Source: Methanosphaera sp. BMS (GTDB lineage Archaea; Methanobacteriota; Methanobacteria; Methanobacteriales; Methanobacteriaceae). From it: DNA of 64,000 nucleotides. This document shows positions 1-64,000 of this stretch, in pieces. Location of the stretch: positions 2,687,501 through 2,751,500 of the forward strand of contig NZ_CP014213.1 in the NCBI RefSeq assembly GCF_003268005.1, read 5' to 3'. Numbering within the stretch: position 1 is the stretch's first letter; each line of letters begins with the position of its first letter. The position numbers and the translations under genes were made by a program. The notes below the pieces were generated by a model, which saw nothing but the letters and a program-made list of their open reading frames with translations, was not told the DNA's origin and ran no database searches.

Positions 1-104
1 TTGAATCGATAAGCGAAGGGCTTGTTGGAATTAAATTTAATAACGTGGTACGTGAAAATGACCATGTATATAAAAAAGTACCAATTAAGGAGTTGAGTTT
101 ATGA
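1..104 (+). CDS. 3' end of an unidentified gene, truncated by the window edge
   Basis: The third frame is open from base 3 and encodes about 33 C-terminal residues, ending in [10 protein letters not shown], before a TGA at 102-104. That stop overlaps the ATG of the next gene (ATGA), the usual sign of translational coupling in an operon. The SD of the downstream gene (AAGGAG, about 87-92) lies inside this reading frame. The fragment is too short for me to recognise a family. Its coupling to cfbC suggests a cofactor-related or at least co-transcribed function, which is inference only. Confidence 0.6.
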
Positions 105-895
105 CAAAAAAGAAAATAGCAATTTATGGAAAAGGAGGAATAGGTAAATCTACAACGGTATCAAATATTGCCGCCAGTTATGATAATTCCACCTTTGTAA
201 TAGGATGCGATCCTAAATCCGATACCACCAGAACATTGGTGGGAAAAAGAATTCCAACAATCCTTGATACAATGAGAAACAATAAGAATCCCGTATTGGA
301 TGACGTGTTATATGAGGGATTTAACAATACGTTGTGTGTAGAAAGTGGAGGACCTGAGCCGGGTGTTGGATGTGCAGGTAGGGGCGTTATCGTCGCCATG
401 AAATTGCTCAATCAGTTGGGTGCATTTGACAGCAATCCCGAATTGGTGATTTATGATGTTCTGGGAGATGTTGTATGTGGCGGTTTCAGCGTACCTCTGC
501 GTGAAGAATATGCTGATGAGGTATACATTGTAACCAGTGGGGAGTACATGTCACTTTATGCTGCAAACAATATTGCAAAGGGTATACGTAAACTCAACGG
601 CAAGCTGGGCGGAATTATCTGCAATTGCCGTAATGTAGAAAATGAGGTTGAGATTGTTAGTGAATTTGCAAAGTTGTTGTCAACGGAGGTAATTGGAATA
701 ATACCTAGAAGCCCATTGGTTCAAAGCAGTGAGTTTCAGGCAAAGACTGTTGTTGAGGTATACCCTGATTCAGATCAGTCCAATGAATACCGAAAACTGA
801 TTAAATCAATCATGGATAACGATAATCTTGTTGCTCCAACTCCTCTGGAATCAGAGGAATTTGAAAAATTTTTCTATTCCTATGTGGATAACTAG
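101..895 (+). CDS. cfbC: Ni-sirohydrochlorin a,c-diamide reductive cyclase, reductase subunit CfbC (NifH-like)
   Basis: This 264-residue protein belongs to the NifH/BchL P-loop ATPase family. It has the Walker A motif GKGGIGKST near residues 10-18 and two cysteines, in GVGCAGRG (Cys91) and GDVVCGGF (Cys126), that correspond to the pair bridging a 4Fe-4S cluster across the NifH dimer. In methanogens the stand-alone short NifH homologue is CfbC, which passes ATP-driven electrons to CfbD during reductive cyclisation in coenzyme F430 synthesis. It is shorter than nitrogenase NifH (about 275-295 residues) and no nifDK lies nearby, so nitrogen fixation is unlikely. The start is set by AAGGAG upstream and by the 4-base overlap with the preceding reading frame. 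Confidence 0.85.
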
Positions 896-947
896 AATGA
901 CCCATCCATACTTTTTTTTCTTAAATCTTTCTTTTTATTGTTTTTAA

Positions 948-1391
948 TTATATCCATGTGTATACATCATATCCAAGTTTTTCCATCACACCTATGGAAA
1001 CATTTATGGCTTCATCATAACTATCAAAATAATACAAATGAGACATGCATTTACAATCAGAACAGCCAAAAGATTCAATATGTTTGTCCGTATTTTCATT
1101 TATTTTATGTGAAATATCACATTCTATTTTTTTATCACAATGGGTGTATATCACTTGATTTATTTCCACATTTTTATTAAGAGACAAGTAATCCATATGC
1201 CAATGTTTTTTCTTATCCTTGGAGATATGTCTTGAAATACGACTTTTCAAACTATTTAGTGCACTGCCCACATATACATAGTAACCAGTATCAAATTTTA
1301 TAAATCCTTTTGCACCAATTTTTATTCTGCAATCCTTTTTAACATGGATGATCAAACAGTAACTGCCCTTATCAACTTTTTCATAATTCAT
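948..1391 (-). CDS. GIY-YIG nuclease-superfamily protein, DUF123 type
   Basis: About 147 residues. The N-terminal part has the DUF123 pattern: a GSYCLIIHV strand, then a [13 protein letters not shown] segment equivalent to the GIY-YIG core, then an Arg-containing helix (SRISRH) and HWHMDYL. The C-terminal half has a cysteine-rich stretch (CSDCKC) typical of this archaeal family. DUF123 proteins are stand-alone relatives of GIY-YIG endonucleases; their substrate is not established as far as I know. I prefer the ATG at 1389-1391 to the upstream TTG at 1404-1406, which would add five residues. It converges with cfbC and appears monocistronic. Confidence 0.75.
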
Positions 1392-1455
1392 GATAATTAC
1401 TATCAAAAAAGTAAAATATAAAATTATTTAAAAATAATTACTATAGGCGATAGAA

Positions 1456-2031
1456 ATGGATGACTCCGATAAAAAAAATTTAACATATGTACTCGTGGAT
1501 AGAAATCCGGATGAAAACAGTTATGATGATTCTAAAGATACAACAACAAGACAAACTAACGACGTTAATCCGATAATTAATTCATATGATGTTATTGACC
1601 AAAATAACAGTCAAATAATAGGTAGAACTTGTAATATAAATGACAGTCAGAATAATCTATCAAAGAATAATGTGTCCACGGATGACTCTTCATGTAGCAG
1701 AAATCAGGCAGTTAATCTGAATTATTACATCAGTGTTTCATTGCTGTCTATTATAACATATATGATAGTTGCATATTCAAGCAATGTAGCATTTGCAGAA
1801 TTAATCGATTTGGAAATACCCTTGATAATCTTTTTATCATTAGCAATGGTATTCCTAACAAGTAACTGGTCAAGAATATACACGTATCTGTTATTCATAA
1901 TTGTAATTGCCGTTATGATAGCTTTATCATTTAACTATTCATTCCTATTGATGATGGTACTGTTCTCTGAACTAGTAATCTACTCTATAAATGGTATTAT
2001 AAACAACAAGGATGATTACAATTCAGTATAA
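1456..2031 (+). CDS. Small integral membrane protein of unknown function
   Basis: 191 residues. The first 85 or so are hydrophilic, rich in Asn, Asp and Ser, and likely disordered. Four hydrophobic segments follow at about 92-113, 121-137, 142-158 and 163-180, ending in a short polar tail. I recognise no family. The long soluble N-terminal tail followed by a compact four-helix membrane domain is the only clear architecture. The next gene begins 24 bases downstream on the same strand, so the two may be co-transcribed. Confidence 0.6.
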   Translation: MDDSDKKNLTYVLVDRNPDENSYDDSKDTTTRQTNDVNPIINSYDVIDQNNSQIIGRTCNINDSQNNLSKNNVSTDDSSCSRNQAVNLNYYISVSLLSIITYMIVAYSSNVAFAELIDLEIPLIIFLSLAMVFLTSNWSRIYTYLLFIIVIAVMIALSFNYSFLLMMVLFSELVIYSINGIINNKDDYNSV

Positions 2032-2055
2032 ATTAATTAAGTGGGGGAGATAATA

Positions 2056-2472
2056 ATGCAATACACTTTTGAGGCAACAGGACATGAAAACGTATTGTCA
2101 AAGCATAAGACAACATTTGAAATAACAACCGATAGCACACTTACCCTGAAAGGTGACTGCATAATCGGATTAAACAGCAATGTCACGTTAAATGATTTTC
2201 CACAAAAATTAAGGGATAAAATCATGTGTGATGACACAAAAATAGAGTTATCGCTGGAAACGCCCAATGCAAAAGATAAAATAATCGGTTACGGTTCATC
2301 ACAGTTAACCCTTAATCATCCAAGTGATATGGTATGTAGAAAAAGTACATTTACCTGCAGCAGAACATTAATGATAAAGGCCGATAAGGCAGCAATAGAC
2401 TTGGATGAAGACCTGATTAATGATCTAAGTAACTGTGAAACCCTAAAAGTAACAATAAAAGTTGATGATTAA
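2056..2472 (+). CDS. DUF371 family protein
   Basis: 138 residues. The opening MQYTFEATGHENVLSKHKTT and the segment KGDCIIGLNSN are typical of DUF371, a small archaeal family of unknown role. No signal peptide or membrane segment is visible. A GTG at 2041 is in frame, but GGGGGAG at 2043-2049 is an excellent SD placed correctly for the ATG at 2056, so the later start is chosen. It is probably co-transcribed with the membrane protein just upstream. Confidence 0.75.
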   Translation: MQYTFEATGHENVLSKHKTTFEITTDSTLTLKGDCIIGLNSNVTLNDFPQKLRDKIMCDDTKIELSLETPNAKDKIIGYGSSQLTLNHPSDMVCRKSTFTCSRTLMIKADKAAIDLDEDLINDLSNCETLKVTIKVDD

Positions 2473-2550
2473 CGAATAAATAATCTTCAAAATTCTTATT
2501 TTTTAAATATTAAATAATTTTTCTATAAAAATGGTGTTGAATAATATAAG

Positions 2551-2634
<84 letters not shown>

Positions 2635-2792
2635 ATATAAAAAATCAGTTATATTTTCGGATGGATTTAACCATTTAGACTTAAAGTCTATAATTATATA
2701 TTTTAATTATCATATATAAATTTTACTATTTATTCCCGATTTTTTTGTTATTGATGTTAATATACAATCGACAAAAAAAGGAAGAAAAGAAA

Positions 2793-3653
2793 TTATTCAC
2801 AATCACGCATTCTAATTAAGGATTCTTCACAGGTCTCCATTTTAAAGTCAAGTTCCTTTTCAATTTTATTCACGTTCAATGATGAATCACGAGGTCTAGG
2901 AGCTTTCTGAATGAACTTATCACTAGTTATTGGATTAATAAGATTCTCATCCAAATCAAATACATCGGCAATTTGTCTTGTAAAGTCATATCTGCTAATC
3001 AGGTCATTGCCCGCCGTGTGATAAATACCATTCTTGTCCTGTCCTGCTATTTCAAGCATGGCCTCGGCCGCATTATCTGCCAGTGTCGGTGAGTTAATCT
3101 GATCAGTAACAATATTAATCTCATTCTCCTTTCTAAGCTCATCTATGACCCACGTGGTAAAGTTTAATCTTTCATGCCAGCCATACAATACGCTAACTCT
3201 GGCTATTGCCCAGTTATTGCTGTATTTCTGAAGTTGCACTTCGCCATCATACTTACTTTTTGCATAAATTCCCAACGGATTAACCTCATCGGTCTCCTTA
3301 TAATTGCCCTTTGTTCCATCAAATACAAAATCGGTTGATACATAAATCATCTTGGCATCAACATCTTCGGATGCCTTGGCCAAGTATCCTGTAGCATCAC
3401 CATTAACTTTATAGGCCGTATCTATCTCGTCTTCACATAAATCCACATTGGTCATTGCAGCACAGTGGATAATCACATCGGGCTTGACTTTTTGTATTGT
3501 TTTTTTAACTTCATCTTCATCTGTAATATCACACTTAACAGTATTGTCTGTAGGGTTGGAGTTATGTGATAAAACAAGTTCATGCTCGTCATCAGCTACA
3601 GTAGCAATTCTACTACCCAGTAGACCACTACCACCTGTAATAAAGAATTTCAT
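2793..3653 (-). CDS. rmlD: dTDP-4-dehydrorhamnose reductase (RmlD family)
   Basis: 286 residues, the usual RmlD length. The Rossmann NAD(P)-binding motif is GGSGLLGS at residues 7-14. The segment DVIIHCAAMTNVDLCE is the hallmark RmlD stretch, and the SDR catalytic Thr and YxxxK are present in VSTDFVFDG and YAKSKYDGE. The enzyme reduces dTDP-4-dehydro-L-rhamnose to dTDP-L-rhamnose, a donor for surface glycans. It lies 2.2 kb from rmlB but on the opposite strand, separated by xseAB, so these rml genes are not in one operon. Related NAD-dependent sugar reductases cannot be fully excluded. Confidence 0.8.
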   Translation of the reverse strand: MKFFITGGSGLLGSRIATVADDEHELVLSHNSNPTDNTVKCDITDEDEVKKTIQKVKPDVIIHCAAMTNVDLCEDEIDTAYKVNGDATGYLAKASEDVDAKMIYVSTDFVFDGTKGNYKETDEVNPLGIYAKSKYDGEVQLQKYSNNWAIARVSVLYGWHERLNFTTWVIDELRKENEINIVTDQINSPTLADNAAEAMLEIAGQDKNGIYHTAGNDLISRYDFTRQIADVFDLDENLINPITSDKFIQKAPRPRDSSLNVNKIEKELDFKMETCEESLIRMRDCE

Positions 3654-3715
3654 ATATAAATATTGTTTTTTAAAATATAAATCATTTGATGTGTAATATA
3701 AAAGTAGGTGTAAAA

Positions 3716-4081
3716 ATGAATTGTATGAAAAAAGTCAAAATTACAATATTAAAAACTACCTTGGATGAACAGTTGGCTAAGGAATATGGGGTGGAAGGTT
3801 TATCCACATGTCCATTAATGAAAGAAGGCCAGGTATTTTATGCTGATTATGCAAAGCCTGAAGGATTTTGTGATGAGGCATGGAAAGCAATCTACCAATA
3901 TGTATTTGCATTAGCCCATGGGGCAGAGGATTGTGTATTTTATTATCATGACTGGATAGAAAAACCGGGTGTAGCGATTGTTTCATGCAATGATGGTTTA
4001 AGGCCTGTAATTATGAAGCTGGAATCAACGGATATTGATTCAGCTGATTATGACTTTTTGAGTGGTGAAAAACAGGAATAA
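3716..4081 (+). CDS. TIGR04076 family protein
   Basis: 121 residues. The layout matches the TIGR04076 family of small proteins: KVKITILKTT, then CPLMKEGQVF, PEGFCDEAWKAIYQYVFAL and a late SCNDGLRPVIMKL. The cysteines in CPL, FC and SC are conserved features that hint at metal or thiol chemistry, though no activity is established to my knowledge. An in-frame ATG at 3686 exists, but AGGTG at 3706-3710 points to the ATG at 3716. Confidence 0.7.
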   Translation: MNCMKKVKITILKTTLDEQLAKEYGVEGLSTCPLMKEGQVFYADYAKPEGFCDEAWKAIYQYVFALAHGAEDCVFYYHDWIEKPGVAIVSCNDGLRPVIMKLESTDIDSADYDFLSGEKQE

Positions 4082-4158
4082 CCAATAAATAATATTGGTA
4101 ATGCAAAATTGCTTAAAATAAAATAATATGTAATTTTTTAAATAATTAAGGTGAAATC

Positions 4159-5475
4159 ATGCGTAAGCGGTTTACTAAACAGACCACTTTAGAATTTACA
4201 CAACCAACTTTATCAGAAGGGGACAATACGCATTGCTATACTGTATCTGAGATAACTGATTACATTAATCAGAAACTAAAACGTGATGATGCACTGGCAA
4301 AGATCATGGTTAAGGGTGAAATATCCAACTATAAATCATATCCTAATGGGCATAGTTATTTCACGCTTAAGGATAAGGATTCACAAATAAGTTCCGTTAT
4401 GTTCTGGGGATATAAAAAGCATTTGAAGTTTGAACCTAAAGATGGGATGAAGGTAATCATTACAGGTAAAATAGAAGTGTATAAAAAATATGGAAATTAT
4501 CAGTTGTATGCTCATAATATAACAGAAGAGGGAGTCGGTGATTTACATATTGCATTCCAGCAATTAAAGGAGAAACTATCAAAAGAGGGATTGTTTGATG
4601 AGTCCCATAAAAAGAAGATAGTCAAATATCCAAAACGTATAGGTGTGGTAACAGCATCTACCGGTGCAGCGGTAAAGGATATCATCACGACAATAAAAAG
4701 AAGGTATCCTTATTGTCAAATACTTGTATTTTCCACACTGGTACAGGGAGATGATGCGGCAGATAACATAGTTGAACGAATTTCTGATGCTCAGAATTAT
4801 GGCTTGGACACGTTAATTGTTGGTCGTGGTGGTGGAAGCATAGAGGACTTATGGCCATTCAATGAAGAAAAGGTAGCACGGGCAATCTATGATTCAAATG
4901 TACCCATAATCAGTGCGGTGGGTCATCAAATTGATTACACAATTTCCGACTTCGTGGCGGATTTAAGAGCACCCACACCAACGGCAGCAGCTGAAATGGC
5001 TGTTCCGGATGCATATGTATTAAAATCCAAATTAAATGATTTGAATGAAAGAATAACCAACACAGTTAGAAATAAGATACTGGAAAATAGAAATAAATTG
5101 AATACAATATCTAAGAAAAATATACTAAAACATCCTCAAAGCATATATGATCATCCAAAGATGAATCTGGAGTTACTCATTGGCAGATTTGAAAACGCAT
5201 CACAGCAAATTATTCATGACAACAGAAATAAGCTGTTGAAATTGGAAAATTCATATATCTTTAAGAATCCCAAGTCAATAACAAAGAACAAGAAGGATAG
5301 ATATATCAAAAATATCTCTAAACTGGAGGTTTTAAATCCGCTATTAACACTAAAAAGAGGTTATGCTATTGCCGAGTGTAATGAGAAGGTAATATCTTCT
5401 TCGAAAGATGTTAAAGTGGGGGATAAATTGGACATAAAATTTGATGATGGAACTATTAATACAAAGGTGATATAA
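4159..5475 (+). CDS. xseA: Exodeoxyribonuclease VII large subunit
   Basis: 438 residues, close to bacterial XseA. It has an N-terminal OB-fold (about 25-120, with ISNYKSYPNGHSYFTLKD) and a central catalytic domain with VVTASTGAAVKDI, GRGGGSIEDLWPFNEE and SAVGHQIDYTISDFVADLRAPTPTAAAE. A helical coiled-coil C-terminal arm then ends in the LKRGYAI strand. Exonuclease VII degrades single-stranded DNA from both ends to oligonucleotides. AAGGTGA precedes the ATG. The stop codon is directly followed by xseB. The enzyme is essentially bacterial, so its presence beside archaeal genes points to old transfer. Confidence 0.93.
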   Translation: MRKRFTKQTTLEFTQPTLSEGDNTHCYTVSEITDYINQKLKRDDALAKIMVKGEISNYKSYPNGHSYFTLKDKDSQISSVMFWGYKKHLKFEPKDGMKVIITGKIEVYKKYGNYQLYAHNITEEGVGDLHIAFQQLKEKLSKEGLFDESHKKKIVKYPKRIGVVTASTGAAVKDIITTIKRRYPYCQILVFSTLVQGDDAADNIVERISDAQNYGLDTLIVGRGGGSIEDLWPFNEEKVARAIYDSNVPIISAVGHQIDYTISDFVADLRAPTPTAAAEMAVPDAYVLKSKLNDLNERITNTVRNKILENRNKLNTISKKNILKHPQSIYDHPKMNLELLIGRFENASQQIIHDNRNKLLKLENSYIFKNPKSITKNKKDRYIKNISKLEVLNPLLTLKRGYAIAECNEKVISSSKDVKVGDKLDIKFDDGTINTKVI

Positions 5476-5700
5476 ATGGAAGATTTAAGTTTTGAAGAAA
5501 GTCTGGAAAAATTAGAGGAAATCGTTGAAAAATTAGAAAATGGGGATGTACCATTGGATGATGCAATCGATGAATTTAATAATGCAATGCAATTGGTCAA
5601 AGTATGTGATGAAAAGTTAACTAAAGCAGAAGAATCCATTGCTAAGATAGTTGAAGAAAATGGCGAATTAATGGATTTTGTTGTTTCCGATGAAGAATAA
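5476..5700 (+). CDS. xseB: Exodeoxyribonuclease VII small subunit
   Basis: 74 residues, the normal XseB size. The signature LSFEESLEKLEEIVEKLENG followed by VPLDDAIDEFNNAM is diagnostic. It is an acidic helical hairpin that binds in several copies to the XseA arm. The ATG follows the xseA stop with no gap, and its SD, AAGGTGAT, lies in the last codons of xseA. A hairpin with a T-tract lies 10 bases after the stop. Confidence 0.93.
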   Translation: MEDLSFEESLEKLEEIVEKLENGDVPLDDAIDEFNNAMQLVKVCDEKLTKAEESIAKIVEENGELMDFVVSDEE

Positions 5701-5709
5701 TCATATTTG

Positions 5710-5745
5710 GGTCAGTAGTACCATGCTACTGGCCATTCTTTTTTT
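5710..5745 (+). terminator. Hairpin with T-tract after xseB
   Basis: GGTCAGTAG at 5710-5718 pairs with CTACTGGCC at 5726-5734 with a single G-U pair and a 7-nt loop, followed at once by TTCTTTTTTT. It looks like a bacterial intrinsic terminator and may have come with the xse genes. Archaeal polymerase can also stop on the T-tract alone. Confidence 0.7.
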
Positions 5746-5875
5746 AAAATGGATATCTGATGAATTTGTCATGTTAAAAATGATACTGTAAATTTTTCAA
5801 AAATTATTAATAATTTAAACTATAGATAAATAACTAATATTGAAGATTATTAAGAAATAATTAATGGTGAGTTAG

Positions 5876-6826
5876 TTGAAGATAATGATTACAGGTGGAG
5901 CAGGATTTATTGGATCAAATTTTGTTCATCACATCTCAGAAAAATATCCAGATTATGATATAACGGTCCTTGATAAATTAACATATGCAGGTGACTTAGA
6001 AAACATCAAATCATTAGATGTTGAATTTATAAAAGGAGATATTGCAGACCCAATTGCAGCAAGCAAAGCAATGAAGGATGCGGATTATGTGGTAAACTTT
6101 GCAGCAGAAACACATGTGGATAAGTCAATCAACGATCCCCAGTCTTTTGTAAAGTCTGACGTCTTAGGTACACAGAATCTATTGGAACTGGTAAGAGAAT
6201 ATGATGTTGAACGTTATATTCAAATATCAACAGATGAAGTATACGGCAGCATACTTGAAGGTTCATTTAAGGAAACTGATAACATAGATCCATCAAGTCC
6301 ATACTCAGCAAGTAAGGCTGGAGGGGACTTGCTGGTAAATGCATACTATAAAACATATGGAATACCTGTTATTATTACAAGAAGCAGTAATAACTTTGGT
6401 CCAAGACAATTTCCGGAGAAACTAATACCACTGTTTATTTTAAAGGCATTGCATGATGAACCGCTACCGGTATATGGTGACGGACAGAATGTACGTGACT
6501 GGATTTATGTTGAGGATAACTGTGCAGGTGTAGATACCGTCCTTCATAAAGGTAAACTAGGTGAAGTATATAATATTGGCGGAGGTAATGAGAAAAATAA
6601 TATGGAAATTACCAAACTGATACTGGAAAAACTAAATAAACCTGAAAGTCTAATTCAGCACGTTGAAGACAGGTTAGGTCATGACAGAAGATACTCCCTT
6701 GATGCCACCAAGACCAAAAAACTTGGATGGGAGCCTAAATGGAACTTTGAGGACGCTATGGAAAAAACTGTAAATTGGTATAAAGAAAACCAGGAACGTT
6801 TATATCCAAAGACTAAAACATTATAA
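5876..6826 (+). CDS. rmlB: dTDP-glucose 4,6-dehydratase
   Basis: 316 residues. It has the Rossmann motif TGGAGFIGSNF near the N-terminus, then VLDKLTYAGDLENI and FAAETHVDKSI, typical RmlB segments. The SDR catalytic set is ISTDEVYGS, with Thr-Asp-Glu, and YSASKAGGD, with YxxxK; NNFGPRQFPEKLIP and GDGQNVRDWIYVEDN follow. It converts dTDP-glucose to dTDP-4-dehydro-6-deoxyglucose. The start is a TTG, chosen because it directly precedes KIMITGGAG and because GGTGAG lies 5-10 bases upstream; the next ATG is within the first beta strand. Confidence 0.92.
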   Translation: MKIMITGGAGFIGSNFVHHISEKYPDYDITVLDKLTYAGDLENIKSLDVEFIKGDIADPIAASKAMKDADYVVNFAAETHVDKSINDPQSFVKSDVLGTQNLLELVREYDVERYIQISTDEVYGSILEGSFKETDNIDPSSPYSASKAGGDLLVNAYYKTYGIPVIITRSSNNFGPRQFPEKLIPLFILKALHDEPLPVYGDGQNVRDWIYVEDNCAGVDTVLHKGKLGEVYNIGGGNEKNNMEITKLILEKLNKPESLIQHVEDRLGHDRRYSLDATKTKKLGWEPKWNFEDAMEKTVNWYKENQERLYPKTKTL

Positions 6827-7150
6827 ATAACCTTCAACATCTTCTCTTTTATTTTTAAGTAATTGATAAATTTCAAACTCTTTTTCTACTCTTTATTAAT
6901 TCTATGAGAAAATGCTTATTGTAAATATTCTATCTTTACAAGAGGGGTATTGAATAATTTTTGGCTATTTTTAATAAAGCATGATTAATAATCTAATCAT
7001 CCATTAACATATGATATAAGTTAATATTTTCATTAATCAAATTCAAATAATATTTTTTTTTTAAAAAAAGTATTTATTCTTTTTTTTTTAAAAAGAATAA
7101 AGAAAAGGGGTAATTTTATTTTTATATTTATTTTATAAATATGTATGATA
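6827..7150. other. Convergent intergenic region with a bidirectional terminator-like palindrome
   Basis: This 324 bp spacer lies between rmlB (plus) and the CobN-like gene (minus). It is very AT-rich with homopolymer runs and no plausible gene. TTTATTCTTTTT at 7073-7084 is a perfect inverted repeat of AAAAAGAATAAA at 7090-7101 and provides a T-tract on both strands, consistent with termination from both sides. Confidence 0.55.
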
Positions 7151-10100
7151 TCATCGCTTTCTCTCACGAGGAGTTCTACCTTCAAATCCGGCAAAGAATA
7201 ATAAACCAACTAAAACAACACCTACAAGATATGCTGCCGATATTTCGGAATCTTGTGGGGCTGACTTACTTAATTTTTTCTTAGTTACTTCAAATACGGA
7301 TTTCATAGCTGAACCTGCACTGGCTGCACTAGCTTCACCATCATCACTTTTTGAACCGGCACTTGCCTCGGCATTGGCTGCTTGGGCATTGGATGCTGCT
7401 TCAGCTGAACTAACATCTCCAACTGAACTTCCACTGCCTTCTGCTGTACTGTTGGTTTTACTGTCTCCAGCACCACCGTTTGTACCGACACTTACACCAT
7501 CACCGTAATTGTTTGATGAGGTACCGCTACCGCTTGTTCCACTTCCACTGTTTGCACCGGAGTCACCGCTATCGGAGTTACCGGTGTTTTCACCGTTTCC
7601 ATTAGATTGGCTTCCACTGCCTTCATTACCGTTTCCATCAGTAGCTGTACCGTTGGTACCGTTGGTATTCTGTGTATCTGCATTACCTGGTCCAACAAGA
7701 TTTGCTACACTGCCGGAACCTGCACTTTGACCATTTGCATTAGCATTAGGGTTACCGCTAACTCCGGTATCCACTGCACTTGCATCAATACCTATTTCGG
7801 TAACTGTGCTGGTTAGATCTATTTCTCCACTGTAGTCATCTTCTACTAATGTGTTGGTGTATGGTAGGTCATTAGGGTCAAGTAGTGATCCTTTATAGCT
7901 GGTTGATGCTGCCATCATGTCTGAAAATTGTTGTTTCATCTCATTAGGGACAGTTGATGTTTTAACTACCCATTTGTTGAATACAACGTTTTTACATGTG
8001 TGGTGACAACATGCAATACCATATTGCACTGCACTTTGAATGTACTTGTTTGATAATTGTTCACGCAAAGCTTGATTGGATTCCCAGAATCCGTTCATGT
8101 CGGTTGTCAGTAACCAACCGGCCATGGATTGGAAAGCATATGCTTTGTAGTCTTTGTTAACGTTTAATTTGTCACTAACCAGCATCTTACCGATTTGTGT
8201 AATTAATCCGGAACCTAATGCACCTGCATTATTTCCTGTTCTGTTAACTTCCACGGCATTTCCATGTCTGTCTTCTGCATATCCTTGGGTTGTGAACATT
8301 ATTTCCATAGCATTCTGTAATTTAGCTGCCATGGCATTCCAACCACTAGCACCATTGATTTGTGAATCGATATATGTAGGGTTAAGCAATGTGTCACGTA
8401 TTTCTTTTTGGATTTCTTCAACTAATGTACTTGAAATGATATTGTTTTTATCACGAATATCCAGTAATTGGGTGTTTACTTTTGCTCCTAAAGTATTAGC
8501 AGCGTTAAGCAGTCCACCAAACCAATCAGCATAATCATCTGAATCAGTAACTCTCCATGTACTGTCAAGGTTTTGGGTTAATAACGTTAAATGGCTTAAA
8601 AGATAAGTAAACTGGTCTGTATTGTTGGTTACTTCAATTTTACCATTATCATTTACATTCCAAGCATTGGATATCCTGGACATGTATACGCTTGACAATT
8701 CATTACTGATTCCATTTTCTGAATCCTGCCAGTTGGTTACACTCGGTGCCAAATCAGATACACCAGTACCTTCAAGAATTGCACCACGTAAACCGAATAC
8801 TCTGTCTAATGCACCTTCTGTTTTATTGTATGCTTCAATGTATTCATTTATGTGTTTTATAACATAGTTTTCTATGTTTTTACCAGTTGATGATTCATTT
8901 AAGTCATACACTAATTTAACGGCGTCATTCAACATCTTAATCCACTGTGGATTTGAACTTACAATTGTCGTGAAAACATCAAGTCTTGGACGATTGATAA
9001 CTGATCCGTCACTTAACTTTAATGTTAAGTTTTCGAGTGGTATAACTTTAAGACCATTGTATTTACCATTGTGGTCCCATGTTGGTTCCACACCCATGAA
9101 ATAAAGGAATTCTGCTAGACTTACACCTTCAGTACGTAATACTTCAGTACCCCAAATAACTATAGCATTTAGTTGTGGCCATGAACCTGCATTGTTTTCA
9201 TAATAATTTCTTATCATGATATCTACTGCATTTTTAGCCATTTCCCATGCATTTTTACTTGGCATCTTGGTTGTATCACTTGCATACAAGCTTCTTCCTG
9301 TCGGCAATACATCAGAATATGAAGGGTCTGCTGATAAACCCGGTTCAACATATCCACCGTCAAGTGCAGTGAATATTGATGCCCATTCCTTGTTATCTTT
9401 AATTCCTTCAATTATGTTATATACATCTGTTATGTCCTGATATAATGCACTCTCATTGTTTTGCATGTATGTTTCGGCAACGTCATCAATGCTGTTTCCA
9501 TCAACCAGTAATGAAATGATGTTTGTCAGCATATTGTTCAAATCATCTTTATACGGTTCAAAGCTCCTATCCTTAATTAAGGTGTAGTAGTCCTGACCGA
9601 TAAATCCAGGATATCTAAGTTCCATCAGATTCTGTAATATGTATGTTCTTGATGCAGCGATTGTTTTGACACCTTCAACCATTTCAGTATCATTCCATAT
9701 ATGTCCTAATACATGGTTTCCAAGGGTAATTTTATCAGTTTCCATTGATTCTATCTGTGCATGTAAGAATTCAACATATTCATCAAATGTTTCGTCCTCT
9801 TCCATAGGACGATATCCTAATTCACTACTGATGTTTAATATTTCACTTTCATAAACATCAGTACCTGTGGAATTCAATTTCCTGATTTCAGTATATCTTG
9901 ACATTGAATCCTCTAGTTTTACATAATCACCATATAATGAACTGTCTACAGTTACAGGAGTCATATGGGTAATAACCTGTGCAAAGCTTCTTTCTTTTGC
10001 AGTCATACCTTCCCCTGGGTTGGATACAATATATGGGTATATGATTGGAACATTTGTTAATTGGAATGACCAGTCAGTTTCCTGCATACCTAATGTGTGT

Positions 10101-12748
10101 CCAGGTAACCATTCAAGGGTTCCGTGGGTACCCATGTGAACTATGGCATCTACATCCCATATTTCATTCAGGTACTTGTAGTATGCTAGGTATGGTGGCG
10201 GTGGAGATAACGTATCGCTGTGGTAATCTGCAACTTCATCCCATCCCCTTGCCGGCTGTACACTTATGAATATGTTACCTATATGCATACCCGGCACGAT
10301 AAGTGAAGTGTTTTTATATACCATAGCTGATGTTTCAAATCCTTCTCCCCAATTTTCAATCATGGATTCCTGAAGATTTTCTGGTAGTTCATTGAACCAT
10401 TTCTGGTACTGTTCTTGACTGATGATTTGATGATTTGCTTCCAATTCATCCCGATACTTTTCTACATATTGCTCGAGAAGTCCAATAGCATGTGTACCTT
10501 TGTTACTTAACTCTAAGATTAAGGTTGTTAATTCATCAGTTGATGGGATATCATCGACACTTTCATATCCAATGTCATATCCGTTCTCTTTCATCTGAAT
10601 CAACATTTCACGAACGCTTTCAAATACATCTAAATATGAAGCTCCAACATCTGCTTTTCCTGGAGGGTAACTGTAAAGAATAATAGCAATCTTTTTATCT
10701 TTGTTTTCCATATCCTTTAGTTTGGCCCATCCGTTTGTGATGTTAACATGTTTTTCCAGTCCACTTTGGATAATTATTTCATTACCTTCTTCATCAAGGT
10801 ATGATACTGGAATCGCACCGAAAACACCTTCAAATTGTGGAACTGTCACGCCCATTGTCCATTCAGCTTGTGGTCCATATTTGCTTTGATAACTTGTGAT
10901 ATCTATAGCATCTAACGCTCTAAGAATTGAGACATTAGTATTTTTGAATGTATTTATAGGTATTTCAGTACCCATATTGATGTAATCCATGGAAAATGAA
11001 TATAATGAACTTACTGCACTTACACCATGTTTCAATGCCATGTCTCCAACAGTTAAATTCTGTAAGAATTCACTGATTGACGGAGTTGTGGATTTTTGGT
11101 ATAAGTTTATTGCGGCACGTCCTTGTTTTTCATATTCCTTGATCATTGCATCTATTACCTCTCCGCCAGGATAATAACTTGTTATTACAACGAAACTCCC
11201 ATTAATCTTGACATTTTTATCGTACCATGTTTCAAATTCGTTGAAAATGGTCTTAGGGTCGTTGTTTTTAGCGTTCCACGCAGTCAGGTTTTGGGTCATC
11301 CAGTTTAGACTTCCAGCACCGTCATCGTTATAACCTGGATTGGATAAAATCCATGAATTAATTTCCTGTTGGGTTGGAGTTAGTGTGAAACTTTTATGTC
11401 CTGGATAATATATCCCCCAATCAGTTCGCTCTAATATAGGACTCCCATTCTTCTTTGTAGGATCAACATCCGAATCGCCAAGCAAATATTCTATATATTT
11501 ATAGAAATTTTTCATATTTGTCTGTACTGTTTCATTGTCAGTTATTCTTTCAGCTTGCCAATAAGATCCTATGTATGTATTTTCCAGTGAATATGGATCT
11601 CCACCTACAAATCCCCAACTTCGCAGGTTTCCCTGGAACAACTGTTCGGAGTATATACCGAAGGTATATGCTATCATGTTGTTCTGTGAAGCTGGTGATT
11701 CACCTATCAGGCGTACGTCGATACCAAATCCATTACCTTCCGAATACATATCCACCAATATGAAATTGGTATAGTCCAACATCCATTGGTCAGAGTTATC
11801 ATATCCTTCGATAATGTTATAACTTTCAAGGAAGTATACTCTGTCACTAATGCTTTTCAGTGCTTCTACTTTCTCTTTCTGACCGTCCGTGGATGTAGCA
11901 CCTGAATATGAGATTATTGCTATATCAGGGATGAACGTGTAATTAATATCTGTTTTGGATTTGTTTGTAATTGTTACAGATTCGTTACCTAAAGCATATG
12001 TACCGTAACTAAATGTTACTGTATAGTTGTTTTTAGTTAAATTATCTACTTTGTAGTTACCAGATTTGTCACTTTTTGTTTGAGCTACTTTAACTCCATA
12101 TGAATCATAGATAACAACTTCAGCCCCTTCGGTAACATAACCATCCTCTTCGCCACCGGCATATTTACCGGTAGTGTTGTTATATACCTGGGTTACTGTA
12201 CCTGAGATACTGTAAGTAGCATTTTTACTGTTACTGCTACCAGCATTTTTCAGTACTTTCTTCGTGTTGTTGGCTATTTTTTCATTTTCAAGTTTTCGAG
12301 CTCTTTCCTGTGCAACTATTGCTTGTTGTTTAGCATAGGAACTACTTTTCACTGTTTTCTGTGTTTTCTTGGTATTGGAGTACTTCTTTGTATAACTCTT
12401 TTGTGTAGTCTTTTTATTGCTTGTTTTAGTATAAGTTTTTTGACTACTTTTGTTATTTGTGACATTGGATTTTACCTTGTCACTTGAAGAAGTCTCGTCT
12501 TCATTGTCAATTTTCGCTGATTTCTTAATGTTATCCTTGCTTTTTTCAGATAACTTTACAGTTGTGACGTTGTTTGATACATCTACATCTGATGTATCTT
12601 TAGTTATTTCACTTGTATTTATATTGTCATTTATTTCTGTGAGATTACTGTCATTTAATTTTTGATCTTTGTGATCAACTGCGGCTACTGTTGTACAAAG
12701 TAAGAGAACAATGATTAACATACATAATGAAAAGGTCTTAGTTTTCAT
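7151..12748 (-). CDS. Secreted, membrane-anchored CobN/magnesium-chelatase H-like protein
   Basis: About 1865 residues. An N-terminal signal peptide (hydrophobic to about residue 25, ending near TTVAAVD) leads into a Lys/Ser/Thr-rich linker (about 60-165) and a carboxypeptidase-regulatory-like beta domain (about 180-275). The central 1300 residues are CobN/ChlH-like, with the family hallmark HMGTHGTLEWLPG near 872-884 followed by YPYIVSNPGEGMTAKERS. A Gly/Ser/Asn low-complexity stalk (about 1655-1810) precedes one hydrophobic helix (AAYLVGVVLVGLLFF) and a basic tail RTPRERKR, so the chelatase-like body is outside the cell. CobN proper inserts cobalt with CobST in the cytoplasm; no AAA partner is seen here. 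The second of two tandem ATGs (12748) is preferred because GGTGAT then sits 5 bases upstream. The metal or tetrapyrrole ligand is unknown. Confidence 0.8.
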   Translation of the reverse strand: MKTKTFSLCMLIIVLLLCTTVAAVDHKDQKLNDSNLTEINDNINTSEITKDTSDVDVSNNVTTVKLSEKSKDNIKKSAKIDNEDETSSSDKVKSNVTNNKSSQKTYTKTSNKKTTQKSYTKKYSNTKKTQKTVKSSSYAKQQAIVAQERARKLENEKIANNTKKVLKNAGSSNSKNATYSISGTVTQVYNNTTGKYAGGEEDGYVTEGAEVVIYDSYGVKVAQTKSDKSGNYKVDNLTKNNYTVTFSYGTYALGNESVTITNKSKTDINYTFIPDIAIISYSGATSTDGQKEKVEALKSISDRVYFLESYNIIEGYDNSDQWMLDYTNFILVDMYSEGNGFGIDVRLIGESPASQNNMIAYTFGIYSEQLFQGNLRSWGFVGGDPYSLENTYIGSYWQAERITDNETVQTNMKNFYKYIEYLLGDSDVDPTKKNGSPILERTDWGIYYPGHKSFTLTPTQQEINSWILSNPGYNDDGAGSLNWMTQNLTAWNAKNNDPKTIFNEFETWYDKNVKINGSFVVITSYYPGGEVIDAMIKEYEKQGRAAINLYQKSTTPSISEFLQNLTVGDMALKHGVSAVSSLYSFSMDYINMGTEIPINTFKNTNVSILRALDAIDITSYQSKYGPQAEWTMGVTVPQFEGVFGAIPVSYLDEEGNEIIIQSGLEKHVNITNGWAKLKDMENKDKKIAIILYSYPPGKADVGASYLDVFESVREMLIQMKENGYDIGYESVDDIPSTDELTTLILELSNKGTHAIGLLEQYVEKYRDELEANHQIISQEQYQKWFNELPENLQESMIENWGEGFETSAMVYKNTSLIVPGMHIGNIFISVQPARGWDEVADYHSDTLSPPPPYLAYYKYLNEIWDVDAIVHMGTHGTLEWLPGHTLGMQETDWSFQLTNVPIIYPYIVSNPGEGMTAKERSFAQVITHMTPVTVDSSLYGDYVKLEDSMSRYTEIRKLNSTGTDVYESEILNISSELGYRPMEEDETFDEYVEFLHAQIESMETDKITLGNHVLGHIWNDTEMVEGVKTIAASRTYILQNLMELRYPGFIGQDYYTLIKDRSFEPYKDDLNNMLTNIISLLVDGNSIDDVAETYMQNNESALYQDITDVYNIIEGIKDNKEWASIFTALDGGYVEPGLSADPSYSDVLPTGRSLYASDTTKMPSKNAWEMAKNAVDIMIRNYYENNAGSWPQLNAIVIWGTEVLRTEGVSLAEFLYFMGVEPTWDHNGKYNGLKVIPLENLTLKLSDGSVINRPRLDVFTTIVSSNPQWIKMLNDAVKLVYDLNESSTGKNIENYVIKHINEYIEAYNKTEGALDRVFGLRGAILEGTGVSDLAPSVTNWQDSENGISNELSSVYMSRISNAWNVNDNGKIEVTNNTDQFTYLLSHLTLLTQNLDSTWRVTDSDDYADWFGGLLNAANTLGAKVNTQLLDIRDKNNIISSTLVEEIQKEIRDTLLNPTYIDSQINGASGWNAMAAKLQNAMEIMFTTQGYAEDRHGNAVEVNRTGNNAGALGSGLITQIGKMLVSDKLNVNKDYKAYAFQSMAGWLLTTDMNGFWESNQALREQLSNKYIQSAVQYGIACCHHTCKNVVFNKWVVKTSTVPNEMKQQFSDMMAASTSYKGSLLDPNDLPYTNTLVEDDYSGEIDLTSTVTEIGIDASAVDTGVSGNPNANANGQSAGSGSVANLVGPGNADTQNTNGTNGTATDGNGNEGSGSQSNGNGENTGNSDSGDSGANSGSGTSGSGTSSNNYGDGVSVGTNGGAGDSKTNSTAEGSGSSVGDVSSAEAASNAQAANAEASAGSKSDDGEASAASAGSAMKSVFEVTKKKLSKSAPQDSEISAAYLVGVVLVGLLFFAGFEGRTPRERKR

Positions 12749-13037
12749 CATATATCACCATTGTAGTGTATTTAATTAAATTACATTTATACTCTATCAA
12801 TATATTATGAATATAAATACACTATTACTAAATAAGTTTAATAATATTAATAAAGGTATGTATAATTTATTTATTGATGGGTATTACTAAGAATAAAATA
12901 CATTAAAATCGGTTATTTTTTTTAAATGTGGTTCTGGATGTTTCATTTAAAAATAGGGGGGAAATTATGATTACTTTGAAATTATAGAAATATCGTTTTT
13001 CAAAAAAATTTGGAGGTTAGGAAAGTAAATAAATTAC

Positions 13038-15524
13038 TTATGTGATAGTCAATGATTTGGAGGAGTATTTGATTGGATTGGATTGTGTGTTTCCGTTGTA
13101 GTTAATTGTTATCTCATATACTCCAGGGTTCATGTAGTTTGGTATTGTGTATTCCCATTTTGCCAGTCCTTTTGTTATGTTTTTGGTTGTGTATACTTCT
13201 TCGAAGAATTCCGTGATTAATGGTACGGTTTTTCCATTTACTTTGAAGACATATTTTCCACTTATGACTGGTGTTTTGGTGTTTTTGTTGGTTAATGTTG
13301 CCGTTAGGTTCACAGCTTTACCTGGTGTTGCTTTGATAGGGTTTATTTTTACAACTACGTCCTGTTTGGATATGTTTATTGTTGAGTTGATGACTTTTGT
13401 GTTGTATCTGTAGTTTTCACCGAGGGTTATTTTGAATTTGTTTTCGCCCGGTGGTAGGTAGGGTACGATTATTTCGGTGTCAAGTATTGAGTTTGATACT
13501 GTGAGTGTTTTTACTGTTCTGTCTCCTAGTTTTATTGCTACTTGTGTGTTTCCGTAGATTTTGTTTCCGTTGGTGTCTGTTAGTGTTTGTTTGATTCTGA
13601 TTTTTTGTTCACTTGTTCCGTTTAGTTTTATTGTGAATGTTTTGTATGTTCCTTTGTTAACTGTCATTTTGGTGCTGTTTTCTGCTCTGTTGAATCCTGT
13701 TTTTGAGAATATTGCTGTTACTGTGTATTCTTTTCCACTGTAGCTTGCAAGTGTCATTGTAAGGGTACCTTTACCGTTTTTGATGGTTATTGCGGATGTC
13801 TGTGTGTTGATGTCTTTTATGCTTAATCCGTTTATTTTAACTACTGCTGTTCCGTTTACTGCTTTTTTGGCAGTGTCGGTTATTGTTAGGTTGATTTTGA
13901 TTGTTTTTCCTGTGTCAACCTTTTTAGGTGCCTGGATTGTGATAATGGCATCTTTTTTATCAAATGGGGATGTGTTGTTGAATACTGTGATGTTTTTTAG
14001 GTTTTTACCTACTTTAACAGCCTTGTCACCATACAGGTCATTTGCTACTAAATCATTGTTTTTAACACATGTATTATTGGTATTGTCTACACATACGCCT
14101 ATTGATTTATTCTGTTTGTCAAATATTTTTATATTATTTCCACTTACAACCGTGTTATCGGCTTCAATCTGTACATGTATACCTGTATTTGCAGGTCTGA
14201 TGTCTTCTACGATATAGTTAACGGTAGTTAAACTGTTACCTGTCAGGTTCATTTCATTATTGGTATAGTTGTTGTTTCCACAACGTGAACTACCAATACC
14301 CATTGAATATAAACCTTCTCCGGTTATGTTGTTGGAGTCATAGTTACTGTCAGAACATCTGAATACTTCAATACCATATGTAATTGTGGAGTTCAGTACA
14401 ATCTTATTGTTTTTAACGGTTATGTTGTATGATGGTCCACCACCCATACAAGTGGTGATAATACCAAATCCTATAGCTTCGTTATCATCTGTAAAAACTG
14501 TTTTGTTAAAACAATAACCGTATACATCATTATTTGCTATTAAAGAATTGGTTACGCTATTACCCATCTGAATTCCATCAACATATCTTTCACCGTAAGC
14601 TGATACTTTGTTGTTGATTACTTTTACATCATCAAGGCATCTTAACACGTTTATAGCATAAACGAATCTGCCTTCAGTTACATTAACTGTATTGTTTCTG
14701 ATGGTTATGTTGGATGGTATGCTACTTGGATCACCCTGTACTTCTATTCCATCAATTGAACCATAGTTTTCGTTTACTCCATCTTTAGCAAGTGTGGCAA
14801 ATACCTTGTTGTTTTCGATTGTGGAATTAGCACCACTGGTAAAGATTCCTAAGGTGTAAGGTAAATCTTCACGGTCACCACTACCCCATGTGATATCTTT
14901 TGCAGGACCATATACCTTAACGTTGTTGTTTGCTATGAGTACATTGTTGGCTTCATTTTTTATACCTTCTGTTATGCCATCGGTTTTTGTTATACTGATA
15001 TTGTTATTTGTTATTTTAACTCCTTCAGCCTCATTGAATATGGCACTATTAAATTCGTCGACATTTATATCAAGAATAGTAATGTTTGTTATCGTGTTGT
15101 TTCCTGCATCTTCGGTTATATAGATTTGTCCATTGTTAATTATTGAGTTTTTTTCTCCAATTAATGTGATTCCCGGTTTGTCTATGAAGAAGTTTTTTCC
15201 ATTAAATTCTCCTGATAGTTTGATTGTATCATTTGCTTGAACTATCTTGGTCGTTGACCAATCATCTTGGGCGAAATATCGTCCATAGTTATCATCATTA
15301 ACAGTATATGTTGATGATTTAATATTTTTGGTTTCTTTTGCAATATCCGATTGTTTTGTTGTCGTCAAATCAACATTATTATCCATACTCATGTCTGATA
15401 TATCTGCTTCAACTTGAATGTTATCTGTTGATATTTGTGTTTCATCACTAGCAGACACAGCACTAAGTGTGATAATTAAAGCAATTAAGGATACGACAAA
15501 AAGAAGTGTTTTTCTTTTATTCAT
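13038..15524 (-). CDS. Adhesin-like surface protein (beta-helix plus Ig-like repeats)
   Basis: 828 residues with a signal peptide (hydrophobic core LLFVVSLIALIITLSAVSA). Residues 75-515 carry many short repeats of the form NNxI or NNxV, such as ANNNVKVYG and ITIRNNTVNV, typical of a right-handed parallel beta-helix. Residues 520-828 form Ig-like beta domains. No C-terminal membrane helix or sortase-type motif is seen, so anchoring is unexplained. The last third is almost identical in DNA and protein to the 30.3 kb adhesin, while the N-terminal parts are clearly related but diverged. Such proteins are presumed to mediate contact with gut microbes, host or substrate; the ligand is unknown. Confidence 0.8.
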   Translation of the reverse strand: MNKRKTLLFVVSLIALIITLSAVSASDETQISTDNIQVEADISDMSMDNNVDLTTTKQSDIAKETKNIKSSTYTVNDDNYGRYFAQDDWSTTKIVQANDTIKLSGEFNGKNFFIDKPGITLIGEKNSIINNGQIYITEDAGNNTITNITILDINVDEFNSAIFNEAEGVKITNNNISITKTDGITEGIKNEANNVLIANNNVKVYGPAKDITWGSGDREDLPYTLGIFTSGANSTIENNKVFATLAKDGVNENYGSIDGIEVQGDPSSIPSNITIRNNTVNVTEGRFVYAINVLRCLDDVKVINNKVSAYGERYVDGIQMGNSVTNSLIANNDVYGYCFNKTVFTDDNEAIGFGIITTCMGGGPSYNITVKNNKIVLNSTITYGIEVFRCSDSNYDSNNITGEGLYSMGIGSSRCGNNNYTNNEMNLTGNSLTTVNYIVEDIRPANTGIHVQIEADNTVVSGNNIKIFDKQNKSIGVCVDNTNNTCVKNNDLVANDLYGDKAVKVGKNLKNITVFNNTSPFDKKDAIITIQAPKKVDTGKTIKINLTITDTAKKAVNGTAVVKINGLSIKDINTQTSAITIKNGKGTLTMTLASYSGKEYTVTAIFSKTGFNRAENSTKMTVNKGTYKTFTIKLNGTSEQKIRIKQTLTDTNGNKIYGNTQVAIKLGDRTVKTLTVSNSILDTEIIVPYLPPGENKFKITLGENYRYNTKVINSTINISKQDVVVKINPIKATPGKAVNLTATLTNKNTKTPVISGKYVFKVNGKTVPLITEFFEEVYTTKNITKGLAKWEYTIPNYMNPGVYEITINYNGNTQSNPIKYSSKSLTIT
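13048..13976. repeat. Direct repeat copy A (929 bp) flanking the NRPS cassette
   Basis: This segment matches 30272-31200 with only scattered substitutions and no length change; the two copies are offset by exactly 17,224 bases. It encodes the Ig-like C-terminal part of the adhesin. Identity ends abruptly at both edges, which suggests gene conversion or a recent segmental duplication. Both copies have the same orientation. Confidence 0.9.
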
Positions 15525-15983
15525 ATCAATTACCTAATTTATATTTAATATAATCATCTATTAGACATAATTTTTTTAAAATATTAAAAATTAATTGATT
15601 ATATGATATTACTTATGTCTAGTTTTTATTATTATATTTTATTATAATTATCTGATTCACTTCAAAAACTTTATATTGAAGGAAAAACTTTTTAAAAAAA
15701 GTAAATGCCTGTATTATGAATAATAAATTAGTGTAATTCATTTTTAGGGGTTGATTTAAAAAAATAGTATATTTGACATAACATCAGGATATAAAAGCAG
15801 ATGTATCCATCAATGTTATGTTTTGAAGTCGAGGCGAATTCTTAATCTTTTTTGCCCATATCTATTTTATGATAAATTGGTACCACAACTAAGTTTAATT
15901 TAACTCTTAGCCATGGTATTTATCTGTTCTATTGTCGGTCGTGTCAAAACCTTCCGCATATGATTTCTAAGGGTGTACTTATA
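15525..15983. other. 459 bp intergenic region with two inverted repeats
   Basis: No convincing gene is present between the SpoIIE-like gene end and the adhesin start. TAGACATAA at 15562-15570 and TTATGTCTA at 15613-15621 are perfect inverted repeats in the adhesin's upstream region and could be an operator. A second, composite hairpin lies at 15776-15821 and is listed separately. The stretch 15822-15983 is less AT-rich than the rest of the spacer but I see nothing in it. Confidence 0.5.
15776..15821. other. Composite stem-loop, possible structured RNA or operator
   Basis: ACATAACAT at 15776-15784 pairs perfectly with ATGTTATGT at 15813-15821. Inside it GGATA at 15787-15791 pairs with TATCC at 15804-15808, leaving a 12-nt loop. 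Two nested stems separated by short internal loops are unlikely to be a simple terminator. No T-tract follows at once. Confidence 0.4.
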
Positions 15984-17873
15984 TTATTTTTTAACTTTAA
16001 TTATTAATAATGTCATATCATCAAATTGTTCCATGTCTTTGGAAAAATTATTTATGTCACAGATTAAACTATTTATTATGTCCCCGTTTTTATTTGTGTT
16101 TATATGATGCAATATTCTTTCTTCACCATATAATTCATCATTGGCATTTTGAGCATCTGTAATTCCATCCGTATAAAGAATCATTTCCTCTTCCAATTCA
16201 ATTTCATGATTAGTATACTCATAATCCTCCCATACTCCTAGCACTATCTCCGAATCAATATCAAGTAATTCATAGTTTTCATTGTTTTTTATTATTGGAG
16301 GTGTATGGCCTGCATTGGCATAGGTTAATTTATGAGTTTTATTGTTGTATATTGCTAAAAATAATGTGATAAACATCATCTCTGTATTGTTTTCACAAAT
16401 CTGATTGTTCACATCAGTTAACACTTTACCCGGATTAAGTTCATTTTTTATCAGCAGTTTAATTGACTGTTGGGTAATTATTGTAACTATCGCCACTGGA
16501 ACACCCTTACCTGAAGCATCACCAATGACAATCATGGTATTGTCCTCATCGATTTCATAGAAATCATAGAAGTCTCCACCAACTTCCCTTGCAGCCCTGC
16601 AATAACCTTCTACTTTGATATGCTTGTTGTCTATGATGTTTTTGGGTAATGTGGCTAGCTGTATGTTGTGTGCAATATTCAATTCTGTTTCAATACGTTG
16701 TTTTTCCGATTCAAGATGTTTTAAGTTTTCAATATAATCATTGTTGTAATTAATCAAGTCAGTATAACTTCTTGAAAGAATACCTATTTCATCATCCTGA
16801 TCCACATATTCAGAGTAAATATCCAATAGGGTATCCGATTCTATCTTTTCATGTTTTTTAATCAATGTTCCTATTGTTGAAAATGATTTTATTGGAGTTA
16901 CAATCTTATCCTCAATATACTTCAATATTAACAATGCAGGTATGAAAAACATTAGAATAATCACATCTATTATCAATAGCATAATCAAATACTGTTGGTT
17001 TGTTGCTATGAAATTTAATAAACTTGACAATCCATCTCTTAATGGGCTAAATATTACCGTAATCTCAACAACCAATACTATCAACGTTACTGTGGCGAAG
17101 TAATTCATTATTTTTTCAGGAATCGATACATATTCTATCTTGTTCAGGTATTTGATTGGTTTTTTAATGTATATGATTAACAATATTATCGTTACGATTG
17201 TAAAAAGCATATTAAGATTATAAGTATTATATGAAAAATCGGATATAATATTTATAATTACACTGATTGCTATTATATAATATATTATTACATATTTTTT
17301 TTCATCGTATGTTTTTTCAGATATTTCAGGAGTATATGAAAAATCCTTTAATTGACTTATCAACATGAATATAATAGTGAATAGGAATGCATAGTTAACA
17401 AAATTTGTAAAGTACTGTAATCCTATATGGAAATTCAAACCCATTGACTCAGGATAGCACATCTCAATTATGTTCGCGGTCAATGTTGAATATAACAATC
17501 CACATTCATTTACCATGATTATCAGATAAATCATGTTATATATATTGTTCAATCTGGGTTTGGTAATTGGGAATCTTTTCGGATTCTTAGTATACCATAA
17601 TTTGTAGGCCAAGTATGATACTAAAAAACTCACAATAGCAGATAAGACGGCTAGTTGTATCGAGTAACCTCTAAACAAGTCACAGATAAAATTGGCTATT
17701 ACAGCACCTATACAACCGTATGGACCGAAGAATAGTCCGGAGATAAATAATATTCCCAGATGTGGATTTAATTCTCCACCAAAATTTGGGGCAGTAACTA
17801 AATAGAAGTAACCCAAATCAAATATCATCATCAGAATAAACGGTATAATAAAATTTTTTATTTTATCTTTCAT
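15984..17873 (-). CDS. Membrane-bound SpoIIE/RsbU-type serine phosphatase
   Basis: 629 residues. The first 325 or so contain about nine to ten hydrophobic segments forming a membrane sensor. A HAMP-like/coiled-coil linker (about 330-405, with VTPIKSFSTI and an ESEKQRIETELNIAH helix) follows. Residues 410-629 form a PP2C-type phosphatase with the metal-binding motifs AREVGGDFYDFY, IGDASGKGV, YTDGITDAQN and FDDMTLL all intact. In bacteria such enzymes dephosphorylate STAS antagonists. The start ATG overlaps the upstream kinase stop by 4 bases, so it is translationally coupled. It is the last gene of the NRPS operon; the STAS protein two genes upstream is the obvious substrate. The signal sensed is unknown. 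Confidence 0.88.
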   Translation of the reverse strand: MKDKIKNFIIPFILMMIFDLGYFYLVTAPNFGGELNPHLGILFISGLFFGPYGCIGAVIANFICDLFRGYSIQLAVLSAIVSFLVSYLAYKLWYTKNPKRFPITKPRLNNIYNMIYLIIMVNECGLLYSTLTANIIEMCYPESMGLNFHIGLQYFTNFVNYAFLFTIIFMLISQLKDFSYTPEISEKTYDEKKYVIIYYIIAISVIINIISDFSYNTYNLNMLFTIVTIILLIIYIKKPIKYLNKIEYVSIPEKIMNYFATVTLIVLVVEITVIFSPLRDGLSSLLNFIATNQQYLIMLLIIDVIILMFFIPALLILKYIEDKIVTPIKSFSTIGTLIKKHEKIESDTLLDIYSEYVDQDDEIGILSRSYTDLINYNNDYIENLKHLESEKQRIETELNIAHNIQLATLPKNIIDNKHIKVEGYCRAAREVGGDFYDFYEIDEDNTMIVIGDASGKGVPVAIVTIITQQSIKLLIKNELNPGKVLTDVNNQICENNTEMMFITLFLAIYNNKTHKLTYANAGHTPPIIKNNENYELLDIDSEIVLGVWEDYEYTNHEIELEEEMILYTDGITDAQNANDELYGEERILHHINTNKNGDIINSLICDINNFSKDMEQFDDMTLLIIKVKK

Positions 17874-18250
17874 ATTTTCACATTTTTTATTATTGTCATA
17901 TGATTTTTGTTATCTTTATATTCATAATACATTTCATCTGCAAGATTTTTTACCAGATGGATTCCTAAACCCCCAATTTTTGCATCTTCAATGTTGTCTG
18001 GAAGTTCAGGAGATTCAACTATCAACGGATTGAATTCATTTCCGTCATCTTCGAATTTAATCGTCAGCATATTTTCATCCAACTCAAAACTTGCTATTAT
18101 ATAGCTGCATTCGGAGTAATTGGCTATGTTGACGAATATTTCTTCAATAATTAATCGGACATCAAAGTTATTTAAATTAAATTCTTTTTCGAAAAATTCA
18201 TTCAATCTATTTAACTCTTCTATTTTGGGATATAATTTAATGGATTTCAT
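17870..18250 (-). CDS. RsbW-like serine kinase (HATPase_c_2, anti-sigma-factor type)
   Basis: 126 residues, about the size of RsbW/SpoIIAB. GHKL ATPase motifs are complete: N-box EEIFVNIANYSE, G1 FEDDGNEFNP and G2 GGLGIHLVKNLADEMYY. In bacteria these proteins phosphorylate a STAS antagonist and sequester a sigma factor. Archaea have no sigma factors, so its partner must be something else. It overlaps the STAS gene upstream and the phosphatase gene downstream by 4 bases each, showing tight coupling of the three switch components. Confidence 0.88.
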   Translation of the reverse strand: MKSIKLYPKIEELNRLNEFFEKEFNLNNFDVRLIIEEIFVNIANYSECSYIIASFELDENMLTIKFEDDGNEFNPLIVESPELPDNIEDAKIGGLGIHLVKNLADEMYYEYKDNKNHMTIIKNVKI

Positions 18251-18546
18251 TGTATCGTCAATAATTTATCAAACCCTGACATTCTGAATATCTCTTTTAG
18301 TGTTTCATTAACATTTATGATTGTTAACGGTGTGTCAGTGCTTTTTAATTTCTTTTGTGTGGCTATTAATAAACGTAGTCCAGCACTTGAAATGTATTCT
18401 AATTTTTCAAAGTCTAATGTTAGCGAATCAATGTTTTTGATATCTTCATTCAATGATTCTTCTAGTTGCTGTGAAGTAATGGTATCTATACGACCTTCCA
18501 CTTGTACTGTTAAATCGTTATCAGAATATGTCTTATTAATGTTCAT
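18247..18546 (-). CDS. STAS-domain anti-sigma-factor antagonist (RsbV/SpoIIAA-like)
   Basis: 99 residues forming one STAS domain. The hallmark phosphorylation segment is LEYISSAGLRLLIATQK, with the conserved Ser in SSAG as the predicted kinase/phosphatase target. The end GFDKLLTI is typical of the family. The ATG is preceded by AGAGACTGAT. It lies 64 bases after the MATE-ATPase gene and overlaps the kinase gene by 4 bases. It should be phosphorylated by the adjacent RsbW-like kinase and dephosphorylated by the SpoIIE-type phosphatase; binding to the RsbW-like domain of the MATE fusion is an inference. Confidence 0.9.
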   Translation of the reverse strand: MNINKTYSDNDLTVQVEGRIDTITSQQLEESLNEDIKNIDSLTLDFEKLEYISSAGLRLLIATQKKLKSTDTPLTIINVNETLKEIFRMSGFDKLLTIQ

Positions 18547-18610
18547 TTATATCAGTCTCTTTTTAATCTTTATTTTACAATTTACAAAAGATTATTGTAT
18601 GATTATATGT

Positions 18611-20353
18611 CTATACTTGTTTATAATTATTTTTTTTTACAGTTATTATGGTACTGTTTAAACCTAATACTCGGGTATAATCTATCTTGTCTGCTATTTT
18701 ATTTAATACGGATATGTTATCGAACTTTAATTGATCTGATTCAATAACAGGGTTATATTCAACACCATCATCCTTTATGGATAAGATAATCTCTTCTTCA
18801 TTATCCTTAAGGTATAAATCAATAGTTCCCATAGATTCATTTAATTGAACAATGTTTGTTAATATTTCTTCCACTGCAAGACTTACACGGGTTGAATCAA
18901 GGTTATCTCCAAGATATTTGTTAATTTCACCGGATAATCCAACCGCTTCTTTGATGTTGGCATTTATTGTGTAATCAATGAAGTTCTTTTCATCCGATGA
19001 TTTGTTTATGAATAATCCATGATATTTTCCGTCGCTTTTTTTGTTAATGTATCTGGAATATCCGATTATGCATAGCAATACAGCTACTTCACTAACAAAA
19101 AATGAAAGCCATATTCCCAAATCACCCAATGCAAATACTAATATTACAAGTGATATCAATGGAAAGATTAAACCCTCAATAATTTGCATGATATTTGCTA
19201 TCTTATCCTTTTGTATGGCCTGTGCATAGAATATATACAGGAAATTAATTCCCAATGCAAGAAAACTTAATGAGAATAGTCGAACTGCATTCATTACATA
19301 TGGGATATATTCGGGGTTTTTTACCTTAAATAACAGCAGTAATATCTGAGGATAAATTGTAAGTATTGCAACAAAGACTAAGCTTACCACTATCATCATC
19401 TTCAAAGACTTGCTAGTCACATAGTCCACTCCAAGGTAATCCTTTTCCTTATAATAAACGCTTACAATAGGTGACATTGACTGTGCTATTCCAATAATGA
19501 ATATTGATATGATAAACAGGCTGTTATAGCACATGTTAAATGCAGCTAATCCAAGTGCACCTGCTATGTTTAATAGGATTATGTTGATTACATACAGCTT
19601 AATTGTAAGATATAACTGGGTTGATGCAGTTGAATACCCTGACTTACATATGTCCTTCAGGTACTTAATCATTGATAAAACACTTATTTTAATAAATTTA
19701 AGCGTTCTTGACTTTCTAAAGAAGTATGTAGACATGCATATTGAACCGATAATGAAACTGGTGGTGGTTGCTAATGCAGCACCTTCCAAACCTAGATTCA
19801 GGTAGGATATGAATATCACGTCTAATACCAGATTGCTAGCATTTGATATTACAAGTGATATGAATGGAAGCTTTAAAAATCCATCCGCTCGTATAAAGTA
19901 ACTCATTGACATCATATAGCACAGGAATGGTATACCTAATATATAGTACTTGAAAAATTGACCTACCAATGGTCTTAAGCTATCTGAAGAACATAATACA
20001 TGCAGTATGTTGTTGGAAAACAGTAAGCAAATCACTGTAATTACTATTCCAATAATAATCATGGACACTATCGATGAAGTGAATAGTTCATCACTTTTTT
20101 TGTTATCGAATTCCGCCTTTGCTATAGAACAAACTAGACTGCCCCCCAAGCCTATCATCCAATATAGTAAATTCAGTAAAGTTGAAACGGGTTCAATAAT
20201 CTGCATAACAGATAGGTTTATAACCCCAATCAGCATGCTAACCAATATTGAATCTATAAATATACTGATGTTACCCGCCATTGAAGTAAAAAGTGTGGGA
20301 ATTAAAAATTCCCTAAACTTAGTATTAATCAAATCATAATTTCTTTTATACAT
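18611..20353 (-). CDS. MATE-family efflux transporter fused to a C-terminal RsbW-like ATPase domain
   Basis: 580 residues. Residues 1-440 have about twelve hydrophobic segments and MATE features such as IPTLFTSMAGNISIFIDSI and the repeat-half start STASTQLYLTIK. Residues 457-575 are a cytoplasmic HATPase_c_2 domain with N-box VEEILTNIVQLNES and G1-like IKDDGVEYNPV. The Gly-rich G2 loop (GGLGI in the stand-alone kinase downstream) is missing, replaced by FDNISVLNKIADKI, so it may bind STAS without kinase activity. MATE proteins export small molecules using Na+ or H+ gradients. It lies 32 bases after the NRPS gene in the same operon, so the NRPS product is the likely cargo. Confidence 0.85.
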   Translation of the reverse strand: MYKRNYDLINTKFREFLIPTLFTSMAGNISIFIDSILVSMLIGVINLSVMQIIEPVSTLLNLLYWMIGLGGSLVCSIAKAEFDNKKSDELFTSSIVSMIIIGIVITVICLLFSNNILHVLCSSDSLRPLVGQFFKYYILGIPFLCYMMSMSYFIRADGFLKLPFISLVISNASNLVLDVIFISYLNLGLEGAALATTTSFIIGSICMSTYFFRKSRTLKFIKISVLSMIKYLKDICKSGYSTASTQLYLTIKLYVINIILLNIAGALGLAAFNMCYNSLFIISIFIIGIAQSMSPIVSVYYKEKDYLGVDYVTSKSLKMMIVVSLVFVAILTIYPQILLLLFKVKNPEYIPYVMNAVRLFSLSFLALGINFLYIFYAQAIQKDKIANIMQIIEGLIFPLISLVILVFALGDLGIWLSFFVSEVAVLLCIIGYSRYINKKSDGKYHGLFINKSSDEKNFIDYTINANIKEAVGLSGEINKYLGDNLDSTRVSLAVEEILTNIVQLNESMGTIDLYLKDNEEEIILSIKDDGVEYNPVIESDQLKFDNISVLNKIADKIDYTRVLGLNSTIITVKKNNYKQV

Positions 20354-20385
20354 TCAAAATACGCCCTCTTAAAGTATGTCGTCGA

Positions 20386-23300
20386 TTAGAAAAAATCCAC
20401 ATCACGTAGGTGCTTGATGAAGTTATAGATGTACTCCTTATCAATGAGTGGCCATACTATGCCCATACGATATAATGATTGGATTGTGAATTTATTGTCC
20501 ACGGGAAGCCATTTGCTTTTAATTTGACCTTCACCGACATTGGTGATGATACCTGATAATGCATCCTGTTTGGTTTCATCATTAAGTGCATCTTGCAGTG
20601 CTTCCTGATACTCCTCCTCTTCACAGCATTCAATATTAATATTTAAATCCCTGATTATCTCGATAACATCCGCAAAAGTTACAGTATGTGAATTATATGT
20701 ATGGAATACCGTACATTCTTTTGGTGTTTTTGATAATTCAACAATGGATTTGGCTGTAATGTCAATAGGGCTGAATTCAACAGGATTATCCAACATGTCA
20801 TATGACATTTTACCGATATTGACAAATGCCTTGAGTCTGTTTATAAATCCATTGGATTGATAATTGATTTGGAATTCACTGTCGGAGCTTCTTGCCATCA
20901 GGTTACCGGCACGCATGATTTTAACATCCATGTCATCTTCAACTGCCGCTTCAAGTATTGCACGTTCAGCAAGGAATTTACTGTTTAGATAAGCATTATC
21001 CAGATTTTGACCAATATACAGTTTATCTTCGGTAAATATTTCATCTTCCGGTGGGAAGTTATCTATACTTAAACCGGCAACACTATATGTGGAAACCTGC
21101 ACATATTTACATTCTTTTAATTTGGCAAATTTAAGTCCATTGATTACTCCTCCAAGGTTAATGTCCTCGATATCAGTACTGTTGGAGAAGTGTTTGACGT
21201 TAGCTGCACAGTTGATGATGGTATCGACGTTATATGTCATCATCTTCTCAAAATCACTAAATGAGGTGATGTCTGCTTCAATAACATGCAGTCGTTTGCC
21301 GAACAATTCCGAATAATCCTCTGAGAAGTAATAGAAGAGTAATGACTTGAGTCTGTCCTCTCCGGATAAACTTCCATGTGATCTTACGAAACAATATATA
21401 TTGCCGTCCTGAGTATTAATCAGCTCTTTAAATACGTGTATTCCTAAAAATCCTGTAGCACCTGTAAGCAATATATCTCCAAGTGAATCATCCATGTCTT
21501 TATTGACAAGATACTTCAAGTTGTTCTTTTTAAGTAATTTATTTATTTGTTCATAATCATACTTGCTTTCTTCCGCAACTTTTGTTGACGCACCATTGTA
21601 TACGAAATCCGCTAATTGTCTTGGTGTAGGATTTTTAAACACGTCACCATAGTAGACTTCATAATTCCTGTTTATTGCGGCCATCGTAATTTTTGTAACA
21701 AGCAGTGATGTACCACCTATCTCGAAGAAATTATCCGTTACGCTTACCTTGTCTAAGTCCAATATTTCTGCAAATGCATTGGCAAAGAATGCCTCAACAT
21801 CATTTTCAGGAGCAACATATTTTCTTATTAATTCAGGTTCTGGAAGATTCTTAAGATCTGTTTTTCCATTTAATGTCTGTGGCATCTCATCCAGTTGCAT
21901 GTATACTGTTGGAACCATGTAATATGTTAATTTCTCAGATAATGATTTTTTCAATTCATTAATATCAAATGAGAATTCATTGGATTTTCTGTGTGCATCA
22001 AAGTATTTGTCACCAACGGTAAAGTATGCACATAAATGCTGATTGTTTTTTATCTTTCGTACAACAACTGCAACATCCTTTATGGCTTCATACTTAGATA
22101 TGGCAGATTCAATTTCTCCAATTTCTATTCTTAATCCTCTGAGTTTTATCTGATTGTCTAAACGTCCCTGTATGTAAACATTTCCATCATCTGCTCTTTT
22201 TGCAAAGTCTCCTGATTTGTAGAATCTGACGTTGTTTATTTCAGTGTATGCTTCTTTGTTTTTCTCCGGACGATTGAGGTATGCTCGTGACACACCACTA
22301 CCTGCAATGTATAGTTCACCGATTACATTTGAAGGAAGTGGATTTGAGTCATAGTCCATAATTTCTTCATGAACATTAAACAATGCCTTTCCAACTGTTA
22401 TGTTTTCATTTTTAAGTTCCACGGTGTTACAGCTGATGGTTGTTTCCGTCGGACCATAAACGTTAAATAGTTTGGCATCGGTCTTTTCTCTTAACAATTC
22501 GTATAAGCGTTTAGGGAATGCTTCACCTGCAATGGAATAAACCTTGAACTTGTACATTTCATCTTTTATTTCATCTATATCCAGGTATTGGAGTAAACGT
22601 GATGGTGTAGCAGTGTAAACGGTAACATCATACTTTTTGATAAGATCCAATGTCTTTTTAGGGTCCTTGTATTCATCATCATCGGCAAATACTACCGGAA
22701 CACCATTTAATGTTGCACACATCAGTTCATGTAGGAATAAATCGAATGCTACTGTGGCATTGGATAGTACTCTGTAGTCTTCTTTTTTGTAGTTTGTTGC
22801 CAGTTCATATGTGTACACATTATCTGGGTGTGGGTACGTGAAGTTTGCCAGGTTTCGATGTTCCAGCATTACTCCCTTAGGTACTCCTGTTGAACCTGAA
22901 GTATATATCAGGTATGCCAAGTTTTCCCCTTTAACATCACTTTCAGGATTTGATGTATTTTCCTCTTCCAATAAATCATTGATATCCAGCAGATGTTCTT
23001 TATATTCACTTAAGTCAATGTTTTTGATTTCAACGATATCGTCCGTTATTATGTATTTGGAATTACTGTCTGTCAGTACGTGTTCTATTCTGTCTTTAGG
23101 ATAGTCTGAGTCTATTGGTATGAATGCAGCTCCTGCCTTTAATATTCCAAACATTGATGCAATAAAGTTGCTGTTTCTTTTTAAAACAATCATGACCTTA
23201 TCTTCTACACCAACGCCTAGTTTGATTAGTGCATTTGCTATCCTGTTTGCCTTCGTATTTAGCTGGTTGAATGTGTATGTGCCGTCACTGGCATATAATG

Positions 23301-26300
23301 CCATGTCTTCACTATTTTCTTTGACACAGTTTTCAAATATTTTATTAATTCTGTATTCTGGTATTGCTTCGATTTCAATGTCATCAATTGATATACAGTC
23401 TTTTTCTACTATTGAAATGCTATTTAATGGAGTGTTTTCATTGTATGTGATGAATTTATTTAACACTATATTAAAACTATCTACAAAGGTATTTATCAAA
23501 TCATCAGAGTATAATTCATTGTTGTATTGACATATGACCTTATATTCATCTCCAATATCCTCTATTTGGACACCCATATTGAATTTTAAGAAGTTATAAT
23601 CTATAAATTCACGTTTTACACTTCTCGAATCTATTTCAATGTTTTCATTAATCATACCCTGATAAGTATAAAGGAATTCCGGGGTTATATCATAATCGCT
23701 GGAAATCTTCGTTAATGGATATGAAGAGTATGTTAATACGTTTAACCATTCCTCATTTATATAACTTAAGTAATCGCTGATTGACAGTTCTGTATTTAAC
23801 TTTAATGCTAATGGTAATGTTTTAACCATCATTGCCAGAGTCTTTTCTTGTGCTTTCGTGTATCTTCCATTGGAAAGGGTTGCTATTAATACATTTTTAT
23901 TATATACAAATTTTGATAATACAAATGATGTAACGGCCATGAATAGATTGTTTGGATTGATGTTGTGTTCATCACAGAATCTGTTAATATCCTCCTTTTT
24001 AAGATAACTGGTTTTTTCCAGAGATACTCCATTCTCCTTTTGGCCATTTAAATCAGGAGAAATAAGAGTAGCTTCTTCAAACTCCTTGATTTTATCAAAG
24101 AAGAATAGTTCGGCCTCTTTATAAAGGTTTGATTTTTCTATTTTTGCTTCGTTTAATGAATATTCAAATCCGTCAATTTCTTCTATTGTGTAATCTTTGT
24201 CATCATAGATTTTGGCTATTTCATCAAAGAATATGTTAAGTGATGTACCATCCATTATGATATGGTGGAAATCCGCTAGCAATGTGGTATTTTCACATAT
24301 TTTAAAGCGGAATAATGGGCCTTCATCAAGTACAAATGTTTTTACAAAGTTGTCTTCATCCGCAGGATCATCCGTTATTTCAACAAATTCGTCTATTGTA
24401 AGGTTATCTCTTCTTTCCTGATATACTTCTCCATCATTCATGATTATCCTGGTTTTTAGATATGGATGATTATTGATGGCTGTTATAATCGCTGATTTTA
24501 ATTTATGAGGGTCGATTTCACTACCAAATTCAATTTTAATCGGCATGTTGTATGATAAATCTTCCGGTTTTTTAACGCACTCGAAATATACTCCCAATTG
24601 ATTAGGGGTTAACGGATACATATTTTGTGTATCATATTCTTCTATTTTGTCCTCTTTGATTAGCATTGAAATTTTTTCTATGGTCTTGCTTTTCATTACT
24701 TGAGTTATCATCAGTTGGGTTTTAAATTCCTCATAAATCTCAGATACTACTTGCATCATGGTTAATGAGGTTAGACCTATGGTAAACAGGTCGGTATCCA
24801 CACCGAATGAGGATATATTCAGAATTTCTGAGATGATGTCCCATAGTTTTTCTTCAATTTCATTGCTTGGGTTCTTGTAATTATCAATGTCTGTCTGTGG
24901 TTCTGGCAAGTTCTTCAAGTCAACTTTATCATTTGGCGTTCTAGGGAATTTATCTAATTCAGTAAAGAACGTTGGAATCATATAATAGACCAATGAATCT
25001 TCTAATTTTTCCCTGAGCTTGTCTATGTCGATAGAATACTCATCATCTTTCTTGTATTCCTCATAAACTGTGTAGTAGGCACATAAGTAATCGTTATCAT
25101 TAATGTTTCTTACCACAACGGCAACATCTTTTATTGCTTCACATTTGGATATGGCTGATTCAATTTCTCCAATTTCAATTCTCAAACCTCTAAGTTTAAT
25201 CTGATTGTCTAATCTTCCATAAACATATATTTGTCCATCTAAACCTCTTTTTGCAAGGTCTCCTGACTTATAATATCTGATGTCGTTTATTGTCGTGTAT
25301 GATTTGGCATTGTTTTCAGGACGATTGTGATATGCACGTGACACACCTAAACCTGCTATGTACAGCTCACCAATAACATTTGTTGGCAGTGGATTTGAGT
25401 CAAGATCCATTATCTGTTCTTTGACATTAAATAGTTCCTTTCCAACTGTGATGTTATTGTTGCTAAGTAATGCTGTGTTACAACTTATTGTGGTTTCCGT
25501 TGGTCCATATACATTGAATATATGGGCATCAGTATTTGCACTTAAATCCTCGTATAATCTGTTAGGGAATGGTTCTCCTGCTATAGCATATACTTTAAAC
25601 TTAAGCATGTCCTTTCTTATCTGTTTAATCTGCAGATATTGGAGTATTCTTGAAGGGGTTGCAGTATAAACGTTTGCTTTGTATTTTTCAACAAGTTCCA
25701 TGGTGGCTTTAGGGTCTTTATATGTGTTGTCATCAGCCAGTACTATAGGCACTCCATTCAGCAATGAACACATTGTTTCTTCCAGGAATACGTCGAATGC
25801 TACTGTGATTGTTGACAGTACCCTGTAGTCTTCTTTTTTGTAGTTTGTTGCCAGTTCATATGTGTACACATTATCTGGGTGTGGGTACGTGAAGTTTGCC
25901 AGGTTTTGATGTTCCAGCATTACTCCCTTAGGTAGTCCCGTTGAACCTGAAGTATATATCAGATATGCTAGGTTGGATTCGGTCACATTGGTTTCCGGAT
26001 TTTTGGTGTTTTCCTCTTCCAGCAAATCATTTATATTTAACAAGTAATTGTTGTATTCGCTTAAATCTAAATTTTTAATCTTTATTATTTCATCTGTTAT
26101 GATGTATTTGGAATTACTGTCTCTTAAAACGTGTTCTATTCTGTCTTTAGGATAGTCTGAGTCTATTGGTATGAATGCAGCTCCTGCCTTTAATATTCCA
26201 AACATTGATGCTATGAAGTTACTGTTTCTTTTGAGTATTATCATAACCTTGTCTTCAATATTAACTCCCTTTTTTATAAGTGCATTTGCTATTCTGTTTG

Positions 26301-29300
26301 CCTTGTTATTCAATTGGTTAAATGTGTATCTGCCATCACATGCATATACTGCTACATCATCACCATTTTCTTCTACACATGATTCAAAAATCTTATTTAC
26401 CCTTTTTTCTCCAATATCAATGTATTCAAGATCAGTTGGTGTCCAGTTATCCTCTTCGGTAATGGATATCTCTTTTAATTGTGTATTGTTGTACAGTGTT
26501 ATGAATTTTTCAACTACAATTCTTATGGAGTTAAGTAGTATGTCAATGTATTCATCTGAGTATAATTGATCGTTGTATTCACAGTTGATGTTATATTTAT
26601 CATCTATCTCTTCTACATTTATCATTATCTTGAACTTGACTCCTGAATCTCCTATAGCTTCTCTTTTAATGGTCATTCCATCCATATGTATATCTTCAAT
26701 AATTTTTCCTTGATAGGCATATAATATTTCGGGTGTTATGTTAAGTTCATCAGAAATTCTAGTCAACGGATATGATGAGTTTGCAAGAACATCCAACCAT
26801 TGATTGTTAATATAATGTAGATATTGCTCTATGGTAAATGAACTGTCTAAATTTAATGCAAGTGGAAGGGTTTTAACCATCATTGCCAGTGTTTTTTCCT
26901 GATATGGATTAAATCTGCCATTTGAAATTGTAGCTATTAACAGATCTTTATTATATACAAACTTTGAAAGTACCAGTGATACCACAGATAGGAATAGGTT
27001 ATTTTGACTGATGTTATTTTCATGACAGAAATTATCTATCTTATCCTGATTAAATAAGATGTCCTTAACTTTAACATTTGCTAAATTTTCATCACCATTA
27101 ATGTCTTGAGGAATAACGGTTGCTTCATCAAAGTCTTTGATTTTATCTTCAAAGAATTTTTTAGCTTCATTGAACTTATGGGATTCTTCCATCTTCAATT
27201 CATTCAGTGTATATTCATAACCATCCATTTGTTCTAATTCGTAATCCTTGTCATCATATATCCTGGCTATTTCATCAAAGAGTATATTTAGGGATATTCC
27301 ATCCACTATCAAATGATGGAAATCGGCAAGTAACATATTTTTTTCCACAATCTGGAATCTGAACAACTTTTCTTCATCAAGTTTAAACGGCCTTACAAAC
27401 TCATTTACATTAAGCTCATCGGTTATCTGGATTAATTCATTGATATTTGAGTCATCATCTCTTTTTTGATAGATTGTTCCATCTTTCATTACAATTTGTG
27501 TTTTGAGATATGGATGATTATTTATGGCCTGGATGATTGATGATTTAAGTTTGTCCGGGTTGATTTCATGTGTGTATCTCATCATCTTTGGCAGATTGTA
27601 TGTTAAGCTGTCAGGGTTTTTCATACAATCAAAGTATACTCCCAATTGGTTTGATGTTAAAGGGTAATATTCCTGTTTTTCATATTCGACTTTTTCTTGA
27701 CTGCTTATCTGGGATGCGATTTCTTCAATGGTTCTGTATTTTAAAATATCGGTCACATTTAATTCTATCTTAAGATTTTTATACAGATGGGTTATCAGTT
27801 TGATAACGGATAATGATGTTAAACCAATGCTGAAAAGATTGGTATTGACTCCGAATTTGTCAGTGTTCATGATTTTGGATACAATTGAATATATCTCTTC
27901 TTCAATATTATTTCTAGGCAGTATGATTTCCTCATCTGTTACAACTGGTTCGGGTAGTTTCTTGAAATTAATCTTACCGTTTGGCGTTTTAGGGAATGTA
28001 TCAAGTTGGGTATAATATGATGGAACCATATAATCCGGAAGAGTTAGGCCTAGTTGTTCCTTGAGTTTATTTATGTCAATCTCATTACTTGCAGTGTAAT
28101 ATGCACATAAGTGTTCCACATCATTTACCTTTTTAACCATTACTTTGCTTAATGTGATGTTTTCATAGTTACTGATGGCAGTCTCTATTTCGGATAGTTC
28201 TATTCTTAAACCTCTAAGCTTAATCTGGGTGTCATTTCTTCCTAAAACATACAGTTCTCCATACTTATCTTTTTTACCTAAGTCTCCGGTATTATAGTAG
28301 GGGATGTTGTTTATTGTGGAAAATACTTTATCGGTCTGTTCTTGATTGTTAAGATATCCTCTTGCTATTCCCGCTCCACCTACATAAATTTCACCGGTAA
28401 CATACGGGGGGAGTTGATTTCCATCAATATCCATGATTTTATCAACTACATTTAGCATAGACCAACCGGCGGTAACATTAGGATTATCCATTAACTTGTA
28501 ATGTGATGCAATTGTAACTTCTGTAGGTCCATATGAATTATATATTAAAGCGTCGGTATACTTGGATAAGTTATCATATAATACAGGTGGGAATGACTCT
28601 CCACCTACAATGATTATTTTACACTTTTTGACAGCTTCCTGAATTTCCTTAAGTTCCAAGTACTCGAGCAATCTTGTTGGTGTGGATCCAAAACCATCCG
28701 CGGCAGTCTTTTCAAATAATTTAACCAGTTTAAGTGGATTGATTGATTCCTCATCATTAGCAAATACCACAGGCAGTCCATTTAAGATAGTACCAAAGAT
28801 TTCCCTTAGGAATACTATAAAAGATACGGTTGAAATTGATATGAATTTTTCACATGCATGATTGAGTTGATATATTGGCTGATTTTCCTCTACATTGGCA
28901 ATGTAGTTTGATATTCCCCTATGGGTAATCATAACTCCTTTAGGTTTGCCTGTAGAACCGGATGTGTAAATTAGGAAACACAGATTATCCGGATTTAAAT
29001 TAACAGGGGGATTACTGTCGTCATTGTTATTTAATAGTTCCTCTACATTTATTCTATTTTCGCCATCATAGTCAATATCCTTACTTGTTATAACATATCT
29101 TGAATCACTATCTTCAAGTATCTGATTTATCCTTTTTTCAGGATATTTTGGATCAATTGGTATAAATGCCGCTCCTGCTTTAACAATTCCCAGTACTGTA
29201 GCTATCAGGTCGCTGTTTCGTTTCATCATGAACATTACTTTGTCTTCAACTTGCACGCCTCTTTGTATTAATCCATTGGCAATCTTATTTGCTTTACTAT

Positions 29301-30000
29301 TTAATTGGGAATATGTGAAATTACCATCCTCTGCATATAATATTGTCTTATCAGGATTTTCTTTGACTGCATTTTCAAATATCTTATTAATCAATCCTTC
29401 ATTGGCCAGTTCGATTTTAAAATCTTCATCCATATCCATCTCTTCAACAATAGAAATGTTTTTCAATAATTCATTTTCATTGTTGAACTTAGCAATCAAT
29501 ACATTTAAAGCATGTAAAAATGCATCAATTAGTTCTTTTGAATAGGATGAGGAGTCATATTCCACAATTATCTTTTCATCGTCGTATGATAATATGAATT
29601 TATAACTTTCCTTTGAATAGTCACTTGTTGCAAATAAAATTTCGCTTTCAAAGTTTATTTCTTCATCATCGGAATAATCATTGTATTTTGTTTTAAAATC
29701 AGTGAGATATTCACTTACAGATAAATTTGTATTGAAATGATATCCTGCTGCTTGTCTGTTATAAGTTATCAGAATATCTTTTGAAAAAGAGAATTTTACA
29801 AGATTAAATATGAATATTGCAAGTAATATGTTATCTTTTGCCATTTCATATTTGTCTGTTAACTCATTAATTTTATCCTGGTATTCAATTGTTGATGTTA
29901 AATAACTTGTTTGGCTATCTTTTACATCGGGTGAAATTGTTGTCGGATAATCGAATGAATTTATCAATGTATAAGTATTGTCTGGTTTATCAATTTTCAT
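20386..30000 (-). CDS. Three-module non-ribosomal peptide synthetase with terminal thioester reductase
   Basis: 3204 residues, cytoplasmic. Order: half condensation-like region (about 1-200), A1 (213-690), carrier 1 (IGLTSL near 721), C (HHLIVDG near 898), A2 (1203-1680), carrier 2 (IGLTSL near 1740), C (HHIIMDG near 1915), A3 (2220-2700), carrier 3 (IGGTSL near 2762), and an SDR-type reductase with GATGFLG near 2850 and YLNSK near 3005. All A domains have the TSGSTGxPKG loop and an A10 lysine. It should join three building blocks and release the product as an aldehyde or alcohol. A1 has Ile where the alpha-amino-binding Asp235 of GrsA lies, while A2 and A3 keep FD. Modules 2 and 3 share near-identical DNA blocks. 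No phosphopantetheinyl transferase lies in the window. The start is ATG with a weak GGGAT upstream. Leahy et al. reported a related NRPS with MatE and switch genes in Methanobrevibacter ruminantium, from memory. Confidence 0.95.
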   Translation of the reverse strand: MKIDKPDNTYTLINSFDYPTTISPDVKDSQTSYLTSTIEYQDKINELTDKYEMAKDNILLAIFIFNLVKFSFSKDILITYNRQAAGYHFNTNLSVSEYLTDFKTKYNDYSDDEEINFESEILFATSDYSKESYKFILSYDDEKIIVEYDSSSYSKELIDAFLHALNVLIAKFNNENELLKNISIVEEMDMDEDFKIELANEGLINKIFENAVKENPDKTILYAEDGNFTYSQLNSKANKIANGLIQRGVQVEDKVMFMMKRNSDLIATVLGIVKAGAAFIPIDPKYPEKRINQILEDSDSRYVITSKDIDYDGENRINVEELLNNNDDSNPPVNLNPDNLCFLIYTSGSTGKPKGVMITHRGISNYIANVEENQPIYQLNHACEKFISISTVSFIVFLREIFGTILNGLPVVFANDEESINPLKLVKLFEKTAADGFGSTPTRLLEYLELKEIQEAVKKCKIIIVGGESFPPVLYDNLSKYTDALIYNSYGPTEVTIASHYKLMDNPNVTAGWSMLNVVDKIMDIDGNQLPPYVTGEIYVGGAGIARGYLNNQEQTDKVFSTINNIPYYNTGDLGKKDKYGELYVLGRNDTQIKLRGLRIELSEIETAISNYENITLSKVMVKKVNDVEHLCAYYTASNEIDINKLKEQLGLTLPDYMVPSYYTQLDTFPKTPNGKINFKKLPEPVVTDEEIILPRNNIEEEIYSIVSKIMNTDKFGVNTNLFSIGLTSLSVIKLITHLYKNLKIELNVTDILKYRTIEEIASQISSQEKVEYEKQEYYPLTSNQLGVYFDCMKNPDSLTYNLPKMMRYTHEINPDKLKSSIIQAINNHPYLKTQIVMKDGTIYQKRDDDSNINELIQITDELNVNEFVRPFKLDEEKLFRFQIVEKNMLLADFHHLIVDGISLNILFDEIARIYDDKDYELEQMDGYEYTLNELKMEESHKFNEAKKFFEDKIKDFDEATVIPQDINGDENLANVKVKDILFNQDKIDNFCHENNISQNNLFLSVVSLVLSKFVYNKDLLIATISNGRFNPYQEKTLAMMVKTLPLALNLDSSFTIEQYLHYINNQWLDVLANSSYPLTRISDELNITPEILYAYQGKIIEDIHMDGMTIKREAIGDSGVKFKIMINVEEIDDKYNINCEYNDQLYSDEYIDILLNSIRIVVEKFITLYNNTQLKEISITEEDNWTPTDLEYIDIGEKRVNKIFESCVEENGDDVAVYACDGRYTFNQLNNKANRIANALIKKGVNIEDKVMIILKRNSNFIASMFGILKAGAAFIPIDSDYPKDRIEHVLRDSNSKYIITDEIIKIKNLDLSEYNNYLLNINDLLEEENTKNPETNVTESNLAYLIYTSGSTGLPKGVMLEHQNLANFTYPHPDNVYTYELATNYKKEDYRVLSTITVAFDVFLEETMCSLLNGVPIVLADDNTYKDPKATMELVEKYKANVYTATPSRILQYLQIKQIRKDMLKFKVYAIAGEPFPNRLYEDLSANTDAHIFNVYGPTETTISCNTALLSNNNITVGKELFNVKEQIMDLDSNPLPTNVIGELYIAGLGVSRAYHNRPENNAKSYTTINDIRYYKSGDLAKRGLDGQIYVYGRLDNQIKLRGLRIEIGEIESAISKCEAIKDVAVVVRNINDNDYLCAYYTVYEEYKKDDEYSIDIDKLREKLEDSLVYYMIPTFFTELDKFPRTPNDKVDLKNLPEPQTDIDNYKNPSNEIEEKLWDIISEILNISSFGVDTDLFTIGLTSLTMMQVVSEIYEEFKTQLMITQVMKSKTIEKISMLIKEDKIEEYDTQNMYPLTPNQLGVYFECVKKPEDLSYNMPIKIEFGSEIDPHKLKSAIITAINNHPYLKTRIIMNDGEVYQERRDNLTIDEFVEITDDPADEDNFVKTFVLDEGPLFRFKICENTTLLADFHHIIMDGTSLNIFFDEIAKIYDDKDYTIEEIDGFEYSLNEAKIEKSNLYKEAELFFFDKIKEFEEATLISPDLNGQKENGVSLEKTSYLKKEDINRFCDEHNINPNNLFMAVTSFVLSKFVYNKNVLIATLSNGRYTKAQEKTLAMMVKTLPLALKLNTELSISDYLSYINEEWLNVLTYSSYPLTKISSDYDITPEFLYTYQGMINENIEIDSRSVKREFIDYNFLKFNMGVQIEDIGDEYKVICQYNNELYSDDLINTFVDSFNIVLNKFITYNENTPLNSISIVEKDCISIDDIEIEAIPEYRINKIFENCVKENSEDMALYASDGTYTFNQLNTKANRIANALIKLGVGVEDKVMIVLKRNSNFIASMFGILKAGAAFIPIDSDYPKDRIEHVLTDSNSKYIITDDIVEIKNIDLSEYKEHLLDINDLLEEENTSNPESDVKGENLAYLIYTSGSTGVPKGVMLEHRNLANFTYPHPDNVYTYELATNYKKEDYRVLSNATVAFDLFLHELMCATLNGVPVVFADDDEYKDPKKTLDLIKKYDVTVYTATPSRLLQYLDIDEIKDEMYKFKVYSIAGEAFPKRLYELLREKTDAKLFNVYGPTETTISCNTVELKNENITVGKALFNVHEEIMDYDSNPLPSNVIGELYIAGSGVSRAYLNRPEKNKEAYTEINNVRFYKSGDFAKRADDGNVYIQGRLDNQIKLRGLRIEIGEIESAISKYEAIKDVAVVVRKIKNNQHLCAYFTVGDKYFDAHRKSNEFSFDINELKKSLSEKLTYYMVPTVYMQLDEMPQTLNGKTDLKNLPEPELIRKYVAPENDVEAFFANAFAEILDLDKVSVTDNFFEIGGTSLLVTKITMAAINRNYEVYYGDVFKNPTPRQLADFVYNGASTKVAEESKYDYEQINKLLKKNNLKYLVNKDMDDSLGDILLTGATGFLGIHVFKELINTQDGNIYCFVRSHGSLSGEDRLKSLLFYYFSEDYSELFGKRLHVIEADITSFSDFEKMMTYNVDTIINCAANVKHFSNSTDIEDINLGGVINGLKFAKLKECKYVQVSTYSVAGLSIDNFPPEDEIFTEDKLYIGQNLDNAYLNSKFLAERAILEAAVEDDMDVKIMRAGNLMARSSDSEFQINYQSNGFINRLKAFVNIGKMSYDMLDNPVEFSPIDITAKSIVELSKTPKECTVFHTYNSHTVTFADVIEIIRDLNINIECCEEEEYQEALQDALNDETKQDALSGIITNVGEGQIKSKWLPVDNKFTIQSLYRMGIVWPLIDKEYIYNFIKHLRDVDFF
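22772..22919. repeat. Intragenic near-identical block in NRPS A3 (pair of 25823-25970)
   Basis: About 148 bases matching 25823-25970 with only a few substitutions, offset 3,051 bases (1,017 codons, one module). It spans the A3-motif region of adenylation domains 3 and 2. A further block near 23101 matches 26152 at the same offset. Confidence 0.85.
25823..25970. repeat. Intragenic near-identical block in NRPS A2 (pair of 22772-22919)
   Basis: The partner of the block in adenylation domain 3. Flanking parts of the two modules are clearly diverged, so the high local identity suggests gene conversion after module duplication. Confidence 0.85.
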
Positions 30001-30261
30001 ATGTATCCCATAATCATTTATTAATTAAGTTTATGTTTAATCAAATATTTAAATATGAATTATTTTATTGATAAACCTTTATACAATGGTTTTTTATAAT
30101 GATTGGTGTTATAAATAGAAATAAATGAATTTGATATGATAATGTAATTGTAATGATGAATGTTTACATAGCCGTAATTAAAAGAGGGATATTTAACAAT
30201 TAACCATAAAAAAGAAAAAATGGGAGATGAATGTTTAACTCATTTAAAAATTAAGTATTGT

Positions 30262-32751
30262 CTATGATATCGTCAATGATTTGGATGAGTATTTGATTGG
30301 ATTGGATTGTGTGTTTCCGTTGTAGTTAATTGTTATTTCATATACTCCAGGGTTCATGTAGTTTGGTATTGTGTATTCCCATTTTGCCAGTCCTTTTGTT
30401 ATGTTTTTGGTTGTGTATATTTCCTCGAAGAATTCCGTGACTATTGGTACGGTTTTTCCATTTACTTTGAAGACATATTTTCCACTTATGACTGGTGTTT
30501 TGGTGTTTTTGTTGGTTAATGTTGCCGTTAGATTTACTGTTTTACCTGGTGTTGCTTTGATAGGGTTTATTTTTACAACTACGTCCTGTTTGGATATGTT
30601 TATTGTTGAGTTGATGACTTTTGTGTTGTATCTGTAGTTTTCACCGAGGGTTATTTTGAATTTGTTTTCACCAGGTGGTAGGTAGGGTACGATTATTTCG
30701 GTGTCAAGTATTGAGTTTGATACTGTGAGTGTTTTTACTGTTCTGTCTCCTAGTTTTATTGCTACTTGTGTGTTTCCGTAGATTTTGTTTCCGTTGGTGT
30801 CTGTTAGTGTTTGTTTGATTCTGATTTTTTGTTCGCTTGTTCCGTTTAGTTTTATTGTGAATGTTTTGTATGTTCCTTTGTTAACTGTCATTTTGGTGCT
30901 GTTTTCTGCTCTGTTGAATCCTGTTTTTGAGAATATTGCTGTTACTGTGTATTCTTTTCCACTGTAGCTTGCAAGTGTCATTGTAAGAGTACCTTTACCG
31001 TTTTTGATGGTTATTGCGGATGTCTGTGTGTTGATGTCTTTTATGCTTAATCCGTTTATTTTAACTACTGCTGTTCCGTTTACTGCTTTTTTGGCAGTGT
31101 CGGTTATTGTTAGGTTGATTTTGATTGTTTTTCCTGTGTCAACCTTTTTAGGTGCCTGGATTGTGATAATGGCATCTTTTTTATCAAATGGAGATGTGTT
31201 ATTTTTGATGGTGGTCTTACTTGAATTGGTACTTACCACAGAATTATCTCCATACAGATTATCTGCAACCAAGTCGTTATTGAATACGTTAACGTTATCG
31301 CAGTTTCTTATATAAACTGCTTTGGAATTATTGTTGCGGTCTGTTGCTCTGACTTTATTGTCTTTAACTATTATGTTGTCGGATGCTTCCTGTATATGAA
31401 TACCGTTATTGGATGGGGGAATGTACTCTGCGAGGGTAGAATTTCGGGCACTGTTTCCGCTTAATGTCATTTCATTGTTTGTTATGTTGCTGTTTTTAGA
31501 ACCGGATAGTCCGATACCCATGGCATATTCACCACTTACGTTCATTGTATTGGAATCTATGTTGCTATTGTGGACGTTGTATATTTCAAATGCATATCCG
31601 ATTTGTGCATCTATTTTCACATCATTGTTTTTTATGGTTATGTTTTCCGTTCCACTTGCCACTGTATTTGTTGCTATTATTCCAAAGCTTACAGTATCTT
31701 CATCAGGTGTGGCGTTGATGATTCTTGCATCAACCTTATTGTTTTGAATCAGACAGTTGGTAGCTTTATCACCTAATTGTATGCCATTGCTATATCTGAT
31801 ACTTGTGGCAGTGATATTATTGTCCAATACTTTGATGTTGTCTATGGAGTTTAAGACATTGATTCCATATACAAATCTTGCATCGCTTACATGTACATTA
31901 TTATTTTTGATTGTTACATTGGATATGATTTCTTCAGGATATCCCTGTACTTCTATCGCATCTATTGTACCTGTAAATTCATCAACGGCATCTTTATGTT
32001 TTTTTGCAGTAACGGTATTATTTTCAATAAGGGTATTGTTTGCTTGGTTAACTATTCCAAAGGTAAATGCCATATTTTTACGTTCTGCATCATCAAAGTT
32101 AATGTTCTTTGATGGTCCTTCCACATTCACGATGTTATTTACTATTATTACATTTTTTGCTTCATTACGTATGCCTTCGGTCACGCCATCGGCATTTTTC
32201 AGTGTAACCTTATTGTTTGTGATATTGGTGTTTTCTGCCAGATTCAGAATTGCATTATCATAATCGGTTGTCGTGATTGTAATGTTTGATAACAGGTTAT
32301 TTCCGGCTTCATCCGATATTATTATCTGTCCGCCAGTAAGTTTTGCATTATTTCCTATAACCTTCAATCCAACCTTGTCTATGTAGAACTCCATGTCCTT
32401 AAATGTTCCGGATAGGATTATGGTATCGTTTTCCTTAACATTTTTGGTCGTTGATCCATCTCCTAAATCGAAATATCTTCCAATATTTGTTTCATCGACG
32501 TTATAGGTTGCTTTTTTAATATTTTTTGATTCTTTGTTTATGCTTGTAGTCTCTTGTCGTGTTTTTAACTCATCCTGTGTATCCATGGGTATGGATGTAT
32601 CCTGAATGTTAATATCCTGTGAATTTGAATCAATATCATCTACTTCGCCATAGTCCTCTGGATTCATTTGACTGGCTGATACTGTGGATATACCTAAAAT
32701 AAGTATTAATAGCGATATTAATAGGATTATCTTATCTGTATTTTTATTCAT
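30262..32751 (-). CDS. Adhesin-like surface protein (beta-helix plus Ig-like repeats), paralogue of the 13 kb adhesin
   Basis: 829 residues: signal peptide (IILLISLLILILGISTVSA), an acidic/polar linker, beta-helix repeats at about 85-515 with NNxV/NNxI turns, then Ig-like domains to the end. The C-terminal 310 residues differ from the 13 kb adhesin at only a handful of positions, including Ala to Thr in the PGKxVNL segment and the last residue, Thr to Ser. N-terminal halves align but are diverged, so binding specificity could differ on a shared stalk. The SD is CAGGAG. The gene lies 261 bases upstream of the NRPS on the same strand. The ligand and anchoring are unknown. Confidence 0.8.
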   Translation of the reverse strand: MNKNTDKIILLISLLILILGISTVSASQMNPEDYGEVDDIDSNSQDINIQDTSIPMDTQDELKTRQETTSINKESKNIKKATYNVDETNIGRYFDLGDGSTTKNVKENDTIILSGTFKDMEFYIDKVGLKVIGNNAKLTGGQIIISDEAGNNLLSNITITTTDYDNAILNLAENTNITNNKVTLKNADGVTEGIRNEAKNVIIVNNIVNVEGPSKNINFDDAERKNMAFTFGIVNQANNTLIENNTVTAKKHKDAVDEFTGTIDAIEVQGYPEEIISNVTIKNNNVHVSDARFVYGINVLNSIDNIKVLDNNITATSIRYSNGIQLGDKATNCLIQNNKVDARIINATPDEDTVSFGIIATNTVASGTENITIKNNDVKIDAQIGYAFEIYNVHNSNIDSNTMNVSGEYAMGIGLSGSKNSNITNNEMTLSGNSARNSTLAEYIPPSNNGIHIQEASDNIIVKDNKVRATDRNNNSKAVYIRNCDNVNVFNNDLVADNLYGDNSVVSTNSSKTTIKNNTSPFDKKDAIITIQAPKKVDTGKTIKINLTITDTAKKAVNGTAVVKINGLSIKDINTQTSAITIKNGKGTLTMTLASYSGKEYTVTAIFSKTGFNRAENSTKMTVNKGTYKTFTIKLNGTSEQKIRIKQTLTDTNGNKIYGNTQVAIKLGDRTVKTLTVSNSILDTEIIVPYLPPGENKFKITLGENYRYNTKVINSTINISKQDVVVKINPIKATPGKTVNLTATLTNKNTKTPVISGKYVFKVNGKTVPIVTEFFEEIYTTKNITKGLAKWEYTIPNYMNPGVYEITINYNGNTQSNPIKYSSKSLTIS
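30272..31200. repeat. Direct repeat copy B (929 bp) flanking the NRPS cassette
   Basis: Partner of 13048-13976, in the same orientation and without indels. Together the two copies bracket the complete NRPS-MATE-STAS-kinase-phosphatase operon. Confidence 0.9.
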
Positions 32752-32797
32752 AGATTAACTCCTGCTTCTTTTATCAGCATATGATTATTTTAAAAGA

Positions 32798-32809
32798 CTT
32801 TATATAATA
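32798..32809 (-). promoter_or_regulatory. TATA-box candidate for the 30.3 kb adhesin
   Basis: On the minus strand TATTATATAAAG lies about 48-59 bases before the ATG, leaving room for a short leader containing the CAGGAG SD. The match to the archaeal TATA consensus is good; there is no experimental support. Confidence 0.4.
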
Positions 32810-32956
32810 CATATTATGATTTTTAATAATATTAATTTATGCATAATTACTTATTTATTTAGAATTGGTTCAAAATTAGTTGATTATTTATTTTGCATCT
32901 TTGGGGTTTAAGATTGAAGTTGTAAATAATTTAAAAAGAAAAAAAGATAATGGTGG

Positions 32957-35900
32957 TTAATTGGTAACCACTAATATGTCTTTAAAGTCTACTCTTGCAC
33001 CGGTTAGTCTGTTGTTACCACTGTAAGTAACAGTAATGGTATTTTTACCGATTAATGATTTTGTAATTGGTATCTTAATAGTTACTATACCATTCTGTGG
33101 AACCGCTACTATTGGATTTCCATTAGCATCTTTAACAGTTACTCCTTTGATTTTAAGTGCCACTTTACCTGATACGGCATTGTGTGTTAAGGATTCGTTG
33201 GTAATACGTACTTTCATGGTAATGTTTTGACCGACTTTGGCAGTTGTTTTGTTAAGTTGAATTACAGTTTTCATTGGATATACATCAAATGCCCTTTCTG
33301 CTCTTGCAGAGGTTAATGTGTCTGTTCCACCGTATACAAACTGTACGACGTGTTTCTGGAATACGCTGTAACCGACTGGTATGACATAGTTGTATGTTGC
33401 TATTCCATTAACGATGTTTGTTGTACCGATAGTCAATCCATTGATTTTAACTGCTACTTTTCCACTTGTTAATGCTTTACCGTTTTGGGTGAATTTTGCT
33501 TTGAATGTGATAGGTGAACCCACTGTACCGTTTGAGTTGTAAACGGATGCTACAACCTGATTTTGAATACCAAGTATCGTTGAAATATTGCTTTCTGCAA
33601 ATTGATCGTTACCATAGTATTTGATTACCAGTGGAAGTGTTGTAATAGGACTGTTTGATGGTATTTTGTATGAATGTGTTATTTTACCGTCTGTCAATGT
33701 TTTTGTTGCAAGTTTGGTGCCGTTTAATATGATGTCCACTTTACCGTTCATATTGTTTCCAAGGTTATCTTTAACCGTTGCATTTATCTGAACAGTTGAA
33801 CCCGGTGTTCCAAGTACTTTGTTTGCTGTTATGACTGTTTTTGTTGCATTTTTGGTTATTGCTGCGGTTGCACGTGCAGTTGAGTTCTGGAAGTTTGTAC
33901 CGCCCATAACTACGATAATATCATAGTTACCTGCTCTCCAGTAATTAGGAATGCTATAAGTTATTGTTGCTTTGCCATCTGTAATCTTACTTGTTCCTAC
34001 AGTGGTACCACCGAGTCTGAATGTTGCAGTTACATTTGACACGTCTTTTGTTCTTGAGCTCATGTATGCAACAAGGGTGATTTTTCCACCTACCTGTCCA
34101 TCAACATTTTTAGCACTACATTTTATTGGGTATAGGTAGTTGTTTTGAATCAATGCTTTGGATTCGTTTTTAACTGCCTTGTCACCGAAGGTTTTATTTC
34201 CTTGTAATGAGTTGTTTGTCACATTGTTTTGTACGCTGTCATAATCTATGTATACTGGCCATTGTGCGTTGGTTTTAATTGTGTTTGCAGTTACTGAGTT
34301 GTTGTGTGATTTTTTACTTAGGAATACTCCCTGGTCTCCTGCTGGAATTGAGTCTGAATGTGCATATCCGACTATTGTACCGTATTCTTTCTGTGTAATA
34401 TCGAAGATGTTTCCTTTAATGGTGTTGTGTGTTGAAGCTTCACTTGCTACACCGTATGGTTGGGTACCTTTTATTTTAAATGTGTTGTTTTCTATTGTGT
34501 TGTAATGGGTGTGGTATAATTCAGTGGCATATGTTGCTGCACCTTTTGCTGTAATGTTGTTGTTTGTAAGTGTTAGGTTTCTGCATGATTCGAATACTAC
34601 GCCATATCCATAGTCTGCATAGTATCTGTTGCTTTTTCTTGGCGTGATTGTTATGGTGTTCTGATCAACTAGTGTGTTTACACTGTTTAATCCGGCAATG
34701 AACCCTTCAGTACAGTATCCACCAAGTACTTTAACGGTGTTTTTTCTGAAGGTATTGTTTGATGCATTGTGGGTTAGTATTGACTGACCCCATGGAGCAC
34801 CTAATACTCCCATACCATAGGCGTATGGTCCATAACTGTCAATGTATACCTGGTTGTATGTTACATTGTTTTCATGGCTGTCGAAGTATATGTCTATACC
34901 GACAATACTGTTTTTACATTCATCAGTAGGTCTTGTATAACCTTTGAATTCGGATTTTGTATTGATTACGTTGCGGTCTATTGAATTTAATGATGAGTAT
35001 ACAAGTACGATTCCATGATTGTGTAATATTTCTTTAATGGTACCTATTTTATCGTTGAACATTATTTCATCATAGTATTCATATGGGATAGCACTTTGAT
35101 TGATGAATATGTTGTTGTTTTTTATCACATTCAAGTCTGATGAATAGATAAACATACCATTGTTAACTAGGTTTCCGCTAGTGTTTATTTTACAGTTTGT
35201 AATGGTGTTACCTGATGATACATATAAGAATATACCAAAGCTTTCGGTATTGTCGAAGTTAGTGATGTTTACATTGGTAATGTTACAGTTATTCACCTCT
35301 AATAACTCAAGACCATGTCTGTTAATGTGTCCAGGTTTTTTATTGTTAATTCTTATGTCTTTTACTGTTGATGAATCTGCATCTTCCAGCAATGTTATTG
35401 TACCTGTATTGATTACACAGTTCTGACCGATTAAGTGTACTTTTTGTGGGAATTGGAAATCCTTATTGTTGAAGGTACCTTTTAGGATTACGGTATCATT
35501 CTTGCTAATCTTTGAATTTGCTATGCCTTCCTCATCAAAGTATTGTACATAGTTGGAATCTGTAATGACAAATGTCTTGTTTGATTCCGGAAGTTCTGCT
35601 GATGAACCGATAATTGGTGCCAAGTATGCTTTTTCCAATCCTTTACCGTTTTTGGATGACAATACGTTGGATTCGTCAACTGTTACAAATGATTCATCTT
35701 TACTTCTGGCACCGGCTTCTGAAAAGTCAATCGCATAGGCTGCCTGTGAACTAATCACATTGTTTTTGACGGTAATATAGTTCACCTTCTTGCTCGACGA
35801 CTGCTTCTTGAAGTAAATACCCGTCTTTCCACTTGTAATATTGTTTTTTCGAATATTTATGTTCTTATGGTTACCTTTGGCGTATATACCATATCCTTCA

Positions 35901-37096
35901 GTGGATAAGATGTAATTGTTTGTTACATTCACATTACTTGAACCGATAATTATTCCGGCACCACTGTTTGAGTAGATTCTATTGTTTTCAATAACAACAT
36001 CCGGTCCACCGGTTTCAATACCTACTGTGGAGAAGTTAACCCTTACTTCGTTGTTTTTAACAATAGCTCCTTCACAGGCATATATACCTTGTGCCGTAGC
36101 GTTTACCTTGTTGTATGTGATTGTATTGTTTTTGAAGTCCTGTGTGGATATACCACGATATCCCTGATTTACCGTGTTGTTGTGGATAATGTTGTTTTTA
36201 CCCATAACCTGTATGGTATAACTCCATGATGTGTTTCCACCTGTTACATAGTTGTGCTCAATTATGTTATTGTCACAGTATCCTCCACGGAATAAACCTG
36301 AACCATATGCACTAAAGTAAATACCATTAGCACGGTCGCTTGAAACTGTATTGTTTACAATCTTGTTGAAGTAACAGTTACCCATAGGTAAAGCTGTGTG
36401 TGTACGGTTATAATTTGAATCACCAATATCGACTACTCCTGCTGTCTGGGTAGTTTTGATGGTGTTGTTAATGATGGTACTTTCGTTCATCTCATCACAT
36501 GCTATTGCAAATGCAAATACACCATGTACGTGTATCGTGTTATTTGCAATGTATAAGTTTTTGGTGATGTTGGTATAGATACCTGTACCATATGGGTTAT
36601 TGTTGTGTATTGTTAGGTTATGGACTTGACTTCCCTGTGAATTCAAACCCTGAACATTTACAGAACAATTGTACAGTTTTGCAGTTCTTCCTACGCTGGT
36701 AATGGTTACGTTTTTCTTATCTATGGTAAAGTTAACACCTTTAAACTCACCTTGTAAGTCAAGAACATCTCCAGCCATTACTTGACCACTACTGATGGTT
36801 TGATTTGTTTTCGGATCTTTTGTAAAGAAATTGTTGTAATTCTTGGATGTTATAACTGTTACCACAGGTGCTTGTTTAATATTTTTATCTTCTGAATTGC
36901 TAATTTTACTGGAATCAGTGCTTGCTTGAATATCCGTTTTTTCAGATATCTGAGCTGTATGGGTGGTTACACTACTGTCTTTAACATCAAGTGTATCCTG
37001 AGTATCGCCAGTAATGTTGTCACTTGCCGATACAGCTGTAACGCTAAGCATGAATAAGATTACTGTTACCAATAAAAATTTATTTATGCCTTTCAT
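32957..37096 (-). CDS. Large adhesin-like surface protein (two beta-helix regions plus Ig-like repeats)
   Basis: 1379 residues. A signal peptide (FLLVTVILFMLSVTAVSA) is followed by a polar linker. Two beta-helix regions at about 90-480 and 510-1010 each open with the same lead-in, a YxxxF(T/D) strand then xGDVLDLQGEFKG or KNDTVILKGTFNN, showing an internal duplication. Many N-glycosylation-like NxT/NxS sites are present. Residues 1010-1379 form about four Ig-like domains. The SD is AGGTGA. It lies just upstream of another adhesin on the same strand. It is assumed to be displayed outside the pseudomurein wall; the ligand is unknown. Confidence 0.8.
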   Translation of the reverse strand: MKGINKFLLVTVILFMLSVTAVSASDNITGDTQDTLDVKDSSVTTHTAQISEKTDIQASTDSSKISNSEDKNIKQAPVVTVITSKNYNNFFTKDPKTNQTISSGQVMAGDVLDLQGEFKGVNFTIDKKNVTITSVGRTAKLYNCSVNVQGLNSQGSQVHNLTIHNNNPYGTGIYTNITKNLYIANNTIHVHGVFAFAIACDEMNESTIINNTIKTTQTAGVVDIGDSNYNRTHTALPMGNCYFNKIVNNTVSSDRANGIYFSAYGSGLFRGGYCDNNIIEHNYVTGGNTSWSYTIQVMGKNNIIHNNTVNQGYRGISTQDFKNNTITYNKVNATAQGIYACEGAIVKNNEVRVNFSTVGIETGGPDVVIENNRIYSNSGAGIIIGSSNVNVTNNYILSTEGYGIYAKGNHKNINIRKNNITSGKTGIYFKKQSSSKKVNYITVKNNVISSQAAYAIDFSEAGARSKDESFVTVDESNVLSSKNGKGLEKAYLAPIIGSSAELPESNKTFVITDSNYVQYFDEEGIANSKISKNDTVILKGTFNNKDFQFPQKVHLIGQNCVINTGTITLLEDADSSTVKDIRINNKKPGHINRHGLELLEVNNCNITNVNITNFDNTESFGIFLYVSSGNTITNCKINTSGNLVNNGMFIYSSDLNVIKNNNIFINQSAIPYEYYDEIMFNDKIGTIKEILHNHGIVLVYSSLNSIDRNVINTKSEFKGYTRPTDECKNSIVGIDIYFDSHENNVTYNQVYIDSYGPYAYGMGVLGAPWGQSILTHNASNNTFRKNTVKVLGGYCTEGFIAGLNSVNTLVDQNTITITPRKSNRYYADYGYGVVFESCRNLTLTNNNITAKGAATYATELYHTHYNTIENNTFKIKGTQPYGVASEASTHNTIKGNIFDITQKEYGTIVGYAHSDSIPAGDQGVFLSKKSHNNSVTANTIKTNAQWPVYIDYDSVQNNVTNNSLQGNKTFGDKAVKNESKALIQNNYLYPIKCSAKNVDGQVGGKITLVAYMSSRTKDVSNVTATFRLGGTTVGTSKITDGKATITYSIPNYWRAGNYDIIVVMGGTNFQNSTARATAAITKNATKTVITANKVLGTPGSTVQINATVKDNLGNNMNGKVDIILNGTKLATKTLTDGKITHSYKIPSNSPITTLPLVIKYYGNDQFAESNISTILGIQNQVVASVYNSNGTVGSPITFKAKFTQNGKALTSGKVAVKINGLTIGTTNIVNGIATYNYVIPVGYSVFQKHVVQFVYGGTDTLTSARAERAFDVYPMKTVIQLNKTTAKVGQNITMKVRITNESLTHNAVSGKVALKIKGVTVKDANGNPIVAVPQNGIVTIKIPITKSLIGKNTITVTYSGNNRLTGARVDFKDILVVTN

Positions 37097-37522
37097 CTTT
37101 TCACCTATGTCTTTTTCTCGGATTATTTTTTCTAAAATTATCCAAAGAATACTACTATATTTATTATGGATAATTATTAAACTTTAAGTATGCTTTTATA
37201 AAGTAATTTTTAATAACTATTACAGTTTCATAGATTTTTTAAATTTTTTATTCGGATAAAAAAATTTTAATTGGATTATATTTGTTGTGGCTTTATTTTT
37301 GAAATGTTACTATGGCCAGTTGATAATCAGTAAAATATTCATTTTTTAAATTAGGAATATGAAAAATAACAGTTTCAATCCTCTTTTTCACTTATAATTT
37401 ACTGACAGATATGTTAAATGGAAAGATTCCAATGTTTTGTTAAAAAAATAGAGTTTGAATGATTAAAATATTTCAATTTTTAAAATCAGTTGTAATAATG
37501 ATGAATATATAAAAAAATGGGT
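37097..37522. other. 426 bp AT-rich intergenic region
   Basis: It lies between the 33 kb adhesin start and the small membrane protein stop, both on the minus strand. AATTATCC at 37134-37141 and GGATAATT at 37166-37173 are inverted repeats around a TATA-like stretch in the adhesin's promoter position, a possible operator. I see no gene or RNA in the rest. Confidence 0.45.
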
Positions 37523-37693
37523 TTAGAAGTAAGCACTTTTAATCATTGATAAATATTTGAATAAGTTTATCAGAACACTCAAAATAACAATTATGAATGC
37601 TATTAACAATATTCTTTTAATGATTTTCTTTTCCTTTAAAAGATAATTCGGATCTTTTTTTAATCCTTTTGGTGCTCTTAATGTATTTTTCAT
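37523..37693 (-). CDS. Small single-span membrane protein (56 residues), last gene of the ExbB-like operon
   Basis: A 57-codon frame starts at ATG 37691-37693. The product is MKNTLRAPKGLKK, then a Lys-rich stretch, one hydrophobic helix (IKRILLIAFIIVILSVLIN, about 25-43) and a short tail ending in AYF. GTGAT lies about 4-8 bases upstream. It begins 51 bases after the DUF2149 gene on the same strand. The positively charged N-terminus predicts that it stays inside with a short external tail. I do not recognise a family; an accessory subunit of the ExbB/ExbD-like complex is the natural guess. Confidence 0.55.
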   Translation of the reverse strand: MKNTLRAPKGLKKDPNYLLKEKKIIKRILLIAFIIVILSVLINLFKYLSMIKSAYF

Positions 37694-37744
37694 ATTTATC
37701 ACTTTTTAAAAAAAAATTAGCAGATATGAGTAAATTCATATCTA

Positions 37745-38110
37745 TTACATTGCATAAAGCAGTGGCGATATAAGCTCTTCTTGAACCACTACCATCTTTC
37801 CAGTCTTTGGATCCTGGTAGGTAGTACCCATTTTCTGATAACCTGAACCGGAACTGGTAATGTTTTCCGGTGTCTGATTTAATTCCTGATAGTTATCTTC
37901 AAGTTCAATCATCTCTTTTGCCGCTTCAACTGCACTTTGTTTCTGTTCTTGAGTCATATCACTAAACATAATAGTTTCCAAACCCGTAGACATTATTGCA
38001 AATATCATAAAACCAACTGCCAATACCAGCATAACATCGGTCATATTTACAATTGAAGCCATAGGGTCGTTATCCTCTTCATGATGAATATCCCTACGTT
38101 TTAGTGACAT
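37745..38110 (-). CDS. DUF2149 protein, ExbD-like
   Basis: 121 residues. A short charged N-terminus precedes one hydrophobic helix with SIVNMTDVMLVLAVGFMIF, which resembles the ExbD/TolR membrane helix; its Asp25 sits where the proton-carrying Asp of ExbD lies. The rest is a small extracytoplasmic domain ending in the DUF2149 pattern MGTTYQDPKTGKMVVVQEE. The SD is GAGGTG and the ExbB-like gene ends 2 bases upstream. With ExbB it could form a proton-driven motor; this is inferred from family resemblance. Confidence 0.78.
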   Translation of the reverse strand: MSLKRRDIHHEEDNDPMASIVNMTDVMLVLAVGFMIFAIMSTGLETIMFSDMTQEQKQSAVEAAKEMIELEDNYQELNQTPENITSSGSGYQKMGTTYQDPKTGKMVVVQEELISPLLYAM

Positions 38111-38112
38111 AT

Positions 38113-38751
38113 TTACACCTCTATGATTACTTCTGCAATGTCATATAAAGCGGTTATCTCTTCATCATACCATCTTCTACGTACTTTAGATACCACATAA
38201 CAAATGTTAGCGGCTGCTAACCCTGCAGTAGTGGTGTTGAATGCAGTTGTAAGGCTGGTGGTAAGTGTTTGCATATCCCCAGCACCAAGTGCCGCTAAAC
38301 CCGGACCCATAGGTATGATGGTACCAAGTAAACCACATGCAGCACCAACTTTTGCTACAATATCCACTAATTCTAAAGATTTTGATATTTTAAATTCTTG
38401 TTCTTCAATCATACTTCTAGCAACAGTTTCACGTGTCTTTTTACTGTATAAATTTTTATCTAACTTTGCAATGGAACATAATAACTCTTTATCATTGTTT
38501 GTTAGATTTGAATGATTTATTACTTGGCATATCTGATTAGAGTTTACACAGGAAGATATGTTTCGTAATAGGATGTCCTTCTTCTGTCCATCCAATTGTC
38601 TTCTTCCAGTATATTCTGCAAGTATTGAACCTATTTCGTATACAGCAAAAATTATGAATATTACTAGTAATATCATAACAGGTATAAGTAAACTTTGAGC
38701 TATAACGTTCAATATACCTGATAATATTTCTCCCCCTGGAATTGTCGCCAT
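38113..38751 (-). CDS. MotA/TolQ/ExbB-family proton channel protein
   Basis: 212 residues with three hydrophobic segments at about 15-40, 127-150 and 160-185. The region IVAKVGAACGLLGTIIPMGPG followed by LTTSLTTAFNTTTAGLAAA is the classical TolQ/ExbB/MotA motif, with the conserved small residues and Thr lining the proton path. These proteins form pentamers around an ExbD-like dimer and convert proton or sodium flow into motion. The SD is AGGAG. It lies between DUF2162 and DUF2149 genes in a compact operon. Confidence 0.88.
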   Translation of the reverse strand: MATIPGGEILSGILNVIAQSLLIPVMILLVIFIIFAVYEIGSILAEYTGRRQLDGQKKDILLRNISSCVNSNQICQVINHSNLTNNDKELLCSIAKLDKNLYSKKTRETVARSMIEEQEFKISKSLELVDIVAKVGAACGLLGTIIPMGPGLAALGAGDMQTLTTSLTTAFNTTTAGLAAANICYVVSKVRRRWYDEEITALYDIAEVIIEV

Positions 38752-38769
38752 AATTTTATTCTCCTATAT

Positions 38770-39471
38770 TCAGTAGTTTAGGAAGGAACTAGTCTTTCTA
38801 GCCATTACCGCTCCTATTATCATTAATATTATTCCTCCAACTACAACAGCTAATGTACCTGATAAACTGGCAAGTGCTATGCTGCTTCCTTCTGATACAT
38901 AAACCATATTCGGCAGTATTAGGATACATAATAAGAAATATAATCCCATGAATATCATGAAGTTACCCAATACTATTGGATATGGTTTGTCTATTTTTGA
39001 GACTATCTTTGTAGATAGGAAATATGTTATTGCCATAACTATCACTAAAGCTACGGATGATAATGACCCCAGTGCAACAGTAGACACACCGGCAACCGGT
39101 GCAATCATTATGACGGATGCTAATATTGCTCCAAAACAGCATGGACATGGTGCCACCATAGCCATACACGTTGCACTTCCACTATTTTTTCCCGTAACTT
39201 TCCAATCATAAATGGTTTTAAATCCTGTTACCAATATTATCACTGCTATAACGGCAAATATTGCGGAACTGTAACCATATACGATTTGATAAATCTGGTC
39301 AGTAAATGGTTGGCATATATATGATAAAATTATTAATCCAATTCCATAAGCAATTAAAATATATATGGCAGTTTTTCTTTTAATTCCTGAGAATCCCAGT
39401 GCCAGTCCAATCTTAACACCGAATATTAGAACTGCTAATAATATTCCATATTGTAAGAATTCTTCAAACAT
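38770..39471 (-). CDS. DUF2162 multi-span membrane protein (putative transporter)
   Basis: 233 residues with about seven hydrophobic helices. The segment MAMVAPCPCCFGAILASVIM carries a CPCC motif inside the membrane region, a feature of DUF2162, distantly reminiscent of cytochrome-c-biogenesis/cation-permease proteins. Function is unknown; cysteine-lined metal transport is one possibility. The SD is GGAGGGA. It is the first gene of the operon with the ExbB-like and DUF2149 genes. Similar sets next to cobN-like genes occur in other methanogens as I recall, which I could not check. Confidence 0.75.
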   Translation of the reverse strand: MFEEFLQYGILLAVLIFGVKIGLALGFSGIKRKTAIYILIAYGIGLIILSYICQPFTDQIYQIVYGYSSAIFAVIAVIILVTGFKTIYDWKVTGKNSGSATCMAMVAPCPCCFGAILASVIMIAPVAGVSTVALGSLSSVALVIVMAITYFLSTKIVSKIDKPYPIVLGNFMIFMGLYFLLCILILPNMVYVSEGSSIALASLSGTLAVVVGGIILMIIGAVMARKTSSFLNY

Positions 39472-39760
39472 ATATCTGTCCCTCCATATCGGTTATTCAA
39501 TAAATCATAATTTCATTATTCAAAAATTATTAACTTACATAAGAATATTTTTATTTGTCCTTATTATTAATATTTTTATAATTGAAATTAGTTTAGAATT
39601 TTTTTTAAAAAAGATTTGAATGAATGGTTAAATATTTCTTATTTTTTTTCATTATTCCAAAAAAAATATATAATTACTTAACCATAATAAATACCATGAA
39701 GAAGTAGATATACTCTGGTGGCTTCTTCAATTATTTATTAATTGAAAAGGAGGTAAAAAT
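39472..39760. promoter_or_regulatory. Divergent promoter region between the DUF2162 operon and an adhesin
   Basis: About 290 bp. AAAAAATATATAATT near 39661-39675 is a strong TATA-box candidate for the plus-strand adhesin. About 25 bases downstream, TGAAGAAG at 39697-39704 and CTTCTTCA at 39722-39729 are perfect inverted repeats that would fall at the start of the mRNA leader. GGAGG follows at 39749-39753. The remainder is AT-rich with no gene. Confidence 0.5.
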
Positions 39761-42700
39761 ATCAGAATTAGAAATTCTATACTCTTATCTTTCATGGTCA
39801 TACTGATGGTATTGTTGTCAGTATCACTAGTAAGTGCTAACGATGAAGTTGATACATTAGATACACATGATGTGGATAAGTTATCTACAAACATGGAAGA
39901 TAATACATTAAACAGAGAAGATAATTCTAATATAATAAAAGACGATAATAATGACTTAAATGCAAAAACTGATGAATCCTCATCGGAGGAGGTTAAATAC
40001 ACATCAGATAAGAATGATTCATTAAAAACGGCATCCAAGAAAATCGAACCTACCATAAGATTAAGTGACTACAGCATATACCGTAATCAAACAACCACAT
40101 TCTATGCAAGGATAATGGATGAAAATGCAACCGGAACTGCAATTTTTAAAATCAACGGTATAACAATAAGTGACAAATTAAATGTTCAAAATGGAATAGC
40201 ATCAACAGACTTTACAGTTCCTGTAAATTGGGGTCTTCAAACCCACACATTAACATTTGTATATGCAGGAAACGATATATATAAGGAAGCCAGAGTAAAT
40301 TCAACACTGACTCTTGAATATGATCTTGATAGGTTAGATGCCAATTTAAAATCATCAAATTATGTTGCAAAGTATAATCAAACCGTACGATTAGAGGTAA
40401 CATTGAACAAATCCGCTACTGGAAAAGTTGCATTCAAACTAAAAAACAAGACAATTGCAATAGTCGATGTAGGAAATGGTGGAGCATACTATGACTTTGA
40501 ACTAAAGACAATAACTCCTAATAGATACAGATTGTCTGTAGTATACAGTGGTGATTGGAAGTTTGCGGAAAAAAGATTAAACTATAATCTTACCGTGATA
40601 AAAATCAACACTAAAATTACCACAAAGAACGTAACATCAAAGGCAGGTGCTCAAACAATATTCACGGCAAAAGTGGTGGATGAATACAACAACAACGTAA
40701 CCAAAACAAATGTATCCTTCAAATTAAATGCGGGAAGTATCGGTGTAGTCGAAACTGATGAATATGGAATAGCAATATTAAATACAACAACCGATTACAG
40801 ATTGGACAAAACAAATTATACAATCACGGCAGTTGTCGGAGCAAACGCAATCAGGGAAGCAAACAGTACTACTGCAGTACTTACAATGAAACAGTTAAAA
40901 ACAAAAACACAAGTATCGGATATCAATGCTAAACCAGGGGATAAAGTAACATTATCCACATCAGTAGCAGATGAAAATGGAAACCCAGTACTAAATGGGT
41001 ATGTAACGGTATACGTAAACTCTAAAAAATACACGCAAATAAACGTGAAAGATGGATTTGCACGATGTTCATATTCAATACCGGCAAATATGGCAGGTAA
41101 TCTGAACTTAAGCTCGATATATACCGGAACATGGAAATATGCAAACAGTAATTCAACTGGTGCAATAGCCATAACCAAACTGGCTACAAAAACACGGGCC
41201 GGAAACGTGCTAACAAAACCAGGATTTAGCAGTGAATTCAGTGCAAACGTAACAGATCAAAACCAGAAAAATGTGAATGAGGGAGTAGTTGTATTTAAAT
41301 TAAATGGAAAAGTGGTAGGTAATGCAACGGTTAAAAATGGACAGGCAATCCTGAAATATGCTGATCCATTAACTGCTGCAGGTAAATATCGTATAAATGC
41401 AAATTACCTTGGAACAGATTTATATAAGGAAAGTGCTGATGAAAATATCTACAATGTAAGTCAACTAAAAGTTGTAATGAGTGCAGATAACTATTCAACA
41501 GTAGTTGGAAAAACCGTGACCCTAAAAGTAAACCTGCTTGATGAGTCAAGATATGTGGTAAACAATGGAACCGTAAGGTTCTATGTAAACAACACATATA
41601 TCGGTAATGCATCCGTAGTTAAAGGAGTAGCTCAAATAAACTTCACACCATCATTAAAATATGAATCAAAACAGGTAAGATACACGGCAAACTATACCAA
41701 GAATAACTATTACCTAAATGCAACAACATATGCAAACCTAACAATAACCAAACAGCTGGAAGTATATGTCAGTCCAAACGGTAATGACAATAATTTCGGA
41801 AACAAAACACATCCATTTAAAACAATAAGCCATGCAATCAACCACGTAGCATTACTTGGTACAATCAACCTGGCAAAAGGTACATATAAGGAAAATGGAA
41901 TACTGGTAAACAATTCCGTTAAAATAATAGGTACAGGGGTAAACGATTGTATAATTGACGGAAGCTCATCCAAGATGATATTCAACGCATCAATTGAAAA
42001 ATACTCCCTTGAGTTACAGAGGGTATGTTTACAAAATGGTAAAAGCAGTATTCCAAATACTGCGGGAGCCATATACTCTGCCGGAATGCTCATAACAAAC
42101 GGAGTTAAGTTCCTGAATAATGCCGCAACAGGTTCAAACTCTGCAGGTGCAATATACAGTCTCGGATCATTAAACATAACTGGTTCAACATTTATTAACA
42201 ATACTCTAACAGCTCCTAACGCTGAGGGTGCAGTTATACGTACAATAAATAACAATACAACTGTTATAGCATCAACATTTATGGATAACGCGGCAAAAGG
42301 TAACATGGTGGCCGGTGGTGGAGCAATATATGCTCAAAGGGTATCATTAATCATAATGAATACGACATTCAACAAAAACACTGCAACTGCTAGAAATGTT
42401 ACCGGCGGAACATTGAAAATAGTCAATTCCACTGCGTCAATATATAATGTACGAATATTAAACAGTAACGCCAACGCTACAGAAAATGCAATGGGTGGAA
42501 GTATCTGTGACTTAAGCAGTAACATGGAGTTGAATAATGTTACTGTACAGAACAGTTTAATAGATGCAAAATCCATCGCAAGTGGTGGGGTAATATACTT
42601 GGAATCAGCACAGATGGAAATAACCAATTCAAAATTCCTCAACAGCAGATTGAAAGCTACTAATGCAATGGGTGGAGTTATATCCACATATTATGGACTT

Positions 42701-43234
42701 ACAACTATTCGTGGCAGTGACTTTGAATTAACAAACATTGCAAGTACGAATAACTCCTACGGAGGAGTAATCTATCATACATTAGGTACATTATACACCA
42801 TAAACACGAAATTCAACAATACCTTATCCAAGGCAAGTACGGTATATGGTGGAAGCATATACTTCTCAGGTACAACACTAAAACTAAACCACACAAACAT
42901 TACTCAAAGTGTGATAAATGCTACAAGCACAGGACTGGCCGGTGCATTATACTCTGAGGCCAATGCTGAAATTGAAGCATCAAACTTCATAAACAATAAA
43001 GCAAGTGGTAAGAGTGTTGGAGGGGGAGCAATAGCAACCCTTGGTAACCTTGTAATTACAAAAACAAACTTCATATCAAACAATGCATCCAATGTTGGAA
43101 ATGCAATAACGGGAGTTCAGAAATTAATTACAATAAACGGTAACTATTGGGGTTCAAGTTCTCCTAACTGGAAAAATGAACTTAAAGGTATAAACGAGCC
43201 TACAAGTTATTCAAAAACACAAATTATAAATTAG
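39761..43234 (+). CDS. Adhesin-like surface protein (Ig-like repeats then beta-helix); unusual start
   Basis: 1146 residues from the first ATG (39794), or 1157 if translation begins at the ATC at 39761. The strong SD GGAGG (39749-39753) is spaced for 39761, and reading from there gives a textbook signal peptide with a positive start (xRIRNSILLS then a hydrophobic core to LVSA). From the ATG the peptide lacks its basic N-terminus. About six Ig-like domains (roughly 80-650) are followed by a Pmp-like beta-helix (660-1130) with recurring GGAIY/GAIYS and NNxA turns, ending near GNYWGSSSPNW. The domain order is the reverse of the 13, 30 and 33 kb adhesins. Ligand unknown. Confidence 0.75.
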   Translation: MRIRNSILLSFMVILMVLLSVSLVSANDEVDTLDTHDVDKLSTNMEDNTLNREDNSNIIKDDNNDLNAKTDESSSEEVKYTSDKNDSLKTASKKIEPTIRLSDYSIYRNQTTTFYARIMDENATGTAIFKINGITISDKLNVQNGIASTDFTVPVNWGLQTHTLTFVYAGNDIYKEARVNSTLTLEYDLDRLDANLKSSNYVAKYNQTVRLEVTLNKSATGKVAFKLKNKTIAIVDVGNGGAYYDFELKTITPNRYRLSVVYSGDWKFAEKRLNYNLTVIKINTKITTKNVTSKAGAQTIFTAKVVDEYNNNVTKTNVSFKLNAGSIGVVETDEYGIAILNTTTDYRLDKTNYTITAVVGANAIREANSTTAVLTMKQLKTKTQVSDINAKPGDKVTLSTSVADENGNPVLNGYVTVYVNSKKYTQINVKDGFARCSYSIPANMAGNLNLSSIYTGTWKYANSNSTGAIAITKLATKTRAGNVLTKPGFSSEFSANVTDQNQKNVNEGVVVFKLNGKVVGNATVKNGQAILKYADPLTAAGKYRINANYLGTDLYKESADENIYNVSQLKVVMSADNYSTVVGKTVTLKVNLLDESRYVVNNGTVRFYVNNTYIGNASVVKGVAQINFTPSLKYESKQVRYTANYTKNNYYLNATTYANLTITKQLEVYVSPNGNDNNFGNKTHPFKTISHAINHVALLGTINLAKGTYKENGILVNNSVKIIGTGVNDCIIDGSSSKMIFNASIEKYSLELQRVCLQNGKSSIPNTAGAIYSAGMLITNGVKFLNNAATGSNSAGAIYSLGSLNITGSTFINNTLTAPNAEGAVIRTINNNTTVIASTFMDNAAKGNMVAGGGAIYAQRVSLIIMNTTFNKNTATARNVTGGTLKIVNSTASIYNVRILNSNANATENAMGGSICDLSSNMELNNVTVQNSLIDAKSIASGGVIYLESAQMEITNSKFLNSRLKATNAMGGVISTYYGLTTIRGSDFELTNIASTNNSYGGVIYHTLGTLYTINTKFNNTLSKASTVYGGSIYFSGTTLKLNHTNITQSVINATSTGLAGALYSEANAEIEASNFINNKASGKSVGGGAIATLGNLVITKTNFISNNASNVGNAITGVQKLITINGNYWGSSSPNWKNELKGINEPTSYSKTQIIN

Positions 43235-43477
43235 AATTATCTAATTATTTTCTTTTTTTTCTTCTTTTTGATTAGGGTTAACTTTTATCCTATTTAAGCT
43301 TATTTTTGAATAATGTTATTGTTTATCCTGTTTTTTCACTTACAGTCTATTTTTTTTACTGAAAGTGAAGCTAAATTTACCCGATTATCCGATTAACCTG
43401 TCCTGTAAAATAAATTTTCTAGAAGAAATCGTGATAATTAACTCATAATAAAAAAAGTATAAATGTGGAGGTTATAT

Positions 43478-44434
43478 TTATTCTATCTCATTATCCTTTA
43501 CATATCTTTTAAATATGAATGCCAATACGGCCCCTGCAAAGTTCTGCCAAACTGAATATAATGCCCCCGGAACTGTTGCAAGTGCAAGGTTCGGAAAATG
43601 GGTCTTTGCAAGGCTGGTTGATAATCCGGAGTTTTGGAATGCCAATTCAATGGCTATCGTAATTGCTTGTTTAAATTTCATTCCGGATAAGTAACTTACA
43701 ATCAAACCGATAATCATTGCAAGTATGTACTGCAAGATAATTACCATAAGAATTATCCAAGAGGTCGTCATAATCGCATCCTTATTTGCTCCCAACACTC
43801 CTCCAATAATCAGACAAATTGCGATGGATGAAACCGCGGGCAAGTACTCTTTCAATTCTTCAGCAAATTTTGGGAATTTATAGTTAATGAATAAACCCAG
43901 TGCTATTGGAACAATCACTATCTGTACAATTGATATGAACATCTCAATTGGATTAAATGCAATATTGTTTCCGATTAATAATAATGTAATTATCGGTGTT
44001 AATAATGGGGAGATAATCGTAGAAACTGCTGTGAGTGATACTGACAATGCAAGATCTCCTTTTGCAAGGAATGTTATTACATCGGATGCCGTTCCACCAG
44101 GCACTGTTCCAACCAATATTAAACCTACCGTCAACGCTTCGTTCAATGAAAATATCTTTGCTAAGCATAATGCAAGTAGTGGCATTATGATATACTGTGT
44201 AGAAATACCTACCAAGACTTCTTTAGGTCTTTTAAATACATTTACGAAATTATCCACTTTAAGTGTAGTTCCCATTCCAAAAAGTATCAGTCCCAACAAT
44301 AGGTTAATGGTATTTGTTCCATAGATATTACCCATTACCCATTTGAATGAATTAGGATAAAATAATGTTATAACAACCGTTAGTATAATTATAATAACAT
44401 AATATTTTTCAATAAGTTTGAATATTCTTTTCAT
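43478..44434 (-). CDS. Bile acid:sodium symporter (BASS) family transporter
   Basis: 318 residues with nine to ten hydrophobic helices. BASS hallmarks are LGLILFGMGTTL, LVGTVPGGTASDVITFLAKGD near the crossover and ELAFQNSGLSTSLA in the second half. These carriers import organic anions with sodium. In gut archaea the name does not mean that bile acid is the substrate; pantoate-like or keto acids are alternatives for this family. The gene stands alone between two adhesin genes, converging with one. Confidence 0.85.
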   Translation of the reverse strand: MKRIFKLIEKYYVIIIILTVVITLFYPNSFKWVMGNIYGTNTINLLLGLILFGMGTTLKVDNFVNVFKRPKEVLVGISTQYIIMPLLALCLAKIFSLNEALTVGLILVGTVPGGTASDVITFLAKGDLALSVSLTAVSTIISPLLTPIITLLLIGNNIAFNPIEMFISIVQIVIVPIALGLFINYKFPKFAEELKEYLPAVSSIAICLIIGGVLGANKDAIMTTSWIILMVIILQYILAMIIGLIVSYLSGMKFKQAITIAIELAFQNSGLSTSLAKTHFPNLALATVPGALYSVWQNFAGAVLAFIFKRYVKDNEIE

Positions 44435-44602
44435 GGGATTATTTTTCTATTTAATCATTAAAATAATTTCGGTAATGATTACGATTAAGCACTGCTTTCA
44501 AAAGAGAATATCTTGTTTTTTTAAGTTTATCCTCGCTTGATTAAAAAAAATAAATGTTCTATTGCGGTTCCATTCACAAAAAAAGATTAAAGGGGGATGA
44601 AA

Positions 44603-47095
44603 TTAAGATATAATCAATTCTATATCCTTGCTCATGGCATAATGATTGTTGTTTTCACCTACTTTAAGGGTCATTGTTTGTTTTAATGTTTCCCCATCCT
44701 TAACGCGTGGTGTTTTGATGTTGATAATTACTACACCTTCATCTATTTGTAGGCTACTGTTTATTGTCTTACCGTTAATCTTATATCCTGCCTGTCCATA
44801 CGGTATGAAATTGTTGTTTGAATCATAGAAATATACTCTTATAGGATTTTCGCTATCGGCAAACAAATCCAGTGAGTCAAAGTCCACATGTACCATATGC
44901 TTTTTAACACTAAGCGTTGTCTTGTTCCTGTTTGATTTCTTATTCTCATCTCCGGAGTATACGATGCTTATTTCATAGTCCTTTACTTTAAGTGTTTGTT
45001 CAATTGTATACGTTGCCCTTGCCGTTCCATTGACTACCCTTATCTTTGAAGCGAATGTCTGATTATTGATTTTAAATGTCACATATCCATGGTTAACATT
45101 ATTTTTGCCCATCTTTATTGTCGCCACAACTTCAATTGTACTTCCCACTTCTATTGGGGTGTTGTTTTTGATTGTAATGGCAGTTGTCACATCACGTTTA
45201 GGTATGCTTACTGTAATATTTTTTCTCAGAACCTTCTTGTCATTTGTTTGTATTATTACATTCAATGTATAATTTGCTTTGGATAACTGTGTTGGTATGT
45301 CATACTTGTATGTGTATGAACCGTTTATCACCTTTGAATTGTTAATTGTCATTCCATTGAGTTTAAGGTTTAGCTTACCGTTGATATTTTTAGGTAGGTT
45401 AACCTTAATGTTTAGTGTTTGATTGTTGTTTGATAATGTATATGTAATTTTTGATTCAATTGGTGTCAAAGTCAGAATGTCATTATCAATCTGTGCTATA
45501 CTGCTGTTTGATCTGGTTACAACTTCATTTGTAACGTTTTTGTTTATCTCGAGATTATTTAATTTGTATGTGGTGTTGTCTCCATAGAATATGGCTTTTC
45601 TTTCAGGTATTAGATGTGTCAATACACGTCCCGTATTTGTCGTGTCGATTCTGACAATCACATCTGTATCGTAGTCCTTGATAAATGAGGACGTATTCGT
45701 GTAGTTTGCCACTACCCATTCCTTTGGAGTATATCCAATGTCCTGCCATCTAGGATTGGAACAACCCCACCAATTGTTTTCAAGGGATATGATGTTTTCC
45801 TTTTGACTTACAATTGTCTGGTTGTTGTCATCTGAATTATCTACAAATACATTATACTCCGCATCCACATATTTAAGGTTATGAATTGCTCCTCCTTTTT
45901 CACCACCAGTATTTTTCAGGAATACTGAGTCTCTGATGGTTATGATTCCACATACGGTTAAATCGGTCATCTTCTTATTTGATATTGCACCACCAAATGT
46001 TGTGGCACTGTTTTCAAAGAAGGTGGTATTGATTAACGTAAGATTTCCAAGTTCATTTTCACTCATTGCAATGTTCTGTATTGCTCCGCCTTCTGCTCCG
46101 GCTACGTTTGACTCGTATGTACAGTTTGTAGATAGGAAGTGGTGTGTATTTGTTATTGCCCCTCCATCATATGTCGCATGGTTTCCAATAAAGAAGGAAT
46201 TGTTTGTAATTGTTCGGCCCGTATTATATATTGCTCCACCATAGAAGTGCTGAGCATCATTTTTAAAGAACAATGTATCGTTTACAGTCAGGTTTCCAAA
46301 TGCATTATATATTGCTGCTCCACTTACTCCCCTGTTATACATGAAGGTTGAATTGGATATGTCTGTTTTTGATCTGATGCTGTAGACTGCTCCACCTACA
46401 TTTATTGTTTCACTGTTTGTGAAGTTTGTGTTTATGATGCTTGTCTGTGCATTCTCGGTGTAGATACTTGCACCCCATGAAGCGGTATCATTGTCGAATA
46501 CACAGTCTTTAACTGTCAGGTTCATTTTATTATATATAAATCCGCCCTTTGCACTTCTTGAATCTCTAAAAGCGTTTTGGAATAGGGAATTTTCTATTTT
46601 TAACGTACCATTGTTGTTTATGGCGGCACTTACCGTTGAGTTATAATCTCTGATTGTAAGATTTATCAACGTTAAGCTACTGCCTCCAGGAATATTGAAT
46701 AACCCATTTTTGGAGTTAGTATAAAGAATGGTTTTATCCTTATTTTGCCCAACAATGCTAATATTATTGTTTAAGTTAATTGTATCCAGTTTATATTTTC
46801 CATTAGCTACATTTATAATTGTGTTGCTTTTTAATTTATTGACGGTTTTTTCATCAATTGTCTTATAGGGATTGTCCTTACTTCCATCCTCAGTTGTACT
46901 TTTTGATGATTTGTTCACATAAACATTATTATCTGCTGTTTTGACATGTGATGGTTCTGTCTTGATTAAATCATGTTGAATGCCCGTATCCGTTTGAACG
47001 GGTGATTCATCACTTTGATTATCTGATGCAAATACGATAGTACTTGCCATGATAATTGTGATGAAAAATATCAACATTACATATGATTTTTTCAT
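44603..47095 (-). CDS. Adhesin-like surface protein (Pmp-like beta-helix plus Ig-like repeats)
   Basis: 830 residues. A signal peptide (MLIFFITIIMASTIVFA) and polar linker lead to YVNKSSKSTTEDGSKDNPYK, the usual start of this beta-helix type. Residues 75-455 contain repeats with GGAIYN/GGAIxN turns and end in the ENNWWGCSNPRW motif also seen in the 39.8 kb adhesin. Residues 530-830 are Ig-like domains. The SD is GGAGGA. The domain order matches the 13 and 30 kb proteins but the helix subtype is that of the 39.8 kb one. Ligand unknown. Confidence 0.8.
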   Translation of the reverse strand: MKKSYVMLIFFITIIMASTIVFASDNQSDESPVQTDTGIQHDLIKTEPSHVKTADNNVYVNKSSKSTTEDGSKDNPYKTIDEKTVNKLKSNTIINVANGKYKLDTINLNNNISIVGQNKDKTILYTNSKNGLFNIPGGSSLTLINLTIRDYNSTVSAAINNNGTLKIENSLFQNAFRDSRSAKGGFIYNKMNLTVKDCVFDNDTASWGASIYTENAQTSIINTNFTNSETINVGGAVYSIRSKTDISNSTFMYNRGVSGAAIYNAFGNLTVNDTLFFKNDAQHFYGGAIYNTGRTITNNSFFIGNHATYDGGAITNTHHFLSTNCTYESNVAGAEGGAIQNIAMSENELGNLTLINTTFFENSATTFGGAISNKKMTDLTVCGIITIRDSVFLKNTGGEKGGAIHNLKYVDAEYNVFVDNSDDNNQTIVSQKENIISLENNWWGCSNPRWQDIGYTPKEWVVANYTNTSSFIKDYDTDVIVRIDTTNTGRVLTHLIPERKAIFYGDNTTYKLNNLEINKNVTNEVVTRSNSSIAQIDNDILTLTPIESKITYTLSNNNQTLNIKVNLPKNINGKLNLKLNGMTINNSKVINGSYTYKYDIPTQLSKANYTLNVIIQTNDKKVLRKNITVSIPKRDVTTAITIKNNTPIEVGSTIEVVATIKMGKNNVNHGYVTFKINNQTFASKIRVVNGTARATYTIEQTLKVKDYEISIVYSGDENKKSNRNKTTLSVKKHMVHVDFDSLDLFADSENPIRVYFYDSNNNFIPYGQAGYKINGKTINSSLQIDEGVVIINIKTPRVKDGETLKQTMTLKVGENNNHYAMSKDIELIIS

Positions 47096-47130
47096 ATTTG
47101 TCCTCCATTTTAATTTAAATAATTAATTAC

Positions 47131-47146
47131 TTTATATTATATATGT
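47131..47146 (-). promoter_or_regulatory. TATA-box candidate for the 44.6 kb adhesin
   Basis: On the minus strand ACATATATAATATAAA lies about 36-51 bases before the ATG. It sits in the divergent spacer shared with rmlA. No experimental support. Confidence 0.4.
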
Positions 47147-47328
47147 ACATCTTATTAAATTTTTTTTTAATCAATTAATATTTAATGAAATCTTTTTCTA
47201 GCATGAATTTTACTGTTGAAATTTTTATTATTAAAAAGATATAATAATATCAAAATAAAGATATTCTTATTAGAAGTTAAATAATAGGATAATATGTTTA
47301 ACAAATTATAGTTAAAGGAGTTTTTAAC

Positions 47329-48396
47329 ATGAAAGGTATAATCTTATCTGGAGGACATGGTACAAGACTTAGGCCATTGACTCATACGGGACCTAAACAA
47401 TTAATACCTATAGCTAATAAGCCAGTAATCGAGTATGCTATTGAAGATTTACGTGATGCCGGAATAGTGGATATCGGAATAATTCTCGGTACAAATATGC
47501 CTAATAAGATAAAAGACGAACTCAAGGATGGATCACATTTAGGAGTAAACTTAACATATATCATGCAGGGAGAGCCTAAGGGGCTGGCTCATGCAGCCGC
47601 TACTGCAAAGGATTTTGTGGATGGGGATTCATTCGTAATGTATCTTGGAGATAATATTCTCAAATCCGGTATTGAAGAGTTTGTAAGTAAGTTTGATGAA
47701 AGTGAATTTGCCGCCAGAATACTACTGCAGGAGGTTGAAGATCCCAGACAGTTTGGAGTTGCCGAATTAAATGACAATAACGAAGTCATAAAACTTGTGG
47801 AAAAACCGGAACATCCAAAAAGTAACCTTGCATTAGTCGGTATTTACCTGTTCAAGAATGAGATATTTGATGCTATTAGTAAAATAAAACCATCATGGAG
47901 AAATGAACTGGAAATCACAGATGCCATTCAAAGGTTAATCGATGATGATAAGAATGTGGATTCATTCATCGTTGAAGGATGGTGGAAGGACACGGGAAAA
48001 CCTGAAGATGTATTGGATGCTAATCAGTTAATTTTGGAAACAATCAAAACAGACATACGCGGTATTGTTGAAGAAAACGTTAAAATAAAGGGAAATGTAA
48101 TAATAGGTGAAAATACAATTATCAAGGCGGGTTCTGTAATCAAGGGGCCTGCAGTAATAGGCAAAAACTGTGAAATCAAAGGATATGTTGGCCCATATAC
48201 TGCCATAGGTGACAATACCAAAATCATAGAATCGGAAATAGATTCATCCATCGTTATAGGTAGTTCAGTAATCCATTCCGATAAAAGAATTACCGAAAGC
48301 TTACTTGGTCAAAACTCTAAGATTATATCAGATAAAAACACCTATCCTAAGGGCAGAAGCTTTGTCATTGGAGAAAACTCAATAATTAAATTATAG
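47329..48396 (+). CDS. rmlA: Glucose-1-phosphate thymidylyltransferase, long form (RmlA-like with beta-helix tail)
   Basis: 355 residues. The nucleotidyltransferase signature GGHGTRLRPLTHTGPKQLIP is at the start, with YLGDNI (metal-binding Asp) near 100 and VEKPEHPKS and WWKDTGKPED in the middle. From about 235 on, hexapeptide-like repeats such as IKGNVIIGENTIIKAGSVI form a left-handed beta-helix, as in the long RmlA type found in archaea and actinobacteria. It makes dTDP-glucose for RmlB and RmlD. AAAGGAG precedes the ATG, and galU starts 12 bases after the stop, so the two form an operon. Confidence 0.85.
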   Translation: MKGIILSGGHGTRLRPLTHTGPKQLIPIANKPVIEYAIEDLRDAGIVDIGIILGTNMPNKIKDELKDGSHLGVNLTYIMQGEPKGLAHAAATAKDFVDGDSFVMYLGDNILKSGIEEFVSKFDESEFAARILLQEVEDPRQFGVAELNDNNEVIKLVEKPEHPKSNLALVGIYLFKNEIFDAISKIKPSWRNELEITDAIQRLIDDDKNVDSFIVEGWWKDTGKPEDVLDANQLILETIKTDIRGIVEENVKIKGNVIIGENTIIKAGSVIKGPAVIGKNCEIKGYVGPYTAIGDNTKIIESEIDSSIVIGSSVIHSDKRITESLLGQNSKIISDKNTYPKGRSFVIGENSIIKL

Positions 48397-48408
48397 GAAG
48401 TCGATAAA

Positions 48409-49260
48409 ATGAAAGCAGTTATACCAGCAGCAGGTCTAGGAACACGTTTTCTTCCGGCTACTAAGGCCCAGCCTAAGGAAATGTTACCTGTATATAATAA
48501 GCCAACGATACAATATGTTGTAGAAGAGGCGGTTAACTCTGGAATAGATGATATACTAATCATTACCGGTAAGGGAAAACGTACAATCGAGGATCATTTC
48601 GACAAGTCATTTGAACTGGAATATAACCTCAAGCAGAAGGGAAAACTTGACTACTTAAAACAGGTACAGGACATTACTAACATGGCCGACATTTACTATG
48701 TTAGGCAGAAAAAACAGAAAGGATTGGGGGATGCCGTTCGTTGTGCTAAAAAACACATAGGCGATGAAGCATTTGCAGTTCTACTTGGTGACACGTTCAC
48801 CTACTCCGATGTTCCATGTACAAAACAATTGATGGATGTGCATGAAAAATATGGTGGTTCGGTAATAGCAATTGAAGAACTTCCTGAATATAAGATTGAA
48901 CGTTATGGAATAGTCGACGGTACACATATAGAAGATAATGTTTATGGGGTAAATAATCTTGTTGAAAAGCCAAAACTTGCCGATGCACCATCAAACCTTG
49001 GAATTACAGGTAGATATGTATTGACACCGGATATATTCGATAAACTTGACTCGACCGATGCAGGTGTTGGTGGAGAGATACAGCTGACAGATGCAATCAA
49101 TGCTCAAGATGAAGTATATGCATGTACATTTGAAGGAAAAATATATGATATAGGAAATACATTAGAATGGCTTAAAAGTTCAATAGATATGGCATTAACC
49201 CATGATGATGTAAAAGAGGAAATATTACTTTACTTAAAAGAAAAAATCAACGAAAATTAA
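48409..49260 (+). CDS. galU: UTP-glucose-1-phosphate uridylyltransferase
   Basis: 283 residues, the usual GalU size. The signature AVIPAAGLGTRFLPATKAQPKEMLP opens the protein, followed by IQYVVEEAVNSGIDDILIITGKGKR, VLLGDTF (metal Asp) and VNNLVEKPK. It makes UDP-glucose for polysaccharide and glycolipid synthesis. It is co-transcribed with rmlA just upstream, placing UDP- and dTDP-sugar activation under one promoter. Confidence 0.92.
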   Translation: MKAVIPAAGLGTRFLPATKAQPKEMLPVYNKPTIQYVVEEAVNSGIDDILIITGKGKRTIEDHFDKSFELEYNLKQKGKLDYLKQVQDITNMADIYYVRQKKQKGLGDAVRCAKKHIGDEAFAVLLGDTFTYSDVPCTKQLMDVHEKYGGSVIAIEELPEYKIERYGIVDGTHIEDNVYGVNNLVEKPKLADAPSNLGITGRYVLTPDIFDKLDSTDAGVGGEIQLTDAINAQDEVYACTFEGKIYDIGNTLEWLKSSIDMALTHDDVKEEILLYLKEKINEN

Positions 49261-49543
49261 TTCTTTTCTCCAATATTTTTTTAATTAATTCTAATTTTTC
49301 TCATCCCCTTTTTGAATGTTCATCTATTTTTTTCAAAATGTTTACCAGCTAATTCTTTTTTATGCTTTTCAAGTTCTTTTCTATTTTATTCAAATCTCCA
49401 AATCTTTAAAAACATAGGACAGTATTTCACAAAAGTTTTATAATCATTCATACAAACATTTATGTGATAAGATGTTTTTTTTACATATTTTAAAGATTTA
49501 GATACATCTTATGTAATTATAATTGTAAAAAGAAGTGGGAATT

Positions 49544-50122
49544 ATGTTGATTGAAGAATACCTAATAGAAACGCCCAGTATTGATTACATGAATTCACAT
49601 ATTCAGGAAAAGGTTCAAGAATTTGAAAATCAATCCAATGATGAGATGGACTATATCAAAAGGAGTTATGAATTTGTAAGGGATGAAATTCCTCATTCAT
49701 GGGATATTGGAGCAAACATTGTTTCAAAAACAGCTAGTGACGTGTTAATAAATAAAACTGGAATATGTTGGACAAAATCATGTCTGTTCGCAGCACTACT
49801 AAGAGCAAAAGGAATTCCATCTGGTATTAGTTATCAACTACTTACAATAGCAGATGACGATAGTGAAGGTCATATGATTCATGCATTGAATACGGTGTAT
49901 GTTAAAGATTTGAAGAAGTGGGTGAGACTTGATGCTAGAGGAAATATAGAAAGTTTAAATACACCTTTCAGTTTGGATAAGGATTGTTTGGCTTTTCAAG
50001 TTCGGAGTGAATTGGGAGAAATTGATTATATGGATAACCACGCTGATTTGGATGAAAGATTAGTTAATATACTTTCAGAAAGTGACAATCTCTTTGATAT
50101 TAATATAGATTTTAAGTTTTAA
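49544..50122 (+). CDS. Transglutaminase-like domain protein
   Basis: 192 residues. The papain-like triad is visible: Cys in KTGICWTKSCLFAALLRAKG, His in EGHMIHALNTVYV and Asp in WVRLDARGN. The first part contains YEFVRDEIPHSWD, common in bacterial and archaeal transglutaminase-core proteins, which act as peptidases or amidases or are of unknown role. No signal peptide is seen, so it is probably cytoplasmic. The ATG at 49544 is chosen over the GTG at 49535. Monocistronic. Confidence 0.8.
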   Translation: MLIEEYLIETPSIDYMNSHIQEKVQEFENQSNDEMDYIKRSYEFVRDEIPHSWDIGANIVSKTASDVLINKTGICWTKSCLFAALLRAKGIPSGISYQLLTIADDDSEGHMIHALNTVYVKDLKKWVRLDARGNIESLNTPFSLDKDCLAFQVRSELGEIDYMDNHADLDERLVNILSESDNLFDINIDFKF

Positions 50123-50257
50123 TTAATTTTATCATCAATTCATGTTTTTTCTCAAAATACTAAATTAAATATTTCTTTTTTTAAATTGTCAATTTTAAAT
50201 TGGAAAAAAGTAATTGTAAAGTAAAGGGGGGTTATGTTAACACTTTTTTATTAAAAA

Positions 50258-51505
50258 TTAAATATTCGAAGGATTGGTTATTTCTCCTTTGATAGCAGAT
50301 GCTGCAACAACTTCAGGGTTGGATAAGTATACGTAAGATTTTGCACTGCCCATTCTACCTAGGAAATTTCTGTTTGTAGTGGAAATACAAGTCATGTCAT
50401 CAGTCATAACTCCCATATGTGCACCTAAACAAGGTCCACAACCAGGGTTACAGATAATGGCATTAGAGTCTAGTAATGTTTGAATAATTCCTTCACTGAT
50501 GGCTTTCTGGTAAATTGCTTTAGAAGCTGGAAATACTAATAATTGAATATCTGGGTGTACTTTATGTCCTTTAAGAATATCCGCTGCTTGAACTAAATCT
50601 TCATACCGGCCGTTAGTACATGAACCAAGAACTGCCTGATTAATGGCAGTACCTTCTATTTTATCAACATCTTCCACGTTATCCACGTTATGTGGACATG
50701 CTACTTGCGGTTGTAAGTCATTTACATCAAAATCATATATTTTTTCATATTCTGCATCTTTGTCTGGTGTGGTGATGGCATAATCTGTAATGCCCCTATT
50801 GGCTAAATATTTTTCAGTGGCTTTATTTGGAATCATTATCCCATTTTTTGCACCACATTCAATTACCATATTTGTCATGGTAAGTCTTGCATCAACGCTC
50901 ATATCATCAATCGTGTTTCCATGAAACTCAAGGCTCTTGTATGTAGCACCATAGGAACCGATTTCCTTTATAATCCTCAGAATCAAATCCTTTGAATGAA
51001 CATGTTCTAGTAAGTTTCCATTAACATTAATTTTAAATGACTCTGGAACGTTAAACCATGTTTTTCCCGTAGCGTATACCATGGCCAAATCGGTTGCACC
51101 AAGACCTGTTGCAAATGCACCAAATGCACCATAGGTACAAGTGTGTGAATCGGCACCAACCATTACAGTGGATGGTTTAACATGTCCCTTTTCCGGTAGA
51201 ACTTGGTGGCATATACCTTCACCTTGAGTGTAAATATTTTTAATGTTCTGTTTTTTAGCGAAGTTTCTTACTACCTGTTGGAAATCTGCAGATCCAATCG
51301 TGTTTGCCGGTACATTATGGTCAAATACCAAAACGATTTTTTCAGGATTCCATACTTCATCAGCTATCTTTTCAAATACCTTAATTGTTGGTGGGCTAGT
51401 TCCGTCATGGCTCATTGCCACGTCAATATGGGTATCAATTGTATCTCCGGGGGATACTTCATCGTTACCAGATGCTTTCGCAAGTATTTTTTCAGTAATA
51501 TTCAT
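50258..51505 (-). CDS. hacA: Homoaconitase large subunit (HacA/LeuC family)
   Basis: 415 residues, an aconitase-superfamily large subunit. The 4Fe-4S cysteines are in LGSCTNGR and in CNPGCGPC (C-x2-C). The substrate and cluster region VMVGADSHTCTYGAFGAFATG is intact. It begins 9 bases after aksA, and both serve chain extension of 2-oxoacids in coenzyme B synthesis. LeuC (isopropylmalate isomerase) is the alternative; the aksA neighbour favours homoaconitase. The small subunit is not in the window. The SD is GAGGG. Confidence 0.8.
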   Translation of the reverse strand: MNITEKILAKASGNDEVSPGDTIDTHIDVAMSHDGTSPPTIKVFEKIADEVWNPEKIVLVFDHNVPANTIGSADFQQVVRNFAKKQNIKNIYTQGEGICHQVLPEKGHVKPSTVMVGADSHTCTYGAFGAFATGLGATDLAMVYATGKTWFNVPESFKINVNGNLLEHVHSKDLILRIIKEIGSYGATYKSLEFHGNTIDDMSVDARLTMTNMVIECGAKNGIMIPNKATEKYLANRGITDYAITTPDKDAEYEKIYDFDVNDLQPQVACPHNVDNVEDVDKIEGTAINQAVLGSCTNGRYEDLVQAADILKGHKVHPDIQLLVFPASKAIYQKAISEGIIQTLLDSNAIICNPGCGPCLGAHMGVMTDDMTCISTTNRNFLGRMGSAKSYVYLSNPEVVAASAIKGEITNPSNI

Positions 51506-51514
51506 ATTAAACCC

Positions 51515-52717
51515 TCAATGTTTAACGTTTGCTTTTTTGAGAATTTCATCAAATTTTTCATTTGTAATCTCTTCACCTTTTTCACGTTCTTGTTTAACAA
51601 GTCTAACAATTTCAAGTAATTTATCATTGTCCACTTTAATTTCCATTGAATCTAGCTTTTCTTCCACAGCAGCTTTACCGGAGTGTTTTCCAAGTACTAT
51701 CTGTCTTTTAGTTCCAATCATCTCGGGCAGGTATGGTTCGTAACATAGTGGATTTTTAATTATGGCATCCACATGTATGCCTGATTCATGTCGGAATACA
51801 TTGTTTCCAACAATGGCTTTACTGTCAGGTATTGGAATGCCACTATATTCAGAAACCATACATGATAAGTCATGTATTACCTCTGTTTTAAATCCTAAAT
51901 CCTTGTTATATAATAATTTCAATGCCATCACCAATTCTTCAAGAGATGCGTTTCCGGCCCTTTCACCAATACCATTAACTGTGGTGGAAATTGCCGATGC
52001 TCCTTCGAATAAACCAGCAATTGAATTGGCAACAGCAAATCCAAAGTCATTATGACAATGCAGTGCAATTTCTGTATCAATTTCCTTTCTTATATTTCGG
52101 ACTAAGTATTGCATAGCATATGGGTTAATGGAACCTGTCGTATCTGCTATATGGATTCTATCAGCATGGTATTCTTCAGCACTTTTATATAAGTCAAGTA
52201 ATTTTTCAATTTCTGTTCTTGTGGCATCTTCACAAGAAAATGCAACGAATAATCCATGATCTTTACCATATTCAATGGCTTCCATACATATCTTTTTAAT
52301 ATCTTCTCTTGGTTTGTTTAATTTAACTTCAATATGTAAATCTGATGCTCCCATGAATGTTATTATACCATCTACATCGGCATCTAATGCTGCATCAATA
52401 TCCTCCCTTTTTGTTCTTGTTAGACAAATTGTTTTGGCATTCAATCCTTCGTTTGCAATGGTTTTCACGGCTTTTTTTTCATTTTCGGATACTATTGGAA
52501 ATCCTGCTTCAATTTGAGGTATGCCTAGTTCATCTAATTTTCGAGCAATGTCCAGTTTTTCGTCAATAGAAAAACAAACTCCTGGTGTTTGTTCACCATC
52601 CCTTAATGTGGTATCGTATATATTTATCTTTTCAGGTAAATTGTATTCAACTTCCTTGTTATATATACTTACAAATCTATCGTTTATTTCTAATCCCCCA
52701 TGATATATTAATTTCAA
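51515..52717 (-). CDS. aksA: Homocitrate synthase AksA (LeuA/HCS family)
   Basis: 400 residues with the LeuA/homocitrate synthase signature INIYDTTLRDGEQTPGVCFS, the metal-binding HCHNDFG and GERAGNASLEE. The absence of the LeuA C-terminal allosteric domain (about 120 residues) separates it from isopropylmalate synthase. It condenses acetyl-CoA with 2-oxoglutarate and longer oxoacids for coenzyme B. The start is uncertain: the TTG at 52717 has no SD, while GGGGGA at 52696-52701 lies inside the frame and would suit a start about 9-10 codons later, where only rare codons such as ATA occur. Confidence 0.85.
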   Translation of the reverse strand: MKLIYHGGLEINDRFVSIYNKEVEYNLPEKINIYDTTLRDGEQTPGVCFSIDEKLDIARKLDELGIPQIEAGFPIVSENEKKAVKTIANEGLNAKTICLTRTKREDIDAALDADVDGIITFMGASDLHIEVKLNKPREDIKKICMEAIEYGKDHGLFVAFSCEDATRTEIEKLLDLYKSAEEYHADRIHIADTTGSINPYAMQYLVRNIRKEIDTEIALHCHNDFGFAVANSIAGLFEGASAISTTVNGIGERAGNASLEELVMALKLLYNKDLGFKTEVIHDLSCMVSEYSGIPIPDSKAIVGNNVFRHESGIHVDAIIKNPLCYEPYLPEMIGTKRQIVLGKHSGKAAVEEKLDSMEIKVDNDKLLEIVRLVKQEREKGEEITNEKFDEILKKANVKH

Positions 52718-52846
52718 ATAAATTATGAGTAATTAATTATATTCATCAAATATAAAAATCGTTTTATGTATATTTTTGTTATGTTAAATTAATAAGAGAT
52801 TTATTGATATTACTATTAATATTTTTTTATAATTTCTCGTATAATC

Positions 52847-53383
52847 TCATAGCTCTAATAACTCAAGATAACTTCTTCTTTCAAAACCACGGGTAATACC
52901 CATTTTTTTAAATAATTCCATGATGTTATCCCGTGTTTGTTCAATATCTTCTTCATCATTTGTCATGCATTCTATTTCCATGAAATAACCAATTTTCTCG
53001 AGTTTATCCAGTGTTATTGTAAACTCATCATAATAAAAAATTCTTCTAACTTTAGAGACAATTGCTGATGGTTTAAAGCCTAAAGCAATAAGGATATCAG
53101 TCATCTTATCTAAATCAGCTACCTCGACTTCTATCTCTTTTCTTGTTTTACTTTTGGAGTCTATTTTTGGTCCTTTGTATGTTAATATTTTTTTAACTTC
53201 ACCGTCAATTGGTACTAACCTAATACGTAATGCTTCATCAGTTTCTCTATAATCCTTGTCTGGTGCATTAAAATAAATATCTTCCTGTTCTTCACTATGG
53301 GAATATGATGCTCCAAGGGATTTGATTTTATTTAAAGCATCATTTTTATCATCAATTTTTGCCTTGATTTCTATTTCAATCAT
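52847..53383 (-). CDS. CYTH-domain protein (class IV adenylate cyclase, CyaB-like)
   Basis: 178 residues. The CYTH ExExK motif is MIEIEIKAKI at the start. Conserved pairs of charged residues line the tunnel: QEDIYFNAP, ALRIRLV, LTYKGPK, RKEIEVEV and FTITLDKLEKIGYFMEIE. Archaeal CyaB homologues are annotated as adenylate cyclases, but thiamine triphosphatase or other triphosphate activity is equally possible. An upstream ATG-like extension (to 53431) is rejected because GTGAT lies just before the ATG at 53383 and the family starts there. Divergent from tbp. Confidence 0.8.
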   Translation of the reverse strand: MIEIEIKAKIDDKNDALNKIKSLGASYSHSEEQEDIYFNAPDKDYRETDEALRIRLVPIDGEVKKILTYKGPKIDSKSKTRKEIEVEVADLDKMTDILIALGFKPSAIVSKVRRIFYYDEFTITLDKLEKIGYFMEIECMTNDEEDIEQTRDNIMELFKKMGITRGFERRSYLELLEL

Positions 53384-53706
53384 GATATCACTATACTTAT
53401 TGTATACTTCATTAATAATATTTTTTTTCAAAACAGATAATAGTTAAGTATATAAAGTAATGAGTAACATATATAAATACATAATATGTTATTTGGTATT
53501 TTTTTAATATTATGTTAAAAAAAATATATAAAGAGTGGATGGTCGAATGTTTTCTTAAACCCCAAACGGAACAATACTTTTAGAAAATTTTTAGATATTT
53601 AATATTGTATTTTTTTAATATTTTAATCTATTTATTTGTAAATCTATTCTATCAATATATTTTCATAAATACTGAATTATTATCACTTATATATGGAGGA
53701 GAAATA
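53384..53706. promoter_or_regulatory. Divergent spacer with the tbp promoter
   Basis: AAAATATATAAAG at 53521-53533 is a clear TATA-box candidate, fitting a tbp transcript with a leader of about 150 bases; TBP binding its own promoter is plausible. GGAGGAG precedes the tbp ATG. I see no gene in the spacer; an in-frame upstream ATG at 53605 adds a hydrophobic stretch that other TBPs lack and is rejected. Confidence 0.45.
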
Positions 53707-54258
53707 ATGGCAGATGTACAAATTAAAGTTGAAAACATTGTTGCTAGTGCAACATTAGGTAAATCGTTAGAATTACCAAAAATTGCTCCAGCTTTAGAAA
53801 ATGTTGAATATAACTTAGAGCAGTTCCCTGGTTTAGTTTTTAAACTTAAAGAACCTAAAACTGCAGCTTTAATATTTGGATCTGGAAAATTAGTATGTAC
53901 TGGTGCAAAATGTATTGAAGATTCAATAAAAGCTATTCACATGACCGTGGATAGAATAAGAGAATTGGATCCTGAAATACCTAATGATTTTGAAATCAAA
54001 ATACAAAACATTGTGGCATCAGCTAACTTAGGACGAATACTTAACTTAGAAGCAGTTGCTTTGGATTTAGAAAATACCGAATATGAACCAGAACAGTTCC
54101 CTGGTTTAGTATACAGATTAACTGATCCTAAAGTTGTATTATTATTATTCGGTTCCGGAAAAGTTGTTTGTACCGGAGCAAAAACAGCTGAACAGGCATC
54201 ATTAGGTGTTCAGAAAACTAAAGAACGTTTAATGGAATTATACTTAATCGATGAGTAA
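53707..54258 (+). CDS. tbp: TATA-box binding protein
   Basis: 183 residues made of two imperfect repeats of about 90. Each has the core VxNIVASAxLG, then EQFPGLVxxL and FGSGKxVCTGAK, typical of archaeal TBP. It binds the TATA box with TFB to recruit RNA polymerase. The ATG at 53707 follows GGAGGAG (53695-53701) and gives the standard archaeal length. The gene is monocistronic and divergent from the CYTH gene. Confidence 0.97.
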   Translation: MADVQIKVENIVASATLGKSLELPKIAPALENVEYNLEQFPGLVFKLKEPKTAALIFGSGKLVCTGAKCIEDSIKAIHMTVDRIRELDPEIPNDFEIKIQNIVASANLGRILNLEAVALDLENTEYEPEQFPGLVYRLTDPKVVLLLFGSGKVVCTGAKTAEQASLGVQKTKERLMELYLIDE

Positions 54259-54398
54259 GTATGGTATGGATCCAATGTTAAAATGAGATAATTTATTTAT
54301 ACTCCAAAATAACCACCTATTAAACTCCAAACATTAATATGCTCAAAGCATGTTCATAATGAATATGCAATGATTATATTAAAAATATCGGTGATATT

Positions 54399-56183
54399 TT
54401 GATTAAATTGGTAGTATTTGATCTGGATAATGTTTTAATCGACACAGAAACAATCGATGAAATTGCGAAAATCAAAGGTCTAGAAAGTGAAATAAGTGAA
54501 ATAACATTAAAAGCAATGCAAGGAAAAATTCCTTTTGAAACATCAATACGTGAACGTGTTAAAAAACTTGAAGGCATATCTGTAGATGAAATAAATAAGG
54601 AAATGGATAAAATCGCTTTATCTAATGGTGCACAAGAAACAGCACAAGCATTAAAAACTAAAGGTTATAAAATAGCAATTATTACTGGAAGTTTTGATGT
54701 TATCGCATTGAAAATTAAAGAAAAAATAAATGCAGACTATGCATTTTACAACACTCTGGAAGTTGAAAATGGTAAACTGTCTGGAGAAGTATCAGGACCA
54801 CTTGTAACCCAGAACAAAATCGATGTCCTAAGACAATTAGTAGATGACATCGGTATAACTCTTGATGAATGTGTTGCAATTGGTGATGGGGCAAATGACC
54901 TTGAAATGATTAAAAATGCTAAAATAGGAATAGCATACAACGCAAAACCAATTTTAAGAGAAAACGCCGATTTCACAATTGATGAAAAAGACCTAAGGAA
55001 GGTACTTGATATAATGGCAGACGAAGAATTATTTATTGAAGAAGAAAACGTAGAAGAAGTTGAAGCTCAAGAAGAAGAATTTGTGGAAGAAGAAGAAGCT
55101 GAAACTGAATCTGAAGAAGTTGAAGAAGAATCTGAAGAGGAAGAATCTGAAGAGGAAGAATCTGAAGAAGAGGAATCTGAAGAGGAAGAATCTGAAGAAG
55201 AGGAATCTGAAGAAGAGGAATCTGAAGAGGAAGAATCTGAAGAGGAAGAATCTGAAGAAGAGGAATTTGAAGAAGAGGAATCTGAAGAGGAAGAATCTGA
55301 AGAGGAAGAATCTGAAGAGGAAGAAGTTGAAGAAGAAAAACCAGCAATCGATTACTCCAAATTAAACTTCCCACAATTACTGGAAGTTAAAAGAGAGTTA
55401 GAAGATGAATTAACTCAACTTAAAAATGAAAGAGATCAGATGAATGAAAATACCAAAACATTCAGAAAAGAAAGAGATGAACTCAATCAAAAACTCAAAG
55501 ACACTCTTCAAATAGCTTTGGATAAAAGAAATGAAAGAGACGAAATCAACAAAGAAGTTCGTGAAAACAAAGAGCTAAGAAATGAATGTAATGAAGAACT
55601 TAAAAAAGTTGAATGGAGCTCCGGTAAAAAAGAAATGTCTAATATCCAGTCAGAAATTAAAAAAATAGATCAAACTATTCAAACTAAAGTATTAGACATC
55701 AGAAAAGAAAATGAGTTAGTTAAACGTATATCCGATTTAACAAAACAACTCAAAAAAATCCAAAACGATGAAGAAGAAGAAAAAACTGCAAATCAACTCA
55801 AAGAAAAATCCGAAGAATACCACAAAAAAGTAGTTGAACTTTCAGACAAAGCACAAGTTGTTCATGAAGAAATGATTGAATACTTCAACAACATCGACGG
55901 AATAAGAGCAGAAGCAGATGCAAAACATCAGGACTTCATCAACTCAAGAAGAGCAGCAACAGCTAAACATGAAGAAGTCAAAGCTAAACTCAGTGAAATC
56001 AGAAAAGTTAACAAATGTATGGATCAAGCAAAATCCAGAAACAGAAGTAAAAAACCTGAAGAGAAAAGCAATTCTGATATGAAAGAAAGAGAAGCAGCTG
56101 AAGAAATATTCCAAAAATTCAAAGATGGTAAAAAATTAACTACAGATGAATTTTTATTATTACAAAAATACAACATAATGTAG
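54399..56183 (+). CDS. SerB-like HAD phosphatase fused through an acidic repeat to a coiled-coil domain
   Basis: 594 residues. Residues 1-205 are a HAD phosphatase of the SerB type: motif I VVFDLDNVLID, motif II IITGSFDV, and motif III/IV GDGANDLEMI. Motif I is DLDNV rather than the SerB DFDST, so the classic Ser/Thr is absent. Residues 234-312 are a tandem ESEEE acidic repeat. Residues 320-570 are a long coiled coil rich in KxERDELNxxLK, like the coiled-coil proteins of euryarchaea. The start TTG at 54399 is set by GGTGAT 3-8 bases upstream. The phosphatase part may act in serine synthesis; the tail suggests a structural or ribosome-linked role, which is unknown. Confidence 0.8.
   Translation: MIKLVVFDLDNVLIDTETIDEIAKIKGLESEISEITLKAMQGKIPFETSIRERVKKLEGISVDEINKEMDKIALSNGAQETAQALKTKGYKIAIITGSFDVIALKIKEKINADYAFYNTLEVENGKLSGEVSGPLVTQNKIDVLRQLVDDIGITLDECVAIGDGANDLEMIKNAKIGIAYNAKPILRENADFTIDEKDLRKVLDIMADEELFIEEENVEEVEAQEEEFVEEEEAETESEEVEEESEEEESEEEESEEEESEEEESEEEESEEEESEEEESEEEESEEEEFEEEESEEEESEEEESEEEEVEEEKPAIDYSKLNFPQLLEVKRELEDELTQLKNERDQMNENTKTFRKERDELNQKLKDTLQIALDKRNERDEINKEVRENKELRNECNEELKKVEWSSGKKEMSNIQSEIKKIDQTIQTKVLDIRKENELVKRISDLTKQLKKIQNDEEEEKTANQLKEKSEEYHKKVVELSDKAQVVHEEMIEYFNNIDGIRAEADAKHQDFINSRRAATAKHEEVKAKLSEIRKVNKCMDQAKSRNRSKKPEEKSNSDMKEREAAEEIFQKFKDGKKLTTDEFLLLQKYNIM
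55100..55335 (+). repeat. In-frame acidic tandem repeat (ESEEE units)
   Basis: About fifteen 15-base units reading GAATCTGAAGAGGAA with small changes, all in frame inside the SerB-coiled-coil gene. The units are prone to length change by slippage without frameshift. Confidence 0.85.
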
Positions 56184-56401
56184 ATTTTTTACAATCTAAT
56201 TTCTTTTTCAATAAAAAAATAAGATATGGTATGATAGTGGGGTTATCAATGTAATTAAACATTGAAACTATCATAATTTTTTTTTAACCCTAATATAACA
56301 ATTTTTTTTATAATATTTATTTTAAACTCTAATTATACATAAAGCATAACTATTTTTAAAATAACAGGTTTTCACTTGATTAAAAAGAGTAGAAAAGGAG
56401 G

Positions 56402-59119
56402 TTATTCTCTCTGAACATATGTGGAAACACCATCCTTTTTACGAATCTCAATGATGTTTTCAGTTATGCCTATTAACTCAGAGTCATGTGTAACTATTAA
56501 CATTTGCGGTGCTATGTCTGTATCACGCAGTATTTCAATCAGTTCCAGTTTTCTTTCCTCATCAAGATGCACGGTTGGTTCATCCAAGATGAGTAATTCA
56601 TTTTTTTGTTTGGATATGACCTTTGCTATTGCAAGTCTTAATGCCAATGCTACAACTATTTTTTCTCCACCGCTTAACATTGAAACATTTAATATCTCAT
56701 CGGATTTTGTGATTGTTATTTCATAGTTTTCATCTAACTTGATATTGTCGTAGTCGAAGTTGAAGTCATTGAAGATATTGTTTGTTTCAAGTTCTATTTG
56801 AGGTTTTGATTTTTCTCTTAAATCCCGCTGAACGCCGTCTTTACCATACATTTCACGAATATTGTTTAGTAGTTTTATGTAGTCATTGAGTGCTACTTGT
56901 TCGTTTTCTAGTTTTTCCAGTTCTTTAATATTTTCTTGAATATCACTTTTTTCCTTTTCAAGTGCTTCCTTTTTGGTCTTGTTTTCAACAAGTTTCTTCT
57001 CAATTTCTACACATTTTTTATCGGTACATGTATATTCTTTATGTGTCTTTTCATGTATTTTACTATCGTATGATAATTCTCGATTTTCTCTATTAATATT
57101 ATCAAGGTTATTGTTTTCCTTGGTTAATTTATTATTCATTTCTTTGATTTTATTGTTAGTGTTCTCTTTGTTACTGATGAATCCTACATTTTCATTGTAA
57201 ATTTTTTCTTTTTCTTCAAGATATCTGATACTGGCTTTTATGTCATCAGGGATTTTTACTTTTTGATTAATTTCCTTAAGCTTAATTTTCAATCCATTTA
57301 TCTCATCTGTTAATGAATTTTTATTGGATTCTAATTCATCGATACTTTTCAATTCTTTTAATGTGGCCTCAGTTGTCAGATATGACTGTTTATTTGTCTC
57401 TAATGATTTGATGTTTTCATTTAATTTTTCAATGTTCTTTTCATTTGAATCATATACTTCTTTCTTATCCTTTAATGATTCAATTTTTGCATTTATTTCT
57501 TTGATTTCTTTAAGGAAATTTCTAAACTTATTATAATCATCAATCATTGAATTTGCTTCAATGGTTCGGATTTCACTAATTTTATCGGTTATTAATTTAA
57601 GTCTATTATTTTTCTCTTGGATATTCTCATTAATCTTTTTATTGCTGTCTTCACATTCTTGGATTGTATTGTTATACTCTTCAACTAGACTTTCATGTTT
57701 TTCATGACTGATATCTGATTGGCATATTGGACATTTGTCAGTAGTATTTTTAAGGTCTCTTAATGACTTTTGAGTATTTGTTATTATGGTATTGTTTGAA
57801 CTAATCTTTAATTGACATTCTTTAATTTCATTATTTAATGATTCCTGTTGTTTTTCTTTTTCACCCAATTGTTTGGTGTATTCGGTGGATATTTCTTCAG
57901 GATTTCTTAAATTAGGATTGTTTAGTATATTACGGGCAGCTTTGGCTTTTTGTTCTAATTTATCAAACAAATCACCTTTTTGACTATTAATTGTAGTTAG
58001 TGATGATTCCAGTCTATTTAATTCTTCAATATCTTTTTTTAGTAAATTCTGTCTTTCATTCAATGCTTCCAGTTTTTCCGAGTATTCTATTGATTTTTCG
58101 TAATCGGACTTTGTGTTTTTTAATGTTTCATTTAATGCGTTTATCCTACTGATATCCTGTTCTGTTTCAACAAGTTTTGCTCTTTTATCATCATATTTGT
58201 CTTTAATTTCAACGAAATCCTTAAATAGTGGAAGTTTTAAAATTTCCTTTTCTATACTCTTATTCTCAGCTTCCTTAGCTTCAATAGTTTTTAACAGAGT
58301 TTCTTCCTTATTTAATTGGATCTTGGTTTCATCAATAGTTTTGTTTAATGATTCTATTTGGACCCTGTTTTTCTCATATTTTTCTTTCTTCTGGTTTAAT
58401 GATTCAACCTCTTTTTCCAATTCTTTCAGGGTATTTGTTAATTCTTCTTTTAATTTCTCATCTGTCTGAAGTTCTTCGGTTATTTTAACCGTTGATTCTG
58501 TGTTTTCTTTTTCTTTTTTAAGCAGGTCTTCTTTATTGGCAAGTAATCTATCGTTTAATTCTATCTTATTTTCATATTCCTTGATAATGTTTATCATGTT
58601 CTTCCATGATTTTTCTAGATTATCCAGATTCAATAGTTTTGATATGAGTTCTTTTCTATCACTGGCAGTTTTATCTATTAAACTTGTGATTTCTCCTTGT
58701 CTGATATATACGGCATTCAAAAAGGAGTTCTTATCAACACCGATTATCTTTTCTATTTCTTCCGTTACCTGTTTTTCTCCATTGGTTATCTGGACTGTTT
58801 TGTCACATGAAAGTCTTCTTATTGTGGAACTGCTACTGCTTCTTTTCTTGATTCTTTCAATTTCATATTGAATGTGGTTATGCTTGAATTTAAGCTTGAC
58901 CATCATTGTACTAACATCATCTTGGGCATCAACCGGCTTTCTAACCATGTCCTGGATATTTCCATCAACCTTTTTGAACAATGCAAATCGTATAGCCTCT
59001 AGCAATGTTGATTTTCCGGCACCGTTCTGACCTAAGATTACAGTTATACCCTCATTAAAATCTATTTTGCTATTTTTATGGGATTTGAAATTCTTCAATG
59101 TTAATTCTTCAATAATCAT
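56402..59119 (-). CDS. rad50: DNA double-strand-break repair ATPase Rad50
   Basis: 905 residues. Walker A GQNGAGKST is near residue 30, with a Q-loop at VYIRQGEITSLID. Long coiled coils flank the zinc hook CPIC near 461. The C-terminus has the ABC signature LSGGEKIVVALALRLAIA and Walker B LLILDEPTVHLDEE. Rad50 clamps DNA ends with Mre11 for resection. Its ATG directly follows the mre11 stop with no gap, so the two are coupled. It is the last gene of a nurA-herA-mre11-rad50 operon. Confidence 0.96.
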   Translation of the reverse strand: MIIEELTLKNFKSHKNSKIDFNEGITVILGQNGAGKSTLLEAIRFALFKKVDGNIQDMVRKPVDAQDDVSTMMVKLKFKHNHIQYEIERIKKRSSSSSTIRRLSCDKTVQITNGEKQVTEEIEKIIGVDKNSFLNAVYIRQGEITSLIDKTASDRKELISKLLNLDNLEKSWKNMINIIKEYENKIELNDRLLANKEDLLKKEKENTESTVKITEELQTDEKLKEELTNTLKELEKEVESLNQKKEKYEKNRVQIESLNKTIDETKIQLNKEETLLKTIEAKEAENKSIEKEILKLPLFKDFVEIKDKYDDKRAKLVETEQDISRINALNETLKNTKSDYEKSIEYSEKLEALNERQNLLKKDIEELNRLESSLTTINSQKGDLFDKLEQKAKAARNILNNPNLRNPEEISTEYTKQLGEKEKQQESLNNEIKECQLKISSNNTIITNTQKSLRDLKNTTDKCPICQSDISHEKHESLVEEYNNTIQECEDSNKKINENIQEKNNRLKLITDKISEIRTIEANSMIDDYNKFRNFLKEIKEINAKIESLKDKKEVYDSNEKNIEKLNENIKSLETNKQSYLTTEATLKELKSIDELESNKNSLTDEINGLKIKLKEINQKVKIPDDIKASIRYLEEKEKIYNENVGFISNKENTNNKIKEMNNKLTKENNNLDNINRENRELSYDSKIHEKTHKEYTCTDKKCVEIEKKLVENKTKKEALEKEKSDIQENIKELEKLENEQVALNDYIKLLNNIREMYGKDGVQRDLREKSKPQIELETNNIFNDFNFDYDNIKLDENYEITITKSDEILNVSMLSGGEKIVVALALRLAIAKVISKQKNELLILDEPTVHLDEERKLELIEILRDTDIAPQMLIVTHDSELIGITENIIEIRKKDGVSTYVQRE

Positions 59120-60277
59120 TTATTCGCCCCCATAATTCTTTTCAAAGTAGTCATCAGCAATATGTAACGCTTCTTCTTCGTTAGGAATCGACAATTCATG
59201 GTATAGACTTGTTGTCAAGTGAATTATGCCTTCATTTTCCCCATAATCCTTAATTATCCTATTTTCCAGTGCTTTTTCCGGTGTGAGATTATCCCAATTC
59301 TCTATTCCATCAGGCTCTGTTATTGTTGGATTGCATATGCATCTAATGCTCAATGCTTTATCACCTATAATTTCATCAATTTTTTCAAGCACGTCACTTT
59401 TTTCAAAATCACCCTCTTTAACAGTCAAGTCTAGTATAGGTTTTACTTCTAAGTCCTTAATTTCATCATTTATTTCCACTAACTTCTCTTCAAGTTTAGG
59501 ATATTTGATTTTTTTAATGATGTACTTCCTTTTGAGTGGTAGGTTTACATGTTGAACATCAATATCATCTTTTTCATCATCAATTGTTACAAGGGTATAA
59601 CCTTTACCGTTTTTCTTATAATCATCTAATTCTTTTTTGGTTCTAAGTTCGGTAGAACCTGGATAACACATTATTCCATCCTTGAATGAGGATATGTATC
59701 GTTTATGGATATGGCCCATGGCATAATAGTCGAAGTTATCCGGTATGGTATTTAGTTCAAATTCCTTTGAATATTGGTCGAACTTCTCCAACCCTCCATG
59801 TAATATAAGTATCTTATACTTGTAACTTTCACCCTTTTGTTTTATTTCATTTGCAAAGTTAGTGATTTGTTCCTGATAGTTGGGTGAGATATACTGTAAT
59901 CCTCCGATAAACACGTCATCATTTATTGTGTAAGTTTTACCCTTCTCGACTATGTGGAAATGTTCGTTTTCAAATAATCTCTGTGGAATTTCAGTATTGC
60001 TCTTTTGCATCTTGTCATGATTACCTGCTATAACATAAACGGGGATATTATGAGAAACTAATCTCATAAATCCTTGTTGTGCGGTAAGCAAGGCCTTTAT
60101 TGGTGGTTTTGGACTTTCAAATAGGTCTCCACTATGAATTACGCAGTCAACATCATTATCAATCATGTGGTCAATGATTTCATCAAATCTCTCATAGAAA
60201 TCATTTTCACGTTCAGATAATCCATATTGTCTGTATCCAAGGTGGGTATCTGCAAAGTGTGCTATTCTAAGTTTCAT
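59120..60277 (-). CDS. mre11: DNA double-strand-break repair nuclease Mre11
   Basis: 385 residues. Calcineurin-like phosphoesterase motifs are complete: FADTHLG, HSGDLFESPKPP, VIAGNHDK, ILHGGLE and MGHIHKR, which bind two Mn ions. The C-terminal third is the Rad50-binding/capping part. The ATG at 60277 is preferred to an in-frame TTG two codons earlier because AGGTAA is better spaced to it. It acts as endo/exonuclease in end resection with Rad50, HerA and NurA, all encoded in this operon. Confidence 0.95.
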   Translation of the reverse strand: MKLRIAHFADTHLGYRQYGLSERENDFYERFDEIIDHMIDNDVDCVIHSGDLFESPKPPIKALLTAQQGFMRLVSHNIPVYVIAGNHDKMQKSNTEIPQRLFENEHFHIVEKGKTYTINDDVFIGGLQYISPNYQEQITNFANEIKQKGESYKYKILILHGGLEKFDQYSKEFELNTIPDNFDYYAMGHIHKRYISSFKDGIMCYPGSTELRTKKELDDYKKNGKGYTLVTIDDEKDDIDVQHVNLPLKRKYIIKKIKYPKLEEKLVEINDEIKDLEVKPILDLTVKEGDFEKSDVLEKIDEIIGDKALSIRCICNPTITEPDGIENWDNLTPEKALENRIIKDYGENEGIIHLTTSLYHELSIPNEEEALHIADDYFEKNYGGE

Positions 60278-60289
60278 ATTCAATTACCT

Positions 60290-61807
60290 TTATAATAATA
60301 ATTCTATATCTTCATTATCTTTCTTGCGTTTTTCTTCCCGTTCTTGCTTGTCTGTCTGCCATAGTTTAACAATATCCAAGTCACTACCCACACTTTTTCC
60401 TTCAAATTCATCTATCTTTACCATTGTAGGTATTTTTGTCATTTGACCAAGAATTACAGCTTCTCCTATGTTCAGTGAAGGCAGTTGTTCTAGAAGGTCA
60501 TTGCTTAGACTTTCACTACTTTTCTGGACATGCTTTTGATCGCCGGGTTCTACTAGTCTTAAGATGATAAGGTTGTTTATCTGACTAAGTGAACCATTGT
60601 CCAGTGATTTAGGACTTTGACTTACAAGACATAATCCTACACCGAATTTACGTCCCTCTCTTGCAATTTTACTAATGGTACTTTTTGATTTGGTATTAAG
60701 GGAATTTGACGCCAGGTTATGTGCTTCTTCTATGACACAAAATATTGGATAGTCCAATACCTTTTTACCGTTATTTTCTATCTTATTTTTTCTTCTGATT
60801 AATATGTTGTCCAGCATATGCTTTACGATAATGTCGGTTGGTGTTTCACTAAGAGAACCTAAACTTACTATGTTGACTTTACCCGGTACTATGCTATCTA
60901 CCATATCGCCGACATCCGTTCGGTTAAGAAGATTATAATGTATACGGTACATGTCTTCCAATTTAAACAGTACCTGATAGTTTGCCTCAATATGACTTTT
61001 CCTTTTAGGGTCCTCACCTTCAAGTTCTTTAATCTTATCTTTTATCCAGGAAATCATGTTATCGAAGAAGTCTTCCTTATTATCCGTAAGATCTTGCTCT
61101 TTAGCATAGTCATATGCGTCTCTCAGGTATTTTGTTTGATTGGTAGCTCCTTCACTGAATTTACCTAACTTCATATATTCATGTACTGATAAATCCCTGG
61201 GATTTATTTTTGAAGGAATGGTTATTGTTTTACCATTTTTAAATTCTGTTTTTGAATATTCACTATGTGCATCAAATACAAGTATCGTACCGTTAAGTCG
61301 AAGAAGTTCATCTATAATAACAGATGTGGTATTTGATTTACCACTACCGGTCATAGCTAAAATAGCAAGGTGTCTTGACACCATCTTATTTACGTCCAAC
61401 TTCACGGCTACATCTGGCTGTTTGAGGATTGTCCCGATTTTAATACCTTCATCCTTTTCAAATATTTCCTTAAGCAACTCTTTTTCAGCCTTATATATTA
61501 TTGTACCTGGAGGTGCAGGTGTTCTTGGAATAATAAGCTTGTCCTTATCTCCAAGTATCGTAATTGTCCCCCTGATGTAACACTCAGTGTCTCCATCCAG
61601 CTTTAATATTTTACCGATGGTATCCGGATTTAACAGGTCATCACCTAATGTTGTACAACCTCTAAATAATGAATCAATCATTCCCAGTATGGTTTTATCA
61701 TCATAGTTTAAATATACGTATTCTCCTACTGCAGGAGTTTCCTTTGATATAAATGACACTTTGCTCGGTGTTGTTTCACCATAGCATCTTCCTAAAAATT
61801 CACTCAT
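60290..61807 (-). CDS. herA: DNA end-resection helicase/translocase HerA
   Basis: 505 residues. An N-terminal HAS-barrel domain (about 1-110) is followed by a FtsK-like ATPase with Walker A LAMTGSGKSN, Walker B-like YPIFCVIEEAH and the arginine/sensor part SQSPKSLDNGSLSQ. HerA forms hexamers and pumps DNA into the NurA nuclease. GGGGA precedes the ATG. It lies between nurA and mre11 on the same strand, the conserved archaeal order. Confidence 0.94.
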   Translation of the reverse strand: MSEFLGRCYGETTPSKVSFISKETPAVGEYVYLNYDDKTILGMIDSLFRGCTTLGDDLLNPDTIGKILKLDGDTECYIRGTITILGDKDKLIIPRTPAPPGTIIYKAEKELLKEIFEKDEGIKIGTILKQPDVAVKLDVNKMVSRHLAILAMTGSGKSNTTSVIIDELLRLNGTILVFDAHSEYSKTEFKNGKTITIPSKINPRDLSVHEYMKLGKFSEGATNQTKYLRDAYDYAKEQDLTDNKEDFFDNMISWIKDKIKELEGEDPKRKSHIEANYQVLFKLEDMYRIHYNLLNRTDVGDMVDSIVPGKVNIVSLGSLSETPTDIIVKHMLDNILIRRKNKIENNGKKVLDYPIFCVIEEAHNLASNSLNTKSKSTISKIAREGRKFGVGLCLVSQSPKSLDNGSLSQINNLIILRLVEPGDQKHVQKSSESLSNDLLEQLPSLNIGEAVILGQMTKIPTMVKIDEFEGKSVGSDLDIVKLWQTDKQEREEKRKKDNEDIELLL

Positions 61808-61902
61808 TATAATTCCCCTTTTTTGATATATTTTTTCATATTATTTTTTTTTTAATTATCAGTTACCAAGTCTATTTTTAATTATTTTACATTATCACAT
61901 GT

Positions 61903-63096
61903 CTAATATGATAATACTTCCCTTCCTTTAGGTTTGTTTTTAAGCTCATAAACCATTTCCATTCTATCCATGAATTTATTTGTTATCACAACATTGTCAT
62001 GAACTTTCTTTAATATATATGGATATCCGTTAATGCTGCAGCTGTACAAATCATCCAGTATGTTAACAATATTGTCCAGTATTTTATTGACATTATCCTT
62101 GTTCTTTAAAGGTATTTCTATTTTTATCACATGTTTTTTATTTTCCAACCGTGCAAATAATGTAATGTAATGGTAGTTTAAGATTTTATCATTGTACAAT
62201 GGGTATTCCAGGCTCGTAAATCTGTTCTGGTTTAGTGGTCTTACAAGTTTCTTATTGTCAGTTACAGCAGGGATGGTGTATCCTGATTCCGTTGTGAAAT
62301 ATTCTAAAACAGCAGAGTCGGGTATTTTTTCATCGAATAATTTGTTTGTTCTGCTGGTTTTTGAGATACATACAATCTTTTCTGAGTAATTGTTTATCAG
62401 GTGAGTTATACATGCCAACAGTTCCAGGCCAGTGTAGTAGTTTTGTATCTCCTCTTCAAAATTCTCATATTTGAAGTTGGATAGTTCTTCATCATTTGAC
62501 TCTTTCGCTTTTTGAATGACCTGCTGTTTGATATAGCCTATATTGTTATAATAGTCTAGTTCAACGTCAAAACTATTGTCATCTAACTTTTTTTCAAACT
62601 TTTTAATAATACCCAACAATATAGTTTTGATTTGTTGATTTAACTCGTTGTTTACATTAAAATGGTGCAGTTGTCCTCTTAGTGATCCGTCAATCAATAT
62701 ATAATCGATTGTATTTTCATTGTTTTTCAAGCTTTTCAACGTATTTTTAAGTTCCAAGATTTCCATATACGTGGAAATGTACTGGTTGAATCCTTCAAGA
62801 TTTGTTGCAGTATAGGTACGGACATCCGCTTCTTCTGATTCAGGTATTATACTTTCATCGGGCCTTGATAGTAATGTGACAGCTCCAACGGCATATAATA
62901 TCCCATCCAAGTATTTTTTACTGTTATGGCTGCCATCTGTTGAGATGAACGTCTTGTCTTGGATTGTCTTCTCAAAAGTGTGTGGTTTGAATAGTCTATC
63001 AATTTCTTCAGGGTTGATGTCTTCATGTAAACTATCAAATTCTTCCTGTATCTGGTCTTTTCTTTCAATCATTTTCTCATATAGAGACTCTAACAA
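61903..63096 (-). CDS. nurA: DNA end-resection nuclease NurA
   Basis: 397 residues. The RNase H-like nuclease core has FISTDGSHNSKKYLDG (catalytic Asp) near 50-64 and DYILIDGSLRGQL near 130. The C-terminal acidic/His residues fit the NurA fold. It is a 5'-3' nuclease that works with the HerA hexamer. The start is a TTG with GGGAGGTT 9-16 bases upstream. It is the first gene of the resection operon; the herA start lies 95 bases downstream. Confidence 0.9.
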   Translation of the reverse strand: MLESLYEKMIERKDQIQEEFDSLHEDINPEEIDRLFKPHTFEKTIQDKTFISTDGSHNSKKYLDGILYAVGAVTLLSRPDESIIPESEEADVRTYTATNLEGFNQYISTYMEILELKNTLKSLKNNENTIDYILIDGSLRGQLHHFNVNNELNQQIKTILLGIIKKFEKKLDDNSFDVELDYYNNIGYIKQQVIQKAKESNDEELSNFKYENFEEEIQNYYTGLELLACITHLINNYSEKIVCISKTSRTNKLFDEKIPDSAVLEYFTTESGYTIPAVTDNKKLVRPLNQNRFTSLEYPLYNDKILNYHYITLFARLENKKHVIKIEIPLKNKDNVNKILDNIVNILDDLYSCSINGYPYILKKVHDNVVITNKFMDRMEMVYELKNKPKGREVLSY

Positions 63097-63465
63097 TTTG
63101 ATTAACCTCCCTTGAAATTTTATTATTTTTATCTATATGTTATTTTTCTATTGCATTCATTAATATAATTAATAGATTTCTTAATATTTGGCACGATTTT
63201 TTGATTAGATTTTTATTTTAGTTAATATCCATTTATATTAGTAAAACCCCGTTATGCATCCATTTACTAAGGATTGCTTTATCCTGATACTAGTCTATGC
63301 TACTTTATTTAAATAAATTATCCAAGCATGTGATAAGTACTACATGGGGGGTATTGAGAAATATTATTGTTTGTATAAGGATGTTAATCAAAGTTATATT
63401 TCAAACATTTTCCATCAATTAATATATAATCCATAAAAAAGATAAATACTACTAAAGGTGTTAAT
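63097..63465. other. 369 bp divergent spacer between nurA and the winged-helix-like gene
   Basis: AT-rich; promoters for both flanking genes should lie here. AGGAT and ATCCT near 63271-63288 form a short stem-loop (5-bp stem, 6-nt loop) in a less AT-rich patch (63241-63300). I see no gene, and no SD-led frame of useful length. Confidence 0.4.
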
Positions 63466-63936
63466 ATGCAGATAATTACAAAAAAGGAAAATAATGTTTT
63501 AGCCCTCTTAAAAGATATCAAACAGGACTATCCGGAAAGTGTATCATTTGATGTTATTAAAGAGTCATTGGATATTTCAGAGACTCGTCTTGTTGAATCA
63601 TTGGAAATATTGCAGAAAAAGGAATTCATCAAATTGGACTCAGAAAACAACATGATATACTATGATGATTTGAACATGGAAGTCAAAGTGGTGGAGAATA
63701 GATCAGAATTAAAAAGATACATGCTAAACAAAACTGAAGAGGATGCATATGAGATAATACGTGATGTCATAACCAAATATGATGGATATGCACCAAGATA
63801 TGTGCTTGAAGGTGCATTGCTATACGGACAACTGGAATTAACACCAAAAAGGACTTATAATATAATAGTATCATTGGAAAACAAAAAACTGTTGAATAAA
63901 GTTGTCAAAACCGATGGTGAATATTATACAATATAA
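63466..63936 (+). CDS. Putative winged-helix protein, unknown function
   Basis: 156 residues. Residues 5-65 look like a winged helix-turn-helix: a helix, then SFDVIKESLDISETRLVESLEILQKKEFIKLD, a typical turn and recognition helix followed by a wing. Residues 85-156 seem to form a second one, ending ENKKLLNKVVKTDGEYYTI. The double wHTH points to DNA binding or to protein contacts. AAAGGTG precedes the ATG. Being divergent from the nurA operon it could be its regulator, but nothing in the sequence proves this. Confidence 0.5.
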   Translation: MQIITKKENNVLALLKDIKQDYPESVSFDVIKESLDISETRLVESLEILQKKEFIKLDSENNMIYYDDLNMEVKVVENRSELKRYMLNKTEEDAYEIIRDVITKYDGYAPRYVLEGALLYGQLELTPKRTYNIIVSLENKKLLNKVVKTDGEYYTI

Positions 63937-64000
63937 TCCATTATACAACTCTTTTTAACAAATATTTTTTTTATCTCTCTTTACATTCTTCTTTTTCATT

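Follow-up and report, generated by a model that had tools for sequence, protein, structure and literature searches.

The window, that is the whole stretch of 64,000 nucleotides analysed here, covers G000:C1:2687501-2751500 of a source genome of 2,868,093 bases on a single contig (G000:C1). Its minus strand carries five neighbouring genes, encoding an NRPS, a MATE exporter, a STAS protein, an RsbW-like kinase and a SpoIIE-type phosphatase, all of which are found where a previous sequence-only reading had placed them. The features considered here are the following:

20386..30000, minus strand: NRPS, 3204 aa, domain order (C remnant)-A-T-C-A-T-C-A-T-R (Pfam and domain order)
18611..20353, minus strand: MATE exporter with fused C-terminal pseudokinase domain, 580 aa (MatE and weak HATPase_c_2 match)
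18614..19048, minus strand: predicted RsbW/SpoIIAB-fold pseudokinase domain of the exporter, residues 436-580 (HATPase_c_2, hhalign, AF2 and Foldseek)
18247..18546, minus strand: STAS protein (anti-sigma antagonist-like), 99 aa (TIGR00377 over cut-off; Ser54 in YISSAGL)
17870..18250, minus strand: RsbW/SpoIIAB-like serine kinase, 126 aa, catalytic boxes intact (HATPase_c_2, 58 bits)
15984..17873, minus strand: membrane SpoIIE/PP2C phosphatase, 629 aa (SpoIIE, 150 bits; about nine N-terminal hydrophobic segments)
30001..30261, minus strand: AT-rich region 5' of the NRPS gene, presumed promoter (sequence inspection only)
13039..13979, plus strand: 941-base direct repeat, left copy, inside an adhesin-like gene (98% identical to 30263-31203)
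30263..31203, plus strand: 941-base direct repeat, right copy, in an adhesin-like gene (98% identical to 13039-13979)

The genes for STAS, kinase and SpoIIE overlap, as had been stated, by 4 bases at each of the two junctions (STAS/kinase and kinase/SpoIIE). The NRPS and MATE genes are separated by 32 bases, the MATE and STAS genes by 64 bases, and the length of the latter gap makes a separate promoter 5' of STAS possible. Pfam assigns to the NRPS three AMP-binding domains, two full condensation domains and an N-terminal remnant, three PP-binding domains and a NAD_binding_4 (reductase) domain; the C-A-T modules and the terminal R domain agree with the three-module NRPS with reductive release proposed earlier. 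The other locus proteins match MatE, STAS, HATPase_c_2 and SpoIIE, respectively. The codes of the adenylation domains are IVRGIGSI (A1), DVETAAVI (A2) and DLHTSAVI (A3). The first of these lacks the Asp at the amino-binding position, and the starter unit may therefore be other than an alpha-amino acid. A prediction of the product from these codes was dropped, as the codes do not give the product; it would presumably be a tripeptide aldehyde or alcohol.

A feature overlooked in the earlier reading is a HATPase_c_2-like C-terminal domain on the MATE protein. The match of its last 145 residues to HATPase_c_2 is weak (25.1 bits, cut-off 27.4), the profile is matched by the tail in 29 of 36 relatives, and the tail encoded in the GH3-type cluster of a genome without NRPS match (G107) reaches 46.3 bits, over the Pfam cut-off. 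Profile-profile comparison (hhalign) relates the tail to the stand-alone kinases with E-values of 4e-10 to 1e-11. A HMMER search of the tail against PDB sequences gave no credible match, and a search by fold was needed: with an AlphaFold2 model of the tail (pLDDT 73, pTM 0.72) as query, the top 18 Foldseek matches in the PDB all come from anti-sigma kinases, alone or in complex (UsfX, SpoIIAB, RsbW). The predicted fold of the MATE tail is that of the Bergerat/anti-sigma kinases.

The motifs of the stand-alone kinases are strictly kept, with E, N and GG.G invariant in 44 of 44 proteins. Of the exporter tails, about two thirds retain the N-box Glu and Asn. A GxG at the position of the G2 box is found in 0 of 93 distinct exporters of similar length, and their lid region mostly comprises about 10 residues, compared to a spacing of 20 residues in the 44 kinases. 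Since the G2 box is gone and the ATP lid is shortened, the tail is a pseudokinase. It might alternatively be a functionless relic, its neighbourhood being the result of inherited hitch-hiking. The loss of G2 box and lid, the further decay of some paralogue tails and the tail of M. ruminantium M1, which has been split off by a frame change, would fit such a relic. However, across 48 orthologues tail and transport part are conserved to the same degree (median identity 55% and 53%, respectively), and the tail is retained in several genera and in three types of cluster, making this explanation extremely improbable. The conservation of the tail does not by itself identify its binding partner.

The exporter matches the MatE Pfam domains over cut-off (85.6 bits), and simple hydropathy gives 10 segments; MATE family topology comprises 12 transmembrane helices and a cytoplasmic C-terminus. 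In M. ruminantium M1 (L082 13818-15553) MATE and tail form two ORFs with a 4-base overlap, the tail being a separate ORF because of the frame change, and a second locus (L144) is similarly split. A programmed frame switch was considered for these two loci and rejected, as the sites differ and no obvious slippery run is present. A tblastn search with two fused MATEs against plasmid records returned only MATE transport domains, with no match covering 80%; no fused exporter was found among viral contigs, and no description of a fused MATE-kinase-fold domain was found in the open-access literature.

Judged by sequence, STAS, kinase and SpoIIE are intact components of a partner switch. Ser54 of STAS is retained in 49 of 49 STAS proteins, and the metal-binding Asp residues of the SpoIIE PP2C domain are conserved (D434, D452, D569, D618, D619). 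The sensor part of SpoIIE yields a good model (pLDDT 80) with no significant match in the PDB; a resemblance to the ECF S-subunit TmRibU is no more than a hint (TM 0.64 by target, E 7.6).

Profile searches of the source genome identify a single SpoIIE, two HATPase_c_2 matches, namely the kinase and the MATE tail, and two STAS proteins, the second of which adjoins the sole 4'-phosphopantetheinyl transferase (PPTase). The genome also harbors two further NRPS clusters, each with a MATE of about 565 aa whose tail is more degenerate but related. One switch may therefore serve several exporters. A tail fragment is located at 2,111,760. In addition, a free copy of the tail is found at G000:C1:416677-416973 (L156 6717-7040), an ORF of 107 aa with no MATE part adjoining, perhaps a leftover or a protein that binds STAS on its own.

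Among the 151 Methanobacteriales genomes surveyed, 85 encode SpoIIE and 79 encode NRPS condensation domains. Both are present in 73 genomes, SpoIIE alone in 12, NRPS alone in 6 and neither in 60 (p 1e-22); common descent is handled only through within-genus tables, which give p 0.0014, 0.011 and 4e-11. The switch is thus mostly found together with an NRPS (73 of 85 SpoIIE genomes); the earlier reading had named the opposite, a switch mostly without NRPS, as speaking against its proposal. SpoIIE and the MATE tail co-occur in a similar manner (both 66, SpoIIE alone 19, tail alone 5, neither 61), and several of the genomes with SpoIIE or a clear MATE tail alone are incomplete drafts. In 35 of 67 genomes, no more than 20 kb separate SpoIIE from a MATE of this kind, compared to about 5 by random placement; the MATE list used for this count includes more degenerate tails, and the assemblies are fragmented. 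Of 73 genomes, 44 have a PPTase no more than 3.5 kb away from SpoIIE. In a near-complete Methanosphaera genome without NRPS match (G121), SpoIIE is broken and the PPTase has decayed.

The genomic arrangement is variable. The one-operon layout of the earlier reading is limited to the window species and a few others: the order NRPS-MATE-STAS-kinase-SpoIIE is present in the window, G138, G017, G016 and L153. In most Methanobrevibacter the genes are divergent, with SpoIIE-kinase-STAS facing away from NRPS-MATE with tail at about twenty loci. STAS-kinase-SpoIIE-PPTase distant from the NRPS is a further common layout, and in the nearest relatives with an NRPS-MATE pair of this type (G116, G130) the switch is on another contig. 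One locus (L214 9349-11559, G035) encodes a SpoIIE-kinase fusion of 736 aa adjoining STAS and PPTase. In another (L166, G142), a TPP enzyme is clustered with STAS, SpoIIE and kinase, possibly reflecting a different switch target. In L168 and L169 (G065 and G078), SpoIIE-STAS is followed by GH3, a RimK-type ATP-grasp, two ABC exporters and a second GH3; these switch-linked amide clusters have no kinase nearby.

Bacterial partner switches act on gene expression via sigma factors, which archaea, to our knowledge, do not possess. In the source genome, the profile search found no sigma-70 match that exceeds the cut-off, the top result for Sigma70_r2 being at E 0.55. A comparable neighbourhood in M. 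ruminantium, cited in the earlier reading, is indeed reported: in strain M1, an NRPS is described together with MatE, serine phosphatases, an anti-sigma antagonist, a kinase and a PPTase, and a role in sensing and in control of NRPS expression has been suggested (Leahy et al. 2010, PMC2812497). The NRPS clusters of M1 (L082, L083) contain the same part families as the window, but split over loci, and the MATE tail is not mentioned in the passages of that paper on which we draw (PMC2812497). Following this suggestion, the switch could control transcription of the NRPS cluster via some archaeal factor, for which the bacterial precedent and the divergent promoter region shared in many Methanobrevibacter speak. 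We regard this as quite improbable, as the source genome has no such sigma-70 match, no transcription factor is among the recurrent neighbours, and the kinase fold on exporter and GH3 would be left unexplained.

The NRPS is not a constant partner of the switch. In G107, which has no NRPS match, the gene order is STAS-GH3-GH3-MATE with tail-kinase-SpoIIE, and G132 has a related order. Four genomes encode tandem SpoIIE proteins beside MATE with tail, STAS and a fusion protein of 711 aa that ends in a kinase; Pfam analysis of one of the four gives GH3 and HATPase_c_2. In another group of MATE proteins with tail, the preceding ORF of about 565 aa (six ORFs, 52-82% alike) is an ATP-grasp in one member; the fused exporter is present in this group, and linkage to the switch is seen once. 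What these clusters have in common is an enzyme that forms amides and an exporter. The proposal that the switch controls synthesis or export of the peptide therefore needs to be widened beyond the NRPS, while its direction is supported by the NRPS co-occurrence, the lack of a sigma-70 match over cut-off and the kinase fold on the exporter.

That the kinase fold is fused to an exporter and elsewhere to a GH3 ligase speaks for an action of the switch on proteins of the pathway. These might be the enzymes of synthesis, with the activity of NRPS, PPTase or GH3 under post-translational control and the exporter secondary. The frequent PPTase in the switch operon and the GH3-kinase fusion would suit such control; yet MATE with tail still lies beside the switch in those GH3 clusters that have no PPTase nearby (L194, L192), and the pseudokinase sits on the exporter, so that we consider control of synthesis quite improbable. 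The target indicated by the evidence is the exporter and not a transcription factor; the earlier reading had named none. As the pump carries a dead copy of the switch kinase, the switch probably exerts its control on the pump itself and not on gene expression.

It is established for bacteria that RsbW-type proteins bind dephosphorylated STAS. Analogously, membrane SpoIIE would sense a signal and dephosphorylate Ser54 of STAS, and the kinase would put the phosphate back. Dephosphorylated STAS would dock onto the pseudokinase tail, on the cytoplasmic side according to family topology, and the tail should not phosphorylate it back because lid and G2 box are lost. Docked STAS may then license export of the NRPS product; that it permits export and does not block it is a guess. 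We consider it fairly probable that the module targets the exporter by such docking. The components, the fold of the tail, its motif loss and conservation and the genomic association are the basis on which we infer docking, sign, signal and product. Several observations count against the exporter as target: the 19 genomes with SpoIIE but no clear MATE tail and the 5 with the tail only, the more degenerate tails of the remaining MATEs linked to an NRPS (of which the source genome has two), and the fact that linkage of switch and NRPS is not obligatory within the genus.

Alternatively, the tail could recruit the stand-alone kinase rather than STAS. RsbW and SpoIIAB are dimers, and since the tail shares the fold of this family, the exporter pseudokinase and the stand-alone kinase may likewise form a pair. 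The kinase would thereby be held at the membrane near SpoIIE, with the exporter serving as scaffold or sensor, and a second copy of the fold fused to a GH3 enzyme in four clusters is in keeping with such recruitment. The present evidence is equally compatible with STAS docking, and we judge kinase recruitment to be unlikely. For docking of STAS on the exporter, generalization is slightly more probable than its opposite: in Methanobacteriales the partner switch would be a post-translational gate on small-molecule export, with STAS docking on the in-cis pseudokinase of an exporter. This would apply to NRPS clusters as well as to GH3 clusters, and perhaps also to the ATP-grasp group, and would make the exporter the first identified archaeal target of such a switch.

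The RsbU/RsbV/RsbW and SpoIIE/SpoIIAA/SpoIIAB systems of Bacillus share with the window a SpoIIE-type phosphatase, a STAS protein with conserved Ser and a GHKL serine kinase; in contrast to them, no sigma factor is present here, and an exporter bears a second, pseudokinase version of the kinase fold. SLC26/SulP transporters possess a cytoplasmic STAS domain and thus, like the MATE of the window, carry one half of a switch pair in cis, whereas here it is the degenerated kinase half, on a MATE carrier. Outputs other than a known sigma factor, such as secretion or biofilm, are discussed for BtrU/BtrV/BtrW (Bordetella), SypE/SypA (Vibrio fischeri) and RbaV (Rhodobacter) (reviewed in PMC8256260). 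If STAS docking on the exporter holds, partner switches of archaea without sigma factors acquire a concrete physical target, which STAS, kinase and MATE tail, all small and soluble, would suffice to test. It further suggests that rumen and gut methanogens regulate the release of peptide natural products and that one control module is reused with several amide-forming enzymes. The Btr, Syp and RbaV switches are bacterial, and we know of no fused exporter domain in them.

Finally, the 941-base repeat is present in two full copies in the genome, in the adhesin-like genes that flank the cassette. A crossover between both copies would delete the whole 17 kb NRPS-switch block.
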